Source: Salinigranum marinum
GTDB lineage: Archaea; Halobacteriota; Halobacteria; Halobacteriales; Haloferacaceae
Reading direction: 5' to 3'
Assembly: GCF_024228675.1 (NCBI RefSeq)
Contig: NZ_CP100461.1
Location: 62,001 to 126,000, forward strand
Length of the DNA stretch: 64,000 nucleotides
A model generated the notes under the pieces. That model was not told the DNA's origin. It searched no databases and saw only the letters and a program-made list of their open reading frames with translations. Position numbers and translations under genes: made by a program. How positions within the stretch are numbered: position 1 is the first letter of the stretch; each line of letters starts with the position of its first letter. Positions 1 to 64,000 of the stretch are shown piece after piece.

Positions 1-656
1 TCGTCCTCGTCGAGCGCGCCGAGTTCGGCCCGCCGGACCGCGCGGACGAACGCACGGACGGCGTCTGCGTCCTTGACCCCGCCAGACGACTCGACGCCGC
101 TGGCGACGTCGACGCCGTAGGGCGCTGCGGTCTCGACCGCGCCGGCGACGTTCTCCGGGGTGAGCCCTCCGGCGAGCACCACCGGGGAGTCGATGGCGGC
201 CGCGAGCTCCCGCGTGGCCGCCCAGTCGTGCGTCTCGCCGGTGCCACCTGCGCCCTCGTCGGTCGTCGAGTCGACCAGCACCGCGTCGGCGACGTCGTCG
301 ACCTCCCGCGCCCGCTCGCGGTCGGCCGCGTCGACCACGACCACGAGCTTCACCGACGACTCGGCGCGGACGAACTGGAACTCCTCGGGGTCGAAGTCGG
401 CGTGTAGCTGGAGGACGTCCGGCTGGACCGTCCGGGCGAGCCCGACCGCGTGGGTCGGCGACTCGGGCATGAGGACGAGCGTCGTCGTCACGAACGGCGG
501 GGCCGCCGCGACGAGATCGGCGGCCGTTGTGGCGTCGACCTCGCGGGGGGTGTCGACCGGGACGTCGGCGATGAAGCCGAGCGCGTCGGCCCCGGCGTCG
601 ACGGCCAGCGCGAGGTCCTCTCGGTTCGTCAGGCCGCAGATCTTCACGCGCGTCAT
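1..656 (-). CDS. trpF: Phosphoribosylanthranilate isomerase (partial, runs off left edge)
   Basis: The protein starts at the ATG at 656-654 with MTRVKICGLTNRED, the conserved N-terminal strand and catalytic Cys (KICG) of TrpF, followed by the AGADALGF motif. It continues in frame to base 1 without a stop (about 218 codons), near the family's usual length, so only the last few residues are missing. TrpF isomerises N-(5'-phosphoribosyl)anthranilate in cytoplasmic tryptophan synthesis. It starts 5 nt after the trpD stop, so the two genes form one operon and are probably coupled in translation. In related haloarchaea trpE and trpG often follow, here beyond the edge. Identification is firm. Confidence 0.93.
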   Translation of the reverse strand, partial: MTRVKICGLTNREDLALAVDAGADALGFIADVPVDTPREVDATTAADLVAAAPPFVTTTLVLMPESPTHAVGLARTVQPDVLQLHADFDPEEFQFVRAESSVKLVVVVDAADRERAREVDDVADAVLVDSTTDEGAGGTGETHDWAATRELAAAIDSPVVLAGGLTPENVAGAVETAAPYGVDVASGVESSGGVKDADAVRAFVRAVRRAELGALDED

Positions 657-661
657 CGAGG

Positions 662-1687
662 CTACGCCTCCGTCCAGGGGTCGGCCTCGTCGGTCGACGC
701 CTGGAGGTCGGCTAACTTCTCGGCCGCGGCACCCTCGTCGATGGCCGCGCGGGCCTCGTCGACGCCGGCTTCGATGGAGTCCGCGAGCCCCGCGACGTAC
801 ACCGCAGCGCCCGCGTTCGCGAGGATGATGTCCCGTTTGGCACCCTCCACCTCACCCGTGACGATCCCGCGGAGGTCAGCGGCGTTCTCCTCGGGGCTTC
901 CCCCGGAGACCGCCTCGACCGGGGCGGCGTCGAGCCCGATCCCTTCGGGAGTGAGCGTGTACTCCTCGATCTCCCGACCGTGGACCTCGGCGACGGTCGT
1001 CTCGTCGTGGAGGCAGATCTCGTCCATCCCCGACCCGTGGACGACGAGCGCGTGCTCGACCGGCATGTGGGCGAGCGCGCGGGCGACGATCGGAACGAGG
1101 TCGGGGTCGTAGACGCCGAGCACCTGCGCTTCGGCCCCGGCGGGGTTGGTGAGCGGCCCGAGCACGTTGAACAGCGTCCGCATCCCGAGTTCCTTCCGGG
1201 GGCCGATGACGGCCTTCATCGCGGGGTGGAAGACGGGGGCGAGCATGAAGCCGATCCCGTCGCGCTCGATCGCGGTCTCGACCGACGCGGGGTCGGCGTC
1301 GACCTCGACGCCCGCGACCTCGAGGACGTCCGCGCTCCCCGACGACGACGAGACGGAGTAGTTGCCGTGTTTGGCGATGGCCGCGCCCGCGCCCGCGGTG
1401 ACGATGGCGCTTGTCGTCGAGACGTTGATCGTGTCGTAGTCGTCGCCACCGGTGCCGCAGGTGTCGACGAGCGGGCGGCGCGCGGGGTCGATCGTGCGTG
1501 CCGCGTCGCGCATCCCCTGTGCGAACCCCGCGATCTCCGCCTCGGTCTCGCCTTTCGCTCTGAGCGCGGCCAGGAGTGCGCCGATCTGTGCCTCGGTCGC
1601 CCCCTCGAAGACCAGGGTGGCAGCCTCCCGTGCCGCTTCGACTCCGAGGTCCTCACCGTCGGTCACGCGTCTGATGTAGTCCTGCAT
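662..1687 (-). CDS. trpD: Anthranilate phosphoribosyltransferase
   Basis: This 341-residue protein shows the TrpD signatures in order: DTCGTGGD (PRPP-binding glycine loop, about residue 75), NVSTTSAIV, KHGNYSVSSSSGSADVLE, and the anthranilate-side motif RKELGMRTLFNVLGPLTNP (about residue 165). The enzyme joins anthranilate and PRPP in the second tryptophan-specific step. Length is typical. The ATG at 1687 lies about 54 nt from a CTTAAG TATA-like element, implying a short leader of about 28 nt. It is first in the visible operon with trpF immediately downstream. Nothing suggests damage. Confidence 0.96.
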   Translation of the reverse strand: MQDYIRRVTDGEDLGVEAAREAATLVFEGATEAQIGALLAALRAKGETEAEIAGFAQGMRDAARTIDPARRPLVDTCGTGGDDYDTINVSTTSAIVTAGAGAAIAKHGNYSVSSSSGSADVLEVAGVEVDADPASVETAIERDGIGFMLAPVFHPAMKAVIGPRKELGMRTLFNVLGPLTNPAGAEAQVLGVYDPDLVPIVARALAHMPVEHALVVHGSGMDEICLHDETTVAEVHGREIEEYTLTPEGIGLDAAPVEAVSGGSPEENAADLRGIVTGEVEGAKRDIILANAGAAVYVAGLADSIEAGVDEARAAIDEGAAAEKLADLQASTDEADPWTEA

Positions 1688-1740
1688 TGGTAGTCACCGA
1701 TGTATTGATTCGGGTTGTGATGGACAAATCAGTACATCTG

Positions 1741-1746
1741 CTTAAG
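1741..1746 (-). promoter_or_regulatory. Putative TATA element of the trp operon
   Basis: CTTAAG lies 54 nt upstream of the trpD start in an AT-richer patch. An archaeal start site 25 nt downstream would be near 1716. This is a position and motif inference only. Confidence 0.4.
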
Positions 1747-1851
1747 ACTGTCGGGTCCGGGCTTCGAGCGCGTGGCCCCGAGTCCAATACCAATACACTT
1801 TGGTAGAGTACTCTTGACCCTCGCGGCCCTCTCTCTGAATACCCCCCAGAG

Positions 1852-1867
1852 GACCGGTCGACCGGTC
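1852..1867. repeat. 16-bp perfect palindrome in the trp upstream gap
   Basis: GACCGGTCGACCGGTC is its own reverse complement and contains two GACCGGTC half units. It lies about 165 nt upstream of trpD, in the 1688-2308 gap, which holds no convincing gene. It could be a protein-binding site or a chance product of GC-rich sequence. Apart from this and the tRNA promoter, I see nothing assignable in the gap. Confidence 0.4.
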
Positions 1868-2245
1868 AGGGCGTTGCACCCGGTGGCGACCGGTCTCCGA
1901 CTGTGGGGGAATCGAGAGAGGGACGGACATCCGACGGTCATCCCGGCCTGGGTACTGGGGGGTACCGAGGCCTCTCTGGGGTGCCGTTCCGCGTCGCGTC
2001 CGACCACACCGGCGGATGCGTCCGACACTCGTATGGGGGCGTGAGGGGAGAGACCCGGGGGGATATATGTCGTCGCTGTTTTCGACGCCGTCAGGTGCGC
2101 GTGCGGACGACGGTCTCGACGACCGATCGGACGGGAAACCGGGGTCGTGTGCGGGGCGTGGGGGTCGCGGCTTCCGGGCCGCGAGCGGTCGTGAGTGAGA
2201 GAGCGTGACTTACCGGAATCGCGTGCCGACTCCGGATTTCGGAAC

Positions 2246-2255
2246 CCTTAATTAC
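2246..2255 (+). promoter_or_regulatory. Putative promoter of tRNA-Val
   Basis: CCCTTAATTA forms a TATA-like element about 60 nt upstream of the mature tRNA. It is the only AT-rich stretch in the preceding 100 nt, which suits a primary transcript with a short 5' leader. Confidence 0.4.
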
Positions 2256-2308
2256 GTCCCCGGGATACGAGGTAATGCGCTCGAACGAAGCGCTGTACGC
2301 ATCCAAAC

Positions 2309-2383
2309 GGGTTGGTGGTCTAGTCTGGTTATGACACCTCCTTGACATGGAGGAGGCCGGCAGTTCAAATCTGCCCCAACCCA
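2309..2383 (+). tRNA. tRNA-Val (GAC)
   Basis: A full cloverleaf can be drawn. The acceptor stem is GGGTTGG (2309-2315) with CCAACCC (2376-2382) and discriminator A2383. The anticodon stem CCTCC/GGAGG encloses loop TTGACAT, giving anticodon GAC for valine. The T arm CGGCAGTTCAAATCTGCC carries the conserved GTTCAAAT. There is no intron and no encoded CCA. A pyrimidine-rich run follows directly. Mobile-element debris lies downstream, and tRNA 3' ends are common archaeal integration sites. Confidence 0.95.
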
Positions 2384-2399
2384 TCCCCTTATTTCGTTT
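2384..2399 (+). terminator. Probable T-rich terminator of tRNA-Val
   Basis: CCCCTTATTTCGTTTT directly follows the tRNA. Archaeal RNA polymerase terminates at such T-rich tracts without needing a hairpin. Confidence 0.45.
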
Positions 2400-2639
2400 T
2401 CACCTCGCATAGTCGGACCTTTATTTCATGACCTGTCACTTTACCTGCATAGCCAGGGTGGGTACAGTGAGCCACGCAGTCGCGCTGGAACCCCCCGATT
2501 TGTGACTTCCGCGGCGGGGACGTTTTCGACGAGGATCAGCCCTGTCCGGCGCTCGATGACCGGAGGTGTTCGCCGTGACACTCCGCTGTGAGTGCGGCGG
2601 TCCCGTTCACCGTCAGGACGGGTTCAACGTCAAGAGGAA

Positions 2640-2702
2640 TGACATTGACATCCTCCTCCGCGTGAACGCGGAGGAATCCCACGGCACCGCGCCGCTGGAA
2701 TA
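2640..2702. mobile_element. Probable remnant end of an IS200/IS605-type element
   Basis: A 9-bp hairpin (arms 2654-2662 and 2667-2675, loop TGAA) follows GACATTGACATCC and precedes GGAATCCCACGGC. Hairpins in this context are typical of the right ends of haloarchaeal tnpB-bearing elements, where the RNA also serves as the TnpB guide scaffold (from memory of the family). No tnpB frame survives, so this is a remnant. The surrounding gap 2400-2780 holds no other feature I recognise. Confidence 0.35.
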
Positions 2703-2780
2703 AAAGACTGTCACGAACCGGTGTGGTTCACCTGCAAAAGAATCCAGAACCCTCTGTCCGAGAAACACCGCAAAGTCGGA

Positions 2781-2990
2781 CTACGTACGGTGCCAGTTAT
2801 CTAAATTTTTTATCATCAAATTTGGGGCCCTTGCACACGACATTTTTTTTCTGTTCCGGTCGACAAGTCCACGATCCTCTAGTTCTACAAGCGAGAGGTG
2901 GTTCAGCTTGAGGCGGAGTTTAGCCACGTCTTCATCGGCAGACGGAGGCTCATTGTCATGACGATCTCTGGGAACATCTGTTCTGGTCAT
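2781..2990 (-). pseudogene. Truncated winged-helix gene, DUF7344-like C-terminal half
   Basis: The 69-residue product contains KLRLKLNHLSLVELEDRGLV, matching the pattern of the haloarchaeal DUF7344 helix-turn-helix domain (a histidine-rich helix, then PKL..AGVV). Full members are about 110-120 residues, and the N-terminal half is absent. An AT-rich block with a TATA-like ATTATTATG (3014-3022) lies 28 nt before the ATG, so the fragment may still be transcribed. It sits between an IS remnant and a dead integrase, consistent with a decayed element. A functional small regulator cannot be excluded. Confidence 0.4.
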
Positions 2991-3062
2991 GATACGGAGT
3001 ACAACATCCGAAACATAATAATATATTTATATATTCACTGTGTTTATGAAACAGAGTGATTC

Positions 3063-3411
3063 TCAGTAGCCCTGTCCGAGACCTCACTGAAGAACGGTGT
3101 CGACGCTGAACGCGCCGTCGGCCTTCCGCACGAGGTGTGGATGTCATCGACGTCCACCTCCAACACGATCGTCACGAGAAGTACGACGACCACGGCCGCT
3201 CGCCGCTGCTCACCAGCGAGGTCGGACGGCCGGGGCGGAACACCGTCCGGGCGTGAATGTACCTCGCGACGGCTCCCTGTCTCCACACGGGCTGCCCGCA
3301 CGGCCAGGATCCAGAGACCTGCGAGTACCTGAGCGACACGACTGCGAGCCAGTGTCCGTCCTCTCGAAGCCCCCATCAGGTCCGGACGGGCTCGGTCACC
3401 GTGGTGCACCC
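3063..3411 (+). pseudogene. Broken tyrosine recombinase (phage-type integrase) C-terminal part
   Basis: Three frame-linked pieces match the haloarchaeal integrase C-terminus. The first is KNGVDAERAVGLPHEV. After a one-base frame change near 3135 comes VDVIDVHLQHDRHEKYDDHG, then RSPLLTSEVGRPGRNTVRA. A TGA at 3256-3258, where this family usually has Trp, interrupts it. It then continues with MYLATAPCLHTGCPHGQDPE and SPHQVRTGS, the last being the catalytic HxxR box. The N-terminal core-binding domain and the final Tyr motif are missing, so it cannot be active. It lies about 680 nt from tRNA-Val and looks like the relic of an integrated element. The dead frame runs into the next gene and falsely lengthens it. 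Confidence 0.75.
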
Positions 3412-3502
3412 CGATCCCGACCACGAGTTACCAGCCTCGAGCCGACGCGCCGTTCGTCGCCGAAGCGGCCAAGTGACCCATCCGCGTAGGGAGTCCATGA
3501 GG

Positions 3503-4963
3503 ATGACAGCAACCGAGGGACGGCACGATCTGTTGATCGGCGGCGAACGGGTCACCCCGTCGTCGGGCGAGTACCTCACGACGGTCGACCCCGCGACCGA
3601 GGAACCGCTCGCGGACGTGGCCGTCGCCGACGCATCCGACGTCGACCGGGCGGTCGCCGCCGCGCGCGAGGCGGCGTCGGCGTGGCGCGACGTCGACCCG
3701 GCCGAACGCGGTCGGGTGGTCCACCGGGTCGCCGACCGCATCCGCGAGGCGATCGACGACCTCGCGGCCCTCGAGAGTCGAGACCAGGGCAAGCCGCTCT
3801 CGCAGGCGCGGTCGGACATGTCGAGCGCGGCGCGGTACTTCGAGTACTACGCCGGTGCGGCCGACAAACTGGAGGGGAAGTCGGTCCCGGTCGGCACCGA
3901 CCAGGTCGACTTCACGCTCCGCGAGCCGTACGGCGTGTCCGCACAGATCATCCCGTGGAACTTCCCCGGTAACATCCTCGCCAGGGGGGTCGCCCCGGCG
4001 CTCGTCGCCGGGAACGCGGTCGTGGTCAAGCCCGCGCCGACGACGCCGCTGTCGGCGTACCGGCTGGCGGAGCTCTGTCTGGAGGCGGGCGTGCCGGACG
4101 CGGCGATCAACGTCGTCTCGGGGGCCGGTGAGACGGGTGCCGCGCTGACGCGTCACGAGGGCGTCGACACCATCACCTTCACCGGCAGCGTCGCGACCGG
4201 CCAGCGGGTGATGGAGGCGGCCGCGACGTCGGTCACGCCGGTGACGCTGGAACTCGGCGGCAAGAACCCGGCCGTCGTCTACCCGGATGCGGACGTGACC
4301 GACGTGGCCGACTGGGTCGAGACGGGCATCTTCACCAACGCGGGACAGGTGTGTTCGGCCGTCGACCGGGTCGTGGTGCACGAACGCATCCACGACCGGT
4401 TCGTCGACGAGATCGCCGCCCGGGCCGAGGCGCTCACGCTCGGGCCCGGGACCGACGACCCCGACGTGGGGCCGTTGAACAGCGCCGAACACCTCGAACG
4501 GGTCCGCGACTACGTCGCGACCGGCGAGCGCGAGGGGGCGACGCTGGTGACGGGCGGGCGGTCGCCCGACCGCGAGGGCTGGTTCTTCGAACCGACCGTG
4601 TTCGACGACGTCGATCGCGGGATGACGATCGCACAGGAGGAGATCTTCGGCCCGGTCCTCGCCGTGATCCCGTACGCCGACGCCGACGACCCGATCGAGA
4701 TCGCCAACGACGTCGCGTACGGCCTGGTCGCCGGCGTCTTCACGAACGACGTGCGCCGTGCCCTCCGCGCGGCCCAGCGGCTCGAAGCCGGGAACGTCTA
4801 CGTGAACAAGTGGTTCGGCGACACGCACCAGACGCCGTTCGGCGGGTACAAACAGTCCGGAATCGGCCGCGAGAAGGGGCTCGAAGCGCTCGACTCGTAC
4901 CTCCAGACGAAGAACGTCGCGATCGACCTCGGCGGGGCGGGCGGCGACCTCCCCGGGGCGTAA
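3503..4963 (+). CDS. NAD(P)-dependent aldehyde dehydrogenase
   Basis: The 486-residue protein has the ALDH superfamily landmarks: IPWNFPGN (cofactor pocket, about residue 150), the FTGSVATGQ loop, catalytic Glu in VTLELGGKNP, catalytic Cys in NAGQVCSA, and EEIFGPVL plus TPFGGYKQSG near the C-terminus. It oxidises an aldehyde to the acid; the family includes succinate-semialdehyde and betaine-aldehyde enzymes, and the substrate cannot be told from sequence. I chose ATG 3503 because AGGGAG at 3488-3493 is well spaced; ATG 3497 is the alternative. Reading further upstream would include integrase debris. It is followed by an SDR and an uptake operon, suggesting joint catabolism. Confidence 0.92.
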   Translation: MTATEGRHDLLIGGERVTPSSGEYLTTVDPATEEPLADVAVADASDVDRAVAAAREAASAWRDVDPAERGRVVHRVADRIREAIDDLAALESRDQGKPLSQARSDMSSAARYFEYYAGAADKLEGKSVPVGTDQVDFTLREPYGVSAQIIPWNFPGNILARGVAPALVAGNAVVVKPAPTTPLSAYRLAELCLEAGVPDAAINVVSGAGETGAALTRHEGVDTITFTGSVATGQRVMEAAATSVTPVTLELGGKNPAVVYPDADVTDVADWVETGIFTNAGQVCSAVDRVVVHERIHDRFVDEIAARAEALTLGPGTDDPDVGPLNSAEHLERVRDYVATGEREGATLVTGGRSPDREGWFFEPTVFDDVDRGMTIAQEEIFGPVLAVIPYADADDPIEIANDVAYGLVAGVFTNDVRRALRAAQRLEAGNVYVNKWFGDTHQTPFGGYKQSGIGREKGLEALDSYLQTKNVAIDLGGAGGDLPGA

Positions 4964-5012
4964 CTCGTCCGGAGGACGCTGCACTTTTTACAGGACGTAC
5001 CGGTTGGAGAGT

Positions 5013-5762
5013 ATGACCTTCGAAGGGACGGTGACGGTCGTCACCGGCGCAGGGTCCGGCATGGGACGAGCGACGGCGGAACTGTTCGCCGAGCAGGGGG
5101 CGCAGGTCGCCGTCGTCGACCTCGACGAGGCCGCGGCCGAGGAGACGGTCGAGCGGATCGAGGCCGCGGGCGGCGACGCGCTCGCGCTCGAGGCGGACGT
5201 CTCCTCGGCGGCCGACGTGCGGGCGATGGTCGACCGCACCGTCGACGCGTTCGGCCGGCTCGACGTCCTCCACAACAACGCCGGGATCCCGCAGGAGTCG
5301 ACCCCCGTCGAGGACGTCGCCGAGCAGACGTGGGATCGGATCCAGGCGGTCAACCTCAAGAGCGCGTTCCTCGGCGCGAAACACGCCGTTCCCGTCATGC
5401 GCGAGCAGGGCAGCGGCGTGATCCTGAACACCGCCTCGACGGCCGGGATCCGGCCGCGGACGGGGCTGTCGGCGTACTGCGCGTCGAAGGGCGGGCTGAT
5501 CACGCTCACGAAGCAGTTGGCACACGAACTCGCCGACGACGGCATCCGGGTCAACGCCGTCTGCCCGGTCGCGACCGACACCGACATGCTCCCCCAGTTC
5601 GCCGGCGAGAACCTCACCCTCGACGACATCGCGGCGACGATCCCGCTCGGTCGACTCGCCGACCCCGTCGACGTCGCTCACGCCGCGGTGTTCCTCGCGT
5701 CGGACGAGGCGTCGATGATCACGGGGACGGCACTCGAAGTCGACGGCGGCCGGGACATCTGA
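5013..5762 (+). CDS. Short-chain dehydrogenase/reductase (SDR)
   Basis: A 249-residue classical SDR. It has TGAGSGMG (cofactor-binding glycine motif, about residue 10), VVDLDEA (acidic residue favouring NAD), NNAG, the catalytic Ser in NTASTAG and the YCASKGG Tyr-x3-Lys pair, and a C-terminal TALEVDGG. It is likely an NAD-dependent alcohol/oxo-acyl oxidoreductase of unknown substrate. TTTTTA at 4985-4990 lies 25 nt before ATG 5013, pointing to a leaderless transcript separate from the ALDH gene. An in-frame TTG at 5004 is less likely. Confidence 0.9.
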   Translation: MTFEGTVTVVTGAGSGMGRATAELFAEQGAQVAVVDLDEAAAEETVERIEAAGGDALALEADVSSAADVRAMVDRTVDAFGRLDVLHNNAGIPQESTPVEDVAEQTWDRIQAVNLKSAFLGAKHAVPVMREQGSGVILNTASTAGIRPRTGLSAYCASKGGLITLTKQLAHELADDGIRVNAVCPVATDTDMLPQFAGENLTLDDIAATIPLGRLADPVDVAHAAVFLASDEASMITGTALEVDGGRDI

Positions 5763-5807
5763 GGGGGCGGGGCCGTGCGGCCGCCGCGCGCCGCCGAAAT
5801 AGCATGA

Positions 5808-5816
5808 TTTTTTATA
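5808..5816 (+). promoter_or_regulatory. Putative TATA box of the liv operon
   Basis: TTTTTTATA is centred about 28 nt before the ATG at 5840, the spacing of haloarchaeal leaderless promoters. It stands out from GC-rich surroundings. Confidence 0.6.
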
Positions 5817-5839
5817 CCACCAGTTAGCGAGTGAAAGAC

Positions 5840-7195
5840 ATGGATAGACGAAGGTTCCTCCTCCGGGCCGGCAGTGTGGGAGTCGTGGCGGCGACAGCAG
5901 GGTGTAGTGGTGGGACCGGCGGCGGCGGCACCGAACAGGAAGGCGACGGGGGCGACGGGGGCGACGGGGACGACGGCACCGCGACGGCTGCTGACACCGC
6001 GGCCGACACGGCGACCAGCGGGGGCGAGACGGTAAAAATCGGCGTGTTGCTCCCCTTCTCGGGCGACTACAACTGGGTCGGGGCGAACGTGATGCCCGTC
6101 GCGGAGATGATCCGCGACGAGATCAACGAGGCCGGCGGTATCGGCGGCCGACAGGTCGAGTTAGTGCAGGGCGACACCGAGGGGTCGCCCGACGCGTCGC
6201 TGTCGGCGGCCCAGCGACTCATCGAAGTCGAGGGCGTCACGAGCATCGTCGGTCCGACGAGCATCACGATGTCGGCCGTCTTCGACCAGTTCGGCGACAA
6301 CGAGGTGCCGGTCGTCACCCCGACCGCCGGGACGACGTCGCTCGACGAGCGCGGCGGCGAGTACGTCTTCCGGACGGTCGCTTCGGACTCGCTCGGCGGC
6401 CGAGCCATCGCCCAGGCCGCCCGCGATGAGCAGTACAACGGGACCCAGAGCTACGACACGGTCACGATGATGGTCGGCAACGAGGAGGTGTTCCAGTCGT
6501 TCAAACAGCCGGTCCGCTCGTCGTTCGAGGAGTTCGGCGGCAGCGTCGCCGACGTCATCGACTTCCGCACGGGGAAGGCGTCGTACAACTCCGAGGTGCA
6601 GTCGATGCTCTCGTCGGACCCGTCGCTGACGATCCTGATCGGGTCGAAAGAGGACAGCATCAAGATCATGGAGGCGGCGTTCCAGGCCGGCTACGAGGGG
6701 AACTGGTTCGCCACCCAGGACCAGACGACCGAGGCATTCCTCGAAGAGAGCGACAACCGCGTCACGAACGGGATGCTCGGCATCCAGGCGGCGGCGTACC
6801 AGGAGGCGACGGCGGCCGGCCGGCTCGAAGCCTTCTCCGAGCGCGTCACGGAGTACACGGGCGAGGGACCGAAGCAGTTCGCCCAGAACACGTTCGACGC
6901 GATGAACGTCGTTGGGCTGGCGATGAAACAACTCGCGGCCGACGGCGAAGACGTCACCGGTGCGAACGTCGCAGCGAACATCCGGCCCGTCGCGAACGCG
7001 CCCGAGCAGGAAGTGACCGGCTACACCGAAGGCGCGTCGGCGATCGACGACGGGGCCGACGTGAACTACCAGGGGCTCGTCGGTCCGATCGAGTTCGACG
7101 ACATGGGCGACATCGTCGCCCCGTTCTCGGTTCTCACCGCCCAAGAGGGACAGTGGGTCCAGGCCGCCAGACTCCCCCCGGAAGCGCTGCAGTAA
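5840..7195 (+). CDS. livK: Branched-chain amino-acid-type ABC transporter substrate-binding lipoprotein
   Basis: A 451-residue secreted protein. The N-terminus MDRRRFLLRAG...ATAGC is a twin-arginine signal with a lipobox whose Cys would be lipidated, followed by an acidic Gly/Asp/Thr linker. The mature part begins KIGVLLPFSGDYNWVG and continues with SPDASLSAAQRLI, SIVGPTSI and PTAGTTS, hallmarks of the periplasmic-binding fold type I (Peripla_BP_6) of HAAT transporters. It captures the substrate outside the cell and delivers it to the LivHM permease encoded next. ATG 5840 fits the TATA box better than GTG 5831. Ligand may be leucine-type amino acids, amides or urea. Confidence 0.9.
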   Translation: MDRRRFLLRAGSVGVVAATAGCSGGTGGGGTEQEGDGGDGGDGDDGTATAADTAADTATSGGETVKIGVLLPFSGDYNWVGANVMPVAEMIRDEINEAGGIGGRQVELVQGDTEGSPDASLSAAQRLIEVEGVTSIVGPTSITMSAVFDQFGDNEVPVVTPTAGTTSLDERGGEYVFRTVASDSLGGRAIAQAARDEQYNGTQSYDTVTMMVGNEEVFQSFKQPVRSSFEEFGGSVADVIDFRTGKASYNSEVQSMLSSDPSLTILIGSKEDSIKIMEAAFQAGYEGNWFATQDQTTEAFLEESDNRVTNGMLGIQAAAYQEATAAGRLEAFSERVTEYTGEGPKQFAQNTFDAMNVVGLAMKQLAADGEDVTGANVAANIRPVANAPEQEVTGYTEGASAIDDGADVNYQGLVGPIEFDDMGDIVAPFSVLTAQEGQWVQAARLPPEALQ

Positions 7196-7208
7196 CTCAC
7201 CCTCTACG

Positions 7209-8090
7209 ATGTCGGTACTCTCACAGTTCCTACAAGCCGTGGTGTTCGGTCTCGTCGAGGGGAGCGTGATCGCCGTCGGTGCGGTCGGGCTGACCCTGTC
7301 GTACGGCGTCACGCGCTTCATCAACTTCGCGTACGGCGAGTTCCTGAGCTACGGTGCCTTCCTCGCGCTGTTCGTCTCCGGAGCCGGGCTGGGGCTGTCG
7401 CTCCCGCTTCCCCTCGCGGCCGTGGTCGCGGTCGTCGGCGTCGGGGTGCTCGGTGTCGGCGTTTCCCGACTGTTCTTCACCCCGATCTCCGACCGTGGCG
7501 CGCTCCCGCTCCTGATCACCTCGATCGGTGTCTCGTTCGTCCTCCGGTACGTCCTGATCGCCGCGGTCGGGGCCGACGCCAGACAGCTCCCGGTCCCGCT
7601 GGTCCGGCCCATCACGGTTGCCGGCGTCGGGGCGACGCCGCTCCAGCTGGCGGTGGTCGCCATCGCCGTCGTCACGATGGTCGGCTTTCACCTCCTCCTC
7701 CAGCGGACGCTGCTCGGCAAGATGATGCGCGCGACCAGCGGGAACCGCGCCCTCGCGACGGTCGCCGGCATCGACACCGAACGGATCGTCCGGCGGACGT
7801 GGTTCATCTCCGCGGCCGCCGGCGGGCTCGCGGGCATCCTCTACGGCGCGCTGTTCGCGCCCTTCCGTCCGACGTTCGGGTTCGGCTACCTGATCGTCGT
7901 CTTCGCCGCGACGCTGCTCGGCGGCATCGGCCGGCCGTACGGCGCGATGCTCGGCGCGCTGCTCATCGGCCTCGTCATCAGTCTGGGGTCGACGTATCTG
8001 TCGGCGAGCTACGACCAGGCGTACGCCTTCCTCGTGCTCGTCGGGGTGTTGCTCCTCCGGCCGCAGGGGATCCGCGGGGGGGAGTTCTGA
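7209..8090 (+). CDS. livH: HAAT-family ABC permease, LivH type
   Basis: A 293-residue membrane protein with about eight hydrophobic segments. It begins with the typical VFGLVEGSVIAVGAVGLTLS segment and the FINFAYGEF loop of LivH/BPD_transp_2 proteins. Near residue 170 is the cytoplasmic coupling stretch RATSGNRALATVAGID, which contacts the ATPase. It starts 13 nt after livK, and its TGA overlaps the livM ATG by one base (8090), so the two permeases are translationally coupled. It forms half of the membrane channel. Confidence 0.92.
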   Translation: MSVLSQFLQAVVFGLVEGSVIAVGAVGLTLSYGVTRFINFAYGEFLSYGAFLALFVSGAGLGLSLPLPLAAVVAVVGVGVLGVGVSRLFFTPISDRGALPLLITSIGVSFVLRYVLIAAVGADARQLPVPLVRPITVAGVGATPLQLAVVAIAVVTMVGFHLLLQRTLLGKMMRATSGNRALATVAGIDTERIVRRTWFISAAAGGLAGILYGALFAPFRPTFGFGYLIVVFAATLLGGIGRPYGAMLGALLIGLVISLGSTYLSASYDQAYAFLVLVGVLLLRPQGIRGGEF

Positions 8091-9136
8091 TGGCGCTTCT
8101 GACCGGCTGGGCGTCGTTCGCCGTGACCGTCGCCACCCTCGCGTGCATCTGGGGGCTGCTCACGCTCGGGCTGAACCTCCACTACGGCTACACCGGGCTG
8201 TTGAACTTCGGTCACGTCGCCTTCTTCGCCGTCGGCGCGTACACCGCGGCGATCGTGACGATGCCGCCGCCGGGCGACGCCGTCAACGCGAACTACCTCG
8301 TCGGACTGAACCTGCCTATGCCGCTCGGGTTCCCGGTGAGTCTGCTGGCGGCGGCGACGGTCGGCGGACTGCTCGCCTTGCTCGTCGGTCTGACGAGCGT
8401 CAGGCTCGGCACCCACTACCTCGCGATCGCCACGTTCGCGCTGGCCGGGATCTTCGAGGACGTGCTGGTCAACGAGGAGTGGCTCACGAACGGTACGTTC
8501 GGCATGAACAGTGTTCCGCGGCCCGGCCGGGCGGCGCTCGGCGGCGACGTCTGGCAACTCGCGTATCTCGCGTTCGCCGTCTTCTGTCTCCTCGCCGTGT
8601 ACGCTTTGCTCGAACGCCTCGTCCAGGCACCGTTCGGCCGCCTGCTGCGCGGGATCCGCGAGAGCGAGGTGGCCGCCCGAACCCTCGGGAAGGACGTCAC
8701 GCTGGTGAAACTGAAGTCGTTCGCCATCGGCGGTGCGATCGCCGGCTTCGCGGGCGGGCTCTACGCCCACTACATCGGGAGCGTCGTCACCGCGCAGTTC
8801 GTCGCGGGCGTCACGTTCACCGTCTGGGCGGCGATGCTCCTCGGCGGTGCCGCCTCCTCGGTCGGGGCCGTCGCCGGTGCGTTCGTCCTCGTGTCGTTCC
8901 GGGAGTCGACGCGGTTCATCACGGCCGTCTACGACTGGCTCCTCACCGTGCTCCCCTCGGCCGCGCAAGCGGGGCTCGTGGCGGCGGTCGAACCGCTCCC
9001 CGACCACCCGTCGTTCGTCCCGAGCGTCCGCTTCATCATCGTGGGGCTGCTGTTCGTGCTCCTCATCCGGTATCGACCCGAAGGGATCTTCGGCGACCCC
9101 AACGAGATCGCCTCGATGGGCGAGGAGGGTGACTGA
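8090..9136 (+). CDS. livM: HAAT-family ABC permease, LivM type
   Basis: A 348-residue polytopic protein starting at the ATG overlapping the livH stop. It has the LivM landmarks LNLHYGYTGLLNFGHVAFFA near the N-terminus and RGIRESEVAARTLGKDVT as the cytoplasmic ATPase-coupling loop, with about nine hydrophobic helices. A longer in-frame reading back to 7799 exists but lies inside livH in another frame, so it is discarded. It pairs with LivH. The livG GTG follows after 2 nt. Confidence 0.92.
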   Translation: MALLTGWASFAVTVATLACIWGLLTLGLNLHYGYTGLLNFGHVAFFAVGAYTAAIVTMPPPGDAVNANYLVGLNLPMPLGFPVSLLAAATVGGLLALLVGLTSVRLGTHYLAIATFALAGIFEDVLVNEEWLTNGTFGMNSVPRPGRAALGGDVWQLAYLAFAVFCLLAVYALLERLVQAPFGRLLRGIRESEVAARTLGKDVTLVKLKSFAIGGAIAGFAGGLYAHYIGSVVTAQFVAGVTFTVWAAMLLGGAASSVGAVAGAFVLVSFRESTRFITAVYDWLLTVLPSAAQAGLVAAVEPLPDHPSFVPSVRFIIVGLLFVLLIRYRPEGIFGDPNEIASMGEEGD

Positions 9137-9138
9137 CC

Positions 9139-10017
9139 GTGTCCGACGCCTCCGACACCTCCGATTCGCAGCCGGCTACGTCCTCGGATGACGCCGCCGA
9201 CCACCCCGACGAGCCACACGACGATGTCGGCTCCGACGGCGGGGCCGAGGGGCCGCCCCTGCTGGCCGTCGAGGATGTCGTCAAGCGGTTCGGCGGCCTC
9301 GTCGCGATCGACGGCGCGCGGTTCGACGTCGAGGAGGGATCGATCACCGGGCTCATCGGGCCGAACGGGGCGGGCAAGTCGACGCTGTTCAACTGCATCA
9401 CCGGCATCCACACGCCCGATAGCGGGTCGATCCGGCTCCACGGCGAGGCGATCCACGGGCGGACGCCGGACGAGATCGCCACCCGCGGCGTCGGGCGGAC
9501 GTTCCAGACGCCGCGAATCTTCGGCGGAATGACCGTCCGCGAGAACATGGCGTTCGCCGCACGCGACCAGAGCGGCGAGAGCGCGCTCGGTGCCCTCGCC
9601 CGCCCGCGGACAGTCGCGCGCGAGGAGGCCGCGGTTCAGTCGACGGTCGACGAGACGCTTTCGTTCCTCGATCTCGACCACCTCGCCGACGACTTCGCCT
9701 CGGGGCTCTCCGGCGGCCAGCGCAAACTCCTCGGCCTCGGCCGCGTGCTGATGATGGACCCCGAGATCATCCTGCTGGACGAACCGGTCGCGGGCGTCAA
9801 CCCGTCGCTCGCGGACGAACTGGTCGACCGACTGCACGACCTCAACGACCGGGGACGCACCATCCTCCTCATCGAACACGATATGGACCTCGTGATGAAC
9901 CACTGTGACCGCGTCGTCGTACTTCACAACGGAGAGACGCTGGCGGCCGGCGATCCGGACATCGTTCAGTCCGACGAGCGCGTCGTCGAGGCCTACCTCG
10001 GGGGGTACGACCAGTGA
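9139..10017 (+). CDS. livG: HAAT-family ABC transporter ATPase, LivG type
   Basis: A 292-residue ATPase: Walker A GPNGAGKST, ABC signature LSGGQRK, Walker B EIILLDEPVAGVNP and switch His in LIEHDMD. The C-terminal extension LAAGDPDIVQ.. suits LivG. About 45 Ser/Asp/Thr-rich residues precede the ABC domain, longer than usual, so a start at about residue 35 is possible. Start used is GTG 9139, 2 nt after livM. The end overlaps the livF GTG in a GTGA arrangement. It powers import through LivHM. Confidence 0.92.
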   Translation: MSDASDTSDSQPATSSDDAADHPDEPHDDVGSDGGAEGPPLLAVEDVVKRFGGLVAIDGARFDVEEGSITGLIGPNGAGKSTLFNCITGIHTPDSGSIRLHGEAIHGRTPDEIATRGVGRTFQTPRIFGGMTVRENMAFAARDQSGESALGALARPRTVAREEAAVQSTVDETLSFLDLDHLADDFASGLSGGQRKLLGLGRVLMMDPEIILLDEPVAGVNPSLADELVDRLHDLNDRGRTILLIEHDMDLVMNHCDRVVVLHNGETLAAGDPDIVQSDERVVEAYLGGYDQ

Positions 10018-10766
10018 GCGACATCGAGACGCTCCGGACGTTCGACGACTCCCTCCTGTCCGCCCGCAACCTCGCAACCGGCTACGGCGAGCTACAGGTG
10101 CTGTTCGACGTCACCGTCGACGTTCGGGCCGACGAAGTCGTCCTCGTGTTCGGGCCGAACGGGGCGGGCAAGTCGACGCTCATGCGGGCGCTGATCGGCC
10201 AACTCCCGGTGTGGGACGGCAGCGTCGCGGTGCGAGGCCACGATGTCTCCGAGGTTCCCGCCGACGAGATGGTCTCGAACGGCGTCGGCTACGTCCCCCA
10301 GACCGAGAACGTCTTCCCGAACCTCACCGTGTCGGAGAACCTCGACATCGGCGCGATCCACGCCGCCGACCCGGCCAGCCGCCGCCGCGAGATCTTCGAC
10401 CTCTTCCCCCGCCTCGACGAGCGACGCAGCCAGCTGGCGTCGACACTCTCCGGCGGGGAACGACAGATGCTCGCGATGGCCCGGGCGCTGATGCCGAACC
10501 CCGACGTGCTGCTCATCGACGAGCCCTCGGCGGGGTTGGCCCCGCAACTCGTCGAACGGACGTTCGAACACGTCGCGGCGGTCCGACAGACCGGCACGGC
10601 CGTGCTGATGGTCGAACAGAACGTCACCGCCGCGCTCGAAGTGACCGACCGCGGCTACGTGCTCGACACCGGCGAGAACCGGTTCGAGGGAGACGCGGAC
10701 GAGATCCGCGACTCCGACCGCGTGCGCGACCTCTACTTGGGACGGGCCGCACCCGACGGAGGGTAA
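10014..10766 (+). CDS. livF: HAAT-family ABC transporter ATPase, LivF type
   Basis: A 250-residue ATPase with Walker A GPNGAGKST, the LivF-specific GYVPQTENVFPNLTVSENL, signature LSGGERQM, Walker B VLLIDEPSAGLAP and switch MVEQNV. The GTG start overlaps the livG stop by 4 nt. It is the last gene of the five-gene uptake operon, completing substrate-binding protein, two permeases and two ATPases. Confidence 0.93.
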   Translation: MSDIETLRTFDDSLLSARNLATGYGELQVLFDVTVDVRADEVVLVFGPNGAGKSTLMRALIGQLPVWDGSVAVRGHDVSEVPADEMVSNGVGYVPQTENVFPNLTVSENLDIGAIHAADPASRRREIFDLFPRLDERRSQLASTLSGGERQMLAMARALMPNPDVLLIDEPSAGLAPQLVERTFEHVAAVRQTGTAVLMVEQNVTAALEVTDRGYVLDTGENRFEGDADEIRDSDRVRDLYLGRAAPDGG

Positions 10767-10843
10767 GGGCGTCCGACACGACGTCGCACCGGGTCCTCGA
10801 CGGTCGACGACCACACAGGGCCCGATCGACACTCTCAACGAAC

Positions 10844-11878
10844 ATGACCCGGGCTGAGATACACCACGTCAACGTCGGTCAGGGGGACAGCACGCTCATC
10901 GTCACGCCGTCCGAGGAGACGGTCCTCGTCGACACGGGGGAGAACCCGTACCAGCGTCGACCCGGCGAGGACCCGAACGAGATCGACATCGAAACCACGG
11001 CGGACATCGATCGGCTGTTCGGGAGTCACGACTCGTTCATGCCCGGCGAGTATCTCGAGTCGCTCGATCACCGGTCAGCGTCTGGGTCGCCCATCCGGAT
11101 CGATCACGTGGTGCTGACGCACCCACACGAGGATCACCAGTACTACGCTCCGGACGTCGTCGAACAGTTCGAGGTCGGTACGGTGCACGTCTCACCCGTG
11201 GTCAGGGAGCACCCGGACGTCTCGGGTGATCTCGCGGTCGAGATGGACGAACACGGGGTCCGGCTGAATCCCGTGGAGGCGGGTGATTCGATTCCGGTCT
11301 CCGGTGTCGACGTCGACGTGATCGCTCCCGAATCGAACCCTGCAGGGTTGGACGCCGACCTCTCCGCGCCCACGGGATCGGTCGAGCGCGTCGACAGCAG
11401 CTCGCTCAACCGGTACAGCCTCGTCTTGAACGTCTCACACGGGCACAACGACGTCGTCTTACCGGGCGACGCTCCCGCCTCGCAGCTCCGGACGGCGTAC
11501 GACGAACACGGCGTCCACCCCGACGTGGTACTCGGAAGCCACCATCTGGCACGCAACGGAAACCTGCTCGGTGGGGACCTCGTACACCCGACGGACGACC
11601 TCCAGTTCGTCGTCGCCTCGCACGGTACCAATCCGTACGGACACCCCCACGACGAGGTGCTGACCGAGCTCCATGCACAGGGGGTCCCGACCGTCTCCAC
11701 GCGAGTGAACGGCTGCGTTCGCTACCGCAGCGACGGGCGCGATGTCGAGGTGTGGGTCGAGCGACGCACAGGACTCGATCCTCGACGGCTCCTCGGCGAC
11801 TCGCCCTCGACGGACGCGTATCCCAAACCCGGGAGTCCCGAATGGCGAGGCCCAACGTGGAAACGCATCTGCTTGTAG
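10844..11878 (+). CDS. Metallo-beta-lactamase-fold hydrolase, ComEC C-terminal type
   Basis: A 344-residue protein from ATG 10844. It opens IHHVNVGQGDSTLIVTP...VLVDTG, typical of the MBL domain of ComEC/Rec2-type proteins, and carries the metal motif LTHPHEDHQ at about residue 88. GDAPASQL and GSHHLARNG supply further metal-site positions. No signal peptide or membrane segment is visible, so it should be cytoplasmic. Members include nucleases and phosphodiesterases, and substrate is unknown. It lies 77 nt after livF and may be read through from that operon. The following 285 nt (11879-12163) hold no convincing gene. Confidence 0.8.
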   Translation: MTRAEIHHVNVGQGDSTLIVTPSEETVLVDTGENPYQRRPGEDPNEIDIETTADIDRLFGSHDSFMPGEYLESLDHRSASGSPIRIDHVVLTHPHEDHQYYAPDVVEQFEVGTVHVSPVVREHPDVSGDLAVEMDEHGVRLNPVEAGDSIPVSGVDVDVIAPESNPAGLDADLSAPTGSVERVDSSSLNRYSLVLNVSHGHNDVVLPGDAPASQLRTAYDEHGVHPDVVLGSHHLARNGNLLGGDLVHPTDDLQFVVASHGTNPYGHPHDEVLTELHAQGVPTVSTRVNGCVRYRSDGRDVEVWVERRTGLDPRRLLGDSPSTDAYPKPGSPEWRGPTWKRICL

Positions 11879-12163
11879 ATTTGACCGAACCTGGGTGATG
11901 GGTCCGTCCGAGGAGGACACCACCAGGATCGACGTCGCCGACACCGACTACTGGGCGAGGAGACGACAAGCGACAGTACGCGGAGGGATCGAAGAGGCCG
12001 ACGCGACCGACGCCACCGGGATCGGGTGGAGTCGTCCGCCGTGAGGACGCGCCACGGTGTTCGTGTTCTTCGACCTCCGGGTGCTTGTGGTGGCTCGCCC
12101 GCCTCATCAGACACGATCGGGGGTCGTCGGAGTCGAAGTCGTGCCTTCGACCCGGACCGGACG

Positions 12164-12985
12164 CTAGTAATCACCGAGCACGCCCAGTCGTCTCGCCCGG
12201 CGCGTCGCGTACTGGAACACGACGTAGCCGAGCGCCACGTAGCCGACGGCCACTATGACGAGGACCGCGAGATCCACGACCGGGAACTCCCAGAGCCGGG
12301 TCCCGTCGATCATCGCGCGCTGAAGGAGCGCGCTGCCCTGTGCCAGCGGCAAGAACCGCGTCCAGCCGAGGTCGAACGCCGGCGCGGAGATGAGGACGAT
12401 GAAGCCGAACTGCAGGAGGTTGAGCCAGTTGCCGACGCGCTTGTAGAGGATGGTGATCCCGCCCGCCGCGAGTCCGAGCCCGAGCACGGAGACGATGGCG
12501 AGCGTCGCGACCGGCACGACCGTCACCAGGTTGAGCTGGAGCGCCGTCCCGGTCATGAGCAGCATCGCCGCGAGGATGAGCGTCGAAGTGATGAAGGTGC
12601 GGACCACCTTCGCGACGCCCTTGAGCGCCATCACCGGGGCGAAGCCGAACGGCGTCATGAGGTGGCGTTCGAGCGTCCCCCACTGGACCTCGCTGCCGAT
12701 GTCGTTCGAGATGGCGCTGTACGCACCCACAGAAAGCGTCCAGAGGAAGTAGCCGACGATGATCCCCTCGATGGAGTCCGTCAGCGCCTGCCCGGCGACC
12801 ATCCGGCCGCCGTAAAACAGCAGTCCGAAGAAGAACAGCGAGATGACGATGCCGCCGATCGCGTTCGCGGGGTAGCGGACGAAGATGAGGTACTCCCGAT
12901 ACAACACCGCGCGGGCGAGCAGCAGGTAGCCCGCGCGACGTGGCTCGGACTCTCGTTCGGTCTCCATTGCGCCCAGTCGGCTCAC
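12164..12985 (-). CDS. ABC-2 type transporter permease
   Basis: A 273-residue protein with six hydrophobic segments in ABC-2 permease order. Before the first helix comes the amphipathic RAVLYREYLIFVRYPANAIG. The loop GTLERHLMTPFGFAPVMALKG is the usual coupling region between helices 2 and 3. It likely exports a lipid, drug or polymer with the ATPase encoded upstream. The ATG at 12985 overlaps the ATPase stop by 4 nt, indicating coupling. Substrate unknown. Confidence 0.85.
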   Translation of the reverse strand: MSRLGAMETERESEPRRAGYLLLARAVLYREYLIFVRYPANAIGGIVISLFFFGLLFYGGRMVAGQALTDSIEGIIVGYFLWTLSVGAYSAISNDIGSEVQWGTLERHLMTPFGFAPVMALKGVAKVVRTFITSTLILAAMLLMTGTALQLNLVTVVPVATLAIVSVLGLGLAAGGITILYKRVGNWLNLLQFGFIVLISAPAFDLGWTRFLPLAQGSALLQRAMIDGTRLWEFPVVDLAVLVIVAVGYVALGYVVFQYATRRARRLGVLGDY

Positions 12986-14013
12986 CGCAGATCACCGCCG
13001 GTCAGTTCGACGAACACCCGTTCGAGGTCGTGCGACACCGTGTTGACGGCGTCGATCGTCACGTCATGCGCCTCCAGGTAGTCGACGAGCGCGTAGAAGC
13101 CGTCGCTGTCGGCCGTCACCTCGACGCGGGTCGTCCCGTCGAGATGAGAGACGTCCGTGACGTCGAAACGGGCTTCGAGCCCCGTGAGTACCCGGTCGAG
13201 ATCCGGGCTCGTGATCCGGTAGCCCTGCGTCCCGGAGCCTCGCAACAGGCTGGCGACGGTGTCGTCGGCGATCACGCGCCCGTCGTTCATGATGACGACG
13301 CGGTCGCAGACGTCCTCGATGACGTCCATGTCGTGGCTGCTGAGCACGACGGTGAGGTCGCGTTCGTCGACGATCCGCCGGAGTTCCCGGCGGAGGGTGA
13401 GCGAACTCTCGACGTCGAGGCCGAGCGTCGGCTCGTCGAGAAAGACGATGTCGGACTCGGTGGCGAGGACGCTCGCCAGCGACACCTTCTGTTTCATCCC
13501 CCGCGAGAGTTTCCGGACGGGCTCGTCCGCCTTCTCCGTGAGGTCCAGTTGTTCGAGGAGCCGGTCGTGACGGTCGGCGACGGAGTCGGGGTCGACGCCG
13601 CTGATCGTCGCGAAGTAGCGGAGGTTCTCGCGGACGGTCAGCCGCCAGTAGTCGTTGCGGGCCCCTTCGAGCATCGCGTCGACGTGAGCGTACGCCTGTC
13701 TGGGCTGTGCCGAGACGTCGATGCCGTCGATGTGGACCGTTCCCTCGTCCGGCAACACCATCCCCAGGATACACTTGATGAGCGTGGTCTTGCCGGCGCC
13801 GTTGGGGCCCAGCAGTCCCACGACCGACCCCGACTCGATGGTGAGCGAGACGTCATCGACGGCCGTGACCGCGCCCGGGCCGCTGCCGAACCGCTTGACG
13901 ACGCCGTCGATGGCGATCGCGACCGAAGCCGTGGAGTCACCACCGGGACGCGCCGCGTGGCCGGCCGTCTCCCGTGTTCGCTGGCGCGCCTCGTGACTCC
14001 CCGATGTGGTCAT
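12982..14013 (-). CDS. ABC transporter ATPase, exporter (CcmA/DrrA) type
   Basis: A 343-residue ATPase with Walker A GPNGAGKTTL, a Q-loop region around VRENLRYFATISGV, signature LSRGMKQKV (a common exporter variant), Walker B DIVFLDEPTLGLD and switch SSHDMD. About 100 residues follow the ABC domain and resemble the DUF4162-like tail of DrrA-type proteins. The ATG at 14013 has GTTTATAC (14037-14044) 28 nt upstream, so leaderless. It pairs with the ABC-2 permease downstream. Confidence 0.88.
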   Translation of the reverse strand: MTTSGSHEARQRTRETAGHAARPGGDSTASVAIAIDGVVKRFGSGPGAVTAVDDVSLTIESGSVVGLLGPNGAGKTTLIKCILGMVLPDEGTVHIDGIDVSAQPRQAYAHVDAMLEGARNDYWRLTVRENLRYFATISGVDPDSVADRHDRLLEQLDLTEKADEPVRKLSRGMKQKVSLASVLATESDIVFLDEPTLGLDVESSLTLRRELRRIVDERDLTVVLSSHDMDVIEDVCDRVVIMNDGRVIADDTVASLLRGSGTQGYRITSPDLDRVLTGLEARFDVTDVSHLDGTTRVEVTADSDGFYALVDYLEAHDVTIDAVNTVSHDLERVFVELTGGDLR

Positions 14014-14036
14014 TATCCGAGTCAGGGGCCTGAGGA

Positions 14037-14044
14037 GTATAAAC
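14037..14044 (-). promoter_or_regulatory. Putative TATA box of the ABC-2 exporter operon
   Basis: GTTTATAC on the minus strand is centred 28 nt before the ATPase start at 14013. This is the only AT-rich site nearby. Confidence 0.55.
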
Positions 14045-14150
14045 TACAGCACGGCGTGCGTCTCCGTGATCGAGCAGATGACCGAGCCCTTGCCGCGTGG
14101 ACTCGAATCCCCCCCCGGTGAAGTCGCTTCGATCCGGCCGACGGTGCGTT

Positions 14151-15176
14151 TCAGGCGCCGATCTCTTCAGCCTCTTCGATCTTCGCAGTTGCCACCGAGC
14201 GGAGTTCGTTCAGCGTCGGAACGAGTGTGGTGTCCTCTCCGGTGCTGTCGATCAGGTCAGACAGCCCGCGTCTGGCCGATCGCAGACGTTTCTCGGCTTC
14301 CGTCGCCTGCTCGATGGCGCGCTTGACGTTCCGGTTCTCGCCGTCGACCTCGCTCTTCGCATAGCCGAGCCATTTGACCCCCTCGGCGAACTCCCCCAGT
14401 GCGTCGTCGAGGTCCGTGTAGACCCCGATGTCGCCCTCGAACTGCGCGACCTTCTGCTGGTGTTCGGACACCGAGATGGGAGGGATGACCGACGCCTCTT
14501 CGGCGGTCGACCCGAGAACGTCCTGGTATCGACTGTCAGCCCGTCCGCGAGCCGTCTCGAAGTTCGCGATCGCGTCGTTTGCCGCTCTCGCTTCCACCTG
14601 TTCGAAGGCGTCGCGTGCGCTGATCAGATACTCGTAAGCTGTTATCACTTCAGTCTGCGTGCGAATCGTGTTGCGGAGGAACTCCCAGCATCCGCGCATC
14701 CGGTCCGCGGTGGTCTGTTGTGTTCGATTGCCCGCCGCGTTCGACGCTTCGATGTACTCCTCCTGAGCCCTGGCGAGGACCAACTGGAAGTCGCGGGTCG
14801 AGTTCAGGAACTCGGTACTCGACGCGGTCACGTCGGTGAGTTCCGATCCGTATCCGTCGGTGAACGTGTCGACGACGTTGGTGAGTGCTCGCTCGGCCTC
14901 CGCCAACTGCTGTGAGCCGCGGACCTCGAACTCCGTCGGTGTCTCGGTCTCCTCCGGAGTGGGTTCGGGGGGCTCTTCGGTCGGTGTCTCGGTGTCCTGT
15001 GGAGTGGCTGTCGGCGTGCTACTCGTGGTTGGCGTTCGCGTCGGGGTCGCCGCTGGAGAGGGCGGTGGCGACCGTGTCGCACTCGTGGGCTGTGCGTTGT
15101 TCGTATCGGCTATTGACGTGCTCGCGTTGCAGCCTGCGAGCAAACCTATCAAGTAAACAAATTGCCTCCGATCCAT
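14151..15176 (-). CDS. Secreted lipoprotein with Thr/Pro linker and helical domain (unknown function)
   Basis: A 341-residue protein. MDRRQFVYLIGLLAGC is a signal peptide with lipobox (twin Arg present, Tat route likely). Residues about 20-85 are a Thr/Pro/Glu-rich linker with repeated TETPTE-like units, probably glycosylated. The remaining 250 residues are mostly charged alpha-helix (QQLAEAERALTN, REVEAR-type heptads), suggesting coiled coil. I recognise no family. A minus-strand TATA (15196-15205) lies 25 nt before the ATG. It is convergent to nothing nearby and stands alone just before the glycan locus. Confidence 0.7.
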   Translation of the reverse strand: MDRRQFVYLIGLLAGCNASTSIADTNNAQPTSATRSPPPSPAATPTRTPTTSSTPTATPQDTETPTEEPPEPTPEETETPTEFEVRGSQQLAEAERALTNVVDTFTDGYGSELTDVTASSTEFLNSTRDFQLVLARAQEEYIEASNAAGNRTQQTTADRMRGCWEFLRNTIRTQTEVITAYEYLISARDAFEQVEARAANDAIANFETARGRADSRYQDVLGSTAEEASVIPPISVSEHQQKVAQFEGDIGVYTDLDDALGEFAEGVKWLGYAKSEVDGENRNVKRAIEQATEAEKRLRSARRGLSDLIDSTGEDTTLVPTLNELRSVATAKIEEAEEIGA

Positions 15177-15683
15177 ACACAGTATACTGTCAATTGATTA
15201 ATAACTGTGTGTTACGATGATCGTTGACTGTTCACACATCGTGATGGTCAGACGAGACTTAGTGTTCCAACGCACCTTTTTCGTTCCAGTCCCGACGACG
15301 ACGGGCTACCTGACTGTTGAGCAGCGGATTCTGGGAGGTGGAGAGGTGCTCAGAACGGAGCAGACGATGTGGGTTTCGTTTGCTCTCTGAGTCAGTCGAA
15401 CATAATCCACGCGCAACTGGATCGTCGCTCTCGATTCCTGTGATCGGTACTACTCCGATCGGGGGTCGTATTTGAGAAATGATATATCATCGACTAAGAT
15501 CGCTTGTGATTTTCTTATCCTACGATAGGTGAGCCTAGAGTGAACTCTGTGGTTTAAATATCATTTTTGAAATTTTGAACGGACCTGCTAAGTACGTCTG
15601 TTCGAACAGTCTGATATAATGATTCGTGGGGCGCACGTCCCCTTCCACGATGAGACGTTTCTGCGTCTCGAGAAGGAGACGCG
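15177..15683. other. AT-rich intergenic region between lipoprotein and rhomboid genes
   Basis: This 507-nt stretch contains the lipoprotein promoter, a small palindrome CAGTATACTG (about 15180), and several AT-rich blocks. The TATA-like GATATAAT near 15612 probably serves the rhomboid gene. Short open frames here lack family resemblance and haloarchaeal composition. I see no RNA gene. Confidence 0.4.
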
Positions 15684-16517
15684 ATGAGCGACTCGACCAC
15701 TGCCTCCTCATCGCAGGGTCGCGACTCGAACGCTGGCATGGGGGGGCACGAGCCACATAGTGTGTTCTGCTCGGCCACGTCGGGTGAAGCTGCGACGATC
15801 GTCTCCCTGCCGGCGGTCCTCCTGCTGATCCATTTCTTTGTTCAGCCCGTCGTCGACGCGTGGCCCCGGCTGGGATATGTTCGGTTCGCGGCCGCGAGAA
15901 CGGCTCCTGCCCGTCGAATCGCGCCCGAACCGTTCGTCGAGCACGCGTGGTGGTGGCACGAACTCACCCGCCTCACCCACGCGCTGATTCACGATCCCTC
16001 GGGGTACCACACGCACGTCGTCGGCAACGCGGCGCTTATCATCATTGCGGCCTGGGCACTCCTGCGATTACTCACCGCCCTCGGACTGCGCCGGTGGTTC
16101 GTCTTCCTGTACTGGGAAATCGCCGTCGTCGCGCCGATCGTCGGCTCGTTCTCGTTCGACCTCTTCGGCCAGACGGCCCACGGCTACGGCGCGTCGACGG
16201 TCGGCTACGCGTTTCTCGGGCTCGTCTTGGTGACCGGCCTCTTCGTCCTCGGCGACTACGCTCGACAGTGGGTCGGCCAGCGGGCGAGATCAGGGCGTCA
16301 GCTTCGATCAGACGGTGGCTCCTCCTTGCATCCTAGCGCCGTGCTCTGCCTTTTGATCGCTGTCGGCGGCGTCGTCCTGTCAGATCTGTTTGCGGCCGCT
16401 CCCGCGACTGCCGTTCACCAAGCCGGTGTCGGCTTCGGTGTGCTCGTCGGAGTCGTGTTCATGTCGATTCGAGGCGGGTCGGTACTCCACGACTGGCTTC
16501 CTGTGGGACGGCGCTGA
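15684..16517 (+). CDS. Rhomboid-family intramembrane serine protease
   Basis: A 277-residue protein with about six hydrophobic helices after a polar N-terminal tail. LTHALIHD...HVVGNAALI matches the rhomboid HxxxN region. GYGASTVGYAFLG carries the nucleophile Ser (about residue 171, GxSx pattern) and VHQAGVGFGVLVG the catalytic His in the last helix. It would cleave single-pass membrane proteins within the bilayer. A rhomboid is linked to N-glycosylation changes in Haloferax (established for that genus), relevant to the glycan genes downstream. Unusually, AAGGAG lies 4 nt before the ATG, so translation may use Shine-Dalgarno pairing. Confidence 0.8.
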   Translation: MSDSTTASSSQGRDSNAGMGGHEPHSVFCSATSGEAATIVSLPAVLLLIHFFVQPVVDAWPRLGYVRFAAARTAPARRIAPEPFVEHAWWWHELTRLTHALIHDPSGYHTHVVGNAALIIIAAWALLRLLTALGLRRWFVFLYWEIAVVAPIVGSFSFDLFGQTAHGYGASTVGYAFLGLVLVTGLFVLGDYARQWVGQRARSGRQLRSDGGSSLHPSAVLCLLIAVGGVVLSDLFAAAPATAVHQAGVGFGVLVGVVFMSIRGGSVLHDWLPVGRR

Positions 16518-16583
16518 TCGACCGCAACTGGTCGGACGAGCGACCGGGTCTGACTACGCGCACTCGGGCCTCGGCGCGGTGGC

Positions 16584-17603
16584 TCATTCGAGGACGGTTC
16601 GGACCTCTTGGAGATCGCTACAGGGTGACGAGAGACGGTTTCCCGTCAGTTCGAGCCAGCGGACCTCTAACAGGGAGGATCGGTAGTGGCACGTCTCGGG
16701 CGTTTCCTGCTGCCAGTAGTAGTACCTGACGTCGTGTGCGTCGTCGGGAACGTTGTCGAACTGAAGCGCGCGGTCGTTCGTTCGGAGCTCCTCCATCGGA
16801 GCCGGTGCCGGTGTATCCGCCGCCGGAAACATCAGTCCGAGCGTCCCGAACGAGAGAATGTTCACCAAGACGGTCACGACAACCGCGCTCGTCAGTACGA
16901 CACGCCGACGTGAGGTGAGCGTCGATGCCGCCAGTCCGAGTCCGATCGCGACGAACGCTAACACCGGAATCAGGTCGGTGTAGCCCCCGACGTCGAAGTC
17001 GACGAACAGGATCGCCAGTTCGAACCAGAGCACTCCCACGATCACCCATCAATCTTCGAACGGCAGACCGTCTTTAACTCGACTCAAAAGGCCGTACAGT
17101 CCGACCGGGACGAGCACCGAAGCCCATCTGAATCCGTACGCCGGACGAACGGCGAAGCCGGGAAGCAGAAACATCGAGAGACCAGCGACGACGCTCGGGA
17201 ACGCGTCGTTGGTCAGGTGGTGTGTGAGGAGGCCAACGAGGAGGACGATAGCCACGACGGCGAGCATCATCAGGACGACGTTGAACAACTGATACAGGTA
17301 CATATCATCACCAGCGAGATACGACAGTACAGCCGTGGGCTCGAATGAGAGCGGGAGCTTCGGTTCCCAGGCATCGATGTAGAGTGTTCCACCGTTCGCC
17401 AGGTACCACCCGATATGCTGATAGATGCCCGCGTCGGGTTCCATCGGAGGTCGGTCGTGCTCGGCGATCAGCCGCTACACTTCGAACAGTTCGATCAACA
17501 GTGCTGTGATTACAAGCACGACGACCACTACTCCGCGATTGGACGAGTCCCGTCGGCCGCGTAGCAACTGTGGAACAGAAGCCCGCTGGAACTGGTCGTA
17601 CAC
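16584..17603 (-). pseudogene. Polytopic mannosyltransferase-like (GT-C) gene with two in-frame stops
   Basis: One continuous frame runs from GTG 17603 to the TGA at 16584, but is cut by TAG (about 17475) and TGA (17046-17048). The pieces read MYDQFQRASVPQLL with a hydrophobic helix, then MEPDAGIYQHIGWYLANGGT (the acidic first loop expected of GT-C enzymes) with several helices, then WVIVGVLWFELAILFVDF, more helices and a polar C-terminal domain. It resembles haloarchaeal DolP-mannose mannosyltransferases, which are longer, so internal sequence is probably lost too. Frame conservation over 340 codons suggests recent inactivation. GAATATTATTC lies about 27 nt before the GTG. Confidence 0.65.
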
Positions 17604-17835
17604 GTTCGTGGGAGAGCGCGATGGAATAATATTCGAGAGGAGTTCGATCACCGATCCGATCGTAGATATTACTTCAGAGGTTTGCTATCGGAATATCGAC
17701 ACTATTGCCGCTCAGCAAAAATCAAAACAATCGATCGAAGAACAGGACACAGCTAGACTCCCTGATACACTGACTCCGGGTAAGAGAACTCACACTAATA
17801 TTGATAACAATTCTAAGACAGACCAAGCGGTCGGG

Positions 17836-18591
17836 TCACGTTTCGTTTTTGTCACAAGATCGCCCCGACACGAGCCCGACGAGGCGACCGGAACCACTGG
17901 CGAGGGTCCCTCCCAACTTTATCAACGTGAGTTTCGGGGTGCGGCGTACAAATCCTCTCGGATTAACGAACGTTTTTAACGTATAGTACCACTGTTTACT
18001 CGGTCGAACCCCTCTTTTACACCAGTAGTACGGTGTCTGTTTCTCTAGTTTGTACTGCTTCTTCCAGTATCCGCGGACGGAGTCCGCGTACGGGTGGTAT
18101 ACCACGATTTCCGGGTCATAATATATCTGGTGCTCTTCGATGACCCGGTCGGCTAACTCCTTCTCTTCGTGTCCCCACCCCATGTTTTCGTCCCACCCAC
18201 CCACTGCTTCGAGCACTTCCTTCCGGAGCGCCATATTACATCCCCAGAACCGAGTGACGTATCGCGAGCTGTCTCCGAAGTCGTAATGAGTCGCCAACTC
18301 TCTCGCGAATACGTCGTCGCGTGGATGAATCGTCCGCCCGGCGAGCGCCACTTCGGTTTCGAGTGCCTCCGAGACACGACTCAGATAGTCTTCACGTGGT
18401 CGAGAGTCATCATCCAAGAAGACGATCTTGTCCGACTGCGCCGCCCGTACGCCCTCGTTTCGGGCCTTCGTGACCGGGTACTCGTCCTGAATCAGGACTT
18501 CGTAATCCTCGAACTCACCCCGTTTGAGACATTCCACGACCTCTATTTCGTCCGGGTGTTTTAATGTTGGAACAACTACACTAATGTCCAT
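17836..18591 (-). CDS. Family 2 glycosyltransferase
   Basis: A 251-residue GT-A enzyme: VVVPTLKHPDEI at the N-terminus, the metal-binding FLDDDSRP at about residue 77, RTIHPRDD, acceptor-side GGWDENMGWGHEEKEL at about 135, and a basic C-terminal region (KKQYKLEKQTPYYWCKRG). It has no membrane segment, so it probably acts at the cytoplasmic face on a lipid-linked sugar. It is shorter than most GT2 proteins but complete in motifs. It lies in a leftward series with the oxidoreductase and FG-GAP genes, and upstream of the broken GT-C gene. Confidence 0.85.
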   Translation of the reverse strand: MDISVVVPTLKHPDEIEVVECLKRGEFEDYEVLIQDEYPVTKARNEGVRAAQSDKIVFLDDDSRPREDYLSRVSEALETEVALAGRTIHPRDDVFARELATHYDFGDSSRYVTRFWGCNMALRKEVLEAVGGWDENMGWGHEEKELADRVIEEHQIYYDPEIVVYHPYADSVRGYWKKQYKLEKQTPYYWCKRGVRPSKQWYYTLKTFVNPRGFVRRTPKLTLIKLGGTLASGSGRLVGLVSGRSCDKNET

Positions 18592-18763
18592 TTGTGTCTG
18601 TATACTAACCGTAATGGGAACAATCGAGATAAATGCACCTCAACACGGCACGGGTTTGCCAGTTCGGACCCCGCGCAAACGTTTCACTCATCGGCCTCAC
18701 CACGAGAGCGTCCCTCTCGATCTTTGAGTTGAGTGTGGGGTCATCGATCAAGGAGTAGTTTAC

Positions 18764-19912
18764 TTATCGGGTCACGGGGAGTTCACCGGCATCGACCAAC
18801 TCCTCCAGCGGGTTCGAGTCGATCTCAAGCGGCAGAGAGACCCGCCCACGACGACGGGCAGACTCCCACGCCGCGAAAATGAGTTCCGTCGCTTGAAGCG
18901 CGTTCGCGGCCGATAGTTCGGATTCTCTGTCCTCGTCTAGAGACCTGACAACCTCTTCGATCGCTCGGTCGATGAACGTCGGGTTGCCGGACGGCAATCG
19001 GTCAGGGGACACGAGCGGGATCCGATCACCGACGAACTGGACGGCGGCGACGAACCGGGTCGTCGTCGGCCCGTGGACCGTATCGCCTTCCGTGTCGACT
19101 GTCAACCAGCCGTCGGTCGACGTTGACCTGAACCGAAGTGGAGGCCCTTCCCGATGACCGATCTCGATGACTCCCTCGCTCCCGATCAGTCGCATCTGAC
19201 TTTGAAGAAGGCTTCCTGTACCGGTCGACGCCAAGCCTTTCACGCCGTTTCGATACTCCCACTGGACGAGCGCTTGGTTCTCGTTGTGCATCCCGAACTG
19301 GACGTTCTTCGTGGAGTAGTCGATCTGGCCGAGCACCCACTCGATCGGTTCCTGATCAGTAAAGTACCCACAGAGGTCGAACAGATGTGACCCGTAGTCG
19401 TAGAGGTTGTCACCTCCGACCTCGATGCGGCGTAGCTCTCCGATTTCCTCGCGCGCGAGGAGTGCCTTCGCCTTTCTGAACGGATGGCCGAAGCGTCGCT
19501 GGTGATTGAACGTGAGTTGGACGTCGTGCACTTCGCAGGCGCGCACCATCTCCCGGCACTCCCCCCACGTGCTGGCCATCGGTTTTTCGCAGTGGATCGC
19601 GTTTACCACGCCGCTCTCAGCACAGCCGATGACGATCTCTGCGTGGATCGCGGGTGGGACGCAGACGCTGACGACGTCCGGTTCGGCCTCTTCGAGCATC
19701 CGCTCGTAGGCCTCGTACACCCGGTCGTCGGGGATGTCGTACTCCTCGGCAAACCGTCGAGCGTTATCGATGACGATGTCCGCGCAAGCGTGGAGCTGAC
19801 AGGACTCGAGACGGTCGTACGCGTCCGCATGACGGTACGCCATCGCGTACCCGTCCGTGTCCGGACTATCCGGATCGGCACCGGTCCCGACAATCGCCAC
19901 TCTGTGGGTCAT
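18764..19912 (-). CDS. Gfo/Idh/MocA-family NAD(P)-dependent oxidoreductase
   Basis: A 382-residue protein. The Rossmann start is VAIVGTGADPDSPDTDGYAM, unusually stretched by an acidic insert after the glycine motif. HCEKPMAS is the family EKP motif with the catalytic Lys, and GGDNLYDYGSHLFDLCGYF is the substrate-side GxH region. Members oxidise or reduce sugars, including UDP-sugars in polysaccharide synthesis. Its setting in the glycan locus suggests nucleotide-sugar conversion. The neighbouring 19913-20082 gap holds no gene. Confidence 0.85.
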   Translation of the reverse strand: MTHRVAIVGTGADPDSPDTDGYAMAYRHADAYDRLESCQLHACADIVIDNARRFAEEYDIPDDRVYEAYERMLEEAEPDVVSVCVPPAIHAEIVIGCAESGVVNAIHCEKPMASTWGECREMVRACEVHDVQLTFNHQRRFGHPFRKAKALLAREEIGELRRIEVGGDNLYDYGSHLFDLCGYFTDQEPIEWVLGQIDYSTKNVQFGMHNENQALVQWEYRNGVKGLASTGTGSLLQSQMRLIGSEGVIEIGHREGPPLRFRSTSTDGWLTVDTEGDTVHGPTTTRFVAAVQFVGDRIPLVSPDRLPSGNPTFIDRAIEEVVRSLDEDRESELSAANALQATELIFAAWESARRRGRVSLPLEIDSNPLEELVDAGELPVTR

Positions 19913-20082
19913 TCATTGGAGAACAACTAACGAGTTGCACAAAAGTGATACTGTTTCGACCAGTGAATCTCCTCGGAAACGAATCCGAGGCGATCGTCTT
20001 GCCTCCCAGAAGATGGTGGAGCAACGGCTGAGTCGCTTCGCTCCTCCCTTCTCGGCTGAGAGCCGGTGCTTCGCCTCCGCTG

Positions 20083-21258
20083 TCAGGGCTCATTGTACCA
20101 GACGTCGACGTGTGCATCGTTCGGCGTCGGTCCGTACGACTTCCCGGCGATGTCGAGCCGACCGTCGTCGTTCAGGTCAATCACCTTCGCCTCGTGCGTC
20201 GCAACACCGTGAGCGACGACCATCTCCTCGAAGTTTCCTTGACCGTCGTTCCTGAAGAGGTAGTGTTCCGGATCTTCGTTGCCACTGATCCCCATCTCGG
20301 CGACGTAGACGTCGAGCGAACCGGATCCTGTGAAGTCACCCACCTGGAGCGAGTGGGGGTTCATGAGCCCGTCGTGAAGGAACGTTCCACTCCAGCCGTC
20401 CCCGTCACGGTCAAACCAGGCGACCCGTCCCAGCCGGGAGCCGAGTGCCGGCGAGTCGCCCTCCGAATAGACGAGCTCCAGTTCCCCATCGCCGTCTAAA
20501 TCGCCGACCGCAACCCGGTTGTCGTCCCAATCCGTCGCTACCGACTCACGCATCCACTGTTCGTCGAACGAATCGGGCTGGTGATAGATCTGTGTCCCCG
20601 CGAGGATCTCTGTCCGTCCGTCGCCGTCGACGTCGACGATCTCGAGACCTTCGACACGGATGTCGTCGTCGACGATATGAAGCCCCGACTCGGGCCACGG
20701 CTCTCTCCGGGGGTCGTCGGGAACGTCGTAATAAAACACCGTCTCGCTCTCCTGTGACAGTCCGACCAACTCGGCCTCGCCGTCGTCGTCGACATCGCCG
20801 AACGCCACGTCGTGGTACTTTTCGAACGTCCCCGTGAGGTGGTGTGTCGTCCACTCGTCGCGCGGATCGGCTGGTTGCTCGAACCAGTAGACGTTGTGAT
20901 CGTTGATTCCCTCGCCGGAGATCAGGTCGAGGCGTCCGTCCCCGGTGACGTCGTGTAACGTCCCGGCAACGTCGAGTTTGAGCGTGGAATCCGACGAAAT
21001 CGTGTGCCGCTCCCACCCAGGGTTCTCGTACCAGAAGAGTTTGGTCTGCGTCTCGTGAACGGGACGGACTTGCCGCTCAACGAGCGATCGAAGCCGCTTG
21101 AGGAGCGGGTCACCTCGCGTGATCGGCTCTCGGCCGAACGGACCGTGTCCTCCGACGATGATGTCCGGACGTCCGTTGCCAGTGAGATCGGTCGGTAGAC
21201 AGAATCCGAGATGGTCACACGGTGGATCTGAGTCGACTCGTTCGTGGCGAAAGTGCAT
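20083..21258 (-). CDS. FG-GAP/VCBS-repeat beta-propeller protein without visible signal peptide
   Basis: A 391-residue protein with about seven repeats, each holding a calcium-loop-like motif: DLTGNGRPDI, DVTGDGRLDL, DVDDDGEAEL, DVDGDGRTEI, DLDGDGELEL, DFTGSGSLDV, DLNDDGRLDI. Such repeats fold as a bladed propeller binding Ca2+ and often sugars or proteins. Related proteins are usually secreted, but this starts MHFRHERVDSDPPCDHLGFC with no Sec or Tat signal. A TATA element (21285-21293) sits about 30 nt before the ATG, supporting this start. It may act inside the cell in glycan assembly or leave by an unknown route. Confidence 0.8.
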   Translation of the reverse strand: MHFRHERVDSDPPCDHLGFCLPTDLTGNGRPDIIVGGHGPFGREPITRGDPLLKRLRSLVERQVRPVHETQTKLFWYENPGWERHTISSDSTLKLDVAGTLHDVTGDGRLDLISGEGINDHNVYWFEQPADPRDEWTTHHLTGTFEKYHDVAFGDVDDDGEAELVGLSQESETVFYYDVPDDPRREPWPESGLHIVDDDIRVEGLEIVDVDGDGRTEILAGTQIYHQPDSFDEQWMRESVATDWDDNRVAVGDLDGDGELELVYSEGDSPALGSRLGRVAWFDRDGDGWSGTFLHDGLMNPHSLQVGDFTGSGSLDVYVAEMGISGNEDPEHYLFRNDGQGNFEEMVVAHGVATHEAKVIDLNDDGRLDIAGKSYGPTPNDAHVDVWYNEP

Positions 21259-21597
21259 TCACCGACTCTTGTTCCAACTAACAGATAATAATTGATGTAT
21301 GCCATCCGACGATATCGATATCTCAGCACGCTCCTGTCGACCCACGGCTTCGGGTGCGTTCGTCCATTGTGATCCGACAGTTAGCCGCTCTCTTCATAAC
21401 GAGGTCGCGGCGTCTATGCGAGCGTGTTTGAACTTCGACAACCACACCGCCTCGAGAGTATCGTCTGAAGATCACGTGTCACTAATATAGCTGCCGAGGG
21501 AGAACTCAAGCAGTGATGAAACGATGGACGCCGATCGATCGGTGGTGGATCGCTTGTGCGCTCCCCCTAGCCACGAGTCCACCTCGATCCGAAGACG

Positions 21598-23550
21598 ATG
21601 GACCGGCCGGCGTCGTCGAAGTCACGGCCGGGCCTCTTGACCACCGACCGAGCCCAACTGACCGACCGGCTTCTCGGTCCGCGCACACGAGACGTCCTCA
21701 TGCTCCCTGATCCGATGCGAACACACAATACAGACACAGACGATACGGCCTCGCTCGACTCGTTCTCACGACACGCCGTCGACGGACCACTCACGAGGGC
21801 GAAATTAACACTGTGTACGATATCGAACCTCCGCCGCCAACAGCTGCTCGGCGTTATCGAACGGAAGGCAAGACACGCGGTCGTCCCGCGGCTGCCGGTC
21901 GACTTCGACCAGTGGTACACGCGGCGAGTTCCCGATCCCCTGCGGGTGTCGCTCAGTCCACTACAGGCGGCCACCGACGCGCTCAGCCGGTGTCTCCTGC
22001 CTCGAACGAAACAGTCGCACCGGTCGGATCTCAACGCGTTCGATGAGGGGACGTTGGCGTTCATCGGCGAAACGGTGGAACTCGACGCCGACCGAACGAT
22101 CGAGTGGGAGAACAGCCAGCTCTCCGATGTTCCGCTGCTTTGGTGGCTGAAGTTCCAATCGCTCGAAGTGCTGGACTGGTTCTTGTTCGGCGAGGGAGCC
22201 CCGGCTCGGAGCGCGGAGTTCGTTTCGGAGGTACTCGATCCGTGGCTGCGAACGATGGTGTCGAGAACGACCATCGGGTCGTCCGAATACCTCCGACGTG
22301 ACTGGATCCCGCACGCGGTTTCCCTGCGGATCATGCGACTCTGTCGGTACTGTGCGTGGCTCGCCGCCAACGACATGCTGGCCACTCGCGGGTTTATTTT
22401 AGCGTTCACGTACAAGAACGCGCTCTTCCTTCGAAACCACATCGAACACGACGTCGGGGGCAATCACCTCGTAGAGAACGCAGTCGCGCTACTTATGGCT
22501 GGGCTCGTTTTCGACGATTCAGCCGAGTGGGTGGAGACCGGAGAGCAGTTACTCGTCGAATCCGCGGAGACGCAGTTCCTCGCTGACGGTGGTCATTTCG
22601 AGCGGAGCCCCATGTACCACGTCATGGTTCTCACGAGGTACCTGACGGCAGTTGATCTGCTGGATGGGTACGAACGACCAGTTCCCACACGACTTCGAAC
22701 GACGGCTCGGGAGGCCACTGTGTTTCTCAGAGACCTCACACCGCCCGATGGACGGATTCCGCTGTTGAACGACTCCGTCTTCGACGAAATGCTGGCCATC
22801 CCCGAGGTGCTCGATTATGCGGACTTCTTGGGGATCCAGAGTGACGACAGTGGCTCCGAACTCGGTGCATCAGGGTACTACTGGCTCGGGGAAGGCGCTG
22901 ATCGAATGCTCGTCGACGGAGGGGCGGTCGGACCCCCACACCTTCCCGGCCACTCCCACGTAGACCTCTTGAGCGTCATGTTGTGGCTCGACGGTCAGCG
23001 GGTGCTCACCGATACCGGCGTTTACCAGTACGTGGCTGACAGACGACGGGTGTACGCGAGAAGCGTTCAGGCACACAACTCCGTTCGAGTCGGCAACTCG
23101 GGGCCGATCGAGGTCGGCGGCCAGTATCTCATGGGTTCCCGTGTCGACCCCGAGGTCGTCTCGTATCGCAACGATGACAACGGGGAGTTCGTCGGACGCT
23201 ACCGAACGAAGCGTCTCTTTTCACCTGGATACCAACATACGCGCAGCATCACCACTGATCGACACACCTGGGCTGTGACGGACTCCATCTCGGGAGAGCC
23301 AAATCAACCGATCACGTCACGCCTCCATTTTCACCCGGATACGACCGTCGAACCGCAGGGTGAGAACGACTTCAGTATCCTCCGTCAGTCCGGGTCGCTA
23401 CTGGGACACCTCACCGTCGACACGCATATTGAGGCGGAGCTGCTCCGCACGCCGTACTTCCCTCGATTTGGTGAACAGCGTGGACGAGACACGGTCGAAC
23501 TCGGGTACCGAGTCGGGAGAAACGGGTTCTCAATCTCGCTCCCGGAGTGA
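21598..23550 (+). CDS. Heparinase II/III-family polysaccharide lyase-like protein
   Basis: A 650-residue protein. The N-terminal part contains LTLCTISNLRRQQLLGVIER, seen in heparinase II/III N-terminal helical domains. Mid-protein NHLVENAVALLMAGLVF, FERSPMYHVMVL and PHLPGHSHVDLLSVMLWL carry the His/Tyr residues expected of the lyase active site, and the C-terminal beta domain follows (about 440-650). No signal peptide is seen at any candidate start; the first 40 residues are low quality and the true start may be ATG 21703 or 21715. In polysaccharide loci such proteins trim or degrade uronate-containing chains. The 21259-21597 gap upstream has no gene. Confidence 0.82.
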   Translation: MDRPASSKSRPGLLTTDRAQLTDRLLGPRTRDVLMLPDPMRTHNTDTDDTASLDSFSRHAVDGPLTRAKLTLCTISNLRRQQLLGVIERKARHAVVPRLPVDFDQWYTRRVPDPLRVSLSPLQAATDALSRCLLPRTKQSHRSDLNAFDEGTLAFIGETVELDADRTIEWENSQLSDVPLLWWLKFQSLEVLDWFLFGEGAPARSAEFVSEVLDPWLRTMVSRTTIGSSEYLRRDWIPHAVSLRIMRLCRYCAWLAANDMLATRGFILAFTYKNALFLRNHIEHDVGGNHLVENAVALLMAGLVFDDSAEWVETGEQLLVESAETQFLADGGHFERSPMYHVMVLTRYLTAVDLLDGYERPVPTRLRTTAREATVFLRDLTPPDGRIPLLNDSVFDEMLAIPEVLDYADFLGIQSDDSGSELGASGYYWLGEGADRMLVDGGAVGPPHLPGHSHVDLLSVMLWLDGQRVLTDTGVYQYVADRRRVYARSVQAHNSVRVGNSGPIEVGGQYLMGSRVDPEVVSYRNDDNGEFVGRYRTKRLFSPGYQHTRSITTDRHTWAVTDSISGEPNQPITSRLHFHPDTTVEPQGENDFSILRQSGSLLGHLTVDTHIEAELLRTPYFPRFGEQRGRDTVELGYRVGRNGFSISLPE

Positions 23551-23710
23551 GTCCGGAGGAACTGGCTCGACGTGGTGATCGACGATGCCGAAGAGGTGGG
23601 GTATGGAACGCTCGTCACGAACTGCGAAGGTCGGGCTAGGGCGACTAGCCGCATGGACGGGGCCTGACCCGGCGTGTGTCGACTCACACAGCCGGATTCT
23701 AATAAACAAG

Positions 23711-23720
23711 AACTATAACT
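23711..23720 (+). promoter_or_regulatory. Putative TATA box of the nucleotidyltransferase gene
   Basis: AACTATAACT is centred 29 nt before the ATG at 23745, which suits a leaderless mRNA. Confidence 0.5.
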
Positions 23721-23744
23721 CTGCTGAGAGCAATCTCGTGTGTA

Positions 23745-24458
23745 ATGAAAGCAGTCGTCTTGGCGGCAGGCGAGGGAACGCGTCTCCGGCCGCTGACCGA
23801 GGACAAACCGAAGGGCATGGTCGAAGTGGACGGCAAACCGATCCTCACGCACTGTTTCGAGCGACTCGCGGAACTAGACGCCACGGAGTTCGTGGTCGTC
23901 GTCGGCTACATGAAAGAGGAGATCATCAGTCACTACGGGGACGAGTTCGAGGGGATACCCATCACGTACGCCCACCAGCGCGAACAGAAGGGGCTCGCCC
24001 ACGCGCTCCTCTGCGTGGAAGAACACATCGACGACGACTTCATGCTCATCTTGGGCGACAACATTTTTGCTGCGAACCTCGACGACGTGGTTCGCCGCCA
24101 GCAGGAAGACCGCGCCGACGCCGCGTTCCTCGTCGAGGAGGTTCCGTGGGAGGAGGCCTCGCGGTACGGTGTCTGTGTGACGAACGACTACGGTGAGATC
24201 ACCGACGTCGTCGAGAAACCGGAGGATCCTCCGTCGAACCTCGTGATGACCGGCTTCTACACGTTTACACCGGCGATCTTCCACGCCTGTGAGTTGGTCC
24301 AACCGTCCAACCGCGGGGAACTGGAGATCAGCGAGGCGATCCACCTGTTGCTCCAGAGCGGTCGGACGATCGACGCCATCGGAATCGAGGGGTGGCGAAT
24401 CGACGTTGGCTACCCCGAAGACCGTGACGAAGCGGAGCGGCGACTTCAAGAGGCGTAG
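23745..24458 (+). CDS. Sugar-1-phosphate nucleotidyltransferase (RfbA/AglF-like)
   Basis: A 237-residue enzyme with VVLAAGEGTRLRPLTEDKPK (nucleotide-binding signature loop and catalytic Lys), LGDNIF (metal Asp), VEKPEDPPSNLVMTGFYTF (sugar binding) and a C-terminal RIDVGYPEDRDEAE. It joins a sugar-1-phosphate to an NTP to make an activated sugar such as UDP-glucose or dTDP-glucose. It is a single catalytic domain without the left-handed helix of GlmU-type proteins. It closely fits AglF-type enzymes of haloarchaeal N-glycosylation, but the sugar is unproven. Confidence 0.88.
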   Translation: MKAVVLAAGEGTRLRPLTEDKPKGMVEVDGKPILTHCFERLAELDATEFVVVVGYMKEEIISHYGDEFEGIPITYAHQREQKGLAHALLCVEEHIDDDFMLILGDNIFAANLDDVVRRQQEDRADAAFLVEEVPWEEASRYGVCVTNDYGEITDVVEKPEDPPSNLVMTGFYTFTPAIFHACELVQPSNRGELEISEAIHLLLQSGRTIDAIGIEGWRIDVGYPEDRDEAERRLQEA

Positions 24459-24618
24459 GCACACGACTCGGCCCGCCCGACACGTTCTCTCCTACGCCGC
24501 TCCGACAGCGGGATCTCACTGATCCGATCCGGTACACCGCGTCGTTGAACCCGAGCACCCCGAGACGTCGTGGGTCAATCCTCGGTGACCGATTCCACGA
24601 GGGGAGTCGTGGGGGCCG

Positions 24619-27600
24619 TTAGAGCGTCTTGGTTTCGGTTTCGATCCGGTTGCTCGTGTCGTTGACAAGCAGACGGATCTCGTCGACGCCGCCGCGGACT
24701 CGGTGTGAGTGGGTGCCGCTGGCACGGCCATCGGAGACCTCTGTCGTCTCTGCAGAGACGGCCGCGCCGCCGGCCAGAAGCAGGGTGACGACCTGGTCGA
24801 GGTCCCCACCCGCGTCGGCTACGGTCCAGTCAACATCGTACCGGTTCCAGCTCGGGTTCCCTCTGTCAGTCACGGCGAACTGTTCGATGGTGGGATCATT
24901 TGCCGTGATCACACTCACGGTGCTGTTCGCCGTGTTGCCTGCACTGTCTGTCACGCGGGCCTCGAGACTGTGCGCACCGTCAGCGACCGTGGTCGAGTCC
25001 CAGGTGGCCTGATAGTAGCCGGAGCTCGAACTGTACTCCGTCGCCGTCCAATCGCCGCCGTCCACGCGGTAATCGACGGCGAGAGAGCCGGCGGCGTCTT
25101 CGCGGTCACTCGCATCGAGTCGGAGCGCGACGGTCTCGCTCACCTTCGTATCAGCGCTGGGTGTCTCCCACGAGAGGCTGGGCGCAGTGTCGCGGTCGGC
25201 GAACGGCGCGGACCTGCCATCGGTCGCAACGCTGAAATAGTCCCACTGTTGTGTGTCGGTCGACCAACCACCAACGCCGACCCATCCGGCGTCCGGGATG
25301 CTCGTGTCTTTCACTTCGAGGTTCCACTCAGTCGGCTCGTCGTCACTGTAGGGCCAGTAACGAGCTCGAATTCGGTCTCCCTCGACGTTGAACCGAACGA
25401 ACAACCACTCGTCGAGAGGGCTGTCGATGTTTTCAGCTGCGAGGAGTTCGGATCCTCCGCTGTCGTACTTTGCGACCTCGAACGTGAACGGATCACGGAA
25501 CGTCGTGAAATAGGCCGTCTCGTTGCCGCTCGTTCCCGTCCCGCGGCCGTACAACCGACACCATGAGGACGACGAATCGTCGTTTCTCGGGACCCGGACT
25601 AGTCCGAGGACGTCGACGTCTTTCGCCGTTCCGACGCTGTTCCACGACAGCCCGTGGCGCCCTGCAGATTCGGCTGCGAGTTCCAGAACCGCATCGTCGT
25701 CGTTGGACGACATCGCGGTTGCCGACCAGTCGGTCTGGCTCGACGCCCACTGAGGCGTCCACGCGTCGAAGATCGACGGCACGGTGTTACCCGGTCCGCT
25801 GACGTCCGATATCGGAACGTCCGGTGATGCGCCGCCGACACCGACACCGAGATAATCGAACTGCTGGCTGTCCGACGGGAAGCCACCGACGCCGACCCAT
25901 CCGCCAGCCGCGATGTCGGAATCCGTCGTCTGTATGTGCCAGTCGTCGGGCTCAGAGTCGCCGTACCTCCAGTGTTTCAATCCGACGGTCTCCTCCTCCA
26001 CCCGAAACCTCGTCCAGTACCACGTGTCGGGCTCGGGAATGCTAGATGTCTCGACAGTGGTCGAAGAGCCGTCTTGGTACTGATGAACGGCAAACCCACT
26101 GTCATCGTTTAATGCGGCGAAGTACGCGGTTTCCTCGTCCGTCCCGCGCACGTACGACCGACACCAGTCGGAGAGATCGTCGGAGTTAGTCGGGACACGG
26201 ACCAGTGCCAGTACCTCCACATCCGTGGCTTCTCCAACGTCATCCCACGAGAGGGCGTGTCGTCCCGCCGAACTCGGTGCCAACTCCAAGACCCTACCGC
26301 CGAAGTTCGACTCCGCCGAAGAGAGTATCCAGTCGTCGGCACTGCTCGCCCACTTCGGCGTGAAACTGTCGAGAGAGGTGTCCGCGAAATCCGTAGTGAA
26401 TACCGCTGGCTCGCGGCCGGAAGACGGTTCCGTAGCTTCGGGGGAGTCACTACCGACCTCACTCCGACTCGGGACGACCGGCTCGTACGGGTCGGCACCG
26501 ACCTCTTGGGTCTGGACGGAGATACCACCCGTGTCACCGAGGTCGCCGCTGTTGTCATCTCGGCGAAGCGTTCCGATACTCCCGTCGGAATCAGGAGTTG
26601 CAAACACGTCCCCGTCCGTCCCGTGGACGGAGAGCCGATCGATGTCAACGGATTTCATGGCGGTCGTTTCGTCCTGCACTGCGGCGGCGTCTCTCAGGCG
26701 ACAGGCGTTGTGTATCGCGATGAGATCGCCCTTCACCGAGACGGGGGTGTCGCGGAACTTGATGGCGGTAAAATCGTAATCGTGTCCTTCGACGTTGTTC
26801 AGGGTTACTGTCGGCTCGACGTCACCCCGCTCGGTGATCCGGTTGATGAGGTGCCGGCCGTGGAATGGGTCGCCGTTCGAGTCGGTCAACCCGTCGCCTC
26901 CGACGTTCTCCTCGAGGAACTCCGTTTTCGCCTTGTGATAGACGTTCGTGATATCGAGCTCGCCGCCGGCGGAGAGTTTGACCAACCCGGTGCCGGTTCC
27001 TTCGGCGTAACAGTTCGCTAGTTTCGCGGTCCCGTCATTGTATCGCCAATTGAACGCGAAACTCGCGATGTTCAGGAACTCACAGTCCTTCGCGATGATC
27101 GTTTTGCCGCTCGGGCAGTGGGTTTCGATGGCGTGTCCGGAGGCCCCGTCTTTACGTGACTGAATACCACACTCACGAAAGGTACAGCGATCGAACGTGC
27201 ACTCTTCTTCGCGGAGTCGAGTCGCCGACGAGTACCACTCGCTCCAGAGGACGTTCGTGAACGTCCACGTACCCCCCGTGATGTCGTCCGACTGGAGATC
27301 AATCGCTCGACTCGACCGTCCCGCATCCACGAGATTACCGAGTTGGTAGGCGTTCCCGTGTAGTTCGATGTCGCTTATTCTCACGGACCCATGCCCGGCC
27401 CCACCGTCGCGGTCGTAGAACATCAGGGTGTGGGACTGGCTATCCGGCATATGTTCGGTGAGCGCCAGTCGCGACTTCGTCGGACCTGCGCCAGCGATCG
27501 AAATCCCGCGCGGCTCTCGCGGCCCAAACAGGAGTAACTCGTATCCGTCTGTTCCTACATAAAACTCTCCTTCTGGGACGTACACTACCCCCCCGGTGCC

Positions 27601-27717
27601 AGCAGCGTTGGCCGCGTCACGAACTGCCATGAGGTTCCGTTCCGCCGTGGCGAGATCCGGATCCTCCGGATTCGGTTCCGCACCGTAGTCGGTGATCCGT
27701 TCGATACTTAACGTCAT
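24619..27717 (-). CDS. Large parallel beta-helix (pectate-lyase-like) protein with two lectin-like modules
   Basis: A 1032-residue protein from ATG 27717. Residues about 1-430 form a right-handed beta-helix of the pectate-lyase superfamily: SIERITDYGAEPNPEDPD, GGVVYVPEGEFYVG, GASGHAIETH, FNWRYNDG. Two homologous modules of about 190 residues follow (each with KWASS/QWASS...W, AGRH.LSW, WVGVGG, Q..DY), concanavalin-like in look. A YRVDGGDW..TEY Ig-like domain and a final beta domain end it. The paralogue at 30839-32284 has its Tat signal fused; here the signal lies in another frame just upstream (27714-27887), overlapping this start by ATGA. As written, the main chain has no export signal. Confidence 0.82.
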   Translation of the reverse strand: MTLSIERITDYGAEPNPEDPDLATAERNLMAVRDAANAAGTGGVVYVPEGEFYVGTDGYELLLFGPREPRGISIAGAGPTKSRLALTEHMPDSQSHTLMFYDRDGGAGHGSVRISDIELHGNAYQLGNLVDAGRSSRAIDLQSDDITGGTWTFTNVLWSEWYSSATRLREEECTFDRCTFRECGIQSRKDGASGHAIETHCPSGKTIIAKDCEFLNIASFAFNWRYNDGTAKLANCYAEGTGTGLVKLSAGGELDITNVYHKAKTEFLEENVGGDGLTDSNGDPFHGRHLINRITERGDVEPTVTLNNVEGHDYDFTAIKFRDTPVSVKGDLIAIHNACRLRDAAAVQDETTAMKSVDIDRLSVHGTDGDVFATPDSDGSIGTLRRDDNSGDLGDTGGISVQTQEVGADPYEPVVPSRSEVGSDSPEATEPSSGREPAVFTTDFADTSLDSFTPKWASSADDWILSSAESNFGGRVLELAPSSAGRHALSWDDVGEATDVEVLALVRVPTNSDDLSDWCRSYVRGTDEETAYFAALNDDSGFAVHQYQDGSSTTVETSSIPEPDTWYWTRFRVEEETVGLKHWRYGDSEPDDWHIQTTDSDIAAGGWVGVGGFPSDSQQFDYLGVGVGGASPDVPISDVSGPGNTVPSIFDAWTPQWASSQTDWSATAMSSNDDDAVLELAAESAGRHGLSWNSVGTAKDVDVLGLVRVPRNDDSSSSWCRLYGRGTGTSGNETAYFTTFRDPFTFEVAKYDSGGSELLAAENIDSPLDEWLFVRFNVEGDRIRARYWPYSDDEPTEWNLEVKDTSIPDAGWVGVGGWSTDTQQWDYFSVATDGRSAPFADRDTAPSLSWETPSADTKVSETVALRLDASDREDAAGSLAVDYRVDGGDWTATEYSSSSGYYQATWDSTTVADGAHSLEARVTDSAGNTANSTVSVITANDPTIEQFAVTDRGNPSWNRYDVDWTVADAGGDLDQVVTLLLAGGAAVSAETTEVSDGRASGTHSHRVRGGVDEIRLLVNDTSNRIETETKTL

Positions 27718-27887
27718 TGAACCCACTCGGAGAAGTCCGTCGTGTGGATGCTGCCGCCGCTGTCGCTCCCGGCTGCGACGCCGGCCATGCCGGTTCCCAG
27801 CGTCGCCACAGCGACCGAACTCAATTTGACAAATTCACGTCTATTTACTGACTGTTTTTTCGCTCTCTCGCTATTCTCGTCCGGCAT
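27714..27887 (-). CDS. Tat signal-peptide ORF, out of frame with the beta-helix gene
   Basis: A 57-residue frame encodes a charged N-terminus, the twin-arginine motif NRREFVKLSS, a hydrophobic core (VAVATLGTGMAGVAA) and a Ser/Gly tail ending FSEWVQ. Its TGA (27716-27714) overlaps the next ATG (27717-27715). ACTTTAAG (27912-27919) is centred 28 nt before this ATG, so the transcript should start here rather than at the main ORF. By comparison with the paralogue it is almost surely the original signal peptide, split off by a one-base (or equivalent) frameshift. Termination-reinitiation could still give a cytoplasmic product. Confidence 0.75.
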   Translation of the reverse strand: MPDENSERAKKQSVNRREFVKLSSVAVATLGTGMAGVAAGSDSGGSIHTTDFSEWVQ

Positions 27888-27911
27888 ACTCTACCGGTTG
27901 GAGATATCATA

Positions 27912-27919
27912 CTTAAAGT
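27912..27919 (-). promoter_or_regulatory. Putative TATA box placing the beta-helix transcript start at the Tat ORF
   Basis: ACTTTAAG on the minus strand is centred about 28 nt before ATG 27887. The 27888-28297 gap is otherwise AT-rich divergent promoter space with no gene. Confidence 0.55.
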
Positions 27920-28297
27920 TGAACTCCCAAAACTTAGTTATGATATTACACGCGTGCGTTCAAATTGGGGCTAGAAGCACGTATACAATGCGATTGGAGC
28001 GTGTATCTGGCCACTCGACGAATAATAATATCAAATCCGATTTTGATAATAGGATATTTCAAGAGAAAACCTGTTCGTACCTTAAAACAGAAATTCTGTA
28101 TTTTATTAATATAATATTCTGATACTATTTCTGTGTGTATGACATCTTTAATATAGTCTGGACTTCAATCGATACCGGATATTCGTCCCCGGCGAGAAGC
28201 GCGTGGTAACCGAACGAGCCCGAGTTCGTCACTGATCGGAGCGTGGCCTCGAAGTGCGTAGTAGATATACCTTCTCGTGTATTTGAAGCAGACATCA

Positions 28298-29437
28298 ATG
28301 ATACGTCCCGATGAGGTGGCGGCGTCACCTTCGACCGGCGAACTCCGTGTCTTGGTGTATACTCCAGGAATTCGGGGGTATTTCGTACAGGACTCGGCGG
28401 AGTACGTCGGGGGCCGTGAACAACAGTACAGCCTGCTCGTGCCCCGTCTCCAGCAGCGGCCGGGACTCGACGTTCACGCGATCGTCTACGACGTACCAGA
28501 GACGAAGACTGATGTCACATACCACGAGATCCGCCATCCATCCGCCAGACCCGTCTCTCATCTGTCGTTCCTCCGTGACGTCCAGCGTATCTGGCAAGCA
28601 GTTGATCCGGATATCGTACTGCAGAGCGGCGCGCAGGCGAGTACCTACGTGTTAGGGGGATTCTGTGCGTTCTACGGCACCCCGTTCGTCTTTCACTGGG
28701 CGAGTGATGCGGATCAACACGGTCGGAAAGTACCCCCGAGTTACCTCGGTCCGCGGTTGTATCGGCTCTCACGTGCCGCCGCGACGCTGAACATCGTCCA
28801 GACGACCAAGCAACGCGAGGTCGTCAATGGACGCTCCGAGCTGATCCCGAACATACTCGACGAGCGCCGCGAGTGGAAACAGGCATCCGGGAACGACGTG
28901 CTGTGGCTCGGCTCGATCCGTGACAAAAAGCATCCGGAGCGGTTCGTGCAGCTGGCCAGCGAGTTGCCGAGCAGGGAGTTCAAGATGGCCGGTGGGTTCC
29001 GCGGCTCGGACCAGTTCGAGACGCGACTCAGCCGTCTCATCGCGGAGACACCGAACCTCACACACGTCGGATCGGTGCCACGCGAAGAAGTCCCGGAGTA
29101 TCTGGCAACCGGTCGGTGCCTCGTAAACACGAGCGACGTGGAGGGGTTTTCCAATACGTTCTTGGAGGCCGCTGCCGCGGGGCTGCCGATCGTTTCCTTC
29201 TCGCACGACCCTAACGACCTGATCGAACAGCACGACGCAGGCATCGTGGTCGAGAAGACATCGCTGAGTCTGGCCGAAGCGGTGGAACGGGTCTTCGATG
29301 AGACTGCGTGGGAACGGTATCGCAAAGGATGTGGTGAGATCGCACAGCGCCACGAAGCCGATGCCATCGTCGACTCGTTCCACACGGTACTGCTCGAAAC
29401 CGCAAACCGCGGTCGCGGTGGTCCGAACACCGAGTAG
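28298..29437 (+). CDS. Family 4 glycosyltransferase
   Basis: A 379-residue GT-B enzyme. The N-terminal domain has LVYTPGIRGYFVQDSAEYVG, then DPDIVLQSGAQAS. The C-terminal nucleotide-sugar domain has LWLGSIRDKKHPERFV, HVGSVPREEVPEYL and the EGFSNTFLEAAAAGLPIV block with the paired Glu residues of GT4 retaining enzymes. It has no membrane helix. GATATAC (28264-28270) lies about 30 nt before ATG 28298, so I prefer this to GTG 28277. It probably adds a hexose to the lipid-linked glycan. Confidence 0.87.
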   Translation: MIRPDEVAASPSTGELRVLVYTPGIRGYFVQDSAEYVGGREQQYSLLVPRLQQRPGLDVHAIVYDVPETKTDVTYHEIRHPSARPVSHLSFLRDVQRIWQAVDPDIVLQSGAQASTYVLGGFCAFYGTPFVFHWASDADQHGRKVPPSYLGPRLYRLSRAAATLNIVQTTKQREVVNGRSELIPNILDERREWKQASGNDVLWLGSIRDKKHPERFVQLASELPSREFKMAGGFRGSDQFETRLSRLIAETPNLTHVGSVPREEVPEYLATGRCLVNTSDVEGFSNTFLEAAAAGLPIVSFSHDPNDLIEQHDAGIVVEKTSLSLAEAVERVFDETAWERYRKGCGEIAQRHEADAIVDSFHTVLLETANRGRGGPNTE

Positions 29438-29670
29438 GTCTCACACTCTCCCCTCGGTGAACAAGACGAACGCCTCCGGGCTCGATCCGAAGCACGGTTA
29501 CCGAATCGGTGATTGTACTGCGGTCCAGACAGTCCCAGTTGCTAGATTCTGGTGAACGGTCCGACGGTACTGCGCATGGCTATTCCCCGACGCTGACGCG
29601 CGAAGCGCTTCTCCTCGTGATTCTGTACGTACCGACTGATTTTAGTTGGACAAAGCTGATACGTTGAGCA

Positions 29671-30723
29671 ATGGGAACTCGGCCAATCGTTGGAATCGGT
29701 CCCCTCTCTCCTCCGATCACGGGACCTGGTCTCAAAAACAAGTATATAAAACAGGGACTCGAGAATGCGGGTATCCCCGTAACGTGGGTCAACACGCTGA
29801 ACCGATCCCCGGCGACGGTTGTGGACCTCGTCCGTCAGTACAGAACTGCTGACCGATTCCTGGTGAGCGCGTCGACGAAGGTCCGATTCGGGACTGCGCC
29901 ACTGCTGGCTCGGCGACTGTCATCGCCCGATGTTGACGGGATCTTGCTGCCGGCAGGCGGTGCGTTCGCGACGGAACTCCAAGACCTACCTGCATGGCTT
30001 CGTCGCAGGTATCTCGGCTGGTTCTGCCAGTTCGACTGCATCCTGCCACAGTCGGACGAACTCGTCGACGAACTTTCGGATCTGTTCGAGGGTGGCGTCT
30101 GTCTTTCGACGCTTCCGAACCTCCGACCTGTACCCGACGATCCGCCGAACTTCGAGCCGTTCGTTGGAACAGAGAGGCCGCTCCGAATCGCGTACGTCGG
30201 GCGGATCAAAGAGACGAAAGGGCTCCACTACCTGCTGGACGCAGTCACACAGGTGAACGGGTCCTCGGATCGGGTCGAGTTAGACGTGTTCGGGCACTTC
30301 CTCGACGGTGACGACTACAAACCTCGGTTCCTGAGACAGTGCGAGAGTACACCGAACGCCTCTTTCCGTGGGAAATTAGACAACGAACAAGTCATTCCCC
30401 AACTACGAGAGTACGATGTTTTTGCCTTCCCAACCTACTATCCTGGGGAGGGGTTTCCGGGTGTGTTGGTCGAGGCCTTCGCGGCCGGATGCGCGATCTT
30501 GGCGACAGACTGGAACTACAATAGCGAACTGATCACCGACGGGACCGAGGGCTTGCTGTGTCAACCGGAGAGTGTAACTGACCTACAGGACAAGATCGAA
30601 CTATTGCTTGACGAACCCGAGCGCGTCGAACAATACAGACGAAACTCTTGGCAGAAGGCGCAGAACTACAGCGTCACGTCGGTCACCAACGAACTACTGA
30701 GTCATCTTCAAGCGGACCACTGA
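29671..30723 (+). CDS. Family 4 glycosyltransferase
   Basis: A 350-residue GT-B enzyme with the acceptor-domain start IVGIGPLSPPITGPGLKNKY, donor-domain IAYVGRIKETKGLHYLLDAV, FRGKLDNEQVIPQLREYDVF, and the GT4 block GEGFPGVLVEAFAAGCAILA. It belongs to a different subgroup from the gene just upstream. GATTTTAGTT about 32 nt before the ATG may be its promoter, so it appears separately transcribed despite the same direction. Confidence 0.87.
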   Translation: MGTRPIVGIGPLSPPITGPGLKNKYIKQGLENAGIPVTWVNTLNRSPATVVDLVRQYRTADRFLVSASTKVRFGTAPLLARRLSSPDVDGILLPAGGAFATELQDLPAWLRRRYLGWFCQFDCILPQSDELVDELSDLFEGGVCLSTLPNLRPVPDDPPNFEPFVGTERPLRIAYVGRIKETKGLHYLLDAVTQVNGSSDRVELDVFGHFLDGDDYKPRFLRQCESTPNASFRGKLDNEQVIPQLREYDVFAFPTYYPGEGFPGVLVEAFAAGCAILATDWNYNSELITDGTEGLLCQPESVTDLQDKIELLLDEPERVEQYRRNSWQKAQNYSVTSVTNELLSHLQADH

Positions 30724-30838
30724 GTCCGCCGTTACGCCAGGTGACCGCAGGATGTTCCGCTGGTGGATCGACGACTGGTTCGGCTGGTGATAAATAACTC
30801 CCTGTGACCGGTCTCCGGACGCAGTGGGGCCTCTCTGC

Positions 30839-32284
30839 TCAACTGTCGAATGAGCAGCCGACCTCATCTCGCGAGACGACCGCTGGACGGAACGCCTCAG
30901 CGTCCACGTTGTCCGTCTCGATTTCGACATCTCCGACTGTTCCGAGTCCGGCATTACCACGGCGGTTGAGCGTCTCGATCGCCCCATTCGAGTTCGGTAC
31001 CTCGAACACGTCTCCCCTCGCGTCGTGAACTGAAAGGCGCTTGATATCGATGTTCCGTATCGCGCTACCCGTCCAGGCGTAGTCCCGGAACACCGCGTTG
31101 TCACCCTCCTCCTCGTTGTACGGACCCGACGCTCGATGCAGTGCGATCATGTCCCCATGTAGTTCGATCGGTGCTTGCCGTATCTTGAACGCTTCGTGCG
31201 TGCAGTCGTGGAACTCGACGTTCTCTAGCACCACCGTCGGGACTCGCTCCCCTCGTTCGAACAGCTTGTTTATGAAATGCCGTCCGTGGAACGGAACTTC
31301 GCCATCCGGGGTCGAGATATGCTCTGTAAGCCACTCGGTGTGTGCCTCCAAGTACGAATTTCGGATCTCGAGGCGGTTCCCGGTGGAGAGTTTGACGATC
31401 CCCGTCCCGGTTCCGCTGACGTGGCAGTCCTCCATGACGATCGCGCCGTCGTTGTACCGCCAATTCACGGCGAAACTCCCGATGCGTCTGAAAGAACAGC
31501 GTCTGATGGTAAGCTCGTCACCGTACTTGACGTACGTCTCCACGGCGTGGCCTGACCCTCCGTGATCCTTTCCCCCGATCCCGATCTCCTCGAACGTGCA
31601 GCGATCGATCGACGCGTTGAATTCCCGCAGTCGGAGTGCGGTAGTGTATATACCACGAAAGAACACGTTGTTGAAGCTGATGCTTCCGGTTCCGTTCATC
31701 TCGAACGCTCGGCTTGCCCGCTCGGCCTCGATCAGGTTGCCGAGGTTCTCGTAGTTCCCGTCGATGGCGATGTCCCGTATCTCTATCTCACCGTGTGAGA
31801 CGTTTCTGTACTTGAACAGGACGTGGGACTCGTCTCCGTTGTCGAGATGTTCGGTGAGCGCTAACGTGGACTTACTTGGGCCATCGCCGACTATCGAGAT
31901 ACCGGCGGGCTCGTTCTCGCCGAATCCTACGTTGCTCGTTCGATCTTCCTGACCGAAAAAATAGGTTCCCGGAGGAACGTAGATCGTTCCGCCCTCCCCA
32001 GCGGCGGTGGCGGCTGCTCGAAGCGCCTTCGTGTTCCGTACCGCTGATTCTAGGTTGGGATCTTCCGGGTTCGGTTCCGCACCGTAGTCTTTGATGTTCT
32101 CGGCCCCCGTGGGGGGCGCTTCGGTAGTCGATGTTTCGGTCTCTTCCGGTGTCTCGGTGGGGTCAGACGGCTGGCCACGGGCGGGTGGTGACTGCCCCAG
32201 TAGCCGGTAACCGACACCCATAACTAGTGCAGTCGCTGTACCGCCCGCGATCAGAAGTCTCCGCCGACTGAACTTCCCACCCAT
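30839..32284 (-). CDS. Tat-exported parallel beta-helix (pectate-lyase-like) protein
   Basis: A 481-residue protein from ATG 32284. MGGKFSRRRLLIAGGTATAL is a Tat signal, followed by a Thr/Glu/Pro linker (residues about 45-65) and then a right-handed beta-helix: NIKDYGAEPNPEDPNL, GGTIYVPPGTYFFG, GGSGHAVETY, FAVNWRYNDGAIV, PFHGRHFINKL. It aligns along its whole catalytic-fold part with the larger beta-helix protein of the locus but lacks the C-terminal lectin-like modules. There is no lipobox, so it may stay anchored by an uncleaved helix or be released. The role is probably cleavage or epimerisation of the locus polysaccharide; no catalytic triad is assigned. Confidence 0.83.
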   Translation of the reverse strand: MGGKFSRRRLLIAGGTATALVMGVGYRLLGQSPPARGQPSDPTETPEETETSTTEAPPTGAENIKDYGAEPNPEDPNLESAVRNTKALRAAATAAGEGGTIYVPPGTYFFGQEDRTSNVGFGENEPAGISIVGDGPSKSTLALTEHLDNGDESHVLFKYRNVSHGEIEIRDIAIDGNYENLGNLIEAERASRAFEMNGTGSISFNNVFFRGIYTTALRLREFNASIDRCTFEEIGIGGKDHGGSGHAVETYVKYGDELTIRRCSFRRIGSFAVNWRYNDGAIVMEDCHVSGTGTGIVKLSTGNRLEIRNSYLEAHTEWLTEHISTPDGEVPFHGRHFINKLFERGERVPTVVLENVEFHDCTHEAFKIRQAPIELHGDMIALHRASGPYNEEEGDNAVFRDYAWTGSAIRNIDIKRLSVHDARGDVFEVPNSNGAIETLNRRGNAGLGTVGDVEIETDNVDAEAFRPAVVSRDEVGCSFDS

Positions 32285-32680
32285 TGGTGTACGTCTCGTG
32301 TAATTCACTCGATAATGTTAAGATACCGGTGTCGATCCCCAAGAGGTGTACATCGGGCCCGTTAACTACCCGCCATGAACGCTTGCGGCCACGTCAGACT
32401 CCCTTCGATCGGATCGACCAGATTACACGGATAGTGCCGTCGATCAGCGGGCTCGCCGTCCCATCCCGGGTACCAACTCTCCTTTCGATGGAACCAAGCG
32501 ACGGCCTTCATACCGCTGAGCACTCATTAGGAGGGGCCAGATCAGGTCCTATCCGGCTTTTTTAATGTCCCGTTCCGGGTGGTTTTGATAGTCCAACGTA
32601 TTATCAGAGTCACGTCTCTCACACGGGTGACCTCGGTGCCTCGCGACCTATGGCTCGTCTCGAAGTTCGATCATTCGGGA

Positions 32681-32690
32681 GTATAATAAC
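32681..32690 (+). promoter_or_regulatory. Putative TATA box of the UDP-sugar dehydrogenase gene
   Basis: GTATAATAAC is centred about 29 nt before ATG 32714. The rest of the 32285-32680 gap shows no gene; GCTTTTTTAATG near 32560 is a second TATA-like site. Confidence 0.55.
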
Positions 32691-32713
32691 TACAAGACAC
32701 TATCTGACGAACG

Positions 32714-34003
32714 ATGACTCTCTACGTTGTCGGACTCGGGTATATCGGACTCCCAACGGCGCTCCTCGCCGCGCGCGACCGGCGAGTCGTCGGCGTCGAC
32801 ATCGACACACGAAAGGTGGAGACGCTCAACGACGGTGCCCTCCCGTTTGAGGAACCCGGACTCGGCGACCTGTTCGAGGAGACACGAGACAACTTCTCCG
32901 CTCGAACCTCGCTCCCGGACACGGCCCCGGCATCCGAGGGGGGAGATACGTATCTGATCGCGACACCGACGCCACTCGAGGAACAGACGCGCGTCGCCGA
33001 CCTCCGTCACGTGCGGGCCGCGGTCGAGGACGTCGCCTCAGTCCTGCGTCCCGGCGACACGGTCGTGCTCGAATCGACAGTCCCCCCGGGTACCTCGGCA
33101 CGACTCGTCGGGCCGTTGCTCCAAGAATCCGGACTCGAATCCGACGAGTTCGGCTACGCGTACTGTCCGGAACGAGCGATCCCCGGGAACACGCTCTACG
33201 AGATGACGCACAACGACAGAGTAGTCGGCACGGAGAACCCGATGTCGACGGACACCGTCTTCGACCTCTACAGTTTCGTTGAGGGAGAGATCAGGGTGAC
33301 CGACCCGACGACGGCCGAGTTCGTCAAACTCGCGGAGAACACCCACCGAGACGTTAACATCGCGATCGCCAACGAGTTCGCGACGCTGGCGGAACAGTAC
33401 GGCATCGACGGGCGAAGAGCCATCGAGTTGGCTAACCAGCACCCCCGGGTCGACATCCTGAACCCCGGCCCCGGCGTCGGAGGGCACTGTCTCCCGATCG
33501 ATCCGAACTTCCTCACACAGCAATCGACTCAGGCGCGGCTGATCGTGGCCGCTCGTGACATCAACGACTCGATGACGAGCCACTCGCTGGGGCTGGTCCG
33601 AGGACTGGTCAGCGAGGTCACCCGGCCCCGAATCACGGTCCTCGGGGTGGCGTACAAGGGCAACGTCGACGACACGCGTCGAACACCAGCCCATCGGTTC
33701 TGTCTCCTCGCCGAGAACGAGGGATACGACATCCGGCTCCACGACCCACACGCCGAGGAGTTCAGCCGCCCGCTCAGTGAGTTCGACCAAGCAGTCGCGG
33801 GGAGCGACTGTCTCGTGATCCTCACAGACCACGACGAGTATCTGACGCTCGACCCGGACTCTCTCGTGTCGCGTATGAGGCACGCGAACATCGTCGACAC
33901 GCGGGGGCTCATCGACGACTCACGGTGGGATGAGTCAGGGTTCAGCGTCCACGTTCTCGGTGACGGTAGTCGGCCGTCGACTGATCGACCGAACCGCACG
34001 TAG
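32714..34003 (+). CDS. UDP-glucose/UDP-N-acetylhexosamine 6-dehydrogenase family protein
   Basis: A 429-residue enzyme with N-terminal VVGLGYIGLPTALLAA (NAD-binding), STVPPGTS, EFVKLAENTHRDVNIAIANE (central helix with catalytic Lys), and GPGVGGHCLPIDP with the catalytic Cys (about residue 260). The C-terminal domain reads VLGVAYKGNVDDTR. It oxidises a UDP-sugar twice to the uronic acid. Its residues are closer to the WecC-type N-acetyl-mannosaminuronate branch than to glucose dehydrogenase, a judgement by eye. An acidic sugar product agrees with the heparinase- and pectate-lyase-like proteins in the locus. Confidence 0.88.
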   Translation: MTLYVVGLGYIGLPTALLAARDRRVVGVDIDTRKVETLNDGALPFEEPGLGDLFEETRDNFSARTSLPDTAPASEGGDTYLIATPTPLEEQTRVADLRHVRAAVEDVASVLRPGDTVVLESTVPPGTSARLVGPLLQESGLESDEFGYAYCPERAIPGNTLYEMTHNDRVVGTENPMSTDTVFDLYSFVEGEIRVTDPTTAEFVKLAENTHRDVNIAIANEFATLAEQYGIDGRRAIELANQHPRVDILNPGPGVGGHCLPIDPNFLTQQSTQARLIVAARDINDSMTSHSLGLVRGLVSEVTRPRITVLGVAYKGNVDDTRRTPAHRFCLLAENEGYDIRLHDPHAEEFSRPLSEFDQAVAGSDCLVILTDHDEYLTLDPDSLVSRMRHANIVDTRGLIDDSRWDESGFSVHVLGDGSRPSTDRPNRT

Positions 34004-34116
34004 TGGCGCGCGCAGCCCTCACCGATCCGAACACCGACGCGTTATCATGTCTTCGATAGAGAACAGAGCCGTCCGACAGAACCGGTTCTCGATCTGTTTC
34101 GGTCGGGGCGACAGAC

Positions 34117-35139
34117 TCACGCACCCGAGTCGATCCAGATGTGAAGATGGCGATACGCGTTCCCGATGTCCGGATCGCCAGGCGGCGTGTCCTGATATAG
34201 CAGGAACGTCAGTCTGAGCGACTCTCCTCGAATCGTCGGCCGGACGTCGTGTTCTTGCAGATACGTCTGGTTGTGTGCGAGCGTCGCTTGGAACCGGTTC
34301 AGTTCGGTCTCTTGGACCAGCACCGACTGCTCGTCGCGGTCTTGGAAGCGCTGGAGTTCGACGACGACGGTGTAGGTGACCGTCTGTTGTTCCGCGTTCT
34401 CGATACCCACGTAGATGGAGTTCCCTGATCCGGACTCGAACTCCGTCGGGTAGTTGTCTGCGGTGAGGTTGCTCGTCTCCGGGTTCTCCGAGAGGATGTA
34501 GAACTCAGTGTACGTCTCCCCTTGTTGGGGGGCAGCGACAGCATAGACGATACCGCTCATAGCGAGAACGAGTCCGACGATGAGGAGGACGTTCAGCACT
34601 CGCTCGGTAGGGTCCTCGGCATTAGACACCCAGCCTTCTCCGAGAGAGAGCAATACCGTCGGATCGGCCGTGTAGCGTTCCTCGGCAGGCAATCGGAGCC
34701 GACGATATACCGCGACAGCGATCAAAAACACCGTGATACTTCCGAGGGCCTGTAGCACTGCCCCGGACGTGATCGACACTGCAACGAAGTTTAAAAACAG
34801 GCCTACCAGTGGGACGATCCCGAGACTCAGACCGACCGAGAGGACGATCCGCTCGGTACTGGAGACGTCCTGCAGCCGGGCGTTCGCTTGCTCACCCAAC
34901 TCGGGGAGCTGTTTGTCGTCGCATGGCGCTCGTGACGGGAACAGCGCCGAGACGAGGGCGTAACCCGGTACGAAGAGGACGAACACGATGCCGATCCCGA
35001 CTCGAAACAGGGTTCCACTGAGCTGGGGGGCGTACTGCGGTCCCACGGCGAGGAGTGTAACGACGACGATGATAACAAGATCGAGTAGGAACAAGACGCG
35101 CCGTAACGCAGATTCACTCTCGACCGAGTCGGTACGCAT
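34117..35139 (-). CDS. DUF1616 membrane protein
   Basis: A 340-residue protein with two N-terminal helices (RVLFLLDLVIIVVVTLLAVG, then IGIVFVLFVPGYALVSALFP), two more, then helix five near residue 195, and an extracellular beta-rich domain (SENPETSNLTADNYPTEFES..). This is the DUF1616 layout common in haloarchaeal and methanogen glycan loci; function is unknown. CTATTTTTATTC (35161-35172) is centred 27 nt before ATG 35139, favouring this over a start at 35196. It converges with the UDP-sugar dehydrogenase gene. Confidence 0.8.
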   Translation of the reverse strand: MRTDSVESESALRRVLFLLDLVIIVVVTLLAVGPQYAPQLSGTLFRVGIGIVFVLFVPGYALVSALFPSRAPCDDKQLPELGEQANARLQDVSSTERIVLSVGLSLGIVPLVGLFLNFVAVSITSGAVLQALGSITVFLIAVAVYRRLRLPAEERYTADPTVLLSLGEGWVSNAEDPTERVLNVLLIVGLVLAMSGIVYAVAAPQQGETYTEFYILSENPETSNLTADNYPTEFESGSGNSIYVGIENAEQQTVTYTVVVELQRFQDRDEQSVLVQETELNRFQATLAHNQTYLQEHDVRPTIRGESLRLTFLLYQDTPPGDPDIGNAYRHLHIWIDSGA

Positions 35140-35489
35140 GAGCTTTGATATTATGTTCTGGAATAAAAATAGCCCGCAACGGTGTTCCCTCCTCACCGTG
35201 CTGTGCGTCGCCGTCGTTGATTCGAGTCACTGGCACGTGGACAGCGTTGCTCAGACACGGTGTAATCTGGTTGGTCGCGTCGAGTTTACTTTGGAGCCTC
35301 TCGATGCCGGCCTCCATTGCGACATTTTTCATATGGGTGTTTCACCTCGTGGCTTAGACCTGGCCAGACTTCATTATTATATTCGAACCAATCCTGACTG
35401 CCTTGATCTGCCGCTCGATATTAAAATCCGCTCTTCAGTAGGAGATTGTTGATAGCGTTCAGCTGTCGCTCTGGAATCGAAGAGAGCAA

Positions 35490-35510
35490 GGACACCGCGT
35501 AGCGGTGTCC
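35490..35510 (+). promoter_or_regulatory. Hairpin just upstream of the IS1595 transposase start
   Basis: GGACACCGC (35490-35498), loop GTA, GCGGTGTCC (35502-35510) is a perfect 9-bp stem ending 7 nt before the ATG. In a transcript entering from outside it would occlude initiation. Confidence 0.5.
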
Positions 35511-35517
35511 GACACGA

Positions 35518-36402
35518 ATGATTCCGCTCGATGTGTTTAGCTCGGAATCGCTCGCAGCGGACCTGTTACAGCAGGTTCGCTGGCGTGACGGTGTTTCTTG
35601 CCCTCGCTGCCGTTCTGACCGGACGGTCAGAAACGGCAGCTATGGGGCGTTTCAACGCTATCTGTGTAAGGATTGCGACCGCACGTTCAACGATAAGACG
35701 GGCACAATCTTCGCTCACTCGAAGGTTGCGCTCCGCAAGTGGTTGTTCTCGATCTACGCGTTCTTGCGATTCAACACGAGTCTCCGGCAACTTCAGCGAG
35801 AGATCGGAGTGACCTACAAGACGATGCATCGGCGCGTCGAGCGCTTTACCAGAGCGCTCGACGCGCCTCGTCTCGATCTTGTTGGACCGGTTGAGATCGA
35901 CGAACTGTACGTCTCTGCCGGACTGAAAGGCCGCGAGCGCGACCAAGAGTCGCGCTCGCGTGGACTCTCACAACGCGGACGCGGAAGGTACGATCAAGAC
36001 AAGCCGCCGATCTTCACACTCGTTGACCGTGGAACTGGACAGCGATACGTCGTTCCCGCGAAATCCGCCGACGAATCGACGGTGCGACTCCTCCTTGAAG
36101 AACACGAGGAGGAGTCGCTGACCGTCTACACCGATGGATTTCGGGCATACGACCCACTAGAGGACGACGACGAGTTCGACCGCGAATACGTCGTCCACGG
36201 TGACGGCGAATACGCGGATGGAGACGTTCACGTGAACACCTGCGAGAGCCACGCGTCGCTGGCGCGACGGTGGCTCTCGCCCCATCGAGGTATCTCGAAA
36301 GACAAGTTGACACAGTATCTTCGCGCCTTCCAGCTACGCAGCGAACTCTTCAGAAAACCCGGTCGACAAGCACTCAAGCACGCTGTCGAAGCGACTCTCT
36401 GA
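35518..36402 (+). CDS. IS1595-family transposase
   Basis: A 294-residue transposase. The N-terminal zinc ribbon has CPRCRSDRTVRNGSY..CKDCDRTF. A helical domain follows (HSKVALRKWLFSIYAFLRFN), then the DDE-type core: VEIDELYVSAG (first acidic residue), VYTDGFRAYD (second) and the HVNTCESHASLARRWLSPHRG stretch where IS1595 proteins place the third catalytic position. Length and order match the ISH4 subgroup. The frame is intact and it lies within the inverted repeats. Confidence 0.92.
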   Translation: MIPLDVFSSESLAADLLQQVRWRDGVSCPRCRSDRTVRNGSYGAFQRYLCKDCDRTFNDKTGTIFAHSKVALRKWLFSIYAFLRFNTSLRQLQREIGVTYKTMHRRVERFTRALDAPRLDLVGPVEIDELYVSAGLKGRERDQESRSRGLSQRGRGRYDQDKPPIFTLVDRGTGQRYVVPAKSADESTVRLLLEEHEEESLTVYTDGFRAYDPLEDDDEFDREYVVHGDGEYADGDVHVNTCESHASLARRWLSPHRGISKDKLTQYLRAFQLRSELFRKPGRQALKHAVEATL

Positions 36403-36663
36403 AATCAACAATCTGCTACACATGAGCGTTAAAATCACATCTCACAATAAAATCGACATTCATTTTCGAAGAATCAGCTCACGGTTGTCGCAGTGGGGTA
36501 ACCAGCGCCAGTGAGTGCACAGGCGAGACTCGGCCAGTCGAGGTTGATGATCTACCTGTGGATAGAACACTCGACTGTCGTTGTCTCACCTACTAGTAGC
36601 AGACCACGATCAGCAAATGCCGACAGTGTCGGATATCTCTGTCCCGTACTCGACGAGGCCCCC

Positions 36664-38451
36664 TTACACACCACCTGACGCCACCGTGGTGTTTTCGCCC
36701 GTCCTCACGAGATATTGGTCGTAGTCGCCACTGTCATACACTCGGTCGACTGTCGTGTCTTTCTCCAGTCGCTCGAAGTTTTCTGGAGTGTACCGCCAAT
36801 TTGCCCTGTAATCAGGGTGTACTGTTGGATAGAACTCCCGTCCCAATCGAGTTATCGTCAAGTATCGTTCGTTTTGAAAGTTATCGCCAAGATACTCTGA
36901 CTCGGTATAATTGAAACGTGGTGGTGGCGATACGCCGTTGAACGGTTTTGTCGTATTCCGCCCGTATTGGGCGTCGTAGAAACGGAAGTACAGTATGTCG
37001 AACTGCATGAGTTCCTGTGAACTGTCCCCGTATACGGTTAGCCACTCGGTCCCTTCTACCTCCATCTCGGTCACCTGCTGGTTTTTTGTCGACGATTGCG
37101 GTGCCGGAAACAGACTAAACGTGGCAAGCGAAACGACTAGAAGCAACACTACGATCAGTGATAGACCATACCCGGTACCGGCGGGACGGGAAATGCTCCA
37201 ATCAGTGTGACGCCATACGAGATAGAACAGTTGACCTGTGAGGATAGCGCCGCCGATCTTGGCGATTTTGAATGGTCGATCGTGGGTAACCTCGAGATCT
37301 ATCAAGAGAAACGCGAGCCCACCAAAGCTGAACACCGCGAGCGTCCCGATGAACATGAGCGTGTAGGTGTCGAGTGCGTACTCCCTACGGTATGAGAGCC
37401 ATAATGCGACACCGACGAATACGAACCCCAACCCGAACAGGACGAGTTCGATCCCGTACTGGAACGTGATCACGGCGAGTATGTCTACCAACGCTGGCGA
37501 TGTCTCGTTGATCGTTTCGGTGTACGCCCCGATTGGCGCGCTCCCATCCGAAACCCCAAACACTCTATTATATACCCTGTTGAATCGCAGTATCACGCCA
37601 ACGAAGTTCGAGTACCACGCGATCATCACTGCGGCGGCCAAAGAAAAAAAGTTCGTCGGGGTAGCGTACCGATCCGTGATTTGGGGTGCGTATCGACCAA
37701 GCAGGTACACCGCCATAATTCCGATCGCGAACAGGGCCGTCAACGGATGATATAGAATAAATGCCGCCAAGGTGACGACAAAAACCGCGCGGACTGGTGG
37801 GGTGGCATGACGCTGACTTTTAATGAACAGGTAGAGTGTCAACGGCACGAGTGCGACACCGACGTCGAACGGCCGGAGCCCGAGGCTAGCATGCACGGGA
37901 AGGATAACAAACGGGAGCCCGAAGAGGATCTGACTCCGTTCGTCGAACAGAGAGATAAGAAGATACGACATCGATACGAAATATACACTCCAAAAAACGA
38001 CTGGGAGTAACAGAACAATGGTCGTTACTTCCGCGCTGGTCGCGTCCGCCACGACCATACTCAGGAGATGTGTCGGGGGGTAGATATTATCTTCGACGAC
38101 GCCAGTGTTAACGATATCTAGAATAAATCCGACATGGGTCATTGAATCGGTTCGCCCATACATCTCGTATCCGCGCAGATACGGCAGCAACAGAAGCAGG
38201 AGATTCGACAGCAGCACCGCGGAGAGGCCGAACATCCACGCACGATCACCCGACGTTCGGACGCTGCCAAGAATCGCAAGGCACCCGGCAAACTGGGCTC
38301 CAATAATGGCGACCCAGAAGACGGCAGGGTACGCGCTGTAGAGAGAGATCTCGTACTGTCCGGCGGCCGGCATCGTGGTCGCGATGCCGATTCCCACAAG
38401 CAACAGTGTGAACGCGCACAGTGCGAGGGTTCGCGATGTCTTGGTGTACAT
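36664..38451 (-). CDS. Large polytopic membrane protein of the glycan locus (GT-C-like, unassigned)
   Basis: A 595-residue protein with about thirteen hydrophobic helices and a polar C-terminal domain of roughly 140 residues. The first large loop has YGRTDSMTHVGFILDIVNTG followed by NIYPPTHLLS, with acidic and His residues after the early helices as in GT-C glycosyltransferases and O-antigen polymerases. The C-terminal EGTEWLTVYGDSSQELMQFD resembles the outer domains of haloarchaeal proteins of this type. It could polymerise or transfer a lipid-linked sugar. ATG 38451 has CATACTATC about 24 nt upstream; ATG 38463 is possible. The 36437-36663 gap is empty. Confidence 0.65.
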   Translation of the reverse strand: MYTKTSRTLALCAFTLLLVGIGIATTMPAAGQYEISLYSAYPAVFWVAIIGAQFAGCLAILGSVRTSGDRAWMFGLSAVLLSNLLLLLLPYLRGYEMYGRTDSMTHVGFILDIVNTGVVEDNIYPPTHLLSMVVADATSAEVTTIVLLLPVVFWSVYFVSMSYLLISLFDERSQILFGLPFVILPVHASLGLRPFDVGVALVPLTLYLFIKSQRHATPPVRAVFVVTLAAFILYHPLTALFAIGIMAVYLLGRYAPQITDRYATPTNFFSLAAAVMIAWYSNFVGVILRFNRVYNRVFGVSDGSAPIGAYTETINETSPALVDILAVITFQYGIELVLFGLGFVFVGVALWLSYRREYALDTYTLMFIGTLAVFSFGGLAFLLIDLEVTHDRPFKIAKIGGAILTGQLFYLVWRHTDWSISRPAGTGYGLSLIVVLLLVVSLATFSLFPAPQSSTKNQQVTEMEVEGTEWLTVYGDSSQELMQFDILYFRFYDAQYGRNTTKPFNGVSPPPRFNYTESEYLGDNFQNERYLTITRLGREFYPTVHPDYRANWRYTPENFERLEKDTTVDRVYDSGDYDQYLVRTGENTTVASGGV

Positions 38452-38917
38452 GCCGTCCAACATTTTTACTGATAGTATGCTAGGTATGCTCTCACCGGTG
38501 ACGCGCCACTGTCGATTGTTCTCCCTTGGAACTCCGCTTGGACAGATGATGACGGCTCTGTCCCGGGTTCTCGATCACTGGAAGCTTTTGATAGCGGTAT
38601 ACCTCACATCTAAGGGAGTATCAAAATAAGTTTTGTTAATTACTCTTCTGCGACTTATCGCCTCGCTGGATGGCCGTACAACGAGGATGTGGCGACGCCG
38701 CATCCGGATGGGTTGATCGAGTACCGGAGTATCCCGTCGATTAAACTGACCGGAATGACCCCACCTCGACGCGTCCAAAATGTCATTGAGTCATCCGTTG
38801 GTTTCTGTGCGCACCTGCGCGTCGTTCTTCCGCATGATAATTATGTGTCGAGTGGCTGTACGATTCGACTAACACCTCAATTAATGAGTCCGCAGTTCGT
38901 ACCGGAAGCCAAGAATA

Positions 38918-39228
38918 ATGATCGAAAACTGGGTGAAGCGTTTCCCACTCATGCCGACATCGATGATGGGACGACGATTTCGTGCGTTCCTGGTCGTGCT
39001 CGTGGGCTTTCTCTCTCTCTTTCCCCCGTGGCTTTAACCATGCTAAACAGCTTTTCGGTTGAAACGTACTTCGTTCTCGCCTTCGTATGGCTTTTGATCA
39101 GCAGCGAGGTGTTTGCACCAGTTGACGGCGAGTCCGTTTGGTGGGTTCGACTCCGGTGGGTCAAGGTCGGTGGATGGGTGGTGTTTGCGTACCTCTTGTT
39201 CCAACGCGTCACGACGGTTATTCCGTGA
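38918..39228 (+). pseudogene. Small membrane protein split by a frameshift at a CT repeat
   Basis: Two overlapping frames seem to be halves of one protein. The first (ATG 38918) reads MIENWVKRFPLMPTSMMGRR then FRAFLVVLVGFLSLFPPWL and stops at 39035. The second contains LTMLNSFSVETYFVLAFVWL then ISSEVFAPVDGESVWWVRLR and ends at 39228 (free-standing, it would start at ATG 39040, 62 residues). The frame change falls at (CT)5 followed by C5 (39011-39027). Removing one CT unit fuses the halves into a protein of about 100 residues with three helices. I recall similar haloarchaeal proteins with EVFAPVD and RLRWVKVGGW. CAATTAATG (38878-38886) may be its promoter. Confidence 0.5.
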
Positions 39229-39448
39229 ATACGGCATTAGTACGCCCGGTTGAACTCGGACCTGTGGATTTTAGCTTACAGCCGGATCATGGGTTCGCGG
39301 GGAGATGGAACGGGCCGGTACGCGTCTATCCTCAGGGGTGCGTTCTGTCTATACATTTTAATAGCATCACGCACTCGGTTCGGTGAGAAGATGCAACGCT
39401 CGATATCCGCCGTGGACCGACTCAAAGGACCACTTCTCCTGTAGTCTC

Positions 39449-40384
39449 ATGAGCGACCACGAGACACCGTTGGTGAGTGTAGTGATCCCGACCTATGGAC
39501 GCGCCCAGTTGTTGTCAGAGGCCGTCCACAGTGTTCTCAACCAGTCATACCAGAACATTGAACTCCTCATCGTTGACGACGCGTCCCCCGAACCGGTTGC
39601 TGACCAACTCGGTGACCTCCCCCCCGATCAGGTCGCGTCGATTGAGTTCATCCGCCACGAGGAGAATAAAGGAGCAAACGTCGCTCGGAACACCGGAATC
39701 AAATCGGCTAGTGGCGACTACATCGCGTTTCTGGATGACGACGATCGATGGATGGAAGAGAAGATCAGTCGCCAAGTCGAGACGTTCGCCGAGGCCGACT
39801 CTGGTGTCGGCGTCGTGTACACTTGGCTGAAAGTAGAGAGAGCGGGAGAAACCACGATTCAGACACCCTCTTCACGCGGTGACGTGCTTGAAGACCTTAT
39901 CAGAGGAGAGAGCCTCGGTCAATTCTCCTCGGTCATGGTCGATACCTCCGCAATTGAGGCAGTGGGGATGACCGACGAACGGTTTCCGATCTGGCAGGAC
40001 CGAGAGTGGTTCTTCCGACTCGCCACTCACTGCAACTTTGAGGTGGTCCCCGAACCACTAACGATCAGGAAAAAAGGACACGATGACCAGATCAGTAGCG
40101 GACTGCGAAAGCAAGCCGACGTCGCATACCCGCTCTTTCTCAGCAAGCACCGTCAGACCGCAGCCAAGCGTGGGCGACGATACGAACAGCTCTTCATAAG
40201 TTCGTTACGCCTGTCAATCGGCAAAACGGCACTGTACTGCGACCAATACGGGGAGGCGAGGTATTGGTTCTTTTTGAGCGTCGCCGCGTATCCGTTCCGT
40301 CGCAGCAGCTACCCATACCTGTTTGCGACACTTGGTGGGGAGATCACGTACCAAGCTGTACAAGTAATAAAGGGTTCAGTGTAG
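39449..40384 (+). CDS. Family 2 glycosyltransferase
   Basis: A 311-residue GT-A enzyme with VSVVIPTYGRAQLLSEAV, VDDASPEPV, NKGANVARNTGI, metal-binding AFLDDDDRW and acceptor-side PIWQDREWFFRLA. The C-terminal 90 residues are basic and amphipathic, without a clear transmembrane helix, so it is probably membrane-associated at the cytoplasmic face. The start ATG 39449 is chosen because homology begins at MSDHETPLVSV; a GTG at 39383 is in frame. It lies upstream of an IS5-like insertion. Confidence 0.87.
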   Translation: MSDHETPLVSVVIPTYGRAQLLSEAVHSVLNQSYQNIELLIVDDASPEPVADQLGDLPPDQVASIEFIRHEENKGANVARNTGIKSASGDYIAFLDDDDRWMEEKISRQVETFAEADSGVGVVYTWLKVERAGETTIQTPSSRGDVLEDLIRGESLGQFSSVMVDTSAIEAVGMTDERFPIWQDREWFFRLATHCNFEVVPEPLTIRKKGHDDQISSGLRKQADVAYPLFLSKHRQTAAKRGRRYEQLFISSLRLSIGKTALYCDQYGEARYWFFLSVAAYPFRRSSYPYLFATLGGEITYQAVQVIKGSV

Positions 40385-40576
40385 CCGTCTGATGATGTCG
40401 CTGTTCAGTGGATTCAGTCTGTGGCCTATGAGTGGAGACGTTGGCTTCCGTCTCAAATCGGGGTGCTCTCTTGTTGGTCGGGCAGAGAACGGACCGATCC
40501 CGACACTCAGCGACCCGTTCGTGGGTACGGCGTGAGGGGTCGCGTGTCAGCGACCACACCAGGCGTAGCTAGCATT

Positions 40577-41644
40577 GAGGGTGTCATAGAACGATTAGCA
40601 CACCAAAGAGCAGGGTGAACGCTGAGGTGGATGAGTTCAGCGACCCTGCAAGATGATCCTTCGGTAGACTCGTTCTTCAATGCCGTGGAGACAGAGACGC
40701 TAGCGCTGTTCGAGCACCTCTCTTTCGAGTTTCTCGAAGAGTTCGACGTGTTCGCCCCGGCGAAGACGGGGCGAACACGAGACCACGAACCACCAGAACT
40801 GATGCGTGGCTTTCTCCACTGCTACTACAAGGACATCTACGGCATTCGTCCCGTTGAACGAGAGCTTCGGAACACGGTCGTCTGGCTGAGCTGTGGATTC
40901 GATCGACCGCCGTCGAGAGACGCGGTCGATCGCTTTCTCACCGATCTTGAACACGTCGTTGACAAGGTGTTCGACCACCTCGTCGAGCAGGCCGCCCGGC
41001 GCGGCCTGCTCGACTTGACCTACTGTATCGATTCAACAGACGTGAGGGCGATGCCCGCCGATCCAGACGCCTCAAAGTGCTACGATCCAACCGACGACGA
41101 GTACTACTACGGCTACGGCTGTACGATCGTCTCGACCGGGCAAAAGATCCCGATCGGAGCGGAGTTCACCGAGAGTAAGCAAGCGCCAGAAGAGACGGCG
41201 ATGCGCGTCACGCGTGACGCGCTCGCCGTCGCCACACCGATCTGGATGGTCGGTGACAGCGCCTACGACACGCTCGACTGGCACGACCACCTGCTGACCG
41301 CAGGGGTCGTGCCAGTCGCTCCATACAACGCCCGGAACGCTGATGACCCGAAAGACATTGAGTACAGGGTCGAAGACCGCATCACCGAACACGGCGAGGA
41401 CGTTCAGTTGAAGCAGTCCACGTTGGATGAGACGTACAACCGCCGTAGTGGAGTCGAACGAACCAACGAATCAGTGAAGGACTGCGGCCTCGGGCGAACG
41501 CACGCCCGAGGCCGCGTCCACGCACGGGCGCAGGTATTTCTCGCCCTGTGCCTTCGCCTCGTCGTCGCAATCACCAACTACGAACGTGGAGACAATCCGG
41601 GAAGTACCGTGATCACGGTGTGAGAACTCTTCTATGACACCCTC
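40577..41644 (+). mobile_element. Complete IS5-like insertion sequence
   Basis: The 1068-bp element is bounded by perfect 15-bp inverted repeats, GAGGGTGTCATAGAA at 40577-40591 and its complement at 41630-41644. AGCATT is repeated directly outside both ends (40571-40576 and 41645-41650), a likely 6-bp target duplication. If the repeat is taken one base longer, the duplication is not perfect, so the exact boundary is slightly uncertain. One intact transposase gene lies inside. It sits between glycosyltransferase and phosphatase-fold genes. Confidence 0.85.
40631..41623 (+). CDS. DDE transposase, IS5-like (Transposase_11)
   Basis: A 330-residue transposase. The N-terminal helical part has ELMRGFLHCYYKDIYGIRPV and PPSRDAVDRFL. 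The catalytic acids are visible in TYCIDSTDVRAM (first D), WMVGDSAYDTLDW (second D) and SGVERTNESVKDCG (E with the Y..R-x-E/K-like helix). The C-terminus is RLVVAITNYERGD. All catalytic residues are present, so the element may be active. Confidence 0.88.
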   Translation: MSSATLQDDPSVDSFFNAVETETLALFEHLSFEFLEEFDVFAPAKTGRTRDHEPPELMRGFLHCYYKDIYGIRPVERELRNTVVWLSCGFDRPPSRDAVDRFLTDLEHVVDKVFDHLVEQAARRGLLDLTYCIDSTDVRAMPADPDASKCYDPTDDEYYYGYGCTIVSTGQKIPIGAEFTESKQAPEETAMRVTRDALAVATPIWMVGDSAYDTLDWHDHLLTAGVVPVAPYNARNADDPKDIEYRVEDRITEHGEDVQLKQSTLDETYNRRSGVERTNESVKDCGLGRTHARGRVHARAQVFLALCLRLVVAITNYERGDNPGSTVITV

Positions 41645-41908
41645 AGCATTAGCTAAACAGTAAGACCGAGATCACACGGACTAGTATACGTCTATCGGAT
41701 CTTAATCAGGTCTTGATCCGATTATTATTAGACTAAAGGGTACCTACGCCTGATAAGTACTCATGAGCGAAATTTACTGGTCTCTCCTTTCTGCTGGACC
41801 GAAGAGACGGTGTAATGCCCGAGTGGGCAGTGGTCACTGCCACTCGACGACAACCCAACGGCGGTGGTTCTATCCCCGACGTATGCAGATGCCTCCAACT
41901 GTTACTCA

Positions 41909-42817
41909 ATGAAAGTACTAGACAGCATCCGTCGGAAGCCGAAGTACCTCTCCGAGGCGCTCACCGATCCGCAGTTGATCGGCCTTGGACTGAACCGGAC
42001 TTACTACGAGTACACGCAAGGTGGTGACTACAACAGGAACGGAATCGATGTCATTGACGAGGACTGGGACAACCTCCTTCTGCTCGATGCGTGCCGATAC
42101 GATATGTATGCGAGGCAGACGCCATTTGACGGGCCGGTTTCAGTCCGGGAGTCCAGAGGAAGTACCAGTCGGCAGTTCGTACGTGGGAACTTCACCGATC
42201 GGATCCTCCACGACACCGTCGTCGTCTCCGGCAACCAGTGGTACTTGCAGCTGAGGGACGAACTGGGGTGTGAGTTCCACTCGTACTACGACGTCGAACG
42301 TGATATCGCAGATGGCTTCGTTCCGAGCGCGGAGGCAGTCACCGAAGCAGCCCTGTCGAAGAAAGAGGAATTCCCGAACAAGCGGCTGTTGATCCATTAC
42401 ATGCAACCTCATCATCCGTTTGTCGAGACCGATGTGGAAGAACTCAAACTGATACGGGGTGGTCTGCGAAACACCGTTCTGGAGAGTTCGGCCGACAGGG
42501 CGACCGTACGTGCTGCGTACCGCGACAACCTCCAGTACGTGTTACGACACGTGCAGCGACTGGTAGGTTCACTCGAAGGCAAGACAGTCATCTCCGCAGA
42601 TCACGGGGAACTGCTCGGTGAGCGGCTCTCTCCCGTTCCTACTCGATGGTACGGCCACCCGCCTGGGATATACGTCGACGAGCTAGTGAATGTCCCTTGG
42701 CACGTCGTGTCTGAGGGACCCCGTCGGCAAATCGTGGAAGACCCACCCCTCGATCAGGGGGTCAAGATCGTCCAGGCGGAGATCGAACAGAACCTCAAAG
42801 ATCTCGGATACATGTAG
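41909..42817 (+). CDS. Alkaline-phosphatase/sulfatase-fold protein
   Basis: A 302-residue protein from ATG 41909. NLLLLDACRYDMY near residue 55 supplies the first metal Asp but has Ala-Cys-Arg where sulfatases carry their Cys/Ser nucleophile motif. LLIHYMQPHHPFVE and VISADHGELLGE provide the later metal-site His and Asp residues of the superfamily. No signal peptide is present. In glycan loci such proteins may be phosphoglycerol or phosphoethanolamine transferases, or phosphatases. The upstream 41651-41908 stretch has TATTATTAG (about 41724) but no gene. Confidence 0.7.
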   Translation: MKVLDSIRRKPKYLSEALTDPQLIGLGLNRTYYEYTQGGDYNRNGIDVIDEDWDNLLLLDACRYDMYARQTPFDGPVSVRESRGSTSRQFVRGNFTDRILHDTVVVSGNQWYLQLRDELGCEFHSYYDVERDIADGFVPSAEAVTEAALSKKEEFPNKRLLIHYMQPHHPFVETDVEELKLIRGGLRNTVLESSADRATVRAAYRDNLQYVLRHVQRLVGSLEGKTVISADHGELLGERLSPVPTRWYGHPPGIYVDELVNVPWHVVSEGPRRQIVEDPPLDQGVKIVQAEIEQNLKDLGYM

Positions 42818-42886
42818 TATCAAGCACACTTATTGTCGGATCCGTCGGCCGATGCGCTCCCTGCGATCCGAGTAGTCCACCTATTG

Positions 42887-44128
42887 TTACGCCACTTCGT
42901 CCATCAGTGCTCGCGTCTCTTCTAGCATATACTCTCGCTTCTCATCGATGTTCCGAAGTATCCGATTACTGATCGTCACTCGATCATCAAGGACATCCTC
43001 TGACAACTGGAGGATTCCGCCGACGGTCATCTGCTCACACGGGAGCGCGTACTCGTCGATCTCAAGTGTCTTCCACGTCCCGGGTGTCTTCGGACCCCAC
43101 TGTTCGCGGTACAGTCCAATCGCGGGCGTACCCACTGAAAGCGCAAAGATTCCTGCGTGAAGCCGCATCGTGATCAGAAGGTCGACGTCGGAGTAATGCG
43201 CTCGCAGTTGCTTCGGACTGAACGATCTGAACACGCTGATCCCGTTGTGGTCGAGGAACTGTTGATTCTCGCGGGCCCACTGTTGTTCGACCTTCGTCTG
43301 CACGGTCAGATTCACGTCATACCCGTTCTCAGTCAACCGCTGCATCGACTGTTTTAATGTCGCTTCGACCCCGTCGTCGGTCAGGTCTCCAGTGTCCCCA
43401 AGACTGGAGAACCGGGGAACGACAGCGATCTTCCCCTCCCCGGAGGACGAGGAGGATACATTGACTGCCCGCTCGTCGACATCGCTCAAAAAGAAGGCCG
43501 TATCGATGCCGTTGCGGACTGGAGCAGAGAGCGAGAACTCTGACGTGAGGTACTCGTAACTCCGACTATCCCGCGTCCAGATGAACTCGCTCCCGTTGAG
43601 TACGGACTGTATCAGCGGCTGGTACCGACCCTCGATGTCGAATATCGTGTGTGGAAGCAGACCATACGGGACATCGTACTGTTTGGCGATCTGGAGCGGA
43701 TAGAGCACCCCGAGCAGATACGAGAGACTTCTGTTGTGGTGGATCAAGTTCCCACCGTTGTAGAAAAAGAAGTCCGAATCCCGAATCTCGTGTGCCATTT
43801 GCGTGCCGAGACTTCGGTGAATAGATCCCCCAATTCGGTCCGTGGCGTACCGGAACCCGTCACCGGCGAGGCTGATCACCTTCTCGAGGCACGACTGTGC
43901 CTTCGGGTTGTACCGCATCGGCCCCCCAATGAACTCGAATCGGAGATCGTCATACGCGACCTTCGTTTCCGTCTCGCGGAACTCGGTCGACTGCTGTGGA
44001 TGTATCGACACGGTTCGTGGGATCACAGCCGGTGCCAACGAGTTGAGATACGCGATCGATCCTTGATTGATTGCCAGGTCGCCCGAGTTCCGCCACCCGT
44101 ACGCGTACGCCAACGATATGGTGTCCAT
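42887..44128 (-). CDS. Polysaccharide pyruvyl transferase family protein
   Basis: A 413-residue GT-B-like protein with N-terminal YAYGWRNSGDLAINQGSIAY (NxGD motif of the family), FFFYNGGNLIHHN (GG motif), and C-terminal LLITMRLHAGIFALSVGTPA, the signature MRLHxxxxA of CsaB-type pyruvyltransferases. These transfer a ketal pyruvate from PEP to a sugar hydroxyl, adding negative charge to surface polymers. CAATAAAATAAATCC (about 44176-44192, minus) is a candidate promoter. Confidence 0.83.
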   Translation of the reverse strand: MDTISLAYAYGWRNSGDLAINQGSIAYLNSLAPAVIPRTVSIHPQQSTEFRETETKVAYDDLRFEFIGGPMRYNPKAQSCLEKVISLAGDGFRYATDRIGGSIHRSLGTQMAHEIRDSDFFFYNGGNLIHHNRSLSYLLGVLYPLQIAKQYDVPYGLLPHTIFDIEGRYQPLIQSVLNGSEFIWTRDSRSYEYLTSEFSLSAPVRNGIDTAFFLSDVDERAVNVSSSSSGEGKIAVVPRFSSLGDTGDLTDDGVEATLKQSMQRLTENGYDVNLTVQTKVEQQWARENQQFLDHNGISVFRSFSPKQLRAHYSDVDLLITMRLHAGIFALSVGTPAIGLYREQWGPKTPGTWKTLEIDEYALPCEQMTVGGILQLSEDVLDDRVTISNRILRNIDEKREYMLEETRALMDEVA

Positions 44129-44511
44129 CGACTAACCCAACTGTCGTAGCGTTTGAAACTCTTCGCAATCGGTCGGATTTATTTTATTGCTCCCACACAG
44201 CTTTTGACGACCCGGTGAATTAATATAGGATTGTCATTTTCGGTCATTTGGGTGGCACGTGATGTCCGTCGACCGCGTCGTTCGGCCTAAATGTCCTCAA
44301 GGGGCCCTGAGGTAACCCTCGTGACTGAGAGTCACAACTCCGTCCAGAGGCGTCCTCTCCGCCGTCTGCCGACTTTCGCTGGTCTGAACGAGGCTCTATA
44401 TGTGTGAACCGCTGCTTCAAGCCTCTGGAAGCAGGCGTTTCAACGGAGCGTCGACCGGAACAGACCGTCGTTTGATCTCGTCCGAACACGTCACGCTGTC
44501 CCTGACCCCGC
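44129..44511. other. 383-nt intergenic region without a recognised gene
   Basis: The part next to the pyruvyltransferase is AT-rich, with TATA-like sites near 44180 and 44220. From 44250 the sequence is balanced in composition, but its open frames are rich in Arg/Ser/Pro and match nothing I know. It could hold decayed coding sequence. Confidence 0.35.
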
Positions 44512-45786
44512 TCAGCGGGCGGTCTCGGTGTGCTGACGGGACAATCCCGTACTAGTGGCATCGTTCGCCCCGACGACCTCTACCAATTCATCGCTCAGTC
44601 GACGTGCAATCTCGTCTCGCGTGTAGTGCTCGACGACGTAGTCGTGACCTCGGGCGGCGAGCTCGTCTCGGTACGCCTGATCACCCAGCAGTTCGTCGAG
44701 CGCCTCGGCGATTCTTTCAGGGTCGTTCTCAACGTGTACACCCCCACCGGACTCCCTAACGAACCACTCGATGTGATCCCCTCCAGTCACGAGCGTTGGG
44801 AGGCCACAGGCCATGTACTCGTACACCTTCGTCGGCATGGCGTACTTCAGGGCGTCGGTGTCTTTCAGCGGTGCGATCCCTACAGTCGCTTCGCTGAGGA
44901 TCGTGGGTACTGTCTCACGTGGTACGAGGCCTGTGAACTTGACCCGACTGTTCAGGGAGAGGTCGTCCGCGAGGCGTTTTAGCTCCCCTTCCACGTCGCC
45001 ACTCCCAACGAGTCGCAGTACCGCGTCTTGATTCGAGAGGTGTGCCATCGCTCGTACACAGGCGTGCAGGTCCTGCGCGCTCCCGATGTTTCCTGTGTAG
45101 ACGACGACCGGGCGGTCGGTATCGGTGTCACCGCCGCCCGGGTGGAACTGATCGGTGTCGACGCCGTTCGGGATCAACACCGTCTTGGAGGAAAGTCCGG
45201 AACCGTAGGTCTCCTCAAGGGTGTTGGTCGTCGCGTCAGTCGTGACGGTGATCCGGTCGGCGGTTCGCAATGCGAACCCCTGGAACCGCCGAGCCACACG
45301 TTCGGGGAGTCCGCCCGCCTCGATATGTCCTAGCGAGACCGCGGCATCGATCCAGAGGTCTCTGATGTCGGTGATCCAGGGCTTTCCGAACATCGAAACG
45401 ACGATTCCCGGAAGCTCTGTCGTGATCGGCGGACTAGAGGTGATAACGACGTCATACTGACGGATGTTCCGGAGAAGCCACCACAGGGCGTGGAGGGCGA
45501 ACAGTGCGAAATACGCGAGGCGTTGAAGAAAGGCTGGATCGGCCGTCTGTGGCTGCCACGTCCAGAACCGATGGATCGTAATCTCGCCGTCTGACTCCCT
45601 CGTGTGCCACGCTCGTGACCGCTCGAACTCGCCGAACGGGTAGGACTTCACCGGGGAGAGCACGGTCACGTCCCACCCCTCTTCGGTGAGATTGATCGCT
45701 GTATCACGGATCCGAGATGCATTGCCGCCCTGTTCTGGTGGGTACCGTTGTGAGACGAAGACGACCCGGCGTGTGTCACCGGACAT
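44512..45786 (-). CDS. Family 4 glycosyltransferase, WbuB/WbnH-like
   Basis: A 424-residue GT-B enzyme from ATG 45786. FVSQRYPPEQGGNASRIRDT is the typical acceptor-domain start of WbuB-like GTs. YDVVITSSPPITTELPGIVV lies in a membrane-associating region after helices at about residues 95-115. The donor domain has VVYTGNIGSAQDL, FTGLVPRETVPTIL and YEYMACGLPTLVTGG. These enzymes often add N-acetylated hexosamines in O-antigen synthesis, which would suit the UDP-sugar dehydrogenase. An in-frame start at 45837 is possible but lacks support. Confidence 0.87.
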   Translation of the reverse strand: MSGDTRRVVFVSQRYPPEQGGNASRIRDTAINLTEEGWDVTVLSPVKSYPFGEFERSRAWHTRESDGEITIHRFWTWQPQTADPAFLQRLAYFALFALHALWWLLRNIRQYDVVITSSPPITTELPGIVVSMFGKPWITDIRDLWIDAAVSLGHIEAGGLPERVARRFQGFALRTADRITVTTDATTNTLEETYGSGLSSKTVLIPNGVDTDQFHPGGGDTDTDRPVVVYTGNIGSAQDLHACVRAMAHLSNQDAVLRLVGSGDVEGELKRLADDLSLNSRVKFTGLVPRETVPTILSEATVGIAPLKDTDALKYAMPTKVYEYMACGLPTLVTGGDHIEWFVRESGGGVHVENDPERIAEALDELLGDQAYRDELAARGHDYVVEHYTRDEIARRLSDELVEVVGANDATSTGLSRQHTETAR

Positions 45787-45787
45787 G

Positions 45788-46420
45788 TCAAGTAAGAATG
45801 AAACAGAACCCGGTCTGTTCTCTCTGTTCTCCGTCAAGAGCTCTACCCGTGTCGACCTGCGTCAACGTTATTGACGCGTCGGAGTCAATCATCACAAACG
45901 TACTGTAATCACTGAGCACCACCGGCAAATCCGTTTCCCTCCCCGAACCGGATGGCCAGTCTACCACTCCCCGGCGAATCGGCTCTGCTGTCAACCCCGA
46001 CCCCTCCCGCCACAACCAGCGTGCGAGTCCGAGGCTGGGACCGCTCTGTGCGTTGTCGATCTCTTGTGTGTACGACCCACCAGTGACCGCGACCGTCCTG
46101 CCGTCGAGCGGCGATTTGCTGTCCACGCGGAGCAGTTTTGTGTTCCTCACTACACTTTCGCACGCGGTCGGGCACAGGCTGGTGCTGCCGGTGTCGGACG
46201 TCCGGAGACCGGGTGTGGGGCGGGTTCGGTCGTCCGAGCCGGCGTCGTCACGCTCGGTTCGCTCGGCTATCGACTCAACCAGGACGCATCGGTTGGCCTC
46301 ATGGCCTCGGTTCGCTGGCATCCCGATCGTAGGAAGTCTGCCGGATCGGACTCGTGAACACGAGCTGTGCTCATCCGTACCTCGGTTCGTACGATGATAA
46401 GTTAATTTGCCGGCTGACAC
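45788..46420 (-). CDS. Unrecognised open frame upstream of the WbuB-like gene (doubtful)
   Basis: Up to 210 residues can be read. The last 100 look most gene-like (GGSYTQEIDNAQSGP, VVLSDYSTFVMIDSDASITL), with reasonable haloarchaeal codon use. The first 90 are Arg/Ser/Thr-rich and look like non-coding translation. There is no signal, helix or family I know. It ends 2 nt before the next start, so it could be an operon partner or the tail of a decayed gene. An alternative ATG near 46373 opens a frame that stops after 35 codons. The 46421-46592 gap is empty. Confidence 0.3.
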   Translation of the reverse strand: MSAGKLTYHRTNRGTDEHSSCSRVRSGRLPTIGMPANRGHEANRCVLVESIAERTERDDAGSDDRTRPTPGLRTSDTGSTSLCPTACESVVRNTKLLRVDSKSPLDGRTVAVTGGSYTQEIDNAQSGPSLGLARWLWREGSGLTAEPIRRGVVDWPSGSGRETDLPVVLSDYSTFVMIDSDASITLTQVDTGRALDGEQREQTGFCFILT

Positions 46421-46592
46421 CGCCGTCGACGGCTGTTAGGGCCCACTCTGGGTTTCATCCGTACGCACGTGATGTAGACCACGAACGAGGGCCAACTGGA
46501 GTAACTGCAACAGACAACAAAAATAGGAGACACGTTATATCCCATCGCTCGGCCGGCTGTTCGGGAAGTTCGGGGTACCAACGTCTCGGCGA

Positions 46593-48092
46593 TCAGCTCT
46601 TAATATTCGCCACTAGTGTATTGATGTTCTGTCTGATATCCCAGTCGGACTGGGATTCAAGGACGAGTACACTCGCCGCATACAGGACGGCCCCGGTGAC
46701 GGTGAGGAGCGCGAATTTGAACAGTGGCGCGATGTCGACGGTGAGGTGGACGAACCAGACGCCGGCGAACATGGCGACGCTGGCAACGAGCGGGTAGAAG
46801 AACTCGTAGAGTATCTCGCCGTACGTGGCGTTGATCGTCCGCTTCATGACGTAGATATCGAGCGGCATCATCGGGAAGACGTATATCACAGTGACAGTGA
46901 GCGCAGTCCCCGTGATGCCGTATCTGGACGTTAGCGGATAAATCAACGCGGCGATGAGGACGAACCGAAGCACGCTGAACTTCGTGATAATATCCGGTCG
47001 ACCAGTCGCCTTCCAGACCGGACCGAACGTCTTCCCAATCGACCGTAGCAGTCCGTAGCCGGCCAGGATCTGCATCGGGATGATCATGCCCGTCCACTCC
47101 GGACCCAAGAACGCACTGACGAACGTGGGTGTGACCGCGGCAATCCCGAAAGCCGCGGGCATGCTCACCAAGACGGTCATCCGAAGCGTCTTCAAATACA
47201 CGTTGCGCAACCGTTCAATGTCGTTCTGTAGCTTCGAGAACGCCGGAAACATCACACGCGAGATCACCTGGGTGATCTCCGTCGCCGGCGCGTTGGAGAG
47301 CCGGTAGCCGTACTGGTAGAGTCCGAGCGCGGCCGGGCCGATGAGCCACCCCACGAACGCGTCGTCACCTTCGGTGTTTAGGAAGATCAGGATTGACGAC
47401 CCAGTCATCCACTTCCCGTAGTCGATGAGTTCCTTCGCGGCATCCAGGTCGAACCGGAGCCAGGGCCGGTAGTCGTCGATGACGAACGAGAGCACCAACC
47501 GAGTGACGTTCTCAGCGAGGAACCCGACGACGAAAGCCCACGCCGTCGGATCGATGAACGCGTAGCCGACCGAGACGACGAACCGGACGATGCTTGACCC
47601 GATCTGGTACGCGAACTGGTTGTGAAAGTCGAGGTTCTTGTCGAAGTAGACGATTCCGGGATTGTTGAGACTGATGATTACCGGGACAATAGCCACGACT
47701 TGGAGTAACCCTCGGGCCCGCGGCTCCCCGAAGAAGGAGGCGACGAGTGGAGCACTCAAGTATATAATGCCTCCAAGCAGGACACCCCGAGCGATCTCTA
47801 ACACCCAGACGGTGTCGAGATAGTCATCGACGTTCTCGTCTTGTTGATAGATCAATGCCTCGTTCAATCCGATGTTGGTGAATCGGCGGAGCGCGCTGAG
47901 CGCAAGCAGGACGATCCCGGCGAGACCGAGTTCTGTCGGTCCGATCAGCCTCGCGAGAATGACCAGCATGGAGAGCTGAATAACGCGGCCGACCGCGTTC
48001 TGGCTCCCGAACCACACGAGACTTTTCGTTATCTGCGAACCCGTGCTTCCTGTCGGGGTCAACCGTTTCAGATATTCTCTCAGGGATTTCAT
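46593..48092 (-). CDS. Polysaccharide flippase, MOP superfamily (Wzx-like)
   Basis: A 499-residue protein with about fourteen hydrophobic helices. It opens with SLVWFGSQNAVGRVIQLSML and contains VILARLIGPTELGLAGIVLL, NNPGIVYFDKNLDF, YQYGYRLSNAPATEITQVIS and MFPAFSKLQND, the layout of Polysacc_synt proteins. It should move the lipid-linked glycan from the cytoplasmic to the outer face. A short stretch at 50897-51013 is a fragment of a relative. It is the only complete flippase in the locus. Confidence 0.88.
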   Translation of the reverse strand: MKSLREYLKRLTPTGSTGSQITKSLVWFGSQNAVGRVIQLSMLVILARLIGPTELGLAGIVLLALSALRRFTNIGLNEALIYQQDENVDDYLDTVWVLEIARGVLLGGIIYLSAPLVASFFGEPRARGLLQVVAIVPVIISLNNPGIVYFDKNLDFHNQFAYQIGSSIVRFVVSVGYAFIDPTAWAFVVGFLAENVTRLVLSFVIDDYRPWLRFDLDAAKELIDYGKWMTGSSILIFLNTEGDDAFVGWLIGPAALGLYQYGYRLSNAPATEITQVISRVMFPAFSKLQNDIERLRNVYLKTLRMTVLVSMPAAFGIAAVTPTFVSAFLGPEWTGMIIPMQILAGYGLLRSIGKTFGPVWKATGRPDIITKFSVLRFVLIAALIYPLTSRYGITGTALTVTVIYVFPMMPLDIYVMKRTINATYGEILYEFFYPLVASVAMFAGVWFVHLTVDIAPLFKFALLTVTGAVLYAASVLVLESQSDWDIRQNINTLVANIKS

Positions 48093-49108
48093 ACGAGGTA
48101 GAGGATCAGAGCTGGTGTGTCAACACGCTTCGTCAGTATCGCTATCCTCGGCCGAACAAAAACCAATCGACATTGACACACCCCCGCGCTTGAATATAAT
48201 GGATATTAACTCAGAACGTTGTTGCTCTGCGTTAGTCGACCGAATTCGTAAGTAGGACGGACCGACGGTACACCGTTTCCAGACGATCGACCTGAGGTAG
48301 TTTCGTTGATCACCGTCCTGTTGTTGGTCCATGCTGGTGGCCTCAACCGTTCAGACGCTACGCATTGGTCTCTGTTCTCAGGACAGGCAGTAAATTCCTT
48401 ACGGACCGTACTCGTACGGACGAATTATCCAGTCACGTCCTCGACGGTGGAGCTCAAATCTCAGTTCCGCTGTGTCTACTCCACTCCGAACATGGGGTTG
48501 AGCTCGCGACACACGTACGATCATTGGGCGCTCATCAATTTCCAAACTATACTAAGCAGCAATCACGTGAGTCGAACTTTCCGGTCGGCCCCACATAATT
48601 AGACTCTGCTGACGAGTCAGCACCCGTCCAACATTTAAAGAATATTAATTCTGTCTCTCCGTCATTAAATCCACGTAGCAGTGTGTGGCCACCGATGCTC
48701 GCACGACTCGACAAACAGGTGGTTTCTAAGCTCTCGAATTGACTGTTCATCTCGATTGATGATCGGCTTCAGAGATCGAATTGTTTGCTAACAAACACCA
48801 CTTCCACTTCTCCAAACACCACAGCGGTCCGCTGTGACGCAGCTGTTTGGGCTCGTTCGCTCGTCGAACGGTGACTCATGCCTTTTTGCTTTCATACCGA
48901 GGCGAATCGATTCCGCTCGGACGGCACGGGGCAGCAGCGGACGGCATACCGAGTGGCAGGTCCAGTACGACACGTGGCCAAGGAAACGTCCGTCGAACGA
49001 ATCAGTCAGTTATTAATAAATTCATTCCGTGGGTGAGTATGGTTACACTACGGATCTACCCTCCGTCGGTCAGATTCCCGCATTGGCATCCCAACTCTCC
49101 CGAACAAT
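48093..49108. other. 1-kb intergenic region, no confident gene
   Basis: I find no credible coding frame. AT-rich stretches at about 48540-48660 and 49005-49025 (TTATTAATAAATT) contain promoter-like sites; the latter may serve the glycosyltransferase that starts at 49109, with a leader of about 70 nt. Between 48790 and 49000 lies a more GC-rich block with an open frame containing QLFGLVRSSNGDSCLFAF, possibly from a degraded mobile element. Confidence 0.35.
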
Positions 49109-50038
49109 ATGACAGAAGCGATTAATCCCCCTCCACGGACAACAGAGGCTCGCGGCTCGGTCGTCGTTGGTATCCCTGCGTACAACGAGGAGACGACCAT
49201 CGCGGACATCGTCACAGAGGCTCTGACGTACGTCGATGACGTACTCGTCGTTGACGATGGCAGCGCTGACCAGACGGCTGAAAGGGCCGAGGAAGCTGGG
49301 GCGACGGTCGTCAGGCACGATCGGAACCGCGGCTACGGCTCCGCACTCCGGACGATCTTCGTCGAGGCCGACAGACGGGAGGTCGACAAACTCGCCATCA
49401 TCGACGCGGACGGTCAGCACGACCCGAGCGACATTCAAAAGCTCGTCGACGCCCAGCGCACAACGGGGGCGGGAGTCGTCATCGGCAGCCGGTTTGCCCA
49501 GGACGGCGGTACCGACGCTCCCCTCTACCGACGGGTCGGACTCAGCGTAGTCAACACGCTCACCAACCTCGGGCTCCGACTCGCGTTCGCCACCCCACAT
49601 ATCACTGACACGCAGAGTGGCTTTCGCGTCTACGACGCCGCGGCGATCGAAACAATCAGCCAGACCGATACGCTCAGTGAGGGAATGGACGCCAGTATCG
49701 ACATCCTGTTCAAAACTGCCAGGGACAACCACGATATCATCGAGATTCCGATAAATATAAGTTACGACGTTGAGGACGCGAACACGCACCACCCCGTCGT
49801 TCAGGGGCTGGTACTACTGATAAATATCCTCTCGAGGCTGTACGGTGAGCGACCGGGTCTACTGCTCGCCACTTTCGCTACTCTCTGTCTCATCGTCGGC
49901 GGTGGACTCGCTCTCGCGATCCTGTCGACCAGTTTGCTGACGCGAGCGGTTCTGGTACTCGTCGCCACGCTGTGCCTGTTTCTGAGCGTGATACTCTTAC
50001 GAGCCGCGTTCGGGTTCGACAATCAGCCGAGCGAGTGA
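49109..50038 (+). CDS. Family 2 glycosyltransferase with two C-terminal membrane helices (dolichol-phosphate sugar synthase type)
   Basis: A 309-residue enzyme: VVVGIPAYNEETTIADIV, VVDDGSADQT, NRGYGSALRTIF, IIDADGQHDPSDIQ (metal site), GSRFAQDGGT, DTQSGFRVYDAAA, and a DVEDANTHHPVVQGL region preceding two hydrophobic helices (about 245-300). The layout matches dolichyl-phosphate glucosyl/mannosyltransferases and AglJ-like proteins that start haloarchaeal N-glycans. It would load a sugar onto dolichol phosphate at the inner face. A TATA-like element lies about 95 nt upstream. Confidence 0.88.
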   Translation: MTEAINPPPRTTEARGSVVVGIPAYNEETTIADIVTEALTYVDDVLVVDDGSADQTAERAEEAGATVVRHDRNRGYGSALRTIFVEADRREVDKLAIIDADGQHDPSDIQKLVDAQRTTGAGVVIGSRFAQDGGTDAPLYRRVGLSVVNTLTNLGLRLAFATPHITDTQSGFRVYDAAAIETISQTDTLSEGMDASIDILFKTARDNHDIIEIPINISYDVEDANTHHPVVQGLVLLINILSRLYGERPGLLLATFATLCLIVGGGLALAILSTSLLTRAVLVLVATLCLFLSVILLRAAFGFDNQPSE

Positions 50039-50896
50039 CCCATCTGCCCACTTCGGCTTGTTCTGCTCGTCGTGATCGACCTGTGTGCACAAAACCAATC
50101 GGGCAAGCCGGCTGAACCCTCGAGTTTCAATATGGGCTCTCCCGTGTATCTACTGCTCAGCAATTCGCCGGAAGATGACGAACTCGTCGGTCTCAGACGC
50201 CGGCTGGTAGTTCTTATTTATATATTTGATAATTAAAAACAGCGTGTGATAAGGTTATTTTATTTATAATTTGTAGTATGATCCGAAGGCCCGATAATAT
50301 CGGGTATATCTACGGCTCCGTTTCGGTGTCGTACTGAGTTAGGAACGACGTGGTGGATATTCGAACACTCTCAGTCTGAATTCAGCCGCCTCAGCAGATA
50401 CATCGAGTGAATCGATTTGGAGCTTGCGGAGGGAACACGGGCGCGCCGGTTTGTCGTTCACGTATATATCAACTATTTCCTGAATTATCACTCTCAAATA
50501 TAAAACAAAAGTTTTAGCAATACGGTCTCGAACGGGGCGGAACGGGGATTCACGATCGGTACAGAAGACCGACCGACAGTTCGACAGCGACGTTTCTTCG
50601 AACCGGATTGCGGTTGGTGATGCTGATCGCGCCAACGGCCAGTATCACGGACTGTTCGCTGTAGGCGATCCTGGTTCGAATCGATTCCTCGATGTCCGGC
50701 TGTTTTAGACGCGAACAATCCAATTTACTCTGCTATTGCCCTCGTGAAACACACGAGAAACAGCAGGCTTCGAGCGTCACGCTTCTTCTCGATGATGCCG
50801 CTCACCTCAGAGGAACATTTGAATGACTCGGCCTCCGATTTCAGGGGTGTCCCTATGGAAATCGGAACGCTATCGAACATTTACGTAATACGGTAG
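50039..50896. other. Long AT-rich intergenic region at the glycan-locus edge
   Basis: This 858-nt stretch has a very AT-rich core (about 50215-50280, repeated TTATTTATA-like words) and no convincing gene. Such composition is far below the flanking core genome and is typical of island borders. Short frames found here are Arg/Ser-rich and unlikely to be used. Confidence 0.35.
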
Positions 50897-51013
50897 AACA
50901 ACAGAAGTATTCGATATCAAATACGTCTTCTTCTTGTCGATAGACTAAGGCCTCGTTTATCCCGATGTTAGCAGATCGGCGGAGCGTCCCGAGCGCAAGC
51001 AGGACGATCCCGG
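50897..51013 (-). pseudogene. Fragment of a second polysaccharide flippase
   Basis: On the minus strand about 35 codons read GIVLLALGTLRRSANIGINE then ALVYRQEEDVFDIE. They are closely similar to GIVLLALSALRRFTNIGLNE and ALIYQQDENV of the complete flippase at 46593-48092 (about residues 60-90). Similarity stops abruptly at 51013, 33 nt before the end of the ABC permease gene, and fades by about 50900. The rest of the gene is absent. This is a deletion or recombination scar. Confidence 0.7.
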
Positions 51014-51045
51014 GGTGCGTCGACCTGACACCGAGAGTCGCGGCG

Positions 51046-52224
51046 TCAACCCCGCAGTGCGTCCACGGGCCGTTCGTTCGCGGCCCGCCACGCCGGATAC
51101 GCGCCGGCGACGAGGCTCGTCCCGATCCCGAAGAGGGCGGCACCGACCAGGTACAGGATCGCGGTCCGACTGAACGCCAGCGGGTCGCCGAGGAAGGCCG
51201 CGTTCGCGACCATCGTCGCGCCGACCGCGACGACGATACCTCCGCCCGCACCGATCGCGCCCAGGAGCGCCGCCTCGGCCAGGAGGACGCGGACGATGTC
51301 GCCCTTCGTGTAGCCTACGGAGCGGAGGACGCCGATCTCCTCGCGGCGTTTGATCACGGCCATCAACATCGTGTTCGCGATCGAGACGCCGGCGACCAGC
51401 AACGAGATCGCGCCCAAGCCGACGAGGAACACGTTGATGCCGTTCACGATGGTTTCGAACAGCCGGACGAGCGACGTGAGCTCGAACACCAGCAGCCGGT
51501 TCCGCCGCTCGTTGTACCGCTCACGCAGGGAGTCGGCGACGGCGTCGGCTCTGTCGACGGACTGCGTCGTGATTCGGACCTGACCGTACTGACGGTTCTC
51601 CGCCGCTTCGATTGGCAAGAAGACCTCGCTCACGCCGAACGTCGCCGTCGGCTCGAGCACCGCGGCCACGCGGTACGTGTGGTCGGTCTCCGTCTCGACC
51701 GCGCTCGAACCGTCCCCCTCCGAGCTGACGAGCGTGATCCGGTCACCGGGGCGGACGCCGTACTCGGCCGCGAACTCGCTCGAGACGACCGCGCGCTGTC
51801 GCCAGTTCGGCGGAACTTCGCCGGCCCCGATCTCGTACTGCAGCCGCGGGTCGTCGATGTACGTGATCGAGACGCTCTCGCGCCGGCCCGGACGCTCGAC
51901 GAACTCCATGGAACCGCTCTTCGTGGCGACCACTCCCGCCGGACCGACGATCTCCTCGAGATCCAGCAGATCCTCGCGGGTGAAGTACTGGACGTCCTTG
52001 TCGGGGCCGGGCGAGAGGAAGACGTTCGTCGCTCCCTGGTCCTGGATCCTGTCGAGCTGACTCTGTTTGAACGCCGCGCCGCCGGCACCGATGGTCCCGA
52101 TGGCGACGACGCCGATCAGGATCGCGGCGGCGGCGAGCGCCGACCGTACCTTCGCCCGCGAGACGTTCCGACGCGCGATGACGAGCGTCGGGAACCGCCC
52201 GGCGATGCGGTAGAACCGACTCAT
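51046..52224 (-). CDS. MacB/FtsX-type ABC transporter permease
   Basis: A 392-residue protein. It has an N-terminal helix (LAAAAILIGVVAIGTIGAGG) after RRNVSRAKVRSAL, a large external domain of about 200 residues (MacB_PCD-like), then three helices with the FtsX motifs SLLVAGVSIANTMLMAVIKR and REEIGVLRSVGYTKGDIVRV, ending YPAWRAANERPVDALRG. It would couple ATP use to movement or signalling across the membrane rather than classic import. It is last in the leftward operon and is a paralogue of the next permease. Confidence 0.86.
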   Translation of the reverse strand: MSRFYRIAGRFPTLVIARRNVSRAKVRSALAAAAILIGVVAIGTIGAGGAAFKQSQLDRIQDQGATNVFLSPGPDKDVQYFTREDLLDLEEIVGPAGVVATKSGSMEFVERPGRRESVSITYIDDPRLQYEIGAGEVPPNWRQRAVVSSEFAAEYGVRPGDRITLVSSEGDGSSAVETETDHTYRVAAVLEPTATFGVSEVFLPIEAAENRQYGQVRITTQSVDRADAVADSLRERYNERRNRLLVFELTSLVRLFETIVNGINVFLVGLGAISLLVAGVSIANTMLMAVIKRREEIGVLRSVGYTKGDIVRVLLAEAALLGAIGAGGGIVVAVGATMVANAAFLGDPLAFSRTAILYLVGAALFGIGTSLVAGAYPAWRAANERPVDALRG

Positions 52225-52355
52225 CGATTGTCACCGCCAACCCGGCGACGGCGCTCGCACGGTGCCGAGGCCCGGCTCGACCGCGCGGCGCTCGACGAGG
52301 AACCGTGGCGCGTCTGCACCGGCCCGAGCGTGTGGTCGATCGCGTTTCGGTCCAT
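52221..52355 (-). CDS. Possible 44-residue ORF filling the gap between two permease genes (doubtful)
   Basis: Its ATG overlaps the stop of the upstream permease by one base (52355), and its TGA overlaps the ATG of the downstream permease. The product begins MDRNAIDHTLGPVQTRHG and is rich in Ser and Arg, unlike haloarchaeal proteins. It may serve only as a translational relay, or the fit may be chance. Confidence 0.3.
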   Translation of the reverse strand: MDRNAIDHTLGPVQTRHGSSSSAARSSRASAPCERRRRVGGDNR

Positions 52356-53533
52356 CAGTCGAGCGCCTCCACCGGCCGTTTGTTCGCCGCCTTCCACGCG
52401 GGGTAGAGGCCCGCGACCAGTGCCGTGAGCACGCCGGCCGCCATACCGAGGCCGACGTACCGCAACCCGGTGGGTGTAAAGGCCAGGGGGTCGCCGACGA
52501 GGACCTCGTTCGCGACCGCTCCGAGTCCGAGGGCGAGCGGCGCACCGATGGCCGCGCCGACGACCCCGAGCGTCGTCGCCTCGGCGACGAGCAGGCGAAC
52601 GACCGCCGTCTTGGGGTAGCCGACGGCACGGAAGACGCCGATCTCGCCCTCGCGTTCGACGGTCGACATCAACATCGTGTTCGCGATGGTGACGGCCGCG
52701 ACGAGCAACGATAGCCCGCCGACGCCGATGAGGAACCGGTTGATCGCCTCGAACGACTCCTCGACCCGCTCGCGCTGTTCCTGCACGGGGTCGACGAAGA
52801 GACGTCGCTCCCGGTCGTTGAACTCCGATTCGAGTCGGCGTTTGGTCTCGTCGACGCTCCCGGTCCGTCCGTTCACGCGCACGATCGCCTGATCGTACGT
52901 GTCGCCCTCGAACTGTGAGAGGGGGACGAACACGGTCTGGTCGGCCCCCAGCGGATCCGAGAACCCCTGTGGCTCGAGGATGGCCGCCACTCTGAACGAG
53001 CGGTCGAACTCCCCGTCGACGCGGACCGACACCCGATCGCCGACCGCCAAGTCGTGCTCGTTCGCGAGCCGAGCGCCGACCACGACGGTCCGTCGCCAGT
53101 TGTCCGGGAGTTCGCCCGCGGCCGGGTCGTAGAACTCGCCCGGGGTTTCGATGCCGGTGACGCGCGCGGTCGGTATCGTCTCCCCGTCGGGGGTTCGGAC
53201 GGTCGGGGTGAACTCCTCGACGACCGGGAGGACGACCGCCCCCTGTGTCACCTGCCGCATCCGGTCGAGATCCGTCTCGGAGAAGGTCCGGTCTTCCGGA
53301 CCGGAGTCGGGATAGATCACGGGACTGACAGTCGCGGTGCCACCGAACCCCTCGTACGCCTGCAGCTGGTCCTGTTTGAACGCCTCGCCACCGATGCCGA
53401 TCGTCCCGACGGCGACGACCCCGATCACGACGGCGGCGACGGCCAACACCGAGCGAGCGGAGGTTCGCGAGAGGTTCCGCCGGGCGAGGACGAGCACCGG
53501 GAACTGCGCGGCGAGTCGACGGAGGGACCTCAT
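52355..53533 (-). CDS. MacB/FtsX-type ABC transporter permease
   Basis: A 392-residue protein, the same length and plan as its downstream paralogue: ARRNLSRTSARSVLAVAAVV at the first helix, external domain of about 210 residues, then SLLVAAVTIANTMLMSTVER, EGEIGVFRAVGYPKTAVVRL and YPAWKAANKRPVEALD. The two permeases likely form a heterodimer driven by the ATPase encoded just upstream (34-nt gap). Sequence divergence outside the helices suggests an old duplication. Confidence 0.86.
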   Translation of the reverse strand: MRSLRRLAAQFPVLVLARRNLSRTSARSVLAVAAVVIGVVAVGTIGIGGEAFKQDQLQAYEGFGGTATVSPVIYPDSGPEDRTFSETDLDRMRQVTQGAVVLPVVEEFTPTVRTPDGETIPTARVTGIETPGEFYDPAAGELPDNWRRTVVVGARLANEHDLAVGDRVSVRVDGEFDRSFRVAAILEPQGFSDPLGADQTVFVPLSQFEGDTYDQAIVRVNGRTGSVDETKRRLESEFNDRERRLFVDPVQEQRERVEESFEAINRFLIGVGGLSLLVAAVTIANTMLMSTVEREGEIGVFRAVGYPKTAVVRLLVAEATTLGVVGAAIGAPLALGLGAVANEVLVGDPLAFTPTGLRYVGLGMAAGVLTALVAGLYPAWKAANKRPVEALD

Positions 53534-53567
53534 CTCGGCTCACCCCGTCGCGTCGAGCGCCGGCCCG

Positions 53568-54356
53568 TCACCCCGCCGACCCCCCGTCGTCGCGTAGTTC
53601 GCCGTCGACGAGTTCGACCACACGGTCCGCGGAGTCAGCGACGTACTCGTCGTGTGTGACCGTGACGACCGCCACGTCCTCGTCCGCGCGGAGCCGGTCG
53701 AAGAGGTCGAGGATCCGGTCTCCGGTGTCCCGGTCGAGGTTGCCCGTCGGCTCGTCCGCCAGCACGACCGCCGGGTCGTTGATCAACGATCGGGCGATGG
53801 CGACCCGCTGTTTCTGTCCGCCGGAGAGCTCGTCCGGATAGTGATCCACCCGCTCGCCCAGGCCGACCTGCTCCAGCAGTTCCGTCGCGCGCTCACGCGT
53901 CGCCTTCGGCGTCCGATCGAGCATCCGCGGCATCTCGACGTTCTCCAGCGCGGTCAGCGTCGGGATGAGGTAGAAACTCTGGAACACGAACCCGATCAGC
54001 TCCTTCCGCTTCCGCGTTCGTTCGCCGTCCGAGAACGTCTCGACGGGGTCGCCTCGGACTTGGACCTGCCCGTCGGTCGGAACGTCGAGCAACCCGAGCA
54101 GGTTGAGCAGCGTCGACTTCCCGCTGCCCGAGGGGCCGACGACGGCGACGAAGTCCGCGGGCTCGATCCGGAAGTCGAGGCCCTTCAGCGCGCGGATCAG
54201 CTGTCCACCCGTCTCGTACTCCTTGACGACGCCGTCACCGCGAACGACCGGGTCGCGCGTCGCCCCCGACGAGGCCGGGTCTGTCGCCACGTCGACCCCC
54301 TCGCCCCGTCCCGTCTCGTGTTCGACCGTCTTGCCGGCTGGCTGGTCCGTCTCCAT
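53568..54356 (-). CDS. ABC transporter ATPase, LolD/MacB type
   Basis: A 262-residue ATPase from ATG 54356. VVKEYETGGQLIRALKGLDF is the LolD/MacB start, with Walker A GPSGSGKST, Q-loop FVFQSFYLIPTLTALENVEM, signature LSGGQKQR, Walker B VVLADEPTGNLD and switch VTHDEY. About 40 acidic/Thr-rich residues precede the domain. A longer reading to 54416 would overlap the upstream gene. It partners the two FtsX-type permeases. Confidence 0.9.
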   Translation of the reverse strand: METDQPAGKTVEHETGRGEGVDVATDPASSGATRDPVVRGDGVVKEYETGGQLIRALKGLDFRIEPADFVAVVGPSGSGKSTLLNLLGLLDVPTDGQVQVRGDPVETFSDGERTRKRKELIGFVFQSFYLIPTLTALENVEMPRMLDRTPKATRERATELLEQVGLGERVDHYPDELSGGQKQRVAIARSLINDPAVVLADEPTGNLDRDTGDRILDLFDRLRADEDVAVVTVTHDEYVADSADRVVELVDGELRDDGGSAG

Positions 54357-54360
54357 CGGT

Positions 54361-55524
54361 TTACCTCCGCCAGCGGTAGAGCACGCCGAGACAGACGAGC
54401 GCGACGACGCCCGCACCGATCGGCACGAACGGCGGCCCGCTGTCGCGCTGAACGGGTCGGCTGGGCGGGGCTTGCTCGACGGGAACCACCGTGGTGTCCG
54501 TCCGCTCGACGCCGTCGACGATGTACCTGACCCGCACCGGGACCGACGAGACGTTCGCCGTCACGGCTGTGGTCAGCGTGAACGAACTGAAGTCACTGCC
54601 GTCGACGCTGCCGACGAAGTAGTCGGCGGACCCGACGTGGTTCGCGTCACCGATCGCGACGACGACCCCTTCGACCTCGGTCGTTCCGACGTTGCTCGCC
54701 GTCGCCGAGAGCTCGAGCGTCCCGCCCTGTGCGACCGCTTCCGTCCCCGTCAGCGTGATCTCTCCGGGGTTCGCCGGAGCGCCGAACGCCGGCTGAAACG
54801 ACCGGGTGAGCCGTCGGCGCTCCCCGCCGTCCGTGTAGGTCACCTCGACGTCGACGGGGTGGTGTCCGGCCTCACCGACCGTCGCGGGGAACTGGAACGT
54901 CGTCGTGTTCCGCGCGGAGATCCGGGCTTGGACCCGCTTCTGCACCTCGAACTCGACCGCCGGCGAAGAGACGGTCACGGCCACCTGCTCCAGCGAACTG
55001 GGTCGGCCGTTGCCGACCGTCACGTTCACCGACCGGGTCGCGCCGGGAACGGCCGCCTGCGTCGAGAGTTCGATCTGTGGCTTCGTCTCGTCGACGACTC
55101 TCACCGTCACCGGGTGTTGGATCACGACCGGCGTCCCGGACGGGTTCACGCCGCGGACGTTGACGGTGAACGTGTGCCGCCCCGGCTCGTCGATCGTCAC
55201 GGGGAGCGTGACCGGCATCGATGCGCCCGCGGGCAGGCTCCCGAGGTTGTCGGCGATGTATCTGTTGGGGCCCTGTCCGCTGACGTACACCTCGGTGACC
55301 TCAAGGGGACCGCCGTTCCCCGCGTGGTTCTCGATGACGGTTCTGACCTCGAACGATTCCCCGGTCGTCGGCGTCTCGGGGGTGTGTGTGACGTTCGTCA
55401 CCGAGACGTACGACGACGACGCGGGCTGTGCCGCTGCTGGTTGGACGGTCGCACCGAGCCCGACCAACGGGACACAGAGCAGCAAAAGCGAGAGAATGAC
55501 CTTACAGGAGGGCTGTGCGGGCAT
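54361..55524 (-). CDS. CARDB-like surface protein with signal peptide and C-terminal anchor
   Basis: A 387-residue protein from ATG 55524. It has a Sec-type signal (VILSLLLLCVPLVGLGATVQ, then PAAAQPA), three beta-sandwich repeats resembling CARDB/NEW3 domains (SYVSVTNVTHTPETPTTGES, VELSATASNVGTTEVEGVVV-like segments), a Pro-rich stalk and a membrane helix (PFVPIGAGVVALVCLGVLY) ending RWRR. It should stand on the outer face as the extracytoplasmic partner of the MacB-like transporter, as MacA is in bacteria (inference). TCATATACT (55549-55557) is centred 29 nt before the start. Start of the ABC ATPase gene lies 4 nt beyond its stop. Confidence 0.82.
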   Translation of the reverse strand: MPAQPSCKVILSLLLLCVPLVGLGATVQPAAAQPASSSYVSVTNVTHTPETPTTGESFEVRTVIENHAGNGGPLEVTEVYVSGQGPNRYIADNLGSLPAGASMPVTLPVTIDEPGRHTFTVNVRGVNPSGTPVVIQHPVTVRVVDETKPQIELSTQAAVPGATRSVNVTVGNGRPSSLEQVAVTVSSPAVEFEVQKRVQARISARNTTTFQFPATVGEAGHHPVDVEVTYTDGGERRRLTRSFQPAFGAPANPGEITLTGTEAVAQGGTLELSATASNVGTTEVEGVVVAIGDANHVGSADYFVGSVDGSDFSSFTLTTAVTANVSSVPVRVRYIVDGVERTDTTVVPVEQAPPSRPVQRDSGPPFVPIGAGVVALVCLGVLYRWRR

Positions 55525-55548
55525 GGATTCGACAAGATGGAGAGACGC

Positions 55549-55557
55549 AGTATATGA
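55549..55557 (-). promoter_or_regulatory. Putative TATA box of the CARDB/ABC operon
   Basis: TCATATACT is centred 29 nt before ATG 55524 on the minus strand. It would drive all four genes down to 51046. Confidence 0.55.
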
Positions 55558-55620
55558 TTTGGGTAGGGTCAAGCGTTCGCTGAGCCACCATCGAACCGCT
55601 GGCCCCGGTCGGTCAGCAGA

Positions 55621-56406
55621 TCAGACGCTCCGACGAACGCTCCGGAGCGTCGCCACCACGTCCCGGGCGTCGTCAACGAGCGCGAGGTCACACTCGTAGC
55701 GCGCCGGCCACGGCAACCCCCGGTCGATTCGGAGCGTCCCGTCGACGACGGCGACGGCGCGAACGCGTCGCCACGGGACGACGCTCGCGCCGAGTCGCCG
55801 CCGCGGAACGACGACCAGACCGCGGTCGACCACGTAGAGGTCCACCTCCTGGGTGTCGACGAGGGTCACGCCCACGGCGGTCCCCGCGACCACGCCGACG
55901 AGGAGTGGGAGACCGACCGTCTCGCCGGCAACGAGGCGGACGACGCCCGCACCGAACAGTGAGGACGCCACCGAGAGGACGAACAGCCGACGGGGGGATT
56001 CGGTCAGTGACAGGTGGAGGTGAACCGTCTCGCGTGCCCTGAGAACCCGCGCGCGGCGACGCCGACCCGTCTCGACGACCACGATCCCGAGGAGCGCGAG
56101 CCCCGCCGACGGGACGGCGAGCGACGCGGGGAGGACCGCGTACCCCAGTGCCTCACCACCCATGACCCCGAAGATCGGGAGGAGCGCACCCCCACCGAGC
56201 GGGAGGTACAGTCGTGCGGCGACGGCGCGGTCGATCCGTTCCGGAGCCTGTTCGAGGAGGGTCCACGTGACGAGCGCGGCGACGACCACGACACCTGCTC
56301 CCTCCGGCACCACGCCGAGACGCGGGACGAGGACGGCGCCGACCGCACCGACCAGGAGCGCGACGGTGATACTGAACGAGTCCGCGGATGGAGGGCGAAG
56401 TCGCAC
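55621..56406 (-). CDS. Membrane protein with C-terminal PH-like domain (unassigned)
   Basis: A 261-residue protein with about six hydrophobic helices in two blocks (SITVALLVGAVGAVLVPRLG, then helices near 70-110 and 140-180). A soluble tail follows: YVVDRGLVVVPRRRLGASVV then PWRRVRAVAVVDGTLRIDRG, the beta pattern of small bacterial/archaeal PH domains. Function is unknown. It stands alone between the CARDB operon and the DUF7847-like gene. Confidence 0.7.
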   Translation of the reverse strand: MRLRPPSADSFSITVALLVGAVGAVLVPRLGVVPEGAGVVVVAALVTWTLLEQAPERIDRAVAARLYLPLGGGALLPIFGVMGGEALGYAVLPASLAVPSAGLALLGIVVVETGRRRRARVLRARETVHLHLSLTESPRRLFVLSVASSLFGAGVVRLVAGETVGLPLLVGVVAGTAVGVTLVDTQEVDLYVVDRGLVVVPRRRLGASVVPWRRVRAVAVVDGTLRIDRGLPWPARYECDLALVDDARDVVATLRSVRRSV

Positions 56407-56546
56407 GAGTATTCCGGGGACCCGGGGTTACGAAAATCCTCCGTCGGGGTCGATCCGCCGCGTCCCGGGCCGGAGTACAGCTCGCCGTGCGTTCCGACGA
56501 CAGCCACGGACTCACGAGCGACACGCGTGACGACGTGCAGTTGCGG

Positions 56547-57395
56547 TTACCCCGTCGGACGGATCCGCCGGTAGAACGCCGTCGAGAACGCGGCGAAGAA
56601 TCCCCCGAAGAGGCCACTGCACACCACCAGCAGAGCCACCAGTCCGACCGTCCCAGCCAGGCCCACGGTCGGGATGTCGACCGGGAGGACGTTCGCGAGT
56701 GGCGTCGCAGTTGCCCCGTCCACCCCTCTCCCCGGCCCGGAGAGCCGTGGCGAGGTGAGAAGCGAGAACAGTCCTCCGAACAGCCCGAAGGTGGCACCCG
56801 CGACCGCGGTAACGAGAGTGTACCCGAGCACGGCGACCAGGTTGTGTCGAACACACCAGACGCTTCGCTTGACCCCTTCGACCGCCCGGCGGTCGTCGAC
56901 CACGATGGCGTGGCCGAAGAACTGGACGGCGAACGCGACGACGAGGTATCCGAGGAGCGCCAGGAGGCCGATCGCGCCGAGCGCCACGAGCGGAAGCGTG
57001 TGCAGTTGTCCACCGCTCTGGAAGAACAGGAGGCCGCCGACGATGGTGGCGAAGACGATGACGAACCCCAACACGAGGTTGACGGCGAACAGACTGAGGT
57101 AGACGACGAGCATCGACACGTAGTGGGCCTTCCCCTCGCGGGTCAGCGTCCCGATCGAGGTCCGGCCGTCGATCGCCTCGTTCGCCATGCCGATGACGCC
57201 GCCGAAGAAGAACGGCGTGACGAAGATCGTGATCCCGCTGAACCCCAGCGAGACGAGGCCACCGACGAGGGGATGAAGCGACTGCGCGACGAGCCCCGGC
57301 AGTTGGAGGAGGCTGAACGCCGCCGCGACGACGAACAGCGCGGGGTTTCGTCTCACCGCACCGACCGCTGTCTGGAGGGCTTCGAGGACTGCCAT
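56547..57395 (-). CDS. DUF7847-like polytopic membrane protein
   Basis: A 282-residue protein beginning MAVLEALQTAVGAVRRNPAL at ATG 57395, with about six helices and the pattern FGHAIVVDDRRAVEGVKRSV common to these haloarchaeal proteins. GCTTTATCA (57416-57424) is centred 25 nt before the ATG, so a longer start at 57455 is rejected. Function unknown; possibly a membrane-organising or transport-accessory role. I recall the family name rather than confirm it. Confidence 0.7.
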   Translation of the reverse strand: MAVLEALQTAVGAVRRNPALFVVAAAFSLLQLPGLVAQSLHPLVGGLVSLGFSGITIFVTPFFFGGVIGMANEAIDGRTSIGTLTREGKAHYVSMLVVYLSLFAVNLVLGFVIVFATIVGGLLFFQSGGQLHTLPLVALGAIGLLALLGYLVVAFAVQFFGHAIVVDDRRAVEGVKRSVWCVRHNLVAVLGYTLVTAVAGATFGLFGGLFSLLTSPRLSGPGRGVDGATATPLANVLPVDIPTVGLAGTVGLVALLVVCSGLFGGFFAAFSTAFYRRIRPTG

Positions 57396-57626
57396 GTTCT
57401 GACGGCGCGATCCACTGATAAAGCAGTACTGGTGCGCACGATCGACGCGGCTCACGGCCCGTGATCCCGCGCTTGCGAACGCACCGAGGGGCCATCCGGG
57501 GGACCGTCGTGACCGACCGCGTCACGCGATTCGACCGTCGCGGCGACCGGGTAGCGTCACCGCCTCGCACAAACACCGGTTTGAGCTTTCACGGGGACTA
57601 TGTCCGTCGCGGCGGCACGATCCCAC

Positions 57627-58286
57627 ATGGAGTTAGAGGAGTTCGCGAAAGCCAACGCCCCCGTCGAGGGTGGCGACGGGTTCCAGAAGGAGAACAAGCG
57701 ACTCGTAGACATCCCGCTCGACGGGACGGTGATGATCAAAGCCGGATCGATGATCGCCTACACTGGCGACATGACCTTCACCGGGAAGTCCTCCGCCGAG
57801 GGAGGGATCACCGGCTTCGTCAAGAGCGCCGTGACGAACGAAGGGACACCCATCATGGAGGCCGAGGGTCACGGCCACCTCTACGTCGCCGACCAGGGCA
57901 AGAAAGCACAGATACTCGATCTCGACGCGGACGAGTCGATCTCGGTCAACGGCACCGACGTCCTCGCGTTCGAGTCCACGGTCGACTACGAGATCAGCAC
58001 GATCGGGAGCCTCTCCGAAGCCGCTGCGGGGGGGCTGACGAACGTCTACCTCACCGGTCCCGGGCAGGTCGTCATCTCGACGCACGGCGACCCGCTCGTG
58101 GTCACGCCGCCGGTGTTCACCGATCCGGACGCGACCGTCGCGTGGAGCACGAACCTCTCGCCGTCGGTCGCGACCAACAAGAAACTGGAGATCGGTCAGA
58201 CCTCCGGGGAGACCGTACAGATGGAGTTCACCGGCTCGGACGGGTTCGTCGTCATCCAGCCGTACGAGGAAGGCTCGCAGCTGTAA
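57627..58286 (+). CDS. AIM24 family protein
   Basis: A 219-residue protein with MELEEFAKANAPVEGGDGFQ, then VMIKAGSMIAYTGDMTFTGK, FVKSAVTNEGTPIMEAEGHG, GKKAQILDLDADESI, LTGPGQVVISTHGDPLVVTP and DATVAWSTNLSPS. This is the beta-rich TRAP-like fold of AIM24 (DUF124) proteins, found widely in prokaryotes and in mitochondria; molecular role unclear. ATG 57627 fits the family start; ATG 57600 adds nine residues. Its 3' end overlaps a minus-strand frame by 91 nt. Confidence 0.88.
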   Translation: MELEEFAKANAPVEGGDGFQKENKRLVDIPLDGTVMIKAGSMIAYTGDMTFTGKSSAEGGITGFVKSAVTNEGTPIMEAEGHGHLYVADQGKKAQILDLDADESISVNGTDVLAFESTVDYEISTIGSLSEAAAGGLTNVYLTGPGQVVISTHGDPLVVTPPVFTDPDATVAWSTNLSPSVATNKKLEIGQTSGETVQMEFTGSDGFVVIQPYEEGSQL

Positions 58287-58684
58287 GCCGAGACCGGCCG
58301 GTACTCGTCTGGGAAGACCGCACCCGGATCCCGCGACTCGAAGGACGTCTTCTCGCCGTCGAAGACTCGCGCGGCGCAGTGGACCATGGCCGCGTCGAGG
58401 ACGGTCGCCACGCTCGAAGAGACCGCGAGCACGCACGACAGCGCCCTGTCCGTGTAGCGGTCGTCGACGGACAGCGATCCGACGATCCCGAACCGGTACG
58501 CGACGGCCGCGAGGACGGCGAACGCGCTGTCGACGGCGGGTGGGTTCGGCGCGGGGAGGACGGCGAGCGTCGCGTGCTGCCTGAACACGTCGAGACCGCT
58601 GGACGTGATGTCGAAGCCACTGGCCGCGCCTCCGTTCCCGGGCCAGACCCCGCGGATGAGTGCACCCGTGATGGGATGAGTCAC
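58196..58684 (-). pseudogene. Probable truncated DUF6159-like membrane protein gene
   Basis: A 162-residue frame with high-GC third positions contains GFDITSSGLDVFRQHATLAV, FAVLAAVAYRFGIVGSLSVD and SSVATVLDAAMVHCAARVFD then GEKTSFES. This is the order seen in DUF6159 proteins (as I remember them: a helix, then FNAALV..A...DGEDPS). The usual first helices are weak or missing, the C-terminal domain is absent, and the tail runs antisense into the AIM24 gene. It is most simply a decayed copy. The GTG start at 58684 is a guess. Confidence 0.4.
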
Positions 58685-58920
58685 TGATGTGGTCGAGACG
58701 TTACACGCGTAAGCATGTAATCTGACAGTTTCGTGAGCGTCCTGGTCGTGAGTGAGTCGTCTGATCACCCGCGGGAGAGACAGTCGTGCCGAGGCAAGAG
58801 ATATTCGGGCACCGGATCCGTCGGTCGATCCGTCCGCGGAGCCACGCCGGTCTTCCCCCCGCAGCGTCAGCCCTCGGACGGCTCACACGGACCCTGTCGC
58901 GAGCGAGTCGATCGGGTCGA

Positions 58921-59310
58921 TCACAGCACTCCCTTCTCTTCGATCGACACGCGAACCCTCGGAAGAAACGACTTCCAGTCGCGCTCTGCGCTCACGGTGT
59001 CTTCGAGCACGGGTCGCTCGAACGCACCGCGGACGAACTGCGTCCCGGTGTCGGTGACGCCGAGGCTGTCGCCGCGTAACTCGTACGTCTCGCTGACGCG
59101 CTCGCCGGGGTCGAGCGGCCGGACGAGCGGCGTCGAGGTGGCCCCGTAGCTCAACAGGAGCACGCCGAGCGGGAGGAGGGCGGTTCCGGCGACCTGTACG
59201 TAGCCGACCGTGGCGTTCGCACCGAGTGCGCCCCGGCCGACGTAGCCGGGCCGGTATCCCCAGATGACGAGAAGGGCCGCGAGCAGCCAGACGCCCTTCG
59301 ACGTCGCCAC
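58921..59310 (-). CDS. Small membrane protein, two helices (unassigned)
   Basis: A 129-residue protein from GTG 59310. Two hydrophobic helices (WLLAALLVIWGY and VAGTALLPLGVLLLSYGA) precede a soluble beta-rich tail (YELRGDSLGVTDTGTQFVRG, PRVRVSIEEKGVL). An AGAGGG stretch upstream may aid initiation. A long in-frame extension upstream is Arg/Ser-rich and rejected. No family recognised. Confidence 0.6.
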   Translation of the reverse strand: MATSKGVWLLAALLVIWGYRPGYVGRGALGANATVGYVQVAGTALLPLGVLLLSYGATSTPLVRPLDPGERVSETYELRGDSLGVTDTGTQFVRGAFERPVLEDTVSAERDWKSFLPRVRVSIEEKGVL

Positions 59311-59669
59311 TGCTCGGCCCTCTTTGTGTGCGAGCGGGGACCAGCGAATCAGTCCTCCCGACTCGTGGCGGGGTTTATCAACTGTGGCTGACCGTTCCCC
59401 CTCTCTCCCTCGACCGCTGGCCCACCGTCGGCCGGGTCGCTTCGATCCGTCTCGGCTCCCTGGCCCCGCCCGGAGGCGTCGGCCGGCTTGCGGCACGTCT
59501 CGGGCGCGGACGGAGCCCCACCGCTGAGCTTCGACCGGGATACCTCGTCCGTGCGACAGAGGCAATCCGGTCGGCGCTGTCCGTGCTCGCCCGAAGAGAC
59601 TGAAACCGTCGTTTGAACCTCCACAACCGATACTCGTGTGAGACGCGAACGGCAGGGTGGTGACATCCA

Positions 59670-60569
59670 ATGGAAACACCGCCCGACCGGTCCCGACGCG
59701 CGATGCTCTCCGCCACCGCACTCGCCGGCCTCGGTTCCCTGGCCGGCTGTCTCGGGTCGACGTCAGAGCTCCCGGCGGTCGCCGACGCCGCCGACCCCGC
59801 CGCGGCAGAGACCACGGCGCCCGCCGAGCAGTGTCTGACCGACTTCCTCGACGGCGCCAACGGCTCCGACGAGTACACGGAACGGTACGGGCCGGACGCC
59901 GAGCCAACGCTCGTCGTCGGCGCGAGTCCGGAGGGGACCGACGCACACGACGCGTTCGACCCCGTCGTCGCCCGCGTGGTCCCCGGAACGACCGTCTCCT
60001 GGCTGTGGACGGGATACGGCGGCCCGCACAACGTCGTCGCCCTCGACGGATCGTTCGACAGCGGTGAGCCGATCGACAGCAACGGCACGCACTTCGAGCA
60101 CACGTTCGCGGAGCCGGGCACGTACCGGTACGTCTCGGAGCCGGACCGAGACGAGGGGATGCGCGCCGTCGTCGAGGTCGCCGAACCGCCCTCCAGCGAC
60201 TATCCGGCGGTCGACGAGTGGCTCGTCAACGCCGACGGCTACGACGGGACGATCCCGGACCGCCGCGAGTACTCGACGGTGACGATCACCGTCGGGTCGG
60301 TCGCCGACAGCGACGCCCTCGACTTCGCCCCGCCAGCGGTGAAGCTCTCGCCGGAGACGACCGTCAAGTGGGTGTGGAGCGGCGACGGCGGGCCACACAA
60401 CGTCGCGTTCGAGGATCGCGACATCCGCCTCGACTCGTTCGAACCGGGCCCGGGCGTCCACTTCGAGCACACGTTCGAGGACACCGGCATCTACCGCTAC
60501 GCGTGTGAGCCCCACGAGTCGCTCGGTCAGCGGGGAGCGATCGTCGTCGAGGAACAGCAGGACGGCTGA
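59670..60569 (+). CDS. Two-domain cupredoxin (halocyanin-like) Tat lipoprotein with altered copper ligands
   Basis: A 299-residue protein. RSRRAMLSATALAGLGSLAGC is a Tat signal with lipobox. Domain 1 (about 60-170) keeps WTGYGGPHNVVAL with the first copper His, but where Cys and the second His belong it has YVSEPDRDEGM, i.e. Ser and Asp, retaining the Met. Domain 2 (about 185-295) has GGPHNVAF and YACEPHESLGQRG, with His, Cys and His but Gln in the axial Met position. Domain 2 could hold a type-1 copper with Gln as in stellacyanin; domain 1 probably cannot. Such proteins carry electrons on the outer membrane face. It has no obvious operon partner. Confidence 0.85.
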   Translation: METPPDRSRRAMLSATALAGLGSLAGCLGSTSELPAVADAADPAAAETTAPAEQCLTDFLDGANGSDEYTERYGPDAEPTLVVGASPEGTDAHDAFDPVVARVVPGTTVSWLWTGYGGPHNVVALDGSFDSGEPIDSNGTHFEHTFAEPGTYRYVSEPDRDEGMRAVVEVAEPPSSDYPAVDEWLVNADGYDGTIPDRREYSTVTITVGSVADSDALDFAPPAVKLSPETTVKWVWSGDGGPHNVAFEDRDIRLDSFEPGPGVHFEHTFEDTGIYRYACEPHESLGQRGAIVVEEQQDG

Positions 60570-60618
60570 GCGCCGTTCTCCGACGCTCGGTCGGCGGGTG
60601 CGTGAGACGACCCGCGAC

Positions 60619-61122
60619 TCATCGGGTTCGGTACCGTTTCGCAGTCGAGAGCCCGCCGAGGAGTGCGAACACCGCACCGATCCCCACGGCCAGCAGCGGG
60701 GCGTTCGACGTCTCGTGTCTCAAGAACGCGTCGTCGGGGTCGTCGGGGTCGACGTACGCCGTGACCGTCGTTCCCTCCTCGTACGCTCGAACGGCCGACT
60801 CGGCGGCCGACCGCGTATCGTACCTCGGTGCGATCTCCGCCGGGAACAGGTCGGTCCCCGTGTGGGAGTCGCCTCGGTACTCGTAGGCGAACTCGACCCG
60901 CGGTTCGTACTCGACGCCCGTTCCCGACGAGGGACTCGACTCCGTCTCGACGCCGACCTCGGTGATCGTCGCGTCGACCTCGACCGACTCCCGCACCGCG
61001 TCCGACTGCTGGACGTAATCGAAGACGCCGTAGCCGGTGACGCCGAGACCGATGACGAGCAAGACGACCGCGCCGCGGAGCGTCTCGGGCCCGTTGATGC
61101 TGATTCCCGTGTCGTCGGCCAT
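60619..61122 (-). CDS. DUF3592 domain membrane protein
   Basis: A 167-residue protein from ATG 61122. It has a first helix (VVLLVIGLGVTGYGVFDYVQ), an external beta domain starting VDATITEVGVETES, the YEPRVEFAYEYRGDSHTGTD stretch typical of DUF3592, EGTTVTAYVDPDDPDDAFLR, then a second helix (LLAVGIGAVFALLGGLSTAK). Function unknown. An upstream in-frame extension exists but is low-complexity Arg-rich sequence. Confidence 0.8.
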   Translation of the reverse strand: MADDTGISINGPETLRGAVVLLVIGLGVTGYGVFDYVQQSDAVRESVEVDATITEVGVETESSPSSGTGVEYEPRVEFAYEYRGDSHTGTDLFPAEIAPRYDTRSAAESAVRAYEEGTTVTAYVDPDDPDDAFLRHETSNAPLLAVGIGAVFALLGGLSTAKRYRTR

Positions 61123-61460
61123 GCTACAGACCACCACCGGTCGATCGTCGGTCGGGACTGCGAACGTCCGGCCGGCGTCGGCCACTCCCGGCCGCGTCAC
61201 GACGAGAGCGGATCTCCGGTCCGGCCAGCGGGGGTCGCGGTCGGTAACGCCGCAGAAGCGGGCGGCGAACTGACGTCGCCGTGGGGGGGAGGGCAGTGCG
61301 CATCGGCTAGTCGACCGGCGTCCCCCAACAAAAACCCTCTGACGGGGCGACGCCAGCGGACCTCGGTGCCCCCGGCGGGCGGTGAGAGACGAGCTTCGCC
61401 GGTCGGGAGGCGTCTCGGGACCCGACCGACCGCGGCACCGCAACGCGGACCACCCGGACG

Positions 61461-61847
61461 CTATCGGCGTCGCCAGCGAGCGAGTGAGGCGAACCCGCCG
61501 ACGGCCGTCACGACGAACGCCCCACCGCTGGCCACCAGTGCGGACGCCGCGAACAGGCGAACGGCCAGCGTGAACGCCGTCGCGAACGCCACGGCGGCGA
61601 CCATCGACGCCACGGTGGTCCAGCCGACGGCCTTCCACGTCCGGTCGTACGGCGGCCAGCACTCGTTGTACGCGGTCGGGACGACGACGCCGACCGTCAG
61701 CAGGAGGAGGAAACTCCCGTCCGGTCCGAAGACGGTGCTGAACGCGTACGTGATCGGGAGGGCGACGAGGAGAGCCGTGTAGATGGTGACGTTTCGTTGC
61801 GCCCAGATTCGCTCGCGTATCGGAGTCTCCGTGGTCGTGGAGGGCAC
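61461..61847 (-). CDS. Small four-helix membrane protein (unassigned)
   Basis: A 128-residue protein from GTG 61847. After a short polar N-terminus (RERIWAQRNVTI) come four hydrophobic helices, with NECWPPYDRTWKAVGWTTVA as the central polar loop. TACTTTTTTCACG (about 61869-61882) is spaced 25-28 nt from the GTG, supporting this start over one at 61910. Family unknown. Confidence 0.6.
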   Translation of the reverse strand: MPSTTTETPIRERIWAQRNVTIYTALLVALPITYAFSTVFGPDGSFLLLLTVGVVVPTAYNECWPPYDRTWKAVGWTTVASMVAAVAFATAFTLAVRLFAASALVASGGAFVVTAVGGFASLARWRRR

Positions 61848-62058
61848 ACTCTGCCGTGGTTGCCGGAGCGTGAAAAAAGTAGGAGCTCCTGAACGAGTGA
61901 CGCCCGCCACACCGCTGTTCGGCCCGCGTTAGTCGAAGAACCGGCGCTGCAGTCATGCGCTCACTGACGGGCACGCCGGGAGGGGGTTTCGCGGGCGCGG
62001 AACGCGGCTCGGTGGAGGGTAAACGGGGAGCGAACAGGCTCCCCGCCCGGAAGGGTCG

Positions 62059-63543
62059 ATGAGTTATGCGGCGGACACCGCCGACGGAGACCAGTACACA
62101 AAAAAGTCGCACCGTCGTTCGTCCACGTATCCGACAGTGAGTCTGCGCGAGCGTCTCTCGTCCGTGACGTTCTTCTTCGGTGGTGCAGCCGTCTTGCTCG
62201 GCGCGAACCTGCTGCCGCTCGTCGGCGTCGTCGCCCGGGGCTGGAGCCTCTGGTCGTTGCTTGTCGTCTACTGGGTCGAGGCGCTCAGTACGGTCGTTCT
62301 GGCCGCGATCAAGACGCTGTTCGCCGAACGCGGCTCACCGGGGGTTCCCGGCCAGATCGAACCGTTACACGAACTCCGGGAGAAACGGGGTGGGTTGAGG
62401 CTCCGGGAGTCGTGGCCACCGATCTACCCGCGGAACGTGCCGTTCGCGCTCTCGATGCTCGGGGTGTGGTCCGTGACGGTCCTTCCGTTGAGCGTGCTCT
62501 ACTGGCTGTCGGTCGATCCGCCGACCGTGTTCTCGCTCGACCTCTTCCTCGGGATCGCTGCCCTGGTGGTCGCACAGGCGGTCGACTTCGTCTTCGAGTA
62601 CATCGGCACCGAAGAGTACACCGACGTGTCTGCACGGGAGATCGTGCGAACGCCCGCGCAGTTGACCGTGATTCTCCTGTCGCTCGGCCTGTTCGCGACC
62701 GGTGGCGGCCGAGCCGGTGGACTGTTGATCCTCGTCGGGGTCGTCCTCGCGAAGGCGACCGCGTCGCTGTACCGCTTCTACGTCGAACACGTCGGGACGC
62801 CGATCCTCCGACTCGGTGACCGACTCACCGACGACGAAGAGCTCAGCGAGCCACCGCCGGAACTCGACCTCCCGGACAAAGCGGTACGGGCGCGAGCCAC
62901 TGTCAGCGCGAAGTCGGTGTTGCTCGGGAGCGTCTGGTCGATCGCCTTCGGCTTCGCGAACCGGTTCGGCCTCGGTGTGCTCGCGCTCTCGGGACTCGCG
63001 GTCATCGCGGGTGAACCCGCGTGGATCGCCGTCGGTCTGCTCGCGGTCCTCGGGATCGTCGCCGCGCGGGTGCTCAGCTACTACTTCCGGTACGGGACGA
63101 TCGAGTATCAGCGACGAGGCGACACGCTCGTCGCGTACGACACGCTGTTGGAGGCGCCGCAGTGGATCGTCACGGTCGATCCGTTCACCGACTTCTCGGT
63201 GAAGAACGCGATCGCCGACCGACTGCTCGGGACGGGGACACTGACCGTTTCGGGCGTCGAGTCGCTCGACCGGGGCGACGTGCAGGTGGGGCCGGTCGCC
63301 GACATCGACCGCGTCGTCGAGACGCTCGAACTCCCGGTCGAAGAGACGGCGCGACCCGAGCGGGACCTGGCGGTGATCGGTGCCGCGGGCGTGTTGCTGC
63401 TGTGTTTCGTCGCCGTGCCGGTGGGGCTGTTCTTCACCTCCCGTATCAGCGACGGGATGGCGGTTGCGATCGCAATCGTGTGCGGGCCGTTTCTGTTGCT
63501 CCCGATCGGCGTGCTGCTCTGGGCTGCGTTCTCGCGGATCTGA
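62059..63543 (+). CDS. DUF6498-like membrane protein with C-terminal PH-like domain
   Basis: A 494-residue protein. The N-terminal half has five or six helices and the DUF6498-like pattern LLVVYWVEALSTVVLAAIKT with FVFEYIGTEEYTDVSAREIV. The middle is a charged linker (DEELSEPPPELDLPDKA), then two helices and a PH-like domain (YFRYGTIEYQRRGDTLVAYD, DFSVKNAIADRLLGTGTLTV). Two final helices end it. The combination of the two parts in one chain is notable. Role unknown; possibly a membrane-scaffold protein. Confidence 0.68.
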   Translation: MSYAADTADGDQYTKKSHRRSSTYPTVSLRERLSSVTFFFGGAAVLLGANLLPLVGVVARGWSLWSLLVVYWVEALSTVVLAAIKTLFAERGSPGVPGQIEPLHELREKRGGLRLRESWPPIYPRNVPFALSMLGVWSVTVLPLSVLYWLSVDPPTVFSLDLFLGIAALVVAQAVDFVFEYIGTEEYTDVSAREIVRTPAQLTVILLSLGLFATGGGRAGGLLILVGVVLAKATASLYRFYVEHVGTPILRLGDRLTDDEELSEPPPELDLPDKAVRARATVSAKSVLLGSVWSIAFGFANRFGLGVLALSGLAVIAGEPAWIAVGLLAVLGIVAARVLSYYFRYGTIEYQRRGDTLVAYDTLLEAPQWIVTVDPFTDFSVKNAIADRLLGTGTLTVSGVESLDRGDVQVGPVADIDRVVETLELPVEETARPERDLAVIGAAGVLLLCFVAVPVGLFFTSRISDGMAVAIAIVCGPFLLLPIGVLLWAAFSRI

Positions 63544-63924
63544 GTCACACCCCGACTAGCGTCGACGGACGCTGATCTCTCCGTCTTGGATCGATCTCGG
63601 TATGGGTCCGTCCGAGACAGTGGCCCGTGTGTCCGGTCGAGTTATGTGTCGGGGACCGCAGTCAGCGGTGAAGATGCCCTCCTCGACCAGCAGTCCCCCG
63701 CACGTGGGGGCCGTCCACACGCACGGCGCTGACGGACGGACACACTGAACGGACGAGTGGCCACACGGAGCGGAGAAAACGGACGAACGGACACGCGGAA
63801 CGAACGGAACGGACGAACGGTCACATCCCACGCGGGTGGTCTCCGGGCGTCCTCAATCACCCCTCTGGATCGACTCGGTTCCCGTGGGTGGCCGACAGAA
63901 CGGTCCCAGCGCGTCCACCGGACC
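63544..63924. other. Intergenic region with a periodic block
   Basis: Contains a CCCC-CACGTG-GGGG-type inverted repeat (about 63694-63711) and the 30-bp period block at 63748-63837. No confident gene. A minus-strand frame across it is built from 10-residue units and is probably not used. Confidence 0.35.
63748..63837. repeat. Three imperfect 30-bp tandem units
   Basis: AACGGACGA begins at 63748, 63778 and 63808, exactly 30 nt apart; the second and third copies share a 13-base exact match (AACGGACGAACGG). The rest of each unit is similar but degenerate. Period 30 gives 10-residue units in each reading frame (minus strand SVRPFSPLR-like). Confidence 0.6.
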
Positions 63925-64000
63925 GTGACGATGTACGACCGCGGGCCGCCAACCTCCTACGAGGTGATCGACGAGTGGGTCGACGGCGTCGGCCTGTCTC
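63925..64000 (+). CDS. Start of an unidentified gene (runs off right edge)
   Basis: From GTG 63925 or ATG 63931 the frame MYDRGPPTSYEVIDEWVDGV has haloarchaeal codon use and no stop to the window end. The fragment is too short to name. Confidence 0.45.
   Translation, partial: MTMYDRGPPTSYEVIDEWVDGVGLS

Follow-up and report, generated by a model that had tools for sequence, protein, structure and literature searches.

A conserved carrier of a twin-arginine (Tat) signal is encoded immediately upstream of a signal-less beta-helix enzyme in the 64,000-nt stretch of Salinigranum marinum DNA analysed here (the window), and it is almost certainly a separate protein in its own right. In our best reading, which we consider probable, this carrier docks to the folded enzyme by donating a beta-strand, and the two proteins are co-exported via the Tat pathway. 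The initial annotation had described a 57-codon Tat open reading frame (ORF) whose TGA overlaps the ATG of a 1032-residue beta-helix protein, and both the sequence and a match to the NCBIfam model TIGR01409 bear this description out. The features of the locus are listed in Table 1.

The carrier product, MPDENSERAKKQSVNRREFVKLSSVAVATLGTGMAGVAAGSDSGGSIHTTDFSEWVQ (translation of minus-strand 27887-27714 up to the stop codon), consists of the signal NRREFVKLSS, a hydrophobic stretch, the residues GVAA and the short tail GSDSGGSIHTTDFSEWVQ. With a score of 22.0 bits against a cut-off of 16.7 bits, TIGR01409 identifies it as a genuine Tat signal. In an alignment with 18 homologues (19 carriers), the RR pair is invariant and the T, F and S of the tail are nearly invariant. 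In close pairs the dN/dS ratio of the carrier ORF ranges between 0.23 and 0.57, in line with purifying selection, and 20 further loci have the same arrangement, which hence lies far beyond chance. Carrier-type Tat ORFs were found in at least 27 haloarchaeal genomes. Relatives of the enzyme, searched for in 392 genomes of the order, were detected in one other family and in Haloarcula. Three-frame translation of their upstream regions revealed a small Tat ORF in another frame ending at the enzyme ATG, except in seven Haloarcula, and the split is therefore old. Including the window, 21 loci couple a Tat ORF to a signal-less enzyme.

Table 1 Features of the carrier–enzyme locus and of the paralogue in the window
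Feature	Position	Strand	Remarks
Tat carrier ORF, 57 aa	27887-27714	minus	twin-arginine signal peptide and 17-20-residue tail, no other domain
Strand motif IHTTDFSE near carrier C-terminus	27726..27749	minus	corresponds to first beta-strand of contiguous ConA-like domains
TATA-like element CTTTAAG	27912..27918	minus	31 nt before carrier ATG; consensus match only
ATGA stop-start overlap of carrier and enzyme genes	27714..27717	minus	4 nt shared by TGA and ATG
Signal-less enzyme ORF, 1032 aa	27717-24619	minus	
Right-handed beta-helix catalytic domain, residues 1-409	26491..27717	minus	AlgE4 A-module-like
ConA-like domain 1 with own first strand VFTTDFADTS	25786..26412	minus	match to L099 domain, E 1.1e-30; alignment
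ConA-like domain 2 without first strand	25150..25764	minus	proposed carrier docking site; sequence comparison and model
Bacterial Ig-like domain Big_7, residues 846-920	24958..25182	minus	PF17957, E 1.7e-8
Paralogous beta-helix protein with fused Tat signal	30839..32308	minus	no ConA-like domain (control)

The predicted structure of the catalytic domain (model residues 5..403) has the A-module fold, matching 2pyg_A with a Z-score of 34.8 and an rmsd of 2.2 over 339 aligned residues; a further structural match was 8ja4, from the alginate epimerase-lyases (Z 32.4). The window enzyme thus resembles the mannuronan C-5 epimerase AlgE4 A-module and the epimerase-lyases in fold, but differs from them in its low sequence identity (~15%), its archaeal origin and its ConA-like and Ig-like domains. 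Since the beta-helix begins at residue 4-5 of the ORF, nothing is missing at the enzyme N-terminus. The enzyme ORFs begin directly at the catalytic domain and provide no signal of their own, as is characteristic of the cargo in Tat hitchhiking. In the AlphaFold model of the full window enzyme, the beta-helix is well resolved and the ConA-like region only moderately. ConA-like domain 1, which is missing from the relatives of the window enzyme, is not resolved in this model, and no strand was modelled directly before residue 664 in ConA-like domain 2. A paralogue in which the Tat signal is fused to the same fold had been proposed as a counterpart; the fused signal is present, but the protein does not offer a like-for-like comparison because it has no ConA-like domain.

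The catalytic domain varies among the large partners and comprises AlgE-like beta-helices, PF12708 beta-helices and a domain without Pfam match. Their common part is a ConA-like domain of the CBM66/LamG type, with the first beta-strand missing. A search with this domain retrieved different catalytic parts joined to the same strandless domain, and in each case a Tat ORF bearing the strand motif was again present. For one of these proteins, L178, the non-beta-helix catalytic domain yielded neither a Pfam match above threshold nor a PDB sequence match; it may resemble a glycoside hydrolase. The ConA-like domain had no match in a phage collection. Every partner ConA-like domain begins at (x)xWTPxW, with the first strand absent, and the carrier tails share [YFHL]xT[DN]FS, the small ORFs ending in the strand [YFH]xT[DN]FS[E/S], 2-4 residues before the stop codon. 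The same motif opens the contiguous ConA-like domain of four Haloarcula proteins (TYRTNFSTYETGAVPGDWTPEYAS), and in G363, G378, G387 and G301 the strand is located in the same chain (TYRTNFSTYETGxxPxDWTPEY); these homologues have no carrier.

The strand motif is short (only about 8 residues). A position-specific scoring matrix built exclusively from contiguous first strands found its best match 2-4 residues from the stop, in the same register, in 24 of 24 carriers tested. In the window ORF the matrix peaks at IHTTDFSE, the best position in the whole ORF (shuffle p=0.001). In an AlphaFold2 model of a complete domain (L099; pLDDT 91, pTM 0.89), this segment forms a beta-strand, spanning residues 3-8, within a CBM66/galactocerebrosidase-lectin-like fold. 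The structural homologues are CBM66 and the galactocerebrosidase lectin-like domain (PDB: 4b1l and 5nxb, Z about 19), from which the split proteins differ by the lack of strand 1 in the chain: the strand set is complete in the homologue L099, whereas strand 1 is missing from the chain of domain 2 in the window. One exception to the motif was encountered, the coupled carrier of Haloarcula sebkhae (G241), which reads THATNSSVYSQ and has no Phe; the same organism also possesses a second carrier gene, which is intact, at a distance of about 5 kb. The proteins composed of a beta-helix and a complete ConA-like domain in four Haloarcula genomes (L099, L101, L102 and L109) are located directly behind a conserved gene that ends in VWANIRS/R, with no Tat signal, and are possibly tail-fibre-like.

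Among class-level genomes, strandless ConA genes and strong carrier matches occurred in the same 23 of 23 genomes, and the carrier was found in none of the 348 others. Because these genomes share ancestry and the profile that retrieved the 23 co-occurring carriers already contained 16 of them, this co-occurrence represents an association and not a series of independent events. The carrier and the ConA gene were lost in concert in G083: this genome has no ConA gene, and its remaining carrier has no in-frame start and an altered motif.

The carrier and enzyme frames differ in the window, and the 4-nt overlap is present in 18 of the 21 coupled loci. As stated in the initial annotation, a TATA element precedes the signal ORF and none precedes the enzyme; by consensus match, it is CTTTAAG at a distance of 31 nt, the only promoter-like element at this junction. 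TTTA/TTAT-like elements are located 26-35 nt upstream of the carriers of most relatives. The positions of these elements would fit a carrier transcript with little or no leader, followed by termination-reinitiation at the enzyme gene. An overlap (ATGA or GTGA) combined with the lack of a separate promoter for the second gene is the arrangement of a translationally coupled pair. The S-E-G codons of several relatives double as GAGG, a Shine-Dalgarno (SD)-like motif situated 7 nt before the enzyme start; many relatives have a weak SD inside the small ORF, and no clear one was found in the window. In nine tested gene pairs of Haloferax, termination-reinitiation was strict (Haloferax study, PMC6728339). 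Haloarchaea do not use the SD for de novo initiation, and their SD-assisted reinitiation requires an upstream ORF (PMC6728339). Judged from the gene arrangement, the enzyme is probably translated by termination-reinitiation. The locus resembles the known haloarchaeal pairs (PMC6728339) in its ATGA overlap and, in many relatives, in the SD-like motif within the upstream gene, and differs from them in that the upstream gene is an export carrier of 57-84 codons. Termination-reinitiation had initially been suggested as a source of intracellular enzyme: as the route of enzyme translation the suggestion agrees with the ATGA overlap, the SD of the relatives and the promoter upstream of the carrier only, but its intracellular part is probably wrong, the small ORF resembling a separate export carrier. 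In three related loci (L032, L033 and L034), about 60 nt at the carrier–enzyme junction are identical, synonymous sites included, while the flanks vary; an extra constraint at the RNA level is possible.

Such coupling also leaves room for a simpler view, in which the carrier ORF is mainly a translated leader for reinitiation that retains its Tat signal and strand as evolutionary relics of a gene fission. The requirement of SD-assisted reinitiation for an upstream ORF (PMC6728339) would fit this view, as would the seven Haloarcula introduced above (G020, G274, G162, G157, G218, G177 and G233). They keep an open ORF of 85-89 codons (MLRxNYF...) before the enzyme, without a Tat signal and with dN/dS values mostly between 0.3 and 0.9, which always runs up to or into the enzyme ATG and has an SD (L036-L042). 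This ORF is probably a leader kept for reinitiation, and the lack of de novo SD use in haloarchaea (PMC6728339) would explain its retention despite a carrier gene elsewhere. These seven genomes had been regarded as exceptions without a carrier, an assignment that was dropped when the carrier profile, run against the genomes, located the carrier as a separate gene, ~0.4 kb before the other beta-helix paralogue and about 5-6 kb from the enzyme; its product ends in HMTDFSEYV. In the same genomes, therefore, the roles of leader and carrier are separated and both are kept, which, along with the conservation of RR and strand motif, speaks against a mere leader. We regard the leader view as unlikely for the main function of the carrier, although a leader function may be an additional role.

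The reading we favour, strand donation and co-export, would proceed as follows; coupling, docking, co-export and cleavage are steps that we infer, while the conservation of the carrier as a separate protein, the match of its tail to the strand missing from the partner, the joint occurrence of the two genes and their loss in concert are observed. Transcription would begin just before the carrier, and ribosomes terminating on the carrier would reinitiate at the overlapping ATG, so that the two proteins are produced jointly. The enzyme would fold in the cytoplasm, and the carrier strand would fill the open edge of its incomplete ConA-like domain. The Tat translocase would then take out the folded pair by hitchhiking, and after cleavage of the signal the strand peptide would remain part of the secreted enzyme. 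Points against this reading are the small size of the strand motif, the loss of its Phe in the coupled carrier of H. sebkhae, and the extra ConA-like domain of the window protein, which has its own strand. Carrier and enzyme might also be co-exported with the tail binding another surface and no strand being filled in, since neither the co-occurrence nor the Tat signal depends on the mode of docking. This variant has about as little probability as the leader view, as the tail is precisely the segment that is absent from the partner and present in the contiguous homologues.

A less probable alternative, to which we give little credence, is that the small ORF encodes an independent secreted peptide, with a signalling or structural role, and that the enzyme stays inside the cell. 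The predicted mature peptide of about 13-20 residues and the AxA-like site before many tails would suit a secreted peptide. Nonetheless, no carrier was found without a strandless ConA partner, the Ig-like domains of the partners are typical of exported proteins, and the partners sit in polysaccharide gene clusters.

Programmed ribosomal frameshifting, which would yield a Tat–enzyme fusion besides the two separate products and had been offered to account for both forms, is very improbable. The ATGA overlap does keep the two frames in a constant relation in 18 of the 21 coupled loci, but in G268 the carrier is in frame with the large gene with stop codons between them, and in G182 and G028 the two genes are separated by spacers containing mini-ORFs. 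A programmed -1 frameshift would combine a constant frame relation with a conserved slippery site, and neither is found: the D-F codons of the motif are GAT TTC, GAC TTC, GAC TTT or GAT TTT, and seven Haloarcula encode the carrier on its own, kilobases from the enzyme. At the window junction itself no classic slippery heptamer is in register, as the initial annotation had noted, the A6C run being phased AAA AAA C. A recent one-base frameshift mutation or sequencing error that parted the Tat signal from the enzyme, conceivable from the two adjacent frames and the long frame open upstream to 27837, is practically refuted by the retention of the split in 20 further loci among distant relatives and families, by the carrier dN/dS below 1, by a catalytic domain that is complete from the start of the enzyme ORF, and by the junction of a related locus in Haloarcula marismortui. 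There, on a plasmid of strain ATCC 43049, two independent assemblies are identical base for base over 300 nt, and the split is consequently not a sequencing artefact. The two assemblies (NC_006395.1 and NZ_CP039137.1) disagree at a single base within the enzyme gene, position 1849 of the former, and because of this difference the newer annotation splits the enzyme into two genes.

The locus is embedded in a polysaccharide cluster encoding glycosyltransferases, a UDP-glucose dehydrogenase, a heparinase II/III homologue and a flippase. Positions 14000-52000 of the window, which coincide with this cluster, have a GC content of 53-63% compared to 66-71% on both sides and probably represent an acquired island, as judged from base composition. 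The heparinase II/III-family protein (21598-23550) has no obvious N-terminal signal. A protein of ~600 residues with a hydrophobic N-terminal segment (36664-38463) recurs in related clusters (L032:8955-10790, L036:7443-9248 and L031:17506-19323), had no Pfam match where tested, and is a candidate polysaccharide polymerase.

Tat hitchhiker pairs are known from Streptomyces MelC1/MelC2 (PMC2758597) and from the subunits of Ni-Fe hydrogenase and formate dehydrogenase (PMC10924467). As in these pairs, one partner bears the Tat signal and the other none, and export as a complex is what we propose here. The nearest known kind is MelC1/MelC2, in which a small Tat carrier gene likewise lies just upstream of a signal-less enzyme gene; however, MelC1 is no strand tag but a helper protein required for copper incorporation (PMC2758597). 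While known hitchhiker carriers are folded subunits or metallochaperones, the mature carrier described here would comprise about 13-20 residues and a single strand, and one carrier type serves several unrelated enzymes. The completion of an incomplete beta fold by the strand of another chain is familiar from donor-strand complementation in chaperone-usher pili and from split-protein complementation. Those systems serve assembly or engineered reporters, whereas here strand donation would be a natural means of attaching an export signal. An incomplete literature search yielded no report of a stand-alone haloarchaeal Tat carrier or of a split domain for Tat export, which is weak evidence of novelty.

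Beyond the single locus, the balance tilts slightly towards a portable module, in which a Tat signal on a single strand docks into a strandless carbohydrate-binding domain common to the cargo and thereby exports many different folded enzymes in trans, also from a gene located elsewhere in the cluster. Such a module would constitute a natural detachable tag, with the signal peptide joined by the completion of a beta fold instead of a peptide bond. The tag would bind a cargo only once its acceptor domain had folded correctly, which would bring quality control into Tat export. As a tool, a carrier of about 70 residues might export any protein fused to the acceptor domain. Signal-peptide finders would probably assign such signal-less enzymes to the cell interior, and the module, if real, would explain how seemingly cytoplasmic polysaccharide enzymes of haloarchaea leave the cell.

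Follow-up and report, generated by a model that had tools for sequence, protein, structure and literature searches.

A haloarchaeal double halocyanin with a cysteine-less first domain and an axial glutamine in the second

Introduction

Changing the axial ligand of type 1 copper is a textbook way of setting its redox potential, mostly studied by mutation of azurin, whose Met121His variant is reportedly of type 1.5. Halocyanins are taken to be the one-electron carriers of haloarchaea (PMC8305020), and the Natronomonas pharaonis halocyanin P39442 is described with the ligands H110, C148, H151 and M156 (PMC517927). A 64,000-nucleotide stretch of the Salinigranum marinum genome (contig NZ_CP100461.1, here called the window) encodes a protein with two halocyanin domains, each of which departs from this His-Cys-His-Met set in its own way. 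The locus raises the question of what such a protein does: whether it is an electron carrier with one structural and one tuned domain, as a preliminary description of the sequence had proposed, or a copper protein of another kind, or a paralogue in decay.

Results

Two halocyanin domains behind a lipoprotein-like N-terminus

The gene divides into the following parts:

59670..60569, + strand: ATG-start open reading frame of the double halocyanin-domain protein (299 aa, P0001)
59670..59822, + strand: N-terminal part, residues 1-51, with a twin-arginine motif (SRRAML), a hydrophobic stretch, the lipobox LAGC (Cys27) and a low-complexity linker
59841..60179, + strand: domain 1, a halocyanin fold without type 1 ligands (TIGR03102, 86.3 bits, under the cut-off of 93.8 when scored separately)
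60210..60551, + strand: domain 2, a halocyanin domain with intact His-Cys-His (TIGR03102, 118.6 bits, over the cut-off of 93.8)

The NCBIfam halocyanin domain TIGR03102 matches the protein twice and the whole protein exceeds its curated cut-off (E 3.2e-59, 198 bits against 93.8), which makes it a member of the halocyanin domain family; the domains themselves are known halocyanin domains. A Pfam PKD match (PF00801, E 6.9e-6) at residues 101-152 lies inside the cupredoxin fold and was judged a weak overlap. Orthologues from the same genus are 73-74% identical to the protein, which starts METPPDRSRRAML. The combination of twin arginine, hydrophobic stretch and LAGC is what we take to be the Tat lipoprotein pattern; R9 and R10 are invariant in all ten aligned relatives, and the protein is a predicted Tat lipoprotein.

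An AlphaFold2 model made with a 70-row alignment reached a pLDDT of 85 and a pTM of 0.77, with pLDDT at or above 90 for 213 of 299 residues and mostly below 50 over residues 1-51. In this model VIA-align matches each domain to a solved plastocyanin: 90 residues of domain 1 superpose on 1bxu with an rmsd of 1.4 (Z 13.9), and 88 residues of domain 2 on 4dp0 with an rmsd of 1.2 (Z 13.1). Each is thus predicted to have a plastocyanin-like cupredoxin fold. As modelled, domain 1 is a conserved, well-predicted fold and no wreck. The best 60 sequence relatives listed from the PDB are led by plastocyanins, pseudoazurins and amicyanins and include no phytocyanin; TIGR03102 is the family that fits. Foldseek placed multicopper proteins in its top ranks, but only single domains fit: the multidomain matches of laccase or copper nitrite reductase type aligned domain by domain only (rmsd 11-18, TM about 0.2-0.3), and no solved protein among the matches listed matched both domains together. 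We therefore consider a two-domain laccase or nitrite reductase architecture unlikely. Matches by sequence and by structure both included 5fc9, the Nitrosopumilus purple cupredoxin, which has an open copper site and is a possible parallel to our protein.

Copper-ligand columns of the two domains

The residues at the ligand positions are:

60027..60029, + strand: His120, domain 1 first-His column, kept here (H in 37/69 family members)
60135..60137, + strand: Ser156 (codon TCG) in the domain 1 copper-Cys column (Ser in 66/69)
60144..60146, + strand: Asp159 in the domain 1 second-His column (family profile and MAFFT alignments)
60159..60161, + strand: Met164, domain 1 axial-Met column (Met 67/69, Leu 2/69)
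60396..60398, + strand: His243, domain 2 first His ligand (phmmer, family profile and MAFFT alignments)
60504..60506, + strand: Cys279, domain 2 thiolate ligand (the same three alignments)
60513..60515, + strand: His282, domain 2 second His ligand (His in 69/69)
60528..60530, + strand: Gln287 (codon CAG) in the domain 2 axial-Met column (the same three alignments)

These columns were checked in three ways, by phmmer against plastocyanin (for domain 2), by alignment to the family profile, and by an independent MAFFT alignment. The phmmer alignment puts Q287 under the axial Met of the Synechococcus plastocyanin 1bxu, and in the MAFFT alignment all 20 conventional halocyanin domains (20 of the 53 controls described below) have H, C, H and M opposite H120, S156, D159 and M164, and likewise opposite H243, C279, H282 and Q287. 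Domain 1 thus lacks the blue copper set, having His, Ser, Asp and Met, and domain 2 departs from it at the axial position, where Gln follows an intact His-Cys-His. The preliminary description had read both domains this way, with Ser and Asp replacing the Cys and His of domain 1 and Gln replacing the Met of domain 2, and alignment to halocyanins upheld these columns without placing a different Met or Cys in an axial or thiolate position. The only Met residues of the whole protein are 1, 12 and 164 and the only Cys residues are 27, 55 and 279. Met is thus absent from domain 2 and Cys from domain 1, ruling out that another residue of either kind serves the sites. The codons CAG for Q287 and TCG for S156 are identical in both same-genus orthologues compared, so neither residue reflects a sequencing error or a lone mutant.

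All 53 conventional halocyanin domains sampled from relatives, which were the top similarity matches to the window protein in 60 relatives and not a random draw, carry H-C-H-M. Cys, second His and Met are likewise present in each of the 12 further halocyanin-like domains that the window's own genome was found to encode. The changes in the two domains thus exceed what chance would give.

A subfamily with a varying axial residue

We built a family profile from ten full-length relatives and searched it in 391 genomes drawn from the larger haloarchaeal class. This gave 68 full-length matches (E 1.6e-88 or better) in 65 of the genomes by hand count, from groups f1, f4, f6 and f12; with one protein from a same-genus genome outside this sample they make up a set of 69 distinct proteins that includes the window protein. 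The preliminary description had thought of an unusual archaeal carrier; given this spread, the protein is not a one-off. In a sample of the phylum the family occurred in 8 of 196 genomes, all of them belonging by kinship to the window's own order. Named members include Haloplanus ruber and archaeon HArc-gm2, and a contig scan for named relatives returned five loci, two of them true family members. A plasmid copy in Haloplanus sp. GX21 (L233:7701-8738) looks broken: stops interrupt the frame near its start, and past the second His its sequence no longer follows the family.

The residues of the 69 proteins at the ligand columns are:

Domain 1, first His: H37 Q15 Y8 A4 R3 N1 E1
Domain 1, Cys: S66 C3
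Domain 1, second His: H31 D10 Q9 R6 N3 S3 T2 Y2 G1 E1, gap 1
Domain 1, axial: M67 L2
Domain 2, first His: H64 A3 T2
Domain 2, Cys: C64 S5
Domain 2, second His: H69
Domain 2, axial: M39 H12 Q10 A5 G3

Axial His is found in L022, for instance, and axial Ala in Haloplanus. We counted the fewest changes on a tree made by a quick search, with the ligand columns excluded and 24 of its 74 inner branches open. The axial residue of domain 2 changed at least 10 times (6 times as Met against the rest, 6 times as Gln against the rest) and the axial Met of domain 1 once; that is, the domain without a thiolate keeps its Met and the domain with a thiolate changes it. For domain 1 the minimum is 22 changes in the second-His column and 11 in the first-His column. 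One protein, L080, still has His-Cys-His-Met in domain 1 though it is placed among Cys-less members, which points either to a reversion or to Cys having been lost several times independently.

The set of 69 left out single-domain rows and 19 other double-domain proteins (scores 197-341). Five of these 19 also lack the axial Met in domain 2, so the swap is frequent in the family but not exclusive to it. In these five (L152, L154, L155, L157 and L158) the axial column holds Gly or Gln, and among those with Gly the second His is kept in one and replaced by Asp in three.

Genomic surroundings and axial codons

In the window, AIM24 and DUF7847 genes lie upstream of the gene, while a DUF3592 gene converges on it and a DUF6498 gene follows further out. 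None of the genes next to it there is a recognised respiratory or denitrification gene, the scanned neighbours being DUFs, AIM24 and family-less proteins. Positions 16001-52000 of the window have a GC content of 0.54-0.61, compared with 0.63-0.69 on either side, a drop that points to an island, inserted or foreign, adjoining the region of the gene. We surveyed the neighbours of 49 other loci with wider flanks together with the window, leaving out short-flank loci and naming each family from one example. Twelve of the 49 (L121, L126, L128, L163, L169, L113, L118, L138, L143, L164, L171 and L046) have a winged-HTH gene oriented divergently to the double halocyanin, in most of these followed by a gene for a DUF7521 membrane protein, which is present in 13 of the 49. 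Further out, the f4 loci carry a conventional single-domain halocyanin. The window has neither gene, so these neighbours support no function for its protein directly.

Such neighbours could suit a regulated sensor module. Domain 2 might be a copper-binding chaperone, buffer or sensor with no part in carrying electrons; Cys-His-His would hold Cu(I), and the axial position would be free because redox potential would not matter. The wide variation of the axial residue while His-Cys-His is kept agrees with this. However, a free position should accumulate one-step replacements, and each of the 30 non-Met axial codons of domain 2 (11 CAC, 1 CAT, 10 CAG, 5 GCG, 2 GGA and 1 GGC; not a count of events, as many were inherited together) is two to three base changes from ATG, with none of the one-step neighbours of Met (Leu, Val, Thr, Lys, Arg or Ile) among the 30 residues. 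As the window also lacks the winged-HTH/DUF7521 pair, we consider this explanation unlikely.

Selection on both domains

Ordinary degeneration is another alternative: a redundant paralogue would be losing its copper sites, beginning with domain 1 and now reaching domain 2, without gaining a new function. Apart from Met, the ligands of domain 1 have gone in many different combinations and the repeated changes in its two His columns favour relaxation there, the family is confined to 65 of 391 genomes, and five members have lost the Cys and first His of domain 2 as well. In pairwise comparisons of the window protein and two same-genus orthologues, however, dN/dS is well below 1 in both domains. 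Domain 1 has values of 0.22-0.35, which in all three pairs exceed those of domain 2 (0.08-0.22). Both domains are therefore under purifying selection in the genus, as judged from these sequences, and the family matches run full length without inner stops across f1, f4, f6 and f12. The axial column also departs from what decay would leave behind: Met and non-Met residues number 37 and 30 in Cys-containing domains versus 69 and 2 in Cys-less ones (138 domain instances from 69 related proteins, for which a Fisher p is a guide only and not a true probability). That non-Met residues are nearly confined to Cys-bearing domains, with Met retained where Cys was lost, and that none of their codons is one step from ATG, argues against plain decay.

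The replacement of the Cys is equally restricted. Ser is the only substitute, in each of 66 cases in domain 1 and 5 in domain 2, and in domain 1 it is encoded by two codon classes, TCN in 49 proteins and AGY in 17. The AGY set consists of one 15-member clade and a pair beside a Cys-bearing protein, and the AGY/TCN split suggests more than one independent Cys-to-Ser event in domain 1. Around its old copper end domain 1 has a strict motif, NVVA, FDSG and YVSEP, with F129 (100%), D130 (96%), S131 (100%), G132 (100%), E157 (97%) and P158 (94%) conserved among the 69 proteins; domain 2 and the 53 controls vary more at most of them, the Pro being kept in all three. We read this motif as an interaction surface. 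Taken with the dN/dS values, these patterns make simple degeneration quite improbable to us.

In the five members that have lost the Cys of domain 2 (L125, L127, L129, L131 and L139) it is replaced by Ser and the first His by Ala or Thr, with the frame intact and Met kept in both domains. Since both of their domains lack Cys, neither should hold type 1 copper, and copper would be dispensable in that branch.

Domain 1 might also bind a different metal, using His120, Asp159, Met164 and neighbouring groups, in which case the protein would carry two metals. In favour of this, His120 is retained in the window's genus together with Asp or Asn159. But with Gln, Tyr, Ala, Arg, Asn or Glu at the first His in 32 of 69 members, ten residue types in the second-His column and no consistent alternative ligand set, we think it highly improbable.

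Discussion

The reading that we favour, and consider probable, is that the protein is an exported, membrane-anchored halocyanin with one type 1 copper, in domain 2, and a copper-free domain 1 module, acting as a lower-potential electron carrier. It would be exported and lipid-anchored at the membrane, with the single copper held by His243, Cys279, His282 and the axial Gln287. Alignment puts Gln287 in the right column for a stellacyanin-like site, and its coordination is a prediction; we infer copper occupancy and type 1 character from the retained ligands. Domain 1 would be a halocyanin fold kept under selection without copper, probably as a docking or spacer module, its old copper pocket filled by Met164. 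Domain 2 would pass single electrons from a donor to an acceptor outside the membrane. The preliminary view of one structural and one tuned domain agrees with the missing thiolate of domain 1, the Gln and three strong ligands of domain 2 and the purifying selection on both, although a structural role is only one option for domain 1, whose conservation would also agree with an interaction surface.

Comparison with known proteins places the window protein among halocyanins. With P39442 (TIGR03102) it shares the domain family, a lipoprotein-like N-terminus and the Cys-x2-His-x4-axial spacing (C279, H282 and Q287 here), and it differs in having two domains, the first without Cys and the second with axial Gln in place of Met. 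Conventional double halocyanins such as L024 and L151 have the same two-domain layout, but both of their domains are H-C-H-M. A natural axial Gln like that of domain 2 is found in stellacyanin and umecyanin, in auracyanin of Chloroflexus, and in the T1Cu-N domain of TsNirK. Stellacyanin and umecyanin are plant phytocyanins, however, and TsNirK T1Cu-N is a nitrite reductase domain, and all four have families, loop lengths and fusions that differ from those of the window protein. Gln-axial type 1 copper is thus already described (PMC6400189, PMC11881046, PMC517927), and beyond plants in auracyanin (PMC517927) and in the Thermus NirK, TsNirK (PMC6400189).

Exchanging Met for Gln at type 1 sites lowers the potential. 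The M460Q mutation lowered the potential of a Thermus laccase from 357 to 258 mV (PMC6487685), M148Q lowered that of rusticyanin from 667 to 563 mV, and stellacyanin is given at 260 mV versus about 375 mV for plastocyanin (PMC11881046). Because axial Gln lowers type 1 potentials elsewhere, the window protein is best read as a lower-potential one-electron carrier, and by analogy its genus would have a stellacyanin-like domain 2 site roughly 0.1 V below the Met form. In the same laccase, axial Ala raised the potential to 409 mV and axial His gave 371 mV (PMC6487685). Gln is one of five natural axial states in the family, so the proposal that domain 2 is tuned to a low potential fits the window's genus, but the members with axial Ala and Gly do not fit a low-potential theme.

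A broader view of the subfamily, which we put forward tentatively and regard as doubtful, is that it is a natural counterpart of an axial mutagenesis series: once domain 1 had lost its copper and become a module for docking partners, domain 2 could specialise, and different lineages came to have Met, Gln, His, Ala or Gly, with copper centres of different chemistry. The axial mutants of azurin (M121X) and laccase (M460X) involve the same kind of replacement (Gln, His and Ala) but were engineered in the laboratory, whereas the swaps in this subfamily are natural and spread over related species. Our searches of the open-licence literature turned up no account of a halocyanin in which one domain lacks copper, or of such an axial series. 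If this view is true, the 12 axial-His members would be, to our knowledge, the first natural type 1.5-like cupredoxins of their kind, a search of the open-licence literature for natural axial His in cupredoxins having found nothing on point, and the axial site of the Ala and Gly members would be open and could bind small molecules, for example nitric oxide or nitrite. The subfamily offers one orthologous scaffold with five natural axial residues, and its chain includes a twin domain without copper as internal reference. It permits a direct test of axial swaps against changes of electron partner or habitat, as well as a test of what a cupredoxin domain does after it has lost its copper.

One relative occurs in Haloferax mediterranei. 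By sequence, WP_231512968.1 (E6P09_RS17010, on pHME505) is a family member outside the set of 69; its columns, read by eye from the translation, are Y-S-H-M in domain 1, and it differs from the window protein in having an axial Gly in domain 2. A halocyanin gene, hcpA, is described on pHME505 (PMC9240420) and is possibly the same gene. We looked for a link to denitrification through this species and dropped it: the main text of an RNA-Seq paper names neither gene 17010 nor hcpA, and a proteomics paper has no mention of hcpA. Haloferax mediterranei nevertheless provides a family member in a haloarchaeon that can be cultured in the laboratory.
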